Shown here in pieces: positions 1 through 32,318 of a stretch of 32,318 nucleotides of DNA. The number at the start of each line of letters is the position of its first letter. Position 1 is the first letter of the stretch. This DNA is from an uncultured bacterium (GTDB lineage Bacteria; DUMJ01): NCBI GenBank assembly GCA_937958695.1, contig CALGNK010000055.1, positions 1-32,318 of the forward strand. The letters are read 5' to 3'. The notes beneath the pieces are model-generated. The model was not told where the DNA came from. It worked only from the letters and a program-made list of their open reading frames with translations, and did no database searches. The position numbers and the translations under genes are program-made.

Positions 1-2
1 TG

Positions 3-137
3 GTAATGCCAGGTGATAACATAACGATGGAAGTAGAGTTGATAGTACCGGTAGCATTAGAAGAAGGGTTAAGATTTGCTATAAGGGAAGGAGGTAGGAC
101 AGTAGGAGCTGGAGTAATTACCCAGCTTATGGAATAA
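3..137 (+). CDS. tuf: Elongation factor Tu, C-terminal end (partial)
   Basis: The window opens inside a gene whose last 44 codons read [20 protein letters not shown] and then end in [15 protein letters not shown] before TAA. This is the end of domain 3 of EF-Tu, the GTPase that carries aminoacyl-tRNA to the ribosome; the motif RTVGAGVIT near the C-terminus is nearly invariant in the family. The 5' part lies outside the window. Its position one base before rpsJ is the classical str-S10 junction, so EF-Tu and the S10 operon are probably co-transcribed here. Confidence 0.97.
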
Positions 138-138
138 G

Positions 139-444
139 ATGAGACAGCGAATGAGAATAAAATTAAAAGCTTATGATATTGATTTAATAGACCAATCTGC
201 TAAAAAGATTATAGCCACAGCAAAGAGGACTGGGGCAGAGGTTTCTGGTCCAGTCCCTCTACCTGTAGAAAAGAGGCTTTATTGTATTTTACGTTCTACA
301 AATATAGACAAAGATTCAAGGGAGCAATTCTTTTTAAAGGTCCATAAGAGGTTGATAGATATTCTAGATCCTACTCCTAGGACTATAAATGCACTTATGA
401 AGCTGAATCTACCTTCAGGTGTAGATATTGAGATTAAACTGTAG
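139..444 (+). CDS. rpsJ: 30S ribosomal protein S10
   Basis: A 101-residue protein with the family core IRIKLKAYD (vs the usual IRIRLKAYD), LIDQSAKKI and [10 protein letters not shown]10 sits in the head of the 30S subunit and also serves as NusE in transcription antitermination. The start at 139 gives [13 protein letters not shown]; a second in-frame ATG at 151 is possible, but the first fits the usual length (about 102 aa). There is one base between the tuf stop and this start and no clear Shine-Dalgarno, which suggests translational coupling to tuf. It is the first gene of the S10 cluster. Confidence 0.97.
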
Positions 445-447
445 GAT

Positions 448-1116
448 GTGATGAATATGGTTATAAAAGGTATTCTAGCAAGAAAGATTGGAATGACACA
501 GGTTTTTGATGAGCAAGGAAATAGGGTTCCTGTTACTGTTGTAAAGACTACTGGTTGTAAGGTTCTTCAGAAGAGGACAGTAGAAAAAGATGGATATAAT
601 GCTTTGCTTTTGGGTTTTGAGGAGACTAAAGAGTCTAAGCTAAATAAACCGCTACAGGGTTTCTTTAAAAAACTTGGAATGCCATTTTATAGGATTCTTA
701 AAGAGATAAGAGTAGATAAGCTCCCTGATGATATTAACGTGGGAGATGACATCAAAGTAAGTATCTTTAAACCTGGAGATATAGTAGATGTTACTGGCAC
801 ATCTAAAGGAAAAGGTTTTGCTGGCGGAGTAAAAAGATGGCATTATGGTGGTGGAGGGGCTAGTCATGGCTCTATGTTCCACAGAGCTCCAGGTTCTATT
901 GGTGCTAGTTCTTATCCTTCTAGGGTCTTTAAAGGGCATCATTTTCCAGGTAGGATGGGTGGCGATACAGTAACAATTAAGGCATTAGAGATAGTAAAAG
1001 TCATTGAAGAAGAAGGTTTATTGCTCATTAAAGGAGCTGTCCCCGGAGCTAGGAATAGTCTCCTAATAATAAAAGACTCTAAGAAGACTAAAAAAGGAGT
1101 CAGAGTAAATGAGTAA
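448..1116 (+). CDS. rplC: 50S ribosomal protein L3
   Basis: L3 binds 23S rRNA early in assembly and sends a loop toward the peptidyl-transferase centre. The family signature is present: GILARKIGMTQVFDEQG at the start, and the central loop with GTSKGKGFAGGVKRW, HRAPGSIGASSYPSRVFKG and GRMGG. The loop has Ala where many proteobacterial L3 proteins carry the glutamine methylated by PrmB (GSIGQ there, GSIGA here). Possible starts are GTG 448, ATG 451 and ATG 457; 457 gives MVIKGILARKIGMTQ, the usual N-terminus, so the gene may be three codons shorter than listed. The end overlaps rplD by 8 bases. Confidence 0.96.
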   Translation: MMNMVIKGILARKIGMTQVFDEQGNRVPVTVVKTTGCKVLQKRTVEKDGYNALLLGFEETKESKLNKPLQGFFKKLGMPFYRILKEIRVDKLPDDINVGDDIKVSIFKPGDIVDVTGTSKGKGFAGGVKRWHYGGGGASHGSMFHRAPGSIGASSYPSRVFKGHHFPGRMGGDTVTIKALEIVKVIEEEGLLLIKGAVPGARNSLLIIKDSKKTKKGVRVNE

Positions 1117-1732
1117 AGAGGTTAAGGTATATAACTTACAGGGTGAAGAAATTGGTGCATATTCTTTTTTAGACATAGAAGCAAATAAGGATGTTATTTA
1201 TTATGCAGTAAGGGTTCATCTATATAATATGCATCCCAAAACCGCCTCTACTAAGACTAGGGGTATGGTTAGAGGAGGAGGAAGGAAACCTTGGAGACAG
1301 AAAGGGACAGGAAGAGCTAGACACGGAAGTATAAGGTCTCCAATATGGAAGGGTGGTGGAGTAGTATTTGGCCCTCACCCTAGAAATGTTAGATTAGTTT
1401 TGCCAAAGAAGATAAAGAGAAGTGCACTTATTTCAGCTTTGATAGATAAGATTGATAATAACAGATTGATTCTATTAGAAACTTTAGATATTGAAGAGCC
1501 TAGGACAAAGAAAGCGGTAGAGATCTTGAGTAATCTAGGTATAACATCCTCCTGTTTAGTTGTGCTAGAAGACCTTAATAGTAATTTTGTTTTGGCAGTA
1601 AGAAACATCCCTTATGTTGAAGTAAGGGCCATTAATGAGATTTCCCCTTACGAGATATTAAGGTATGACTATTTACTAACTACAACTTCTGTTGTCGATA
1701 GGCTCAAAGGAAGGGTGATTTCAGTTGGTTGA
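1109..1732 (+). CDS. rplD: 50S ribosomal protein L4
   Basis: A 207-residue L4, a 23S rRNA-binding protein lining the exit tunnel that in some bacteria also represses its own operon. The diagnostic loop KTRGMVRGGGRKPWRQKGTG followed by RARHGSIRSPIWKGGG is present, as is the C-terminal alpha/beta domain (LILLETLDI, KAVEILSNLGI). It overlaps rplC by 8 bases at the start and rplW by 8 at the end, so translation of the three genes is probably coupled. Confidence 0.96.
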   Translation: MSKEVKVYNLQGEEIGAYSFLDIEANKDVIYYAVRVHLYNMHPKTASTKTRGMVRGGGRKPWRQKGTGRARHGSIRSPIWKGGGVVFGPHPRNVRLVLPKKIKRSALISALIDKIDNNRLILLETLDIEEPRTKKAVEILSNLGITSSCLVVLEDLNSNFVLAVRNIPYVEVRAINEISPYEILRYDYLLTTTSVVDRLKGRVISVG

Positions 1733-2012
1733 TCCTAGGGATGTCGTTTTAAGACCGATTATAAGTGAAAAATCTTCTGCCCTTAGAGAGTTGAGAAAGT
1801 ATGAGTTTGTTGTATCGCCTTTTGCTAATAAGATTGAGATAAAGAGGGCTATAGAAGAGATCTTTGGTGTAGAGGTTGAGAAGGTTAATATTATTAAGCA
1901 AAAAGGTAAGAAAAAGAGAATGGGAATCTTTGAAGGAAAAACCTCTAGTTATAAGAAGGCTATAGTCACATTAGCAGAGGGTCATTCAATATCCTTCTTT
2001 GAGGGATTGTAA
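1725..2012 (+). CDS. rplW: 50S ribosomal protein L23
   Basis: A 95-residue L23, the protein at the tunnel exit that docks trigger factor and SRP. Family features are [12 protein letters not shown] near the N-terminus, the [20 protein letters not shown] strand-helix unit and [21 protein letters not shown]. The start is TTG at 1725, inside the end of rplD; no ATG lies before the conserved PIISEKS block, so the TTG start is forced. Confidence 0.95.
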
Positions 2013-2023
2013 GGAGTGAAAGT

Positions 2024-2848
2024 ATGGGGATAAAAAAATTTAAGCCTACATCTCCGGGACGAAGGTTCTATACTGTAATTGATTTCACTGAGATTACAAA
2101 GGAAGAACCTGAGCCTAGTTTAGTTGTTCCATTAAAGAAGCATGCAGGACGCAATCTCCACGGTCGTATAACTACTAGAAACAGAGGAGGAGGTAATAAG
2201 AGGAAGTATAGGATAATAGACTTTAAGAGAGATAAGGATAATATTCCTGCTAAGGTTGTAGCTATAGAGTATGACCCTAACAGGTCTGCTAGGATAGCTC
2301 TATTATCTTATGCTGATGGAGAAAAGAGATATATAATTGCTCCATTGGGACTTTCCGTTGGAGATACAGTAATGTCTGGGGAACAGGTTGACGTTGCTCC
2401 AGGAAACTGTATGCCCTTAGCTAATATTCCTATAGGGACAGTGGTTCATAATATTGAACTAGTCCCTGGCAAGGGAGGACAGATAGCTAGAGCTGCTGGG
2501 GCAGGAGCTCAGATAATGGCAAAAGAAGGAGAATATGCCTTACTTAGACTTCCTTCTGGAGAATTACGTAGAATACATATTAGATGTAGGGCTACCATAG
2601 GTCAAGTAGGAAACCTAGACCATGAGAATGTGGATCTAGGTAAGGCAGGAAGGTCACGTTGGCTTGGTTGGAGACCAACTGTTAGAGGTTCTGCTATGAA
2701 TCCAGTAGACCATCCTCATGGTGGTGGTGAGGGTAAAGCTCCAATAGGATTACCTGGACCTGTAACCCCATGGGGCAAACCTACTCTTGGTTATAAGACT
2801 AGAAAGAATAAGGTTTCCGATAAGTTTATAGTTAGGAGGAGGAAGTAA
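2024..2848 (+). CDS. rplB: 50S ribosomal protein L2
   Basis: A 274-residue L2, needed for subunit joining and close to the peptidyl-transferase centre. Seen: [20 protein letters not shown] near the N-terminus, the OB-like [15 protein letters not shown] core, and the C-terminal [13 protein letters not shown] with the conserved histidine, then [26 protein letters not shown] ribosome-binding site lies just upstream. The stop TAA shares one base with the rpsS start. Confidence 0.97.
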
Positions 2849-3132
2849 TGGGGCGTTCTAGTAAGAAAGGACCTTATGTCCACCCAAAGCTTTTAAAGAA
2901 GATACTTGAGATGAATAAGAATAATGAGAAGAGAGTAATAAGGACTTGGTCTAGGAGCTCTATGATTATTCCTGAGATGATTGGACATACAATAGCAGTT
3001 TATAACGGAAGAAAACATGTCCCTATATATATAACGGAGAATATGGTTGGGTATAGACTTGGTGAGTTTGTTCCAACTAGGACGTTTAGGGGACATGGAG
3101 AAGTTACTAGACGTTCTAGAGAGCTTAAGTAG
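2848..3132 (+). CDS. rpsS: 30S ribosomal protein S19
   Basis: A 94-residue S19, which forms a complex with S13 in the 30S head near the A-site tRNA. It begins [18 protein letters not shown] and carries [37 protein letters not shown] and PTRTF, all typical. It overlaps rplB by one base and uses the AGGAGGAGG stretch in the last codons of rplB as its ribosome-binding site. Confidence 0.97.
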
Positions 3133-3144
3133 GAGGGTTTTTTT

Positions 3145-3480
3145 ATGGAAGCACAAGCAATAGCAAGATATGTGAGGATCTCTCCTAGGAAGGCAAATAG
3201 AGTAATGGCTCTTATTAGAGGTAAGAGTATAGAAGAAGCAAGAGCTATACTAAAGTTTACTCCAGGAAGAGCTCCTAAGCTCGTAGAAAAAGTTCTAAAT
3301 TCAGCGGTAGCTAATGCGGTAAATAACTTTGAACTAGTAGAGGATGACCTTTATGTTGCTAAGGCCTATGCTGATAAGGGTCCTGTTCTAAAGAGGTATA
3401 AGGTAGGGTCTCTGGGTAGGGTAAATCCAAGGAAGAGATATACTAGCCATTTATATATTATACTTCAGGAGAAGGAGTGA
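3145..3480 (+). CDS. rplV: 50S ribosomal protein L22
   Basis: A 111-residue L22, a tunnel-lining protein with a long beta hairpin. Seen: RYVRISPRKANRVMALIRGK at the N-terminus and the hairpin end GPVLKRYKVGSLGRVNPRKR, where macrolide-resistance changes occur in other bacteria. The ATG at 3145 follows AGGAGGG by seven thymines, a near-ideal spacing. Confidence 0.97.
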   Translation: MEAQAIARYVRISPRKANRVMALIRGKSIEEARAILKFTPGRAPKLVEKVLNSAVANAVNNFELVEDDLYVAKAYADKGPVLKRYKVGSLGRVNPRKRYTSHLYIILQEKE

Positions 3481-3484
3481 ATAG

Positions 3485-4186
3485 ATGGGGCATAAAGTAA
3501 ATCCAATTGGATTAAGACTAGGTATAAATAGAACTTGGGATGCTAAGTGGTTTGCAACTAGGGAATATAATGATTATCTCTTAGAGGATATAAAGATAAG
3601 GGAGACGGTAAAGCAGAAGTACTATCATGCTGGTATTCCGAGAATAGAGATAGAGCGTCTACCTGGAAGAGTAAAGGTTACTGTTCATGCATCTAGACCT
3701 GGTATAATAATAGGTAGAGGGGGAACAGGCATAGAAGAACTTAGAAAGGCATTAGCTGACCTTACTGGGAAGGCTATCTCTATAACTATACAAGAAGTTA
3801 AGAATCCAGATCTTGAAGCTCAACTCTTGGCAGAGAATGTTGCGTTTCAAATAGAGAAAAGAGTCGCCTATAGGAGAGCTATGAAGCATGTAGTTGCTAG
3901 AGCTCTAAAAGCAGGAGCAAAGGGAGTAAAGGTATCCTGCAGTGGTAGACTGGCAGGAGCGGAGATAGCAAGGAGTGAATGGTACAGGGAAGGAAGCGTT
4001 CCTCTTCAGAGGCTTAGAGCCGACATTGATTATGGATTTGCTGAGGCTATGACTACTTATGGCAAGATAGGGATTAAAGTATGGATATATAGAGGGGACG
4101 TAATGCTAGAAAAGAAGGTCCCTACTGAAGAGGAGTTATTACCAGAAGAGGAAGGTGTTGCTACAGATGGCACTGATACCTACTAG
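3485..4186 (+). CDS. rpsC: 30S ribosomal protein S3
   Basis: A 233-residue S3 at the mRNA entry channel. It opens [14 protein letters not shown], has the KH-domain GXXG loop in [20 protein letters not shown], and the C-terminal half includes [20 protein letters not shown] and [20 protein letters not shown]. Ile codons here are 15 ATA, 4 ATT and 1 ATC, a useful baseline for the host. The 3' end overlaps rplP by 20 bases. Confidence 0.97.
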
Positions 4187-4601
4187 GGTAAAATATAGAA
4201 AGCAACAAAGGGGTAGGATGAAAGGTATCTCTACGGATGGTAATTATGTTGCTTTTGGAGAATACGGGCTTCAGGCTTTAGAACCAGCATGGATAACAAG
4301 TGAACAACTTGAGGCAGCAAGAATTATAATCAATAGAGCTTTAAGAAGAGGCGGTAAGATGTGGGTTAGAGTTGTTGCTGATAAACCGGTTACCGCTAAA
4401 CCTGCAGAAACTAGGATGGGTAGTGGTAAGGGTTCTCCAGAGTATTGGGTAGCTGTAGTGAAGCCTGGCAAGGTTTTATTTGAAATAGCTGGACTTCCAA
4501 AGGATGTTGTAGTAGAGGTATTTAAACTTGCCAGTTCTAAGTTACCTATTAAAACACAGTTGATATCTAGAAATCGTCTTTTGGGTGGTGAGAAGCTATG
4601 A
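4167..4601 (+). CDS. rplP: 50S ribosomal protein L16
   Basis: L16 organises the A-site side of the 50S subunit. The start at ATG 4167 gives [20 protein letters not shown], matching the family N-terminus and preceded by a GAAGAGGAAGG ribosome-binding stretch; a GTG at 4155 in the same frame would add four unusual residues and is less likely. Conserved later parts are [36 protein letters not shown] and [20 protein letters not shown]. It ends in an ATGA overlap with rpmC. Confidence 0.96.
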
Positions 4602-4795
4602 AGCCTTCTGTTATAAGAGATATGACTGATGTAGAATTAGAAAATAGGTTAAGAGAGCTCAAAGAGGAGCTGTTTAATCTAAGGTTTCAGAAAACTACCG
4701 GACAACTTAAGAACACAGCTAGAATCAAAGAAGTAAAAAAAGATATAGCAAGAATCCTTACTATTATGCATCTAAGAAGTTTGGGAAATCGATAA
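4598..4795 (+). CDS. rpmC: 50S ribosomal protein L29
   Basis: A 65-residue helical hairpin protein near the tunnel exit, beside L23. Typical motifs are [40 protein letters not shown] and the final RSLG. The start overlaps the rplP stop (ATGA). Confidence 0.95.
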
Positions 4796-4804
4796 GGAGG
4801 AACT

Positions 4805-5092
4805 ATGGCTAGGAATGAGCTTATAGGTGTAGTTGTAAGCAATAAGATGGATAAGACAGTGGTAGTAGCTGTGGAGAGGAGATTTCCTCATCCTTTGTAT
4901 AAAAAGGTAGTTAAGAAGATAAAAAAGTATAAAGCTCACGATGAAGAGAACAAGTGCCAGATAGGGGATATTGTTCTCATCAGAGAGACTCGACCTCTTA
5001 GCAAGGAAAAGAGATGGAGAGTAGTAAGTATTATCGGAAGGAAGGAAGGGGAAGAGTATGATACGACCAATGTCTCGACTGAAGGTAGCTGA
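4805..5092 (+). CDS. rpsQ: 30S ribosomal protein S17
   Basis: A 95-residue OB-fold protein that binds 16S rRNA early in 30S assembly. Seen: [40 protein letters not shown] and [21 protein letters not shown] perfect AAGGAGG precedes the ATG. The tail after [12 protein letters not shown] runs 35 bases into rplN, giving a short acidic extension. Confidence 0.96.
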
Positions 5093-5426
5093 TAATACAG
5101 GGGCTAAAGAGATACTCTGTATAAGAGTATTAGGTACTGGAAATCAGAAATATGGATATATCGGAGATATTATAGTTGCTACTGTAAAGGAAGCTACTCC
5201 TAATGGTAGTGTAAAGAAGAGCGATATTGTAAAAGCGGTAATAGTCAGAACTAAGAATGCTATAAAGAGGCCAGATGGTACTGTTGTTAGGTTTGATGAG
5301 AATGCTGCAGTAATTATAGACGAACAGAAAAACCCTAGAGGAACGAGAATTTTTGGTCCAGTAGCTAAGGAGCTAAGGGATAAAGAATTTATGAGGATAA
5401 TATCTCTAGCACCAGAGGTGGTATAA
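5058..5426 (+). CDS. rplN: 50S ribosomal protein L14
   Basis: A 122-residue L14, the bridge protein contacting 16S rRNA and the binding site of ribosome-silencing factors. It starts [20 protein letters not shown], the standard N-terminus, after a GGAAGGGGAAG ribosome-binding stretch that lies within rpsQ. GAVKKSD-type (here [17 protein letters not shown]) and [18 protein letters not shown] blocks are present. The 35-base overlap with rpsQ is the longest in the operon. Confidence 0.97.
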
Positions 5427-5427
5427 G

Positions 5428-5751
5428 ATGACACTCAGCCATTTTAAAAAAGGAGATACTGTAGAAGTTATAGCCGGTAAGGATAAGTTTAAAAGGGGTA
5501 AGATTCTAGAGGTCAATTCTAAAGAACAGTTAGTTATAGTTGAAGGGATTAATAGGGTAAAGAGACATATGAGACCAAACCCACAACTTCCTACAGGAGG
5601 AATTGTAGTAAGAGAAGCTCCATTAAACTGGAGTAAAGTGATGTTGGTTTGTCCCCATTGTAATAAACCAACTAGGATAGGAATTAGAGTTCTTTCTGAG
5701 GGAAAGGTTAGAGTATGCAAGAAATGCAAAGAGATAATAGATGAAACTTAG
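5428..5751 (+). CDS. rplX: 50S ribosomal protein L24, zinc-ribbon type
   Basis: A 107-residue L24, one of the two initiators of 50S assembly. The N-terminal KOW motif is [20 protein letters not shown] and the RNA-binding loop is [11 protein letters not shown]. The C-terminal half holds C75-P-H-C78 and C97-K-K-C100, two CX2C knuckles 18 residues apart, so this copy probably binds zinc; many mesophilic L24 proteins have lost these cysteines. There is one base between rplN and this gene. Confidence 0.96.
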
Positions 5752-5765
5752 TAGAGGTGGAGTAT

Positions 5766-6305
5766 ATGCCTAGATTAAAGGATTATTATAAAGAAACAGT
5801 TGTGCCATACCTTATAAAGAGATTCAACTATGAAAATATTATGGCTGTTCCTAAGATAGAAAAAGTTGTTATAAACATGGGGGTAGGAGATGCCATACAG
5901 AATCCAGATTTACTAAAGGCTGCGGTTAACGATCTAATGGTGATATCAGGGCAGAAACCAGTTGTTACAAAGGCTAAGAAATCTATATCGAATTTTAAGC
6001 TTCGTAAAGGGATGAGCATTGGATGTATGGTTACCCTTAGGGGAGATAGGATGTATGAGTTTTTGGATAAACTTTTAAATGTAGCTCTCTTTAGAATTAG
6101 GGATTTTAGAGGTGTAAGTCCTAAATCCTTTGATGGAAGAGGAAACTATACCTTAGGAATAAAGGAGCAACTTATATTTCCTGAGATAGAATATGATAAG
6201 GTAGCAAAGATAAGAGGTATGGATATAACTATTGTTACTACTGCTAAGACAGATGAGGAGGCTTATGAACTCCTCAAGGCTTTAGGAATGCCTTTTAGAG
6301 GTTAA
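5766..6305 (+). CDS. rplE: 50S ribosomal protein L5
   Basis: L5 binds 5S rRNA and the P-site tRNA elbow. Starting at ATG 5766 gives [20 protein letters not shown] (179 aa) with GAGGTGG just upstream; a GTG at 5757 in frame overlaps that ribosome-binding site and is rejected as start. Family blocks are [42 protein letters not shown]-type [18 protein letters not shown] and [10 protein letters not shown]. Confidence 0.96.
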
Positions 6306-6320
6306 TTAGGAGGAAAAGAT

Positions 6321-6506
6321 ATGGCTCGTAAAGCAAAGATTGAAAGAAGTAAGTTACCACCGAAGTATAAAGTGAGAGCAAGGAATAGATGTAGTAGATG
6401 TGGCAGACCTAGAGGATATATCAGGGATTTTGGTCTTTGTAGGATATGTTTTAGGGAATTAGCCCATAAAGGGCTTATACCTGGTATTATTAAGGCTAGT
6501 TGGTAG
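6321..6506 (+). CDS. rpsN: 30S ribosomal protein S14, type Z
   Basis: A 61-residue zinc form of S14, shorter than the 89-101 residue zinc-free form. The zinc ligands are C24, C27, C40 and C43 ([20 protein letters not shown] then ICF). It ends in [11 protein letters not shown], the family end. AGGAGG stands eight bases before the ATG. No zinc-free paralogue is present in this window. Confidence 0.97.
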
Positions 6507-6519
6507 GAGGTTAGAAGAT

Positions 6520-6918
6520 ATGTCCACTGATCCAATTGCTGATATGTTGACTAAGATAAGAAATGCAAGTAAAGCTCGACTAGAGACTGTAGATATATCT
6601 CCTGTCTCCAAGTTAAAGTTAGAGATACTTAGAATCCTTAAAGAGGAAGGTTACATATTGGATTACAAAGAGATAGAGACAGAGAAGTTTCCATTTGTCA
6701 GGGTCTATCTTAAATATGTAGATAAGAACACGCCTGCTATTATGGGTATAAGAAGGGTTAGTAAGCCTGGGCTAAGGATATATGCTAAGAGAAATGAGCT
6801 ACCTAGAGTACTAGGTGGTTTAGGTATAGCTATAGTTTCTACCTCTAGCGGTATTATGACCGATAAAAAAGCTCGCAGGGAAGGTCTAGGTGGAGAGATT
6901 CTCTGCTTTGTCTGGTAG
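6520..6918 (+). CDS. rpsH: 30S ribosomal protein S8
   Basis: A 132-residue S8, a primary 16S rRNA binder of the central domain and, in E. coli, the repressor of the spc operon. It begins [20 protein letters not shown] and carries [20 protein letters not shown] and the end [25 protein letters not shown] precedes the start. Confidence 0.97.
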
Positions 6919-6931
6919 GAGGAGATAATAT

Positions 6932-7480
6932 ATGTCTAGAATTGGAAGAAGACCTATTCCTATCCCTTCTGGGGTAGATATAGATATAAAAGAAAATATT
7001 ATAACCGTAAAGGGACCATTAGGAACATTACAGAAAACTATCCCATCAGGCGTCACTGTTAAAAGGGTAGATAATACCCTTATAGTAGAAAGAGAAAGTG
7101 AAGAAAAGTTACATAAAGCTTTACATGGTACTATAAGAACTGTAGTTGCTAATATGGTAGAGGGTGTTACTAAAGGTTTTACTAAGACACTGGAGATTAT
7201 AGGAACTGGATATAGAGCACAGAAACAAGGGGATAAATTAGTTATAAACATAGGCTACAGTAATCCAGTAGTCTTTGAGCCAAACGAAGTTACATTTGAA
7301 GTGCCAGATCCGACTCATGTTGCAGTAAAGGGGATAGATAAAGAGAAGGTTGGAGCTATGGCTGCTGCTATAAGAGCTTGTAGACCAGTTAATCCTTATA
7401 GTGGCAAGGGTATTAAATATGTAAATGAAGTGGTAAGGAGAAAGCTAGGTAAAGCTGGAAAAGTTGGTGGCAAGAAGTAA
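6932..7480 (+). CDS. rplF: 50S ribosomal protein L6
   Basis: A 182-residue two-domain protein at the GTPase-associated region. Typical motifs are [52 protein letters not shown] and the C-terminal [20 protein letters not shown] with GKAGK. AGGAGGA precedes the ATG. Confidence 0.97.
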
Positions 7481-7491
7481 GGAGGAATAGG

Positions 7492-7848
7492 ATGGATAGG
7501 AGTCTCCGTAGGAAGATTAGACACAGACGTATAAGAAAGGTTGTCTTTGGAACACCGGAAAGATTAAGATTAAACGTCTATAGAAGCCTAAAGCATATAT
7601 ATGCACAGATAATAGATGATACTAAAGGTCATACTTTAGTTTCAGTTTCTACGCTAGAGCCTGAGATTTATGAAAAGATAAAGGACTTAAGTAAAACAGA
7701 AAAGGCAAAGATCATTGGTAAGATTCTTGCTGAGAGAGCTATAGCCAAAGGTATAACGAAGGTGGTCTTTGATAGAGGTGGATACAAGTATCATGGTAGA
7801 GTAAAAGCACTAGCAGAAGGAGCTAGAGAGGGAGGGTTAGAATTCTAA
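7492..7848 (+). CDS. rplR: 50S ribosomal protein L18
   Basis: A 118-residue 5S rRNA-binding protein. Seen: [40 protein letters not shown] and the C-terminal [20 protein letters not shown] with AREGGLEF, the diagnostic end of the family. TAAGGAGG lies upstream of the ATG. Confidence 0.97.
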
Positions 7849-7849
7849 G

Positions 7850-8359
7850 ATGGAAGATAACATTATAGAAATACCTGAAAGCTTAGATTTTACTGAAAGG
7901 GTAATATCGGTAAGGCGGGTAGCAAAAGTAGTAGCAGGAGGAAAGAGATTTAGCTTTAGCGCCTTGGTTGCTGTTGGAGATATGCAAGGGCATGTTGGTA
8001 TTGCTATAGGTAAAGCTCCAGAGGCTCCAGACGCAATAAGAAAGGCTATCACTAAGGCTAAAAAGAATATAATTACTGTTCCTATGAGAGGAACAACTAT
8101 ACCTCATGAGATAGTGGCTGACTTTGGGGCTTCTAGGCTAATCCTTCGTCCTGCATCTGAAGGGACGGGAGTTATAGCTGGAGGAACAGTAAGAGCTATA
8201 TTGGAGTTAGCAGGCATAAAGAATATACTTACAAAAGCGTTGGGTTCTACTAACCCAATAAATCTAGCTAGAGTTACTATGAAAGCTCTATCAATGTTGA
8301 AAACCCCTGCAGAAGTAGCTAGGATAAGAGGAAAAGAAGTAAAAGATATATTGAGGTGA
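7850..8359 (+). CDS. rpsE: 30S ribosomal protein S5
   Basis: A 169-residue S5, important for translational accuracy at the mRNA entry site. The double-stranded-RNA-binding-like N-domain carries [20 protein letters not shown] and [20 protein letters not shown]; the C-domain has [20 protein letters not shown] and [19 protein letters not shown]. One base separates it from rplR. Confidence 0.97.
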
Positions 8360-8363
8360 TGTT

Positions 8364-8558
8364 ATGAAGCTAAGAGTTACGCTAAAGAAAAGCCCAATAG
8401 GTTATCCTAAAGACCAAAAGGCTACGCTAAGGACATTGAAATTGAATAAACTAAACAAGACAAGAGATTTTGAGGCAAATCCTAGTATTATAGGTATGTT
8501 GAATAAGGTAAAACACTTGTTAGAGATTAAGGAGGTTAGTGATGATGAAACTCTCTGA
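8364..8558 (+). CDS. rpmD: 50S ribosomal protein L30
   Basis: A 64-residue L30 with the family pattern [20 protein letters not shown] and [20 protein letters not shown]. The GAGGTGAT ribosome-binding site five bases before the ATG is a full match to the 16S tail. The 3' end overlaps the rplO start region by about 17 bases. Confidence 0.95.
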
Positions 8559-8991
8559 ACTGTTCCCTCCTAAAGGTGCAGTAAAAGAAAGGATAAGAGT
8601 GGGAAGAGGTCATGGTTCTGGTAAAGGTAAGACCTCTGGTAGAGGTATAAAAGGACAGGGTTCCCGTTCTGGTGATGGAGTAATGCCTGGCTTTGAGGGT
8701 GGACAAACCCCTCTACAGAGACGTCTTCCTAGACTACCAGGTTTTAAAAATAGGTTCAAAAAGGTTTACGCCATAGTAAATGTAGGTACATTGAATATCT
8801 TTGAGGAGGGAACTGAAGTAACCCCTGAGCTACTCTTGGAGAAAGGTATTATAAAAGAACTATATGATGGTCTTAAGATTCTAGGAGACGGGACCTTAGA
8901 GAAGGCTTTAACTGTTAAAGCACATAAGTTTTCTGAAAAGGCTATAGAAAAGATAAATGCTGTTGGAGGGAAAGTGGAGGTAATTGCCTGA
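8542..8991 (+). CDS. rplO: 50S ribosomal protein L15
   Basis: L15 is a late-assembly 50S protein. Typical features are [60 protein letters not shown] and the C-terminal [20 protein letters not shown]. The start is ATG 8542 or ATG 8545 behind AAGGAGG; a GTG at 8539 is closer to that site and less likely. The stop TGA shares one base with secY. Confidence 0.95.
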
Positions 8992-10265
8992 TGGTCGAAT
9001 CTCCTACCACTAAATTCTTTAATATTTTTAAAATACCAGAACTGAGGAATAAGATACTTTTTACTCTCCTTATGATAGCAATATATAGAATAGGGATTTT
9101 TATTCCTGTCCCTGGAGTAAATATGAAGAGTTTAGAAGCTCTTATGGGACAGGGGACCCTATTAAATATGTTTGACTTGTTTGCAGGGGGTGGGCTTAGA
9201 AGTTTTTCTATATTTGCAATGGGAGTTATACCATATATAAATGCGTCAATTATAATGCAACTTTTAACAGTAGTTATTCCAGCCCTAGAGAGACTTTCCA
9301 AGGAAGAGGGAGAAATTGGTAGACGTAAAATTACTCAATATACTAGATATCTTACAGTAGTATTGGCTTTCGTAGAAGCTTTTGGGATGAGCACTTGGCT
9401 TAGAAATCTTGGTGTTTTAGAGGGAATTGGAACATTTTATCTTTTGAATGTCTCTATTACACTTACTGCTGGTTCACTCTTCCTTATGTGGATAGGAGAA
9501 ATCATTACAGAATATGGAGCTGGTAACGGTGTATCTCTTATCATCTTCTCTGGTATAATAGCAAGAATTCCGAGCGCGGTATTTCAGAGCGGAAGGCTCA
9601 TAAGTGTAGGACAGATGAATCCTTTCTTCCTGATCTTCTTTTTAATAGTTGGGATAGGTGTCTTTATGGCAGTAATATATATGCAAGAGGCGCAGAGAAA
9701 GATTCCTATACAGTATGCTAGAAGAGTAGTTGGAAGAAGGGTATACGGCGGACAGAGCTCATACTTACCGCTTAGGGTTAATCAAGGCGGAGTATTACCA
9801 ATAATATTTGCGAGTTCTGTTCTTCTATTTCCATCAACACTCTCCCAGTTTGTACCAAATATGAAGAGATTTGCCGATATACTCTCACCTGGTTCACTAC
9901 TCTATATCTCTCTTTATGCATTACTAATAATCTTCTTTACTTACTTTTATAGCTCTATAGTCTTTAATCCTGACGAGATAGCTGACAATATAAAGAAGTA
10001 TGGTGGATTTATTCCTGGTATAAGACCTGGAAGGTATACCTCTGAATATATAAATGAAATAAATACAAGGATAAACTTTATTGGAGCTATATTCCTTGCT
10101 GTATTAGCAGTAGCCCCATCCTTTATACGTTCTTCACAGATAACTGCATTTACATCAGTATTCTTTGGTACGGGGGTATTGATCGTAGTAGGGGTAGCTA
10201 TTGAAACGGTAAGACAACTTGAAGCTCAACTTATTATGAGACATTATGAAGGATTCTTGAAATAG
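8991..10265 (+). CDS. secY: Protein translocase subunit SecY
   Basis: A 424-residue pore subunit of the Sec translocon in the cytoplasmic membrane. Ten hydrophobic segments are visible, and the family signatures IGIFIPVPGVNMKSLE (plug region), MGVIPYINASIIMQLLTVVI, EIITEYGAGNGVSLIIFSGI, QGGVLPIIFASSVLLFPSTL and the cytoplasmic loop KKYGGFIPGIRPGRYTSEYI are all present. It follows rplO with a one-base overlap, its normal place in the spc operon. Confidence 0.97.
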   Translation: MVESPTTKFFNIFKIPELRNKILFTLLMIAIYRIGIFIPVPGVNMKSLEALMGQGTLLNMFDLFAGGGLRSFSIFAMGVIPYINASIIMQLLTVVIPALERLSKEEGEIGRRKITQYTRYLTVVLAFVEAFGMSTWLRNLGVLEGIGTFYLLNVSITLTAGSLFLMWIGEIITEYGAGNGVSLIIFSGIIARIPSAVFQSGRLISVGQMNPFFLIFFLIVGIGVFMAVIYMQEAQRKIPIQYARRVVGRRVYGGQSSYLPLRVNQGGVLPIIFASSVLLFPSTLSQFVPNMKRFADILSPGSLLYISLYALLIIFFTYFYSSIVFNPDEIADNIKKYGGFIPGIRPGRYTSEYINEINTRINFIGAIFLAVLAVAPSFIRSSQITAFTSVFFGTGVLIVVGVAIETVRQLEAQLIMRHYEGFLK

Positions 10266-10275
10266 AGGTGATTTT

Positions 10276-10941
10276 ATGGCTATCTATGGCGTGCTACTCG
10301 GCCCCCCTGGAGTAGGGAAGGGAACTCAGGCAAAGTTATTGGCTGGAAAGTTCAATATTACTCATATATCTACAGGGGATATACTTAGAGATGCGGTAAA
10401 TAAAAGAACTCCTCTGGGTTTACAGGTAGAGGAGATAATGAAAAGTGGTAAGCTTGTTTCGGATGATATTATAAATGCCCTAATGGAAGACTTTATAAAG
10501 AACCTTACCGATGGGTTCCTTCTTGATGGATATCCTAGGACTATAGGTCAAGCAACATTTTTGGATAATTTCTTAACTAAATACGGAAAGACATTGAATA
10601 TTGTTTTGGCTATAGATGTTGATGATGAGGAAATAATAAGGAGATTGACAGGAAGAAGATACTGTCCTACCTGTGGTAGAGGATATCACATTATATATGA
10701 CCCACCTAAAGAGCCAGAGATTTGTGACAATGATGGGACAAGGCTAATTCAGAGAGATGATGATAAGCCAGAGACTATTAGAGAGAGACTTAGAGTCTAT
10801 AGAGAAAGGACTGCACCACTTATAGACTACTATGGAGAAAAGGGACTCTTAGAAATAGTTGATGGTTCTGGATCTATAGAAGAGGTGCATAGTTTAGTTA
10901 TTAAAGTCCTAGAGAGGAAGGGCATAGTTGATAAGACGTAA
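10276..10941 (+). CDS. adk: Adenylate kinase, zinc-LID type
   Basis: A 221-residue enzyme interconverting ATP + AMP and 2 ADP. The P-loop GPPGVGKGT is at residues 9-17, the AMP-binding STGDILRDAV and GFLLDGYPRTIGQA follow. The long LID carries C130, C133, C150 and D153, the three-Cys-one-Asp zinc site known from Gram-positive enzymes. GAGGTGAT stands six bases before the ATG. It overlaps map by 14 bases. Confidence 0.97.
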   Translation: MAIYGVLLGPPGVGKGTQAKLLAGKFNITHISTGDILRDAVNKRTPLGLQVEEIMKSGKLVSDDIINALMEDFIKNLTDGFLLDGYPRTIGQATFLDNFLTKYGKTLNIVLAIDVDDEEIIRRLTGRRYCPTCGRGYHIIYDPPKEPEICDNDGTRLIQRDDDKPETIRERLRVYRERTAPLIDYYGEKGLLEIVDGSGSIEEVHSLVIKVLERKGIVDKT

Positions 10942-11683
10942 GACTCAAAGAGAGATTGAGATAATTTTCCAGGCTGGTCAGATAGTAGCAGAGGTTTTAA
11001 GATACCTGCAAGAGATTATTACACCAGGTATCTCTACTTTAGATTTAGACAAAGAGGCAGAGTCTCTTATTCATAAACTTGGCGGAAAACCTTCCTTCAA
11101 AGGCTATGGTGGGTATCCCAAGAATATCTGTGTATCTATAAACGAACAGGTTATCCATGGGATACCTAAGAGGTCAGTTAAGATTAAAGAAGGGGATATT
11201 GTTAGTATAGATGTTGGAGTAGAATATAGCGGATACCATGCTGATTCGGCGATTACTATAGCGGTAGGTAGAGTTTCAGCTGAAGCTGAGAGATTGTTGA
11301 AAGTAGGAAGAGAGGCTCTTGATATAGGTATCTCATATGCTAAGCCTGGAAATCATCTCTCAGACATCTCTCATGCTATAGAGTCTTATATATTGGCAAA
11401 TAATATGAGTGTAGTAAAGAGTTTTGTGGGCCATGGGATAGGAAGAAAACTCCATGAGGAACCTCAAATTCCTAATTTTGGTCCTCCAGGTCAAGGTCCT
11501 ATACTTGAGCCAGGTTTTGCATTGGCTATAGAGCCAATGGTAAATTTAGGAACAGAAGAGGTCTTGATCCTAGAGGATGGTTGGACAGTTATAACAAAGG
11601 ATAGGAAACTATCCTGTCATTTTGAACATACTGTTATTGTTCAGGATGGCGAACCACTAATCGCTACTAGACTAAAAGATTAG
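10928..11683 (+). CDS. map: Methionine aminopeptidase, type I
   Basis: A 251-residue metallopeptidase that removes the initiator methionine. The five metal ligands are all visible: two Asp in SIDVGVEYSGYHADSAITIA, His in FVGHGIGRKLHEEPQIPNFG, Glu in LAIEPMVNLG and Glu in CHFEHTVIV. The start is TTG at 10928 inside adk; it gives MIRRKTQREIEIIFQAGQIV, the family N-terminus, and no in-frame ATG precedes that block. Confidence 0.96.
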   Translation: MIRRKTQREIEIIFQAGQIVAEVLRYLQEIITPGISTLDLDKEAESLIHKLGGKPSFKGYGGYPKNICVSINEQVIHGIPKRSVKIKEGDIVSIDVGVEYSGYHADSAITIAVGRVSAEAERLLKVGREALDIGISYAKPGNHLSDISHAIESYILANNMSVVKSFVGHGIGRKLHEEPQIPNFGPPGQGPILEPGFALAIEPMVNLGTEEVLILEDGWTVITKDRKLSCHFEHTVIVQDGEPLIATRLKD

Positions 11684-11687
11684 AATT

Positions 11688-11696
11688 TGATATACT
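11688..11696 (+). promoter_or_regulatory. Extended -10 promoter candidate before infA
   Basis: TGATATACT is an extended -10 element (TG, one base, TATACT) in the 34-base gap between map and infA, the only sizeable gap within the adk-rplQ stretch. There is no good -35. Transcription would start near 11703 and leave a short leader with GGGTGGTG before the TTG of infA. Confidence 0.4.
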
Positions 11697-11717
11697 TTAA
11701 TAATTGGGTGGTGAAAA

Positions 11718-11936
11718 TTGTCAGATAAGAAGGATGTTATTGAAGTAGAGGGGACAGTGATAGAGGCTCTACCTAATGCAATGTTTAGGGTAGAGTTAGA
11801 TAATGGACATAGAGTTTTAGCCCATATATCTGGTAAGATAAGGCTAAACTTTATTCGTATCTTACCTGGGGATAGGGTGAAGTTGGAACTTTCGCCTTAT
11901 GATCTAACTCGTGGACGCATTATAAGGAGGTTATAA
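11718..11936 (+). CDS. infA: Translation initiation factor IF-1
   Basis: A 72-residue OB-fold factor that occupies the 30S A site during initiation. Seen: [40 protein letters not shown] and [20 protein letters not shown] then GRIIRR. The start is TTG at 11718 after GGGTGGTG; there is no ATG before the conserved block. Confidence 0.96.
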
Positions 11937-11940
11937 AGGA

Positions 11941-12054
11941 ATGAAGATACGTGCTTCAGTCAAGAAGATGTGTAATAATTGTATGATTATAAGGAGAAAC
12001 GGAAAATTGATGGTAATTTGTTCAAATCCAAAACATAAGCAGAGGCAGGGATAG
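11941..12054 (+). CDS. rpmJ: 50S ribosomal protein L36, zinc type
   Basis: A 37-codon gene lying four bases after infA. The product begins [20 protein letters not shown] and ends [13 protein letters not shown]. The zinc ligands C11, C14, C27 and H32 are complete, so this is the zinc-binding form. Its place between infA and rpsM is standard. Confidence 0.97.
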
Positions 12055-12058
12055 TCTT

Positions 12059-12430
12059 ATGGCAAGAATAGCTGGAGTAGACCTACCTAGAAATAAGAGG
12101 ATAGAGGTTGCCCTTACCTATATCTATGGTATTGGTTTCCCTACTAGTAAAAAGATTCTGCAGGAAGCAGGTATTAATCCTGATAAGAAGGCTAATGACC
12201 TTACAGAAGAAGAAATAGCAAGACTTAGAGAGATTATTGAGAATAATTATAAAGTTGAAGGGGACCTTAGGAGAGAGGTATCTCAAAATATTAGAAGACT
12301 TATAGACCTTGGTACATACAGAGGATTAAGACATAGATATGGTCTGCCGGTAAGAGGACAGAGAACTAGAACAAATGCTAGAACAAGAAAAGGCCCAAGA
12401 AAGACGGTAGGAGCCCGTAGTAAGAAGTAA
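12059..12430 (+). CDS. rpsM: 30S ribosomal protein S13
   Basis: A 123-residue S13 that contacts the P-site tRNA through its C-terminal tail. Seen: [39 protein letters not shown], and the tail [20 protein letters not shown] with KGPRKTVG. The gap to rpmJ is four bases and no strong Shine-Dalgarno is present, so it is probably coupled to rpmJ. Confidence 0.97.
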
Positions 12431-12444
12431 GGATAGGAGGTATT

Positions 12445-12828
12445 ATGGCAAGAAGAAGAACTCGAAGAAGAGAGAAAAAGGGAGTTGTTAAAGGGATAGC
12501 TCATATACATTCTACCTTTAACAATACAATAGTTACTATTACAGACCCTAATGGTGCTGTTATAAGCTGGGCTAGTGCAGGTACCTGTGGGTTTAAAGGA
12601 ACAAAGAAGGGAACACCATTTGCTGCACAGCTGGCTGCTGAATCTGCAGCTAAGAAGGCTATAGATCAAGGTATGAGACAGGTAGATGTATATGTTAAAG
12701 GACCTGGCCCTGGAAGAGAGGCAGCTATAAGGTCTCTTCAGGCTGCAGGTTTAGATATAACCTTAATAAAAGATGTTACTCCAATACCACACAATGGATG
12801 TCGTCCACCTAAACGGAGGAGAGTATAA
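12445..12828 (+). CDS. rpsK: 30S ribosomal protein S11
   Basis: A 127-residue platform protein lining the E site. Family blocks are [76 protein letters not shown] and the end [23 protein letters not shown] precedes the ATG and the stop shares one base with rpsD. Confidence 0.97.
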
Positions 12829-13454
12829 TGGCTAGATACACAGAACCAAAGTGTAGGTTATGTAGAAGAGAGGGTGTAAAGCTTTATCTAAAAGGGGAAA
12901 AGTGCCAGTCTGTCAAGTGCATACTAGAGAAGCGTAAGACTGCCCCTGGACAGCATGGCACAGTAAGGGCTAGATTCTCAGAATATAGGTTGAGGTTGAG
13001 GGAGAAGCAGAAAGCCCGTCGTATATATGGTGTCTCTGAGACTCAATTTAGGAATTATTTTGAACTTGCATCTAAGAGAAAAGGTGTTACAGGAGAGACC
13101 CTATTGCAGTTATTAGAGAGACGCCTAGATAATGTGTTATATAGATTGGGGTTTGCTACATCTAGGGCTCAGGCTAGACAGCTTGTAGCTCATGGACATG
13201 TACTAGTTAATGGAGAGAAACTTGATATACCTTCTTACCTTGTGAATCCAGGTGATAGAATAACGTTGAAGGATAAGATACTTTCTGGCTCACTAGGTGA
13301 AACTGTTAGAGAGAGGATAAAAGAAGTTAAAATTCCAAATTGGTTAGAACTTAATCTAGATAGAGTAGAGGGTATAGTAAGGAGCTTGCCTAGTAGACAA
13401 GAGATAGATATACCTGTAAACGAACAACTGATAGTAGAGTTCTACTCTAGATAG
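12828..13454 (+). CDS. rpsD: 30S ribosomal protein S4, zinc type
   Basis: A 208-residue S4, the 16S 5'-domain assembly initiator and, in some bacteria, alpha-operon repressor. The N-terminus holds C9, C12, C26 and C31, the same spacing as the zinc site in the Thermus S4 structure. Then [20 protein letters not shown], the S4 RNA-binding domain [20 protein letters not shown] and [20 protein letters not shown]. Confidence 0.97.
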
Positions 13455-13465
13455 GGGGAATATTA

Positions 13466-14449
13466 ATGTTTCATGTCGAATGGTTAAAACATGAAAAGTC
13501 ATATGGTAAGTTATATATAGAACCTCTGGAAAGAGGCTATGGTCATACTATTGGTAATGCACTAAGAAGGGTTCTTCTTTCTTCTATAGAAGGTTGCGCT
13601 CCTATAGGTGTAAGAATAGACGGTGTCCTGCACGAATTCTCTACCATACCTGGGGTTAAAGAGGATGTTGTAGACATAATATTAAATCTAAAGGGCTTAG
13701 TGGTAAAGTTATACAATACTGAACTTAAGACCATATCTATAGAGAAGAGAGGACCTAAAGTAATTACTGCAGGAGATTTTATTCCGGATAGTGATGTAGA
13801 GATTATAAATCCTGATCTTTATATAGCTACACTAGATAATGAAGATTCAGTTCTAAGGATGGACCTGGTTATACAGAGAGGCAAGGGATATGTAACTGCG
13901 GATAAGCTTAAGGGGACTTTTACTTCTGTAGGTTATATACCAATAGATGCATTCTTTAGTCCAGTAAGACAGGTAAATTATAAAGTGGAAAATACAAGGG
14001 TTGGACAGGTTACAGATTTTGAAAGGATAGTCGTTGAGTTATGGACAAATGGTTCAATAACTCCTGGAGAAGCTGTACTACAGGCTTCTAGAATATTGAG
14101 AGACAATTACGATACTCTTACTAGACTTCTAGAAAGTGAACTACAGCAAATGATATTTAGAGAAGATTTAGAGATGCAAGTTTCTGGAGAGATGTCTACT
14201 GTGATTACTTCTGAACCACTTGTAGAGGAAGGAAGATCTATAGAATCACTTGGCCTATCTTCAAGGATAATTAATATACTCAAGAGACAGGGGATTCGAA
14301 CTGCTGAAGATCTTAGTAAAAAGACTCCTAAGGAGCTGAAAAGTATAAAAAACATTGGAGACAAGATGGTTCAAGAGATAGAGGAAAAGCTTAAGAATTT
14401 TGGATATACTTTGAAAGAGGAAGAGGTGAACAAAGATGCGACATCGTAA
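13466..14449 (+). CDS. rpoA: RNA polymerase subunit alpha
   Basis: A 327-residue alpha subunit. The N-terminal assembly domain has LYIEPLERGYGHTIGNALRR and SSIEGCAPIGVRIDGVLHEF; the C-terminal domain after a linker near residue 255 has IESLGLSSRIINILKRQGIR and TPKELKSIKNIGDKMVQEIE, so UP-element and activator contacts should be possible. GGGGGAA is the ribosome-binding site. It overlaps rplQ by 14 bases. Confidence 0.97.
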   Translation: MFHVEWLKHEKSYGKLYIEPLERGYGHTIGNALRRVLLSSIEGCAPIGVRIDGVLHEFSTIPGVKEDVVDIILNLKGLVVKLYNTELKTISIEKRGPKVITAGDFIPDSDVEIINPDLYIATLDNEDSVLRMDLVIQRGKGYVTADKLKGTFTSVGYIPIDAFFSPVRQVNYKVENTRVGQVTDFERIVVELWTNGSITPGEAVLQASRILRDNYDTLTRLLESELQQMIFREDLEMQVSGEMSTVITSEPLVEEGRSIESLGLSSRIINILKRQGIRTAEDLSKKTPKELKSIKNIGDKMVQEIEEKLKNFGYTLKEEEVNKDATS

Positions 14450-14783
14450 GAAGGGAAATAGATTGGGACGTTTCTCAGCAGAGAGAAAAGCACTACTAAG
14501 AAGTTTAGTTACTGCTCTCTTTAAGCACGAGAGTATAATTACTACTGAGGCGAAGGCTAAAGAACTAGTTCCACTTGCTGAGAAACTAATCTCTATAGCA
14601 AAGAAACAAGATCTAAATGCTATAAGGAGGGTTTCTAGGGTAATATATGAAAAAGAGGTAGCAAGTAAACTATTCTCCTCTTCTAGTCTCTTTTCTAAAG
14701 ATAGTGGTCATATTCGTGTCTTTAAATTAGGGGTAAGGCAAGGGGATGGTGCTCCCCTAGTAAAAGTTGCCCTTATAAAATAG
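14436..14783 (+). CDS. rplQ: 50S ribosomal protein L17
   Basis: A 115-residue L17 at the tunnel exit. Motifs are MRHRKKGNRLGRFSAERKAL, LRSLVTALFKHESIITTEAK and AKELVPLAEKLISIAKK. The start lies within the last codons of rpoA behind GAAGAGGTG. It closes the alpha operon, but the ecfA1 start follows after one base, so transcription probably continues. Confidence 0.97.
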   Translation: MRHRKKGNRLGRFSAERKALLRSLVTALFKHESIITTEAKAKELVPLAEKLISIAKKQDLNAIRRVSRVIYEKEVASKLFSSSSLFSKDSGHIRVFKLGVRQGDGAPLVKVALIK

Positions 14784-14784
14784 A

Positions 14785-15597
14785 ATGTCAATTGAGATAA
14801 AAGACCTCTCCTTTAGTTATGAGGATAACCCAATATTAGAGGACGTTACCTTTCGTGTAGATAGCGGAGAATTTGTAGGGATAGCAGGCCCAAATGGTTC
14901 AGGCAAATCTACTTTGGCAAAATGTCTAAATGGGATATTCTCTCCAACTAGAGGAGAGGTTTTTGTTGATGGGATATCTGTAAAAGATAAATCAAAGCAA
15001 TGGATTGTTAGGCAGACTGTTGGACTTGTCTTCCAGAACCCTGATAATCAACTTGTAGCAAGCGTAGTAGAAGAGGATGTTGCTTTTGGTCCAGAAAATC
15101 TTGGCATTCCTCCCTCTATAATAAGAGAGAGGGTTCAATATGCTTTAGAGAAGGTGGGACTTATTAATGAGAGAAAAAGATTGGTTTCTACACTCTCTGG
15201 AGGGCAAAAACAGCGTGTTGCTATAGCGGGAATTCTAGCTATGAGACCAAAATACATAGTCCTTGATGAACCTACTTCTATGTTAGATCCTATTGGAAGA
15301 AAAGAGGTTCTTTCTACTGTTTTACAACTTAAAGAGGAAGGGGTAGGGATCATCTATATTACACACCATCTTGAAGAACTTGTATATGCAGATAAAATAC
15401 TGCTTCTATATAGAGGTAGGATATTTAAAGAAGGTCCTGCTAGAGATATACTTACTGATGAGGATACTCTAAAGAATATAGGTTTAGAAATCCCTGAGAT
15501 CCCTGCTCTAGCAATGAAGCTTAAGAACTTTATCAATATAGAATCTAACAAAATACCATTAACTGTCGAGGAGATGGTTAATGTCATCCTTAATTGA
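14785..15597 (+). CDS. ecfA1: ECF transporter ATPase EcfA1
   Basis: A 270-residue ABC ATPase of an energy-coupling-factor transporter, which drives uptake of vitamins or metal ions through exchangeable S subunits. Walker A GPNGSGKST is at residues 35-43, the Q-loop in GLVFQNPDNQLVASVVEEDV, the signature LSGGQKQR at 137-144 and the Walker B with D161-E162. The start is one base after rplQ with no clear ribosome-binding site. Followed by a second ATPase and EcfT; no substrate-binding S gene is near, as in group II systems. Confidence 0.94.
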   Translation: MSIEIKDLSFSYEDNPILEDVTFRVDSGEFVGIAGPNGSGKSTLAKCLNGIFSPTRGEVFVDGISVKDKSKQWIVRQTVGLVFQNPDNQLVASVVEEDVAFGPENLGIPPSIIRERVQYALEKVGLINERKRLVSTLSGGQKQRVAIAGILAMRPKYIVLDEPTSMLDPIGRKEVLSTVLQLKEEGVGIIYITHHLEELVYADKILLLYRGRIFKEGPARDILTDEDTLKNIGLEIPEIPALAMKLKNFINIESNKIPLTVEEMVNVILN

Positions 15598-16471
15598 ACT
15601 AAAAGATGTCTGGTATCAATATAATCCAAATTCTCCTCTATCTTACTGGGCTCTAAAAGGAATAGACCTTAAGATAGAAAGAGGAGAGTTTGTCTCTATT
15701 ATAGGTCCTACCGGTTCTGGTAAATCTACACTAATACAGCACTTTAATGGTTTATTAAAGCCTACAAAGGGTGAAGTTATAATAGATGGAGTAGAGATAT
15801 CCAAGACAAAAGACTTAAGGTCCATAAGAAAAAAGGTAGGTATGGTCTTTCAATATCCCGAGACACAGATATTCTCAGAGACTATTTATGATGAACTAGC
15901 CTTTGGATTAAGAAACTATGGCTATTCTGAAGAGGAGATTAGAGAAAAGATAGAAGTGGTTGTTAAAAAGTTGGGTATAGAGCATATACCTCTTGATAAA
16001 TCTCCATTCCTCTTGAGTGGAGGAGAAATGAGAAGAGTGGCTATAGCTAGTGTCCTAGCCATGGAACCAGAGGTATTTGTTCTAGATGAACCTTTAGCAA
16101 ACTTAGATCCTCAGGGACGTAGGGAGCTTCTCAGAGAGATTGACCATCTAAATAGAAAAGAATCTCTTACAGTTATAATCGTTTCTCATGACCTTAGTGA
16201 GATATCTAAATATGCAGACCGTATTATTGTTCTTTTTGATGGAACTGTAATTATGGATGGTTCACCTAAAGAGATATTTAAGAATGTGGAAAAGCTGTTA
16301 GAGATATCTTTAGGTGTCCCTCAGATAGTCGAGTTATTATATACATTAAATAAAAATGGGGCGGATATTCCTTATAATATATTAAACTTAGATGAGGCTT
16401 TTAAAGTAATAGTTAAATGGAGGAAATCTCTTGGCAATAGAGATAAGCTTCGGACAATACCTACCTCTTAA
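15581..16471 (+). CDS. ecfA2: ECF transporter ATPase EcfA2
   Basis: A 296-residue ABC ATPase paralogous to its neighbour. Walker A GPTGSGKST is at residues 42-50, VFQYPETQIFSETIYDELAF carries the Q-loop, LSGGEMRR at 145-152 is the signature typical of EcfA2, and D169-E170 closes Walker B. It overlaps ecfA1 by 17 bases and ecfT by 41 bases. The C-terminal 60 residues after the H-loop (VSHDLSEI) are longer than in simple ABC ATPases and are probably the EcfA regulatory tail. Confidence 0.93.
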   Translation: MSSLIELKDVWYQYNPNSPLSYWALKGIDLKIERGEFVSIIGPTGSGKSTLIQHFNGLLKPTKGEVIIDGVEISKTKDLRSIRKKVGMVFQYPETQIFSETIYDELAFGLRNYGYSEEEIREKIEVVVKKLGIEHIPLDKSPFLLSGGEMRRVAIASVLAMEPEVFVLDEPLANLDPQGRRELLREIDHLNRKESLTVIIVSHDLSEISKYADRIIVLFDGTVIMDGSPKEIFKNVEKLLEISLGVPQIVELLYTLNKNGADIPYNILNLDEAFKVIVKWRKSLGNRDKLRTIPTS

Positions 16472-17219
16472 CTCACCTATACATAGACTTGATCCCAGGA
16501 TAAAGCTTATAGCAATCTTTATAAGCATAATCTTTATCTTCATAGTAAAAAACTTCTATGGCTATGCCTTGCTAGCCTGTTTTTTACTAGGATTAGTTAT
16601 TCTATCTAAAGTTCCTCCATTATATATATTCCGTGGACTAAAGCCTCTTATATTTTTTATACTCCTTACATTTGCGCTCCATCTATTTACTACTCAAGGG
16701 ACAGTTATATTTCAGTTTTGGGTATTAAAGGGAACTATTGAAGGACTTAGGAATGGTTTACTTATGGTTGCTAGATTTATGCTACTTATAAGTTTTAGCA
16801 CATTACTTACCCTAACATGTTCTCCGTTAGAACTTACCGATGCTTTGGAATCTCTACTTTCACCCCTTAAACGTATAGGTTTTCCATCTCACGAAATAGC
16901 AATGATGATGAGTATAGCTTTGAGATTTATCCCTGTTTTAGTTGAAGAGACAAATAGAATTATAAAAGCTCAAGTTGCTAGGGGAGCAGATATAGAAAGT
17001 GGAGGAATATTAAATAGGGCAAAGAACCTCATACCAATTCTAGTTCCTTTATTTATAAACACATTTAAAAGAGCGGATGACCTTGCTTTGGCTATGGAGG
17101 TCAGATGTTATAGAGGTGGAGAGGGAAGGACAAGGATGAAAGAGTATACCCTCTCTCAGAGTGATTTCCTTTTTCTATTTACCTCTATTATAGTTGGTAT
17201 AGTTTCAGTCTTAATATGA
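16431..17219 (+). CDS. ecfT: ECF transporter transmembrane subunit EcfT
   Basis: A 262-residue membrane protein that couples the two EcfA ATPases to S subunits. The N-terminus SPIHRLDPRIKLIAIFISII is a CbiQ/EcfT hallmark; five or six hydrophobic helices follow, and the coupling motifs are seen in AQVARGADIESGG and LALAMEVRCYRGGEGRTRMK (Ala-Arg-Gly type). The start is TTG 16431 behind TGGAGG. It overlaps truA by four bases. Confidence 0.94.
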   Translation: MAIEISFGQYLPLNSPIHRLDPRIKLIAIFISIIFIFIVKNFYGYALLACFLLGLVILSKVPPLYIFRGLKPLIFFILLTFALHLFTTQGTVIFQFWVLKGTIEGLRNGLLMVARFMLLISFSTLLTLTCSPLELTDALESLLSPLKRIGFPSHEIAMMMSIALRFIPVLVEETNRIIKAQVARGADIESGGILNRAKNLIPILVPLFINTFKRADDLALAMEVRCYRGGEGRTRMKEYTLSQSDFLFLFTSIIVGIVSVLI

Positions 17220-17944
17220 GAAACATAAAGCTTACAATAGCTTATGATGGTTCTCCTTTCTTTGGTTTTCAGGTTCAACCTAACGTCCCAACTATTCAAG
17301 GTATACTAGAATCTGTTCTAACAGAAATTACTAAAGAAGATGTAGAAGTTATAGGTGCAGGAAGAACCGATACTGGAGTTCATGCAATAAATCAGGTAGT
17401 AAACTTTAAAACTAATTCTAAGATTCCATTAGAAAAACTTCCTATAGCTCTTAATAGCCTTTTGCCTTACTCTATAATAGTTAAGGATGCAGAAGAGGTA
17501 TCTCTAGATTTTCATGCAAGATTTTCAGCGAAATCTAGAAGCTATCTGTACTTAGCGTATAATACACCATATCCTTCGCCCTTCTTGAGAAATTACGCTT
17601 GGCATATAAAAGGAGAACTAGACATAGATAAGATGAAAGATGTAATGCATGTATTTAAGGGAGAAAAAGACTTTATTAGTTTTTCTAAATCTGATGGGGA
17701 AGGAACTATAAGAGAGATTTACGATATTGATATCTTTAAGAAAGACCCGTTTATAGTCTTTTATATAAGGGCAAATGGATTTTTAAGGGGGATGGTTAGG
17801 CTTATAGTAAGAGTTCTTGTTGATGTGGGTTACCACTTTATAGATAAAAGTGATATTGAGAATATCCTAAATGCCAGGAGAAGAGGTCTCATAAAAGGTA
17901 TTGCTCCGCCTAGTGGTCTTTACCTATACAAGATAGAATATTAG
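17216..17944 (+). CDS. truA: tRNA pseudouridine(38-40) synthase
   Basis: A 242-residue TruA, which converts U38-U40 in the anticodon stem-loop to pseudouridine. The catalytic Asp lies in GAGRTDTGVHAINQVVNF; other family parts are TIAYDGSPFFGFQVQPNVPT, FHARFSAKSRSYLYLAYNTP, FISFSKSDGEGTIREIYDID and FLRGMVRLIVRVLVDVG. It is the last gene of the transcription unit, a usual partner of ecfT. Confidence 0.95.
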   Translation: MRNIKLTIAYDGSPFFGFQVQPNVPTIQGILESVLTEITKEDVEVIGAGRTDTGVHAINQVVNFKTNSKIPLEKLPIALNSLLPYSIIVKDAEEVSLDFHARFSAKSRSYLYLAYNTPYPSPFLRNYAWHIKGELDIDKMKDVMHVFKGEKDFISFSKSDGEGTIREIYDIDIFKKDPFIVFYIRANGFLRGMVRLIVRVLVDVGYHFIDKSDIENILNARRRGLIKGIAPPSGLYLYKIEY

Positions 17945-17953
17945 TCATGTTTG

Positions 17954-17962
17954 TGATAAAAT
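17954..17962 (+). promoter_or_regulatory. Extended -10 promoter candidate, possibly leaderless
   Basis: TGATAAAAT is an extended -10 element whose last base is seven bases before the ATG at 17970. The expected transcription start falls on or next to that ATG and no Shine-Dalgarno is present, which points to a leaderless message. No clear -35 is seen. Confidence 0.4.
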
Positions 17963-17969
17963 AATATAT

Positions 17970-18389
17970 ATGAAGAAGATATTATCTTATATATTGTGTT
18001 ATATATTTTGGGTAATAACCACTGCCACGACGTTTTTGCTATTTCTAGCGGGTAGAGAGTTCTACTTAAAAGTTATGGCTTTCTTTATCAGAGATAGATG
18101 GGTAGGAAGTGCTATTGACAGGTTTCTTTTTGTAGGTATTGCTATCTTTTGGTTGGCTATAGTGATCTATATAGAATCTTACTATAGGAATGGGATAAAA
18201 AAAGGAGTTCTTATACAGAGATTCCTCTTTGTAACTGGCATTGAGTTTTTAGTGCTATTTACATTCCATAATGTCCCTCTTGCTATAGCAAGGATAACCT
18301 TTACCCCTCTAGAAGTAGTAATAGCCTTAGTTGAATTAGGTGGGGCTATTGCCCTTATATCTATAGCTTTGAAAAAGAGAGTGGTATAA
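17970..18389 (+). CDS. Small membrane protein of unknown function
   Basis: A 139-residue hydrophobic protein that I do not recognise. Four membrane segments can be read, at about residues 5-27, 47-67, 82-100 and 111-133. Basic residues dominate the short loops (RDRW, YRNGIKKG) and the C-terminus is KKRVV. It stands alone between truA and rnpB, on the same strand as both, with what looks like its own promoter and no ribosome-binding site. Its TAA stop lies within the -10 of rnpB. Base composition matches the neighbours. It could be a DUF-type integral membrane protein; nothing in the sequence indicates a substrate. Confidence 0.75.
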   Translation: MKKILSYILCYIFWVITTATTFLLFLAGREFYLKVMAFFIRDRWVGSAIDRFLFVGIAIFWLAIVIYIESYYRNGIKKGVLIQRFLFVTGIEFLVLFTFHNVPLAIARITFTPLEVVIALVELGGAIALISIALKKRVV

Positions 18390-18390
18390 T
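18382..18390 (+). promoter_or_regulatory. rnpB promoter (extended -10)
   Basis: TGGTATAAT combines a consensus TATAAT at 18385-18390 with an upstream TG, ending eight bases before the first base of the RNase P RNA. No good -35 at 16-18 bases is visible, so the extended -10 probably carries the promoter. It overlaps the stop codon of the membrane-protein gene. Confidence 0.65.
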
Positions 18391-18398
18391 ATAGAATA

Positions 18399-18739
18399 GG
18401 GTGAGTAGGTGGATAACCACGGAGGGTTTTCCCTCTGAGGAAAGTCCGAGCTCCTCAGGGCAAGGTGCTGGGTAATACCCAGTGGCGGTGACGTCAGGAA
18501 AGTGCCACAGAAAATATACCGCCTGCTTGTGCAGGTAAGGGTGAAAAGGTGAGGTAAGAGCTCACCAGCAAGAGGGCGACCTCTTGGCTTGGCAAACCCC
18601 ACCTGGAGCAAGGCCTAATAGGGGGAGATGGGTGCCCTGCCCGTTATTATCCCCGGGTTGGCCGCTGGAGGCAACTGGTAACAGTTGCCCTAGATATATG
18701 GTTATCTAAAACAGAACTCGGCTTACGGCCTACTCACCC
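18399..18739 (+). ncRNA. rnpB: RNase P RNA (class A)
   Basis: The catalytic RNA of RNase P, which trims the 5' leader from pre-tRNAs. The ends GGGTGAGTAG (18399-18408) and CTACTCACCC (18730-18739) form a 10-bp P1. The conserved 5' core GAGGAAAGTCCGAGCTC and its 3' partner CAGAACTCGGCTTACGGCC (P4 and CR I/CR V) are clear, with ACAGAAA, GGTAAGGGTGAAA and a GAGGTAAGAG loop that supplies the GGTAA for binding the tRNA CCA end. Length (341 nt) and layout fit ancestral class A, not the Bacillus class B. It precedes a tRNA gene, which has its own promoter. Confidence 0.95.
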
Positions 18740-18760
18740 TTGAGTGTGTTATACGGGGTA

Positions 18761-18790
18761 TTGACTATTGTTAGTATATTGTTTTATAAT
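18761..18790 (+). promoter_or_regulatory. tRNA-Asn promoter
   Basis: TTGACT at 18761-18766 and TATAAT at 18785-18790, 18 bases apart, make a near-consensus sigma-70 promoter. Transcription would begin about four bases before the mature tRNA 5' end at 18801, a very short leader. Confidence 0.75.
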
Positions 18791-18800
18791 ATTATCGTGT

Positions 18801-18876
18801 TCCTCGGTAGCTCAACAGGCAGAGCGGCCGGCTGTTAACCGGTTGGTTGTAGGTTCGAGTCCTACCCGGGGAGCCA
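18801..18876 (+). tRNA. tRNA-Asn (anticodon GTT)
   Basis: A 76-nt cloverleaf: acceptor TCCTCGG with CCGGGGA, D-arm GCTC..GAGC, anticodon stem GCCGG/CCGGT with loop CTGTTAA, T-arm GTAGG TTCGAGT CCTAC, discriminator G and an encoded CCA at 18874-18876. The anticodon GTT is at 18834-18836. The encoded CCA means no CCA-adding step is required for this tRNA. It directly precedes the restriction-modification island. Confidence 0.97.
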
Positions 18877-19162
18877 CATTAAATTATTTTTTGCAGGATA
18901 AAGGTAATATTCTTAGATTTAGAGACTATCTATATTTTTCTTATTTTTCCTACCCCTAGGAAATTGGTAGATTTTTATTTATTTCGTCTGCTATAAGGAT
19001 TCGACTTTTATCGGGATTTATCTTGACAACTATTATGTTGTTTTGTATATTATAGCCAGATATTATAGAATTTACTTTTTAGTAAGAGAGCTGGCTTCCT
19101 TATAAGACTTTGTAAAATATGAGATCTTCTACTATAAGAAAGTAAGTAAGAGAGGTAAAATA
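18877..19162 (+). other. Intergenic leader between tRNA-Asn and the island
   Basis: These 286 bases are AT-rich and hold no gene. They contain the island promoter (19023-19051) and then a leader of about 105 bases ending in AGAGG seven bases before the ATG. I see no intrinsic terminator after the tRNA beyond a short T-run near 18888 and a weak CTACC/GGTAG stem at 18950-18970, and no copy of the tRNA 3' end. Confidence 0.7.
19023..19051 (+). promoter_or_regulatory. Promoter of the restriction-modification operon
   Basis: TTGACA (19023-19028), a 17-base spacer and TATATT (19046-19051): a consensus -35 with optimal spacing, the strongest -35 in the window. Transcription would begin near 19058. 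Unlike most other candidate promoters here it does not rely on a TG extension. Confidence 0.7.
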
Positions 19163-22100
19163 ATGGATAGTATTCAAAAGTTTCAAGATTTACTTAAAAA
19201 GCTTTTTCAATTTGAAACATCAGATTTGGATTTTGGAATTTATAAAATCCTGAATTACAAAAGGGATAGAATTGAGAAATTTATTCAGGAAGACCTTAAA
19301 AATAAGGTTGAAACTGCCTTTGCAAAACATAAAGATGAGAGATTAACCAATATAAATAATAGATTTGAAGAGGCAAGACAGAAGGTTATTCAGACATTGG
19401 GTTCACAGGCTTTTACACCTACAGGAGACATTAAAGATGAATTCAAGGAGACTCCTGTAGGTAAGGATTTTCTATCAATAAAAGCACAAAAGAAAGAGGC
19501 GGAAGCAATTTACGAAATCAAGTCTCAAGTTTTCAATGATTTGTATAACTTCTTTTCCAGATATTATGAAGAAGGTGATTTTGTCCCTCAATACCGCTAC
19601 TCTATAAAAGAACACAAATACGCCATTCCTTACAACGGAGAAGAGATAAAACTTTACTGGGCAAATACTGATCAGTACTACACAAAAACGGGTGTCCTTT
19701 TCCGTGATTATACCTTCCTTATAAATTCCCCTCTTATAGAGGGGCAAGGGGTGTTCAAAGTTATCTTCCGGATCGTTTCTGCCAAAGAAGAACTTGCTTC
19801 AAACAAAGCAACTAAAGAAAGGTTTTTTGTTCTTGATGATGAAATGCCAATAGAGATTAAGGGGAAACATCCCTGCACCCCTCTACAAGAGAGGAAGGTT
19901 TTAATCATACGCTTTCAGTATAGAGAACTTACCGAGGAAGAAGTAAAGCACTATGATGTAGAAGGAGGAAGTAACACTGCAAAGCAAGAGAAGATTAACC
20001 AGAAAAGTTATGAAGAAATACTGAAAAATATCAAGGATATAACATTAAAGGGAATTTTGAGCAAAGAATATAAAAATGAAAAACCTCTACTTCTTTATCA
20101 ATTAGATAGATTTACGGCTAAAAATACAAAAGATTATTTCATCCACAAAAACCTTAAGAAATTCCTCTCCGAGCAACTAGATTATTTCATTAAATCAGAG
20201 GTATTAGATATTGAAACGCTGGAAAAGGAAAGATTTTTAGACAAACACATAACAAGAGCCAAAGTAGTGCGAGAGATTGGGGAGGATATTATTGATTTCC
20301 TTTCCCAGATTGAAGATTTTCAGAAAAGGCTTTGGGAGAAAAAGAAGTTTGTATTAAGGACAGAATATGTGATAACCCTTGATAGACTTGAAAAGCAGGG
20401 GGAAGGAATTGATGTAATTAGAAAAATTATAGAGCATGAGGGTATGGCTAAACAAATTCAGGAGTGGAAAGACCTGGGACTTGTTGACAAAGAATTTAAA
20501 GTAGAAGACCTCTTCCAATCCCCCTCTATAAGAGGGGAATATAGGTATTTGCCCATTGATACGATATACTTTGACGAAGAAATAAAGTATAGAATACTTG
20601 AATTGTTTACCGACTTAGATGACCTTTTGGATGGGCTTTTGATTAAGAGTGAAAACTGGCAGGCTTTGAACCTTCTTTTAAATAAATACAAGGAAAAAGT
20701 ACAGACAATTTATATAGACCCACCATTTAACAAAGAGCAGGATGCTGACTATCTTTACAATGTAAAGTATAAAGATTCCACTTGGGCAACTATGCTTGAG
20801 AATAGATTAAGGCTTGCAAGAGATTTATTGAACGATAGGGGAAGTATTTTTGTAAGATGTGATTACAATGGCAATTGGATTGTCAGACTTTTGATGGATG
20901 AGATTTTTGGAAAGGAAAATTTTAGGAATGAGATAATAGTGAAGAGAGGGTATGTTCCCAAAGGATTAACTAATCAATATATCACAGGAACTGACTCATT
21001 AATGCTCTATGGGAAAAACAAAGAAAAAATGTTTTTTATTGGAGCTAAGAAAAAAATAAAAGAAGAAGAGAGACAATGGATTTCTTTGGATATGCCAGGA
21101 CAAAGAAAAACTTATGAATTACAAGTTAGATACTTTTTTGGGAAGCCTTGGTTACCTCCTAAAGGGCAGCATTGGGGGTTGTCGCAAGAGAAAATCAATG
21201 AATATGAAAAGAAAGGTTGGATAAGGATAAACCCAAATAGAACTTATATTGACACTCAAGGGAAATTAGTAAAAGGGATGCCAGAATATCTAAAAGAGCC
21301 AGAATTATTATTAGATACAAACTGGACAGATATTAAAAGTTATGAAACTCACAATACTTTCTTCCCAACAGAAAATTCAGAGATATTATTGAAAAGAGTA
21401 ATAGAAGGAGTTTCCAATGAAGGCGATTTAGTTATGGATTTCTTCCTTGGATCTGGCACAACGACAGCGGTAGCACACAAGCTTAAAAGAAAATGGATTG
21501 GAGTGGAGATGGGAGAACATTTCTGGACAGTTGTTTTGCCAAGAATGAAAAAAGTTTTGGCTTATGATAAATCAGGAATTTCAAAAGAAAAGGATGTTAA
21601 AGAAAAGTATAATGAAAACAGTGCTGGCGGATTCTTCAAATATCAAATCCTTGAACAATACGAAGACACTCTTGATAATATAGAACTAAAAGGAAACCAG
21701 AGAGCCCTTGAACTTTTCCAAGATGAATACCTGCTTAAATACTTTCTTGATTTTGAAACAAGGGAAAGCCCATACCTTTTAAACCTTGAAATGCTCAAAA
21801 ACCCCTTTGCCTATAAACTTAAAGTCAATCTCTCAGAGGTTGGAGAACCACAGGAAATGGTTATAGATATACCGGAGACATTTAATTATCTTCTGGGAAT
21901 AAAAGTTAAAAAAGTGAAGGTGAGGAATAATAGAGCAAAGTATCTTTTTATCCTTGGCGAAAAAGAAGGACGAGATGTCGCGATAGTGTGGCGAGAGTAT
22001 AACGATAATTGGTCAGATGAAGATTTTAAAGAGGATAAGGAATTCATCACAAAAGAACTTGAACCATGGGGTCCTCATATTGTTTATATAAATGGCCAGA

Positions 22101-22171
22101 GTGTTTTAACCCCCAGAAACTGGGAAGTAAGATACATTGAACCAGAGTTTAAAAGGTTGATGGTGGAATAA
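19163..22171 (+). CDS. mod: Type III-like adenine-specific DNA methyltransferase (Mod)
   Basis: A 1002-residue protein. The catalytic motif IV IYIDPPFNK has D519-P-P-F522 and the AdoMet-binding motif I DFFLGSGTTTAV is at 759-770. This order, motif IV before motif I, is the beta class that methylates adenine N6 in type III Mod proteins. The stretch between them is long enough to hold the target-recognition domain. About 515 residues precede motif IV, so the protein is far longer than the usual 600-700 residue Mod; that part starts FQDLLKKLFQFETSDLDFGI and I cannot assign a fold to it. Three copies of a palindromic repeat encode residues 188-194, 239-245 and 453-460. Ile codons in the first 115 codons are 7 ATT, 2 ATC and 2 ATA, unlike the ribosomal genes. 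One base separates it from the next gene. Confidence 0.88.
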   Translation: MDSIQKFQDLLKKLFQFETSDLDFGIYKILNYKRDRIEKFIQEDLKNKVETAFAKHKDERLTNINNRFEEARQKVIQTLGSQAFTPTGDIKDEFKETPVGKDFLSIKAQKKEAEAIYEIKSQVFNDLYNFFSRYYEEGDFVPQYRYSIKEHKYAIPYNGEEIKLYWANTDQYYTKTGVLFRDYTFLINSPLIEGQGVFKVIFRIVSAKEELASNKATKERFFVLDDEMPIEIKGKHPCTPLQERKVLIIRFQYRELTEEEVKHYDVEGGSNTAKQEKINQKSYEEILKNIKDITLKGILSKEYKNEKPLLLYQLDRFTAKNTKDYFIHKNLKKFLSEQLDYFIKSEVLDIETLEKERFLDKHITRAKVVREIGEDIIDFLSQIEDFQKRLWEKKKFVLRTEYVITLDRLEKQGEGIDVIRKIIEHEGMAKQIQEWKDLGLVDKEFKVEDLFQSPSIRGEYRYLPIDTIYFDEEIKYRILELFTDLDDLLDGLLIKSENWQALNLLLNKYKEKVQTIYIDPPFNKEQDADYLYNVKYKDSTWATMLENRLRLARDLLNDRGSIFVRCDYNGNWIVRLLMDEIFGKENFRNEIIVKRGYVPKGLTNQYITGTDSLMLYGKNKEKMFFIGAKKKIKEEERQWISLDMPGQRKTYELQVRYFFGKPWLPPKGQHWGLSQEKINEYEKKGWIRINPNRTYIDTQGKLVKGMPEYLKEPELLLDTNWTDIKSYETHNTFFPTENSEILLKRVIEGVSNEGDLVMDFFLGSGTTTAVAHKLKRKWIGVEMGEHFWTVVLPRMKKVLAYDKSGISKEKDVKEKYNENSAGGFFKYQILEQYEDTLDNIELKGNQRALELFQDEYLLKYFLDFETRESPYLLNLEMLKNPFAYKLKVNLSEVGEPQEMVIDIPETFNYLLGIKVKKVKVRNNRAKYLFILGEKEGRDVAIVWREYNDNWSDEDFKEDKEFITKELEPWGPHIVYINGQSVLTPRNWEVRYIEPEFKRLMVE
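19725..19744 (+). repeat. Palindromic coding repeat, copy 1
   Basis: ATTCCCCTCTTATAGAGGGG: a perfect 7-bp inverted repeat CCCCTCT/AGAGGGG around TAT. It is read in frame as N188-S-P-L-I-E-G194 of the methyltransferase. Copy 2 is its exact reverse complement over all 20 bases. Confidence 0.85.
19878..19896 (+). repeat. Palindromic coding repeat, copy 3 (diverged)
   Basis: CCCCTCTACAAGAGAGGAA matches copy 2 at 17 of 19 bases, in the same orientation. It is read in a third phase as T239-P-L-Q-E-R244. In that phase the unmutated repeat would read CCT CTA TAA, a stop; here base 19886 is C, giving CAA (Q242). Confidence 0.6.
20521..20540 (+). repeat. Palindromic coding repeat, copy 2
   Basis: CCCCTCTATAAGAGGGGAAT is the exact reverse complement of the 20 bases of copy 1. 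Read in frame it gives S453-P-S-I-R-G-E-Y460. The same DNA unit is thus translated on opposite strands at two sites of one gene, without a stop. Confidence 0.85.
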
Positions 22172-22172
22172 G

Positions 22173-22574
22173 ATGGCAGAGCCAATAAGACAAAAAGTTT
22201 TTAAATCTATAAAAGAATATCTAAAGAATAAACCAGATGGAGCCCGTTATTCAGAAATAATTGAATTTTTAAAAGAAAATTTTCCTGATGTCCCAGAAAA
22301 TACTCTTCATGGTTCTGTTTGGGATTTCAGACAAAGAATAATTAATGGGAAAGAAAAAGCAGACCCAATTAGACCTCCCGAAAGTGATATACCAAGGCTT
22401 GAATCTCTTTGTATGAGATTTGGAATAGGTTTAATCCTATTTGACAAAGACGATTTGAATAACCCTAAATTTCAGATAAGAACAAGAGCAATGAAAAGTG
22501 AGCCAGATTATTTTTATGTAAATCTTTATATTCAAAAACTTTCAAAAGATGATATTAAGAAATTAATGGGTTAA
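22173..22574 (+). CDS. Small winged-helix-like protein of the R-M operon
   Basis: A 133-residue protein between mod and res, one and two bases from them. The N-terminal 60 residues (KVFKSIKEYLKNKPDGARYS, EIIEFLKENF, PENTLHGSVWDFRQRI) read as a helix-turn-helix of winged or HARE-HTH type, a domain known to be linked to bacterial restriction systems. The C-terminal half, LESLCMRFGIGLILFDKDDL then NPKFQIRTRAMKSEPDYFYV, resembles the tail of small uncharacterised proteins found next to DNA-modification genes. I see no nuclease motif. It may be a regulator of the operon or a DNA-binding adaptor for the methylase-helicase complex. The fold assignment is by eye. Confidence 0.7.
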   Translation: MAEPIRQKVFKSIKEYLKNKPDGARYSEIIEFLKENFPDVPENTLHGSVWDFRQRIINGKEKADPIRPPESDIPRLESLCMRFGIGLILFDKDDLNNPKFQIRTRAMKSEPDYFYVNLYIQKLSKDDIKKLMG

Positions 22575-22576
22575 AC

Positions 22577-25500
22577 ATGACTATAGAAAAATATCTTGTT
22601 TTAAACAAATACCTCCTTTCGCTTTTTGGAGCAAGTGATATTAAAGACCTGCTTGATGAATTGAAAAATAAGAGCGAGGGTGTAGACATCGATGGAAGGA
22701 GTTATTTTGTTAATGCTCTGCGAGGAATTGAAAATCTTAAAATATCAGAGGATACTCTTTTGAGGTATGATGAAAACATCCAATCATATGTTAAAAAAAT
22801 AAACTTCAGGCGTGAGCCAGTCTTACTGAAATACTTTCAATATCTCGCTGTGCTTTTTACCGAGATTGTCTTGGATAATATCAAAAATAGAAAGTTTGAG
22901 TTTTTGTATGAACTCAATGAGTTTCTTAAAAGATATAGGGAAGAACAAGATGTAAAAATAGATCCATTTACAGAAAATGATTTAAAAAAGCTTGCCTTCT
23001 GGATGGCAACTGGTTCAGGAAAAACCTTAATAATGCATATTAACTATCATCAATTTCTCAATTACAATTTATTCTCTCCTGACAATATCATTCTTATTAC
23101 TCCCAATGAAGGACTTTCAAAACAGCACTTTGAAGAGCTGGAAAAAAGTGGTATCCCTTGCAGACTTTATGTTGGAACCCTCAATAGTGGTTTAAGGAAC
23201 GAAAATGAGGTTTTAGTTATAGAGATGACAAAACTTGTGGAAGAGAAAAAGGGCGGAGGAGTAACACTTCCTATTGAAACATTTGAAGGAAGAAATCTTA
23301 TTTTCGTAGATGAAGGACATAAAGGTAGAAAATCGGAGGAGCAAAAATGGGCGAAACTGAGGGATAAACTTGCCGAACAGGGATTTGTTTTTGAATATAG
23401 TGCAACTTTTGGTCAGATTTTAACCGAAAGACAATATGATATACTCAAAGAGTATGCCAAATCAATAGTTTTTGATTATTCTTATAAATACTTTTATCTT
23501 GATGGTTACGGCAAAGATTTTACTGTTTTGAATGTAAAACAAGTAAAAATTTCTGAGCAGGAATTCCAAGAAGTAATGTTTGTAGCTAACCTTCTTTCTT
23601 TTTATGAACAACTTCTAGTTTATGAAAAAGGCAAAGAATTAGCAAAGGAAAATAATATTGAAAAACCACTCTGGATTTTCGTTGGTACAACAGTTACCGG
23701 GAGAGAAGAGGAGTCTGATATTATTAAGATTTTAGAGTTCATAAGAAAGGTAATCTATAACGAAGATTGGATGAAAGAGTGGGCGAAAAAGATTTTAAAC
23801 GGTGATACAAATTTAAAAGACGAAGATGAAAGAGATCTCTTTGAGGAAAGGTTTAAATATCTCAGAGCGAATGCCATTGACTTTGAAGATCTGTATAGAC
23901 GAGTCTTTAGAGGAAAAGGAAACCTTGCACTATATGAGCTAAAGAATGTTGAAGGAGAAATAGGATTAAAAATTGGGGAGAATGAATATTTTGGAGTTAT
24001 AAATATTGGTGATGTTTCTGGTTTCAAAAAACTACTTGAGGGGAAAGATTTCACGGTAGGCCAAGATGTGATTTCAAGCTCTCTTTTTGACGATATTAAA
24101 AAAGAAGACTCTAAAATAAATATCCTTATCGGTTCAAAGAAATTTATAGAAGGCTGGGATACTTGGCGTGTTTCTTCAATGGGACTTTTGAATATAGGTA
24201 AAGGACAAGGTCCACAGATCATCCAGCTATTCGGAAGAGGAGTTAGACTTAAAGGTAAGAGAATGTCTTTAAAAAGAAGTGGTGAGAATTCTCAGATTAA
24301 GATTTTAGAGACGCTTAATGTTTATGGGATTAAAGCTGATTACCTTAATAAATTCTTAGAGGCAATAAAGCAAGAGGAAGTGGAATTTGAGAGTATTGAG
24401 ATACCTATAATACCTCAACATAAAGATAAATGGACCACTCTTTATATTTTTTCTAAACTAGAAAAGAAGTTTGAGGAAGAAGAAATTTTAAGGTTAGAGA
24501 TTGACGATAGGATTCATTATACAGTTGACCTCCTGCCAAAGGTCTCAATATATCTGGCAAAGGAGAGAAGGGAGGAGGGGATGAAGTCTGAAGAGATAAA
24601 ACCTAAAGTTGAAGGACTTAGGTTTCCAGAAGATAAGATTGATTTGCTAAATTGGGAAAGAATTTGCCAAGAAATACTTGAATTTAAAGCATTGAGAAAT
24701 TATTGGAATTTGGTTTTTGAGAAGGATACTCTTAAAAACCTTCTTTTGTCTGATAGATATGATCTTTTATCACTTCCTGAAATTCTTGAAGTCAAAAGTG
24801 AGGAAGACTTAAAACGGCTGGAAGATATTGCTCTCTTAGTTATCAAAAAATATATAGACCTCTTTTATAGTAAAAATGCAAAGCGTTTTGAGACAGAAAA
24901 CTTAAGCTATACTAAGCTTAAAGAAACATTACATTCTATTTCTGAAAAAGAACAACGTTACATAGTGCAGATAGATAAGAAAAAGAAAGAATTAATCAAA
25001 AAGATAAGAAACTTGGCAAAAGATTTAGAGAAACTACTTAAAGAAGATACTGAAGTTTTGCCAAGAATTTATTTTGACGGTTCTCTGTACGTACCTATAT
25101 TACTGCAAAGTAAGAAGATAGATAAGATCTCTCCTGCAGGTCTTGTAGAAAGTGAACAAGAATTTGTAAGAGAATTAAGGGAGCATCTGAAAGAATATAA
25201 AGACAAATATCCCTTTGAAATATATCTTTTAAGGAATTATCCTTTTTCTGGAATAGGTTTTCAGCTTCAGTGGTCAAAATTCTATCCGGACTTTATTATG
25301 TGGATAAGGAAAGATGAGAAGCAAGTTATTGTCTTTATAGATCCAAAGGGATTAGAACATACTAAGGGCTTAGATGATGAAAAGATACAATTTAAGGATG
25401 AGATTAAAGAGATCGAACAAAAACTAGCAAATAACAGTATAGTTTTAGAATCTTTTATTCTCTCAAAAACCCCATACGAAAAGTTAAAAGAAGGTCTAAC

Positions 25501-25597
25501 TAATCCTCCCAAGAAAGATGAATATATAAAGAATCATGTGCTATTCCTAGATGACAGCGATTGGCCAGAAAAATTTTTTCAATTCTTCATTAACTGA
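22577..25597 (+). CDS. res: Type III-like restriction helicase-nuclease (Res)
   Basis: A 1006-residue SF2 translocase with a C-terminal nuclease. Visible in order: Walker A ATGSGKT with GSGKT at 146-150, DEGH box at 245-248, SAT at 275-277, motif V GWDTWR at 526-531 and motif VI QLFGRGVRLKG at 550-560. A PD-(D/E)xK-type site follows near the end: P904-D905 in YPDFIMWIRK and D922-P-K924 in VFIDPKGLEH. This is the layout of type III Res subunits and the length is usual. It lies two bases after the small HTH gene, so all three genes form one transcription unit. Residues 560-880 (target binding or coupling region) have no motif I can name. All catalytic residues appear intact, so the enzyme is probably active. 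Confidence 0.88.
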   Translation: MTIEKYLVLNKYLLSLFGASDIKDLLDELKNKSEGVDIDGRSYFVNALRGIENLKISEDTLLRYDENIQSYVKKINFRREPVLLKYFQYLAVLFTEIVLDNIKNRKFEFLYELNEFLKRYREEQDVKIDPFTENDLKKLAFWMATGSGKTLIMHINYHQFLNYNLFSPDNIILITPNEGLSKQHFEELEKSGIPCRLYVGTLNSGLRNENEVLVIEMTKLVEEKKGGGVTLPIETFEGRNLIFVDEGHKGRKSEEQKWAKLRDKLAEQGFVFEYSATFGQILTERQYDILKEYAKSIVFDYSYKYFYLDGYGKDFTVLNVKQVKISEQEFQEVMFVANLLSFYEQLLVYEKGKELAKENNIEKPLWIFVGTTVTGREEESDIIKILEFIRKVIYNEDWMKEWAKKILNGDTNLKDEDERDLFEERFKYLRANAIDFEDLYRRVFRGKGNLALYELKNVEGEIGLKIGENEYFGVINIGDVSGFKKLLEGKDFTVGQDVISSSLFDDIKKEDSKINILIGSKKFIEGWDTWRVSSMGLLNIGKGQGPQIIQLFGRGVRLKGKRMSLKRSGENSQIKILETLNVYGIKADYLNKFLEAIKQEEVEFESIEIPIIPQHKDKWTTLYIFSKLEKKFEEEEILRLEIDDRIHYTVDLLPKVSIYLAKERREEGMKSEEIKPKVEGLRFPEDKIDLLNWERICQEILEFKALRNYWNLVFEKDTLKNLLLSDRYDLLSLPEILEVKSEEDLKRLEDIALLVIKKYIDLFYSKNAKRFETENLSYTKLKETLHSISEKEQRYIVQIDKKKKELIKKIRNLAKDLEKLLKEDTEVLPRIYFDGSLYVPILLQSKKIDKISPAGLVESEQEFVRELREHLKEYKDKYPFEIYLLRNYPFSGIGFQLQWSKFYPDFIMWIRKDEKQVIVFIDPKGLEHTKGLDDEKIQFKDEIKEIEQKLANNSIVLESFILSKTPYEKLKEGLTNPPKKDEYIKNHVLFLDDSDWPEKFFQFFIN

Positions 25598-25705
25598 TAT
25601 TTTCTAGTGATTTTTACGGGATGGGTCTGACAAGGGCAATATGTTTATTGAAGTTTTTGTTTCTCGTTCTTCTATAGGCATATTCATTTTATAAAAATCT
25701 AAATC

Positions 25706-25714
25706 TGATAAAAT
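25706..25714 (+). promoter_or_regulatory. Extended -10 promoter candidate before the DapA-like gene
   Basis: TGATAAAAT, identical to the element at 17954-17962, lies in the 167 bases between res and the next gene. Transcription would start near 25721, leaving about 43 bases of leader that contain GGAGGTG at 25749-25755. There is no convincing -35. The rest of this gap holds nothing I can name. Confidence 0.45.
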
Positions 25715-25764
25715 AGTACAGAACAAGACAATGTCTATCAAAACAGATGGAGGTGTTAGAGCTT

Positions 25765-26658
25765 ATGTTTAGGGCGGAAGGGATAATTCCAGCTGTAGTC
25801 AGCCCTGTGGATGATGGAGGAAACATAAGAGAAGCTCCATTTAGACAGCTTCTAAACTATCTTATTGATAATGGAGTTCATGGCCTTTTTATAAATGGCA
25901 GTCAGGGAGAATTTTACGCACTGACTATTGAGGAAAAGCAAAGGGTCTTAGAAATTGCGGTAGATGAGGTAAGCGGACGAGTTCCAGTTTATGCGGGTAT
26001 TGGAGCGGTAACGACAAGAGAAGCTGTAAAGTTAGCTAAAATGGCAGAGAAGATTGGAGCACAGGCTCTTTCTGCTATAACTCCATATTATATAAAACCA
26101 GATGAGGATGAACTGTACGAATATTATAGAGAGATAGCAGAAGCTGTTTCTATACCTGTGCTTCTATATGCTAATCCTTCTAGAACAAATGTTACTCTCT
26201 CTGTTAGGCTTGTAAGTAGATTGACAGAGATTGATAATATAGTTGGCATTAAAGATAGTAGTGGAGACTTGACTCTGACTGGAGAGTATATAAGGCTTCT
26301 ATCTCATAAAGGGTTTCAGGTTCTAGCCGGAAGGGACACTCTTATCCTTGGGACATTAGTCTACGGAGGAACTGGAGCTATAGCTGCTACTGCTAATGTT
26401 GTGCCTAGACTTGTTGTTAGTATATATGAGTCTTTTAAGAAAGGAGACTTAAAAACTGCATTAGAAGCTCAATACAAATTAGCCCCTCTTAGGATAGCCT
26501 TTGATCTGGGGACTTTTCCTGTAGTAATAAAAGAAGCAGTAAAATTGATAGGGTTTGACCTTGGTTCAGCCATTAGACCTATTAAGGAAATCAGTCTAGA
26601 AAAGAGGAAAGAGTTAAAGAAAATTCTATTAGATTTAGGATTAAATATAGTATCTTAG
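25765..26658 (+). CDS. Dihydrodipicolinate synthase-family aldolase/lyase
   Basis: A 297-residue TIM-barrel class I aldolase of the DapA/NanA/KDG-aldolase family. Schiff-base Lys is in VGIKDSSGDLTLTGEY; the catalytic Tyr is in LLYANPSRTNV, whose Arg matches the carboxylate-binding Arg of DapA. The substrate loop is GSQGE instead of the GTTGE of true DapA, so the substrate may not be aspartate semialdehyde. ATG 25765 is the likely start: GGAGGTG at 25749-25755 sits nine bases before it, while the ATG at 25747 overlaps that site. It ends 13 bases from the convergent glcD, with no lysine genes nearby, so a catabolic 2-keto acid aldolase feeding pyruvate is also possible. Confidence 0.85.
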   Translation: MFRAEGIIPAVVSPVDDGGNIREAPFRQLLNYLIDNGVHGLFINGSQGEFYALTIEEKQRVLEIAVDEVSGRVPVYAGIGAVTTREAVKLAKMAEKIGAQALSAITPYYIKPDEDELYEYYREIAEAVSIPVLLYANPSRTNVTLSVRLVSRLTEIDNIVGIKDSSGDLTLTGEYIRLLSHKGFQVLAGRDTLILGTLVYGGTGAIAATANVVPRLVVSIYESFKKGDLKTALEAQYKLAPLRIAFDLGTFPVVIKEAVKLIGFDLGSAIRPIKEISLEKRKELKKILLDLGLNIVS

Positions 26659-26671
26659 AACTTTATCTTTA

Positions 26672-28078
26672 TTAAAATACCTTCCCTGGGTTCATAATGC
26701 CATTGGGATCTAGGACCCTTTTTATATCTCTCATAAGATGTATTTCTTTCTTCTTAGATAGGTATAATGCTTTCTTCTTGACATATCCAATACCGTGTTC
26801 TCCACTTGGGGCACCTCCTAAGAGACTAGCTTCTATTGCTATCTTATCTAATATCTCTTCCTGTATTTCCTGCCAGTCTTCTGGATCTATATCCCTTGGC
26901 TTTAATGGTGCAGAATGGATATTACCATCTCCAGCATGAGCTACACACAATATTTCTGTCTTATATTCTTCTCCAATCTCTTTTATCCTCATTAGCATCT
27001 TTGGAATTAAAGATGTTGGAACAACTGCATCTCCAGTAACTACATATGGGTCTATAGCCTTTATTGCTTCTAGATAGTTTCGTCTTAGCCTCCAAAGCCT
27101 TTCTGATGCAAATGGATTTTCTGCTACAAAGACTTCTAATGCTCCTGATTTTAAGCAGGCTTCTCCTGCCCTTATATAAGCTTCTTCTAGCTGAACTTTA
27201 TTATTACCATCAAACTGTATGAGAAGATAAGATTCTGCTTTGTCTTGATATTCCCACTTGCTTCTTGTATATTGACTTGCTACCTCTACCGATGGACGAT
27301 CTAGAAATTCAACTGCACATGGAAGGACCTTACTCTGTGTTATAACTTCAGGGACGGTCTTAATGGCAGATTCTACTGTAGGAAAAGGAACGAGCAGATC
27401 AACCACATATTGTGGAAGTGGTATGAGGTTTACTATAATCTTGCCAAATACAGCAAGAGTCCCTTCAGAACCTACCATAAGATTTAATAAATTATATCCA
27501 CTTGAATCCTTTCTTCTCTTTCCGCCTAGAGATAAAACCTCTCCTGATGGTAAGATTACCTCTAACCCTAATATGTGGTGTCCGGTATTCCCATATTTTA
27601 TTACCTTACTTCCTCCTGCATTTGTAGCAACATTTCCTCCTAAAAAGCTTGTTTCTACACTCATAGGGTAGCCAGGATAAAAGAGCCCTTCTTCTGCAAC
27701 CTTTTTACATAAGTCATTAGTCACTACTCCAGGCTCGGCAACTGCTACAAGATTGATCTTATCTATCTCTAATATCTGATTCATCTTCTCTAGAGATAGA
27801 ACTATACCTCCATATATGGGAACCGCTCCCCCTACCACACCGCTCCCTGCTCCTCTAGGGGTAACTGGTATAAGATGTTCGTTGGCTAATCTTAATACTT
27901 TTGATATCTCCTCAGTATTTTCTACCTTTACCACCACTTCTGGCAAATGGGCATAGAATCTACCAGATTCGTCCTGAGAATATCTCTCTAGATCTTCCTC
28001 CTCTGTAGAGACATCATTATCTCCGCATATATCTATTAATTTATCTACAATCTCTCTATTTACTTTGTTAAACATCAT
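26672..28078 (-). CDS. glcD: FAD-linked D-2-hydroxyacid dehydrogenase (GlcD/LctD type)
   Basis: A 468-residue flavoprotein that oxidises a 2-hydroxyacid such as lactate or glycolate. The FAD-binding PCMH domain shows TPRGAGSGVVGGAVP, GGNVATNAGGSKVIKYG and KDSSGYNLLNLMVGSEGTLA; the C-terminal cap has HAGDGNIHSAPL (His near residue 381), GEHGIGYVK and the end VLDPNGIMNPGKVF. It is the third gene of a minus-strand operon after etfB and etfA, overlapping etfA by 11 bases. Two adjacent ATGs exist at 28078 and 28075; GAGAGG is four bases from the first and seven from the second, favouring 28075. The neighbouring Etf pair is the natural electron acceptor. Confidence 0.92.
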   Translation of the reverse strand: MMFNKVNREIVDKLIDICGDNDVSTEEEDLERYSQDESGRFYAHLPEVVVKVENTEEISKVLRLANEHLIPVTPRGAGSGVVGGAVPIYGGIVLSLEKMNQILEIDKINLVAVAEPGVVTNDLCKKVAEEGLFYPGYPMSVETSFLGGNVATNAGGSKVIKYGNTGHHILGLEVILPSGEVLSLGGKRRKDSSGYNLLNLMVGSEGTLAVFGKIIVNLIPLPQYVVDLLVPFPTVESAIKTVPEVITQSKVLPCAVEFLDRPSVEVASQYTRSKWEYQDKAESYLLIQFDGNNKVQLEEAYIRAGEACLKSGALEVFVAENPFASERLWRLRRNYLEAIKAIDPYVVTGDAVVPTSLIPKMLMRIKEIGEEYKTEILCVAHAGDGNIHSAPLKPRDIDPEDWQEIQEEILDKIAIEASLLGGAPSGEHGIGYVKKKALYLSKKKEIHLMRDIKRVLDPNGIMNPGKVF

Positions 28079-29060
28079 TTTTCCTCTCTTCTAATTTTTT
28101 CTTTAGAACTGGTAAAATTTCTAGAGCATCTCCTATTATTCCTAGGTCTGACACCTGAAATATTGGGGCTTCTGGGTCCTTATTTATTGCAATTATACTT
28201 TCAGAATTCATCATACCAGCTAGATGTTGAACAGCTCCAGATATTCCAACTGCAATATACACCTTAGGGTTTACAGTCTTTCCGCTCAACCCTACCTGAT
28301 GTGGATAACCTACCCAGCCCATATCCACTATAGCCCTAGATGCTCCTACCGCTGAAGATTCTATTAGCTTAGATATCTCAAAGATTAATGAGATATTTCT
28401 TGGGTCTTTTAAACCCTTTCCACCTGAGATGACAACCTCTGCATCTACTAGAGAGATCTCTTCTTCTCTAGACTTAAAATTTAACCTTTCTATCCTAGAA
28501 TTCAAGTTTATATTAGGTTTAATTACCTTAATCTCTCCAAACCTTCTTGTATCCTTTTCAAGAGGTTTTTTCCCTTTGGGTCTTACTGTTGCCATCTGAG
28601 GTTTAGAATTGGGAGTCTTTATAGTAGCAAGAACATTTCCGCCTATGGCCGGTCTAGTTTGCAATAGAAGTCCTGTCTCTTCCTCTATATCTAGTGATGT
28701 ACAGTCTGCTGTAAGTCCTGCTTTTAATCTTCCAGCTAAATATGGCATTATAGTTCTACCTAGAGTTGTCGCTCCTGCTAGGAGGATATCAGGTTCTACC
28801 TCTTTTATAAATGGAACTAGTGCTTCAGCATAGACTTCCGGATTAAATATATTAAGCCTTGGATGTTCAAGATAGTAGACCTTATCTGCTCCATAGTATA
28901 TAATCTCTTCTAGATTCCTTATATTATGGCCCAAGATTAACGCTGAAAGCTTCGTCTTTAACTTTTCAGATAGTTCTTTCCCCCATGCTAGAAGCTCATA
29001 AGTAACGGAGTGAATCTTACCATTTCTTACTTCTCCTAGTATAATGACTTCTTTATTCAT
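28068..29060 (-). CDS. etfA: Electron transfer flavoprotein subunit alpha
   Basis: A 330-residue EtfA. The C-terminal FAD domain is complete: ISGGKGLKDP, DMGWVGYPHQVGLSGKTVNP, VYIAVGISGAVQHLAGMM and INKDPEAPIFQVSDLGIIGD. The N-terminal half is the Rossmann-like Etf domain (DILLAGATTLGRTIMPYLAG). There is no N-terminal ferredoxin domain such as the one fused to LctC of Acetobacterium woodii. It overlaps etfB in ATGA and has GAGG as ribosome-binding site. Confidence 0.95.
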   Translation of the reverse strand: MNKEVIILGEVRNGKIHSVTYELLAWGKELSEKLKTKLSALILGHNIRNLEEIIYYGADKVYYLEHPRLNIFNPEVYAEALVPFIKEVEPDILLAGATTLGRTIMPYLAGRLKAGLTADCTSLDIEEETGLLLQTRPAIGGNVLATIKTPNSKPQMATVRPKGKKPLEKDTRRFGEIKVIKPNINLNSRIERLNFKSREEEISLVDAEVVISGGKGLKDPRNISLIFEISKLIESSAVGASRAIVDMGWVGYPHQVGLSGKTVNPKVYIAVGISGAVQHLAGMMNSESIIAINKDPEAPIFQVSDLGIIGDALEILPVLKKKLEERKNDV

Positions 29061-29851
29061 AAGATACCTCTTTCTTGTAAGAATTCCATAATAGCTATAG
29101 CACCTTCTTCTGGGCTCTTTACCCTTATCTTTTTCCCAGCTCTTGATATCTTTGGATAAAATACCTTTACCACCCTTGTAAGAGACCCTGATAATCCAAC
29201 CTCTTCCTTTACTAATCCTAGTCTTTCAAGATCAAATATTTCTATCTTAGTATCTCTTGCCCTTATCTTCCCTTTTAGAGTAGGAAGTCTTGGCTCTCCT
29301 ATGGCCTTTGTCACCGATATCACTCCAGGAAGTTTCATTCTAACCATTTCAGTTCCTTCTTCTGTTTCTCTTTCCAAGATAATATAATCTCTATCAACCT
29401 CTACTATTCTGCTGGTATAAGTAACTATAGGTAGGTCTAATTGTCCTGCCAAGCTTGGTCCTACCTGTCCTGTCTCTCCATCAGTTGCCCTTTCTCCTGT
29501 TATTATTAGAGAAAATGGCTCCATTTTCTTTATAAGGGTAGCTATTGTATAAGAAGTAGCCCAAGTATCTGCACCGGCAAATGCTCTATCAGATAAAAGA
29601 ATTCCCCTATCACATCCCATTGAGATGGCCTCTTTTAATACTTCTTCAGCCTTTGGAGGCCCCATGGAGATGGCAGTTATATCTACTTTATCACTACACA
29701 TCTCTTTTATCTGCAAAGAGGTCTCTATTGCATATAAGTCTAAAGGATTAATTACTGCCTCAACCTCTTCTCTTTTCATCGTTCCAGTAGTTTCATCTAT
29801 CTTTACCTTATCAGTGGCTGGTACCTGTTTTACCAAAACATATATATTCAT
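29057..29851 (-). CDS. etfB: Electron transfer flavoprotein subunit beta
   Basis: A 264-residue EtfB. Family blocks are MNIYVLVKQVPATDKVKIDE, VINPLDLYAIETSLQIKE, AISMGPPKAEEVLKEAISMG and the nucleotide-binding GERATDGETGQVGPSLAGQL. In simple Etf this site holds AMP; in bifurcating Etf it holds a second FAD, and the sequence alone does not settle which applies here. GAGAGG precedes the ATG and a good promoter lies upstream. First gene of etfB-etfA-glcD. Confidence 0.95.
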   Translation of the reverse strand: MNIYVLVKQVPATDKVKIDETTGTMKREEVEAVINPLDLYAIETSLQIKEMCSDKVDITAISMGPPKAEEVLKEAISMGCDRGILLSDRAFAGADTWATSYTIATLIKKMEPFSLIITGERATDGETGQVGPSLAGQLDLPIVTYTSRIVEVDRDYIILERETEEGTEMVRMKLPGVISVTKAIGEPRLPTLKGKIRARDTKIEIFDLERLGLVKEEVGLSGSLTRVVKVFYPKISRAGKKIRVKSPEEGAIAIMEFLQERGIL

Positions 29852-29890
29852 CTTTAAACCTCTCTAGTAACTTTATTTTTAACTAAAAGA

Positions 29891-29919
29891 ATTTTAACAG
29901 CTAGGTCCTATTTTGTAAA
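29891..29919 (-). promoter_or_regulatory. Promoter of the etfB-etfA-glcD operon
   Basis: On the minus strand, TTTACA (29919-29914), 17 bases, and TAAAAT (29896-29891), with TG one base before the -10. Transcription would begin near 29884, leaving about 33 bases of leader with GAGAGG at 29864-29859. The -35 lies inside the divergent intergenic region shared with the radical SAM gene. Confidence 0.65.
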
Positions 29920-29929
29920 TCTATTTTTA

Positions 29930-29937
29930 TGTATAAT
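29930..29937 (+). promoter_or_regulatory. -10 element of the radical SAM gene, possibly leaderless
   Basis: TGTATAAT, with a consensus TATAAT at 29932-29937, ends seven bases before the ATG at 29945. The expected start of transcription is the ATG itself or the base before it, and there is no Shine-Dalgarno. The -35 is weak. Confidence 0.45.
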
Positions 29938-29944
29938 ATCTTTT

Positions 29945-31246
29945 ATGAGAAAGGATTGTGCTCTAATTTTATTCTATACTAGGGATAATAGATATAGCTT
30001 CAACGTCCTGCTTGGTGCTATAGAGGGTAGTTTTGTTATTGAGCACCTAGACGTATATATTATGGAAGATCCGAAAAGGCTGTTACAAGGTGTAGATGAT
30101 ATCATTAAAAGCTATAGGAAAGTTATTTTAGCCTTTTCTTTTTTGACTCCACAGATCTGGGATATATATGGAATAATAAGATCTGTAAAAGATAAGTTTA
30201 AAGATAGGATAATTACTTTAGCAGGTGGGCCACACCCAACGGGAGACCCAGTTGGAACTCTAAAGATGGGTTTTGACCTTGTTATTAGAGGAGAGGGTGA
30301 AGAGACCCTAATAGAGTTCTTAGAAAGAGTTATTATAGATGAAGAATACTATAACATTCAAGGTATCTCCTTTTTAGATAACAATGGTAATTATCATTTT
30401 ACAGGATATAGAAAACCAGTTGACCTTGATAGATATATCCCTTTTTCTCTAAAATTTGAAAAGTTTAACCCAATAGAGATCTCTAGAGGTTGTCCTTTTG
30501 GTTGTTACTTCTGTCAAACCCCAAGGATATTTGGTATAAATCCTAGGCACAGGAGTATAGATAAGATTGTTGCATATGTAAAGATAATGAAAGATAGGAA
30601 TCTTACTGATGTGAGATTTATAGCCCCTTCAATATTCTCATATGGTTCTCAGGATGGAAGAACTCTAAACTTAGAACTCTTAGATACGCTCTTTAGCGAG
30701 ATAAGAGAGGTTATAGGCTCAGATGGGAGGATCTTTATAGGAACGTTTCCATCGGAGGTTAGACCTGAGCAGGTAAAAGAGGAGACATTAGAACTCATAA
30801 TTAAGTATGGCAATAATAAAAATATTACTATTGGAGCTCAGTCTGGAAGTGATAGAATTTTGGAACTTACACACAGGGGGCATACTGTTTCTGATGTATA
30901 TAATGCGGTTAATATTGCAAGAAGGCTAGGATTTACTGTAAATGTAGATTTTATCTTTGGATTACCCATTGAAACAGAGCATGATATAGAAGAGACTATA
31001 AAGGTTATAGAAGATTTGATAAATATTGGAGTAAGGATTCATGCACATACGTTTCTACCATTACCGCAGACCCCGCTAGGTAGATCTAAACCAAATATGG
31101 TATCTCCCAAATATAAGAGGATTCTTAATAGACTTTTACCTAAAGGTATGGTATTTGGTTACTGGCGAGAACAAGAGGTCTTAGCTAGTAAGATATACAG
31201 ATATCTTTCCTCTGGAGAACTGGAGGGGAAAGAGATATTTAAATAA
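29945..31246 (+). CDS. B12-binding domain radical SAM protein
   Basis: A 433-residue protein. The N-terminal 150 residues look like a cobalamin-binding Rossmann domain (VILAFSFLTPQIWDIYGIIR, ITLAGGPHPTGDPVGTLKMG, LVIRGEGEETLIEFL). The radical SAM 4Fe-4S site is C183-PFG-C187-YF-C190 in ISRGCPFGCYFCQTPRIFG, a CX3CX2C motif. Later blocks are ITIGAQSGSDRILELTHRGH, VNVDFIFGLPIETEHDIEE and HTFLPLPQTPLG. The CQTPRIFG block recalls the archaeal MJ1487-type family, whose reaction is not known. The histidine before the cobalamin in base-on B12 enzymes is not evident. It is divergent from etfB and followed by an unrelated gene. Confidence 0.85.
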   Translation: MRKDCALILFYTRDNRYSFNVLLGAIEGSFVIEHLDVYIMEDPKRLLQGVDDIIKSYRKVILAFSFLTPQIWDIYGIIRSVKDKFKDRIITLAGGPHPTGDPVGTLKMGFDLVIRGEGEETLIEFLERVIIDEEYYNIQGISFLDNNGNYHFTGYRKPVDLDRYIPFSLKFEKFNPIEISRGCPFGCYFCQTPRIFGINPRHRSIDKIVAYVKIMKDRNLTDVRFIAPSIFSYGSQDGRTLNLELLDTLFSEIREVIGSDGRIFIGTFPSEVRPEQVKEETLELIIKYGNNKNITIGAQSGSDRILELTHRGHTVSDVYNAVNIARRLGFTVNVDFIFGLPIETEHDIEETIKVIEDLINIGVRIHAHTFLPLPQTPLGRSKPNMVSPKYKRILNRLLPKGMVFGYWREQEVLASKIYRYLSSGELEGKEIFK

Positions 31247-31290
31247 TGTCTTCCTTTTAATTTAGGGACAGCATATGACACTGTTATGTT

Positions 31291-31305
31291 TTAATGTAAC
31301 ATTAA
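31291..31305. promoter_or_regulatory. Palindrome upstream of the 273-residue gene, possible operator
   Basis: TTAATGTAACATTAA is a perfect 7-bp inverted repeat around one central A, 31 bases before the ATG at 31337. It lies where a -10 would be expected for an ATGACA -35 (31275-31280). It may be a repressor site, though AT-rich palindromes also arise by chance. Confidence 0.35.
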
Positions 31306-31336
31306 TTAGAGATTGTTTAAGAAAGAGAGGGATTCT

Positions 31337-32158
31337 ATGGGGTTATGTAGATTCTGTGATAAACCAGCAGGATTTCTAAAAAAGGAACATAGGGAGTGTA
31401 GAGAAAAGTACAACTTTGGGACTTTCACTATTAGGTCGATGATCGCTTCTTCTTTATTTGGCAAAGTGGACAAAGATGAAATATTCCAGATAGCTAGGGA
31501 GAGTTATATTGGTGAAGAGGAGTTAAAATCTTTGATATTAAACGGTTTAGATGAGGCTATAGATAAGGCTTTAGAGGATAATATACTTACAGAAGAAGAG
31601 GAAGAGAAGTTAAAAGTTATCTTCCTTGAATTTGGTTTCAATACAGATGAATTAAGCTCTAGTAAAACCTATGAGAAGCTTATTAAATCTTTGGTGTTGA
31701 GAGATGTTCTAGAAGGTAAAATACCAAATAGAGTAAAAATAGAGGGAGTATTACCGTTTAATTTTTTAAAAAGTGAAACACCTATATGGATTTTTAACGA
31801 TGTAAAATACTATCAACTTAAGACTTATAGGCACTATGTAGGGGGTTCAGATGGTGTTAGTATCCGTGTTATGAAGGGCGTATATTACAGAGTGGGAGGA
31901 TTCAGAGGATATCCAATTGAAGAGACAAAACTTACCAAGGTCGATGAAGGTATATTATGCATCACCGATAAACATATATACTTTGGTGGAAGGGTAAAGA
32001 GTTTTAGAATAAGCTATGACAAAATTGTCTCCTTTACTCCTTATTCCGACGGTATAGGAATTCAGAGAGATTCCGCAAACGCTGAACCTGAATACTTTAT
32101 AACTAATGATGGCTGGTTTACATATAACCTAGTAGTTAACTTAGCTAATAGAGTTTGA
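31337..32158 (+). CDS. Unclassified protein with Cys/His cluster and GRAM/PH-like domain
   Basis: A 273-residue protein starting MGLCRFCDKPAGFLKKEHRE at ATG 31337, behind GAGAGG with six bases of spacing; a TTG at 31313 in frame lacks a ribosome-binding site. The N-terminal CRFC plus HREC suggests a small zinc site. The middle (about 40-100) is acidic and helical, with ILTEEEEEKLKVIFLEFGF, a little like TerB-type domains. The last 110 residues (GVYYRVGGFRGYPIEETKLT, CITDKHIYFGGRVKSFRISY, SFTPYSDGIGIQRD, FITNDGWFTYNLVVNLA) form a beta-rich domain that I recall from many uncharacterised bacterial proteins and that looks GRAM/PH-like. No function can be assigned. It ends directly before a transposase remnant. 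Confidence 0.8.
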   Translation: MGLCRFCDKPAGFLKKEHRECREKYNFGTFTIRSMIASSLFGKVDKDEIFQIARESYIGEEELKSLILNGLDEAIDKALEDNILTEEEEEKLKVIFLEFGFNTDELSSSKTYEKLIKSLVLRDVLEGKIPNRVKIEGVLPFNFLKSETPIWIFNDVKYYQLKTYRHYVGGSDGVSIRVMKGVYYRVGGFRGYPIEETKLTKVDEGILCITDKHIYFGGRVKSFRISYDKIVSFTPYSDGIGIQRDSANAEPEYFITNDGWFTYNLVVNLANRV

Positions 32159-32159
32159 T

Positions 32160-32318
32160 AAGAGAATGTGGACGTTACATACATTTGAGACTCCGGATAA
32201 AATTTTAACATATAATCAATTGGAGATAAATACCCTAAGCTTTTATGAGCCCTCTTAGTATTGTACCAGATTATATAATAATATATAATGCTAGAAACTC
32301 TTCCTGTATGCTCCTATT
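32160..32318 (-). pseudogene. IS481/IS3-like transposase remnant, C-terminal end
   Basis: On the minus strand the last bases read NRSIQEEFLALYIII then a stop; a second frame continues IIWYNTKRAHKSLGYLSPID followed by YMLKFYPESQMYVT. These are two parts of the C-terminal integrase core of IS481/IS3-type transposases, where NRSIQEEF is normally followed about 20 residues later by WYNTKRPHKSLGYLSP. The two parts are in different frames with almost no residues between, so the gene carries a frameshift and an apparent internal deletion. The second frame meets no stop near its expected end and runs on into the neighbouring gene. The upstream part lies outside the window. Confidence 0.8.

What the first reader, a model, noticed from the sequence alone, without database searches (positions are those of the whole stretch)
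19725..20540. Three in-frame copies of a palindromic repeat inside a methyltransferase gene
A 20-base unit with a perfect 7-bp inverted repeat occurs twice as exact reverse complements (19725-19744, 20521-20540) and once diverged (19878-19896). All lie in the N-terminal part of mod, each read through in a different phase or orientation. They encode short Pro/Gly-containing segments (NSPLIEG, SPSIRGE, TPLQER). This resembles the Rickettsia palindromic elements, which insert into protein genes and are tolerated at surface loops. If the same unit recurs across the genome, it is a mobile protein-coding repeat family in a lineage where it may not be described.
Basis: partly seen in the sequence, partly recalled or inferred. 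Interest (0 to 1): 0.75.

Follow-up and report, generated by a model that had tools for sequence, protein, structure and literature searches.

The report
Stray ends of a nuclease mobile element
Three tiny hairpin repeats sit in frame inside surface loops of a DNA-methylating enzyme, and they match the ends of an apparently undescribed mobile element that carries its own DNA-cutting gene and can slip into working genes, even an essential one, without breaking them.

Summary
In detail: ATTCCCCTCTTATAGAGGGG occurs twice as exact reverse complements and once diverged in a type III-like mod gene; two copies are the only perfect G+C-rich 7-bp hairpins of the 32-kb window. Homologues lacking them are 24, 30 and 27 nt shorter there (site 3 not against the congener), and AlphaFold2 places all three in loops. 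The unit is NOT a repeat family of this genome (no other exact copy in 2.09 Mb). Mod relatives in other phyla carry different palindromes in frame at the same loops, scattered over the tree. The key: the window's repeat type and its sisters form inverted pairs around DUF559 (Vsr-like PD-(D/E)XK nuclease) genes: hairpins in both flanks at 47 of 79 DUF559 loci against 1 of 287 control placements. Whole palindrome-DUF559-palindrome elements lie in frame in restriction-modification genes (one at window site 3) and in LeuRS, MetH and PurL. Best reading: solo ends of a DUF559-encoding, in-frame-tolerated mobile element that arrived with a horizontally transferred mod. It works like Rickettsia palindromic elements and REPtrons but with a different enzyme and lineage. 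I found no paper linking DUF559 to palindromes. How it moves is inferred.

The parts
19163..22171 (+). mod: type III-like DNA methyltransferase, 1002 aa, catalytic DPPF (519-522) and FLGSGTT (761-767) present
   Evidence: Pfam N6_N4_Mtase E 8e-37; motifs
19725..19756 (+). Insert 1: palindrome plus tail ATTCCCCTCTTATAGAGGGGCAAGGGGTGTTC, read as NSPLIEGQGVF; gene is 24 nt longer here than four homologues; turn between strands 183-187 and 198-207
19868..19897 (-). Insert 2: diverged copy with the same kind of tail; clean 30-nt gain against L028; turn between strands 230-233 and 245-255
20521..20543 (-). Insert 3: exact hairpin, inverted relative to insert 1, tail not conserved; gene 27 nt longer than L035, L026 and L028 but not than the congener; loop before strand 464-466. 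L123/L157 carries a whole DUF559 element at this place
22173..22574 (+). 133-aa protein between mod and res, no Pfam match; part of the R-M operon
22577..25597 (+). res: restriction/helicase subunit, 1006 aa
   Evidence: Pfam ResIII E 1.8e-13
18401..18741 (+). RNase P RNA just upstream of the R-M genes (context)
   Evidence: Rfam RF00010, 308.8 bits
18801..18873 (+). tRNA gene, GTT anticodon by reading (context; tRNA genes are common integration sites)
   Evidence: Rfam RF00005, sequence

Best explanation
The three repeats are solo end-palindromes of a mobile element whose complete form is palindrome - DUF559 (Vsr-like PD-(D/E)XK) nuclease gene - inverted palindrome. The palindromes have open reading frames through them, so a copy landing in frame in a loop adds a short Pro/Gly-containing peptide and spares the enzyme; complete elements do the same with about 150 residues. 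Copies accumulated in loops of mod while the gene moved between phyla, and this organism received mod with three of them. SHOWN: in-frame loop insertions absent from most homologues; different palindromes at the same loops in other lineages; pairing of such palindromes around DUF559 genes; complete elements in frame in R-M and other genes, one at window site 3. INFERRED: that the nuclease moves the palindromes (most likely by cutting DNA and being copied in during repair, with the hairpin ends as recognition structure), that the window copies are solo ends rather than unrelated REPs, and that mod arrived by horizontal transfer.
For: Length gains at the three sites against homologues and loop positions. 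No resident copies, no DUF559, no Y1_Tnp in this genome. Window mod closest to Calescibacterium (80%), not to its congener; mods about 70% identical in many phyla. Palindrome hits in other genomes fall in mod-type genes; in L121 and L123 inverted palindromes bound an in-frame DUF559, in L123 at window site 3. The pair around the L162 DUF559 gene (TTCCCCTCTAAAAAGAGGGGTGTAGGGGTGTGT) is the window's type. Hairpins in both flanks: 47 of 79 DUF559 loci against 1 of 287 controls; inverted flank repeats above the 97.5th control percentile at 35 of 44 and 20 of 35 loci. In-frame elements in HsdS, HsdM, HsdR, LeuRS, MetH and PurL.
Against: Donor genome not found. Window copy 3 lacks the tail, and site 3 shows no length gain against the congener. 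No target-site duplication or other transposition signature was established. DUF559 loci were the best-scoring ones plus five chosen regions, not a random sample. About 40% of DUF559 loci lack hairpins in both flanks, including both LeuRS cases. Positional association does not prove that the nuclease moves the palindromes.
Confidence: 0.68

Rival explanations
1. The palindromes are independent REP-like repeats moved by something else, and DUF559 genes merely home into pre-existing pairs of them: the palindrome is a landing site, not an element end.
For: REPs often occur as inverted dimers (PMC3733652) and are known targets of insertion sequences (PMC1525189). Several hosts hold copies of these repeats away from any DUF559 gene.
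Against: The repeat sequence differs between genomes and families while the pairing around DUF559 stays; complete elements sit in frame in genes where homologues have neither palindrome nor nuclease.
Confidence: 0.2
2. The palindromes are classical REPs mobilised by RAYT (Y1 transposase) from a donor genome, and the DUF559 link is coincidental.
For: REP/RAYT systems and intragenic REPs are well documented (PMC3733652). Several mod-bearing hosts have Y1_Tnp genes.
Against: No Y1_Tnp in this genome. In the hosts, Y1_Tnp genes are not bounded by these repeats, whereas DUF559 genes are. The repeats have no GTAG tag.
Confidence: 0.07
3. The segments are ordinary variable-loop sequence that looks palindromic by chance or local duplication.
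For: The three loops are variable in length across homologues, and site 3 has no net gain against the congener.
Against: Two exact 20-mers in opposite orientation and more matches than any of 100 shuffles; the only two such hairpins in 32 kb; other palindromes at the same loops elsewhere, one being among 104 copies in its host genome.
Confidence: 0.03

Closest known systems
Rickettsia palindromic elements (RPEs)
   Same: Palindromic repeats inserted in frame in protein genes, tolerated in loops, sometimes different types at the same site of one gene (PMC3767692; PMC10969869)
   Different: RPEs are 100-150 bp and multi-copy in the resident Rickettsia or Wolbachia genome; here about 30 bp, no other resident copies, other phyla, and a nuclease gene is found between paired copies elsewhere
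REPs and REPtrons (RAYT / TnpA-REP)
   Same: Short hairpin repeats, solo copies plus inverted pairs bounding an enzyme gene, sometimes inside genes (PMC3733652)
   Different: Enzyme is a DUF559 PD-(D/E)XK nuclease, not a Y1 HUH transposase; no GTAG tag; full elements occur in frame inside genes
Free-standing homing endonucleases and the Vsr-related EDxHD family, inteins
   Same: Small nuclease as the only mobility protein, insertion into conserved genes; EDxHD is a recognised homing nuclease class (PMC6083498) and, from general knowledge, is Vsr-related
   Different: No splicing domain and no intron: the passenger is predicted to stay in the mature protein, bounded by palindromes
MITE-like intragenic repeats such as enterobacterial RU elements
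   Same: Small inverted-repeat elements with open frames fused to genes (PMC2759123)
   Different: RU elements are 103-168 bp and enterobacterial; here the solo unit is about 30 bp and the likely parent encodes a nuclease

Membership tests
Rickettsia palindromic elements | In-frame insertion in protein-coding genes | tested here: met
   24-, 30- and 27-nt gains, mod frame open
Rickettsia palindromic elements | Multi-copy family in the resident genome | tested here: not met
   No exact copy outside mod in 2.09 Mb
Rickettsia palindromic elements | 100-150 bp RPE units in Rickettsia or Wolbachia | tested here: not met
   Unit about 30 bp; the genome's phylum has three held genomes and mod kin lie in non-rickettsial phyla
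REP/RAYT (REPtron) | Y1 (HUH) transposase associated with the repeats | tested here: not met
   None in this genome; host Y1_Tnp genes not bounded by these repeats
REP/RAYT (REPtron) | GTAG tag at one end of the hairpin | tested here: not met
   Read from the sequence of the copies
DUF559-palindrome element (proposed here) | Palindrome of a type found as inverted pair around DUF559 genes | tested here: met
   L162, L157, L161 pairs match the window hairpin type
DUF559-palindrome element (proposed here) | DUF559 gene present in the element or genome | tested here: not met
   None in G000 at E 1e-8: at most solo, non-autonomous copies
DUF559-palindrome element (proposed here) | Nuclease cuts or mobilises the palindromes | not testable with these tools
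   Needs biochemistry
Intein | Splicing (Hint) domain | tested here: not met
   No intein family in Pfam scans of element-bearing proteins

The most novel reading that the evidence does not exclude
Small nucleases, not transposases, are the mobilising enzymes of large classes of bacterial palindromic repeats: DUF559 for the CCCCTC..GAGGGG types, and small GIY-YIG nucleases for the GTCATTCC / GTCATTGCGAG types, which resemble the CGTC REPs (and RPE-4/6) said to lack a dedicated transposase. DUF559 elements, and in one HsdR also a GIY-YIG domain, insert in frame into working and even essential genes as non-splicing passengers, most often restriction-modification genes in this sample.
Probability: 0.45. 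Interest if true: 0.93.

Novelty: new variant of a known kind. Interest (0 to 1): 0.86.

Why it matters
[quoted passage not shown] Here two nuclease families are seen between paired palindromes, and DUF559, a domain still named as of unknown function in Pfam, is seen in frame inside HsdS, HsdM, HsdR, Mod, LeuRS, MetH and PurL. If right, this gives DUF559 a biological role (a selfish, in-frame-tolerated nuclease element), explains recurrent Pro/Gly peptides inside bacterial proteins, and makes the origin of transposase-less REPs testable. It also shows horizontally transferred R-M genes carrying such repeats into genomes that have no machinery for them.

Tried and rejected
Rejected: a resident genome-wide family; RAYT origin as the main explanation; chance. 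Led nowhere: viral-contig scan with hairpin plus tail gave no match, with the hairpin alone two contigs; plasmid and phage tblastn gave no close full-length mod relative; a literature search on element peptides found nothing, on DUF559 nothing about repeats, on LeuRS insertions nothing. In one search residue numbers were wrong because an aligned row overwrote the protein; corrected. L186 (an 855-aa frame around DUF559) reads like a spurious G+C-rich frame and was not counted. Not established: donor, age of insertions, target-site duplication.

Full report
OBSERVATION. 19725-19744 and 20521-20540 are exact reverse complements (ATTCCCCTCTTATAGAGGGG), 19878-19896 is a diverged copy, and they code NSPLIEG (188-194), TPLQER (239-244) and SPSIRGE (453-459) in three phase/orientation combinations. 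A 17-mer search with up to 3 mismatches finds five matches against 0.15 expected, and copies 1 and 3 are the only perfect G+C-rich 7-bp-stem hairpins of the 32-kb window. Copies 1 and 2 also share a tail (GGGG..AGGGGTGTT / GGGG..CAGGGATGTT), so the element is about 30 bp; copy 3 shares the hairpin and a few bases on its outer side.

NOT A FAMILY OF THIS GENOME. In the 2,093,564-bp genome the exact hairpin is found only in mod; with two mismatches only two other places exist, and at three mismatches the count is near the reversed-pattern control. The hairpin-plus-tail consensus is absent at up to 3 mismatches (the window's own diverged copies fall outside that consensus too). No DUF559 and no Y1_Tnp gene was found. 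The phylum has only three held genomes, and one congener has a 74%-identical mod fragment at a contig end.

INSERTIONS IN LOOPS. Against the congener and L035, L026 and L028, the window gene is 24 nt longer at site 1 and 30 nt longer at site 2; the site-2 gap against L028 is clean. At site 3 it is 27 nt longer than L035, L026 and L028 but equal in length to the congener, so this site is weaker. AlphaFold2 (30 sequences, mean pLDDT 72.9) puts site 1 in the turn between strands 183-187 and 198-207, site 2 in the turn between 230-233 and 245-255, and site 3 in a loop before 464-466; stretches 189-195, 235-243 and 454-457 fall below pLDDT 50.

MOD IS A TRAVELLER. N-terminal regions about 70% identical occur in Kryptonium, Stahlbacteria, Calescibacterium, NPL-UPA2, Aminicenantes, Atribacteria and others. 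The nearest row to the window is Calescibacterium L035 (80% identity over 487 columns), ahead of the congener, although no well-supported small group holds the window. Mod sits with a res gene directly behind RNase P RNA and a tRNA gene with a GTT anticodon by reading; the congener's mod has no such neighbours in the 4 kb held. Horizontal transfer is therefore likely, but the donor was not found.

OTHER PALINDROMES AT THE SAME LOOPS. Site 1: Atribacteria IHSPSLKGWQAKPDGVV. Site 2: SPLVGEGKGEG (NPL-UPA2), SPLAGEVKGEG (Atribacteria), LPQGEGPGVRG (Chloroflexi L077), and L085, which has in-frame stops. Site 3: VIARNEVTKQS (NPL-UPA2), VIPAKAGIQ (deltaproteobacterium L032) and a longer insert in L077. 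Elsewhere: SACCSEQSEESL near residue 410 (L043), and several near residue 483 (L025, L027, L052, L067). On the tree the carriers need 7 changes for 8 rows, at least 4 forced by well-supported branches. One insert clearly belongs to the host's own repeat family: the L032 element has 104 copies in its genome, reversed control 0.

THE LINK TO DUF559. Searching relatives' genomes for the window hairpin led to other mod-type genes. In L121 and L123 the mod frame contains a DUF559 domain (E 4e-31 and 4e-28) between inverted copies of the palindrome. In L123/L157 this element lies at window site 3: NTPNPSIRGEFKYLPIDT there, FQSPSIRGEYRYLPIDT here. In L162 (Nitrospirae) the pair around a free-standing DUF559 gene is TTCCCCTCTAAAAAGAGGGGTGTAGGGGTGTGT, the window's type.

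IT IS GENERAL. DUF559 was found in 46 of 148 genomes of the phylum of G035 and 115 of 297 of the phylum of G003. Among loci fetched (the best-scoring ones, plus five regions I chose), left and right flanks hold an inverted repeat above the 97.5th percentile of placements 700-1000 bp away at 35 of 44 loci and 20 of 35 loci. A G+C-rich 7-bp-stem hairpin lies in both flanks at 47 of 79 loci against 1 of 287 control placements, and in at least one flank at 67 of 79 against 35 of 287. Y1_Tnp genes of the mod-bearing hosts show no such pairing with these repeats. The repeat sequence differs from genome to genome while the pairing stays.

COMPLETE ELEMENTS IN FRAME. Pfam shows DUF559 between or beside domains of HsdS (L182, L184, L187), HsdM (L191, L215), HsdR (L201, L216), a type ISP enzyme (L194), N6_N4 and MmeI-type methylases (L195, L197), leucyl-tRNA synthetase (L196, L199), MetH (L204) and the end of PurL (L210). 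By reading, L203, L207, L224 and L225 are further HsdR/HsdM cases. In L199 LeuRS, residues 293 and 449 align to residues 236 and 243 of the T. thermophilus enzyme, so about 155 residues replace a six-residue loop in an enzyme that is normally essential. The two LeuRS cases no longer have recognisable paired palindromes. Of 16 such proteins, counting the two mods, 12 are restriction-modification proteins.

HOW IT MOST LIKELY WORKS. A small nuclease gene bounded by hairpin-forming ends is copied into new sites; insertions that keep the frame and fall in loops survive, others are lost. Solo ends arise by incomplete copying or by deletion of the middle. R-M genes may be over-represented because they are often foreign and dispensable, or because the nuclease prefers them; the data do not decide. 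That the nuclease drives movement is inference from position and from the Vsr-like PD-(D/E)XK relationship of DUF559 (PMC12907096; solved relative 3hrl). The serious rival is that DUF559 genes home into pre-existing repeat pairs.

COMPARED WITH WHAT IS KNOWN. It works like Rickettsia palindromic elements (PMC3767692) and like REPtrons (PMC3733652), but fails membership of both: no resident family, other lineage and size, no Y1 transposase, no GTAG tag. Full-text searches found 14 papers that mention DUF559, none of which by title and abstract concerns repeats, and nothing on such insertions in LeuRS; most subscription papers are not in the library, so prior mention elsewhere is possible.

SIDE FINDING. 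Small GIY-YIG genes in the same kinds of genomes are flanked by inverted GTCATTCC and GTCATTGCGAG palindromes: 6 of 12 small genes with complete flanks score 28 bits or more, while GIY-YIG domains in long frames (mostly UvrC-sized) reach at most 21.9. These repeats look like the CGTC REPs that lack a known transposase (PMC3733652), but I could not compare with the published consensus, which is only in a figure. L216 HsdR carries both a GIY-YIG and a DUF559 domain in frame.

Noticed in passing
L248, L250, L252, L253, L257, L258, L259, L260, L262: Small GIY-YIG genes are flanked by inverted GTCATTCC / GTCATTGCGAG-type palindromes (like CGTC REPs), whereas UvrC-sized GIY-YIG genes are not. The same repeats occur in frame in mods of L027, L032 and L067.
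   Followed up: partly
L216:175-3315: One HsdR frame carries both a GIY-YIG domain (E 1.3e-14) and a DUF559 domain (E 4e-34) in frame.
   Followed up: partly
L196, L199: Leucyl-tRNA synthetases with about 155 extra residues including DUF559 at a short loop (T. thermophilus residues 236-243).
   Followed up: partly
L146 (IMG/VR contig IMGVR_UViG_3300028920_001368): A phage-like contig has one frame of more than 2200 aa with several in-frame copies of the TPLQEGN-type palindrome.
   Followed up: no
window 22173-22574: 133-aa protein between mod and res without a Pfam match; its role in the R-M operon is unknown.
   Followed up: no
window 18401-18873: RNase P RNA and a tRNA gene lie directly upstream of the R-M genes; the congener's mod lacks this context in the 4 kb held, which suggests an R-M island beside a tRNA gene.
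   Followed up: partly
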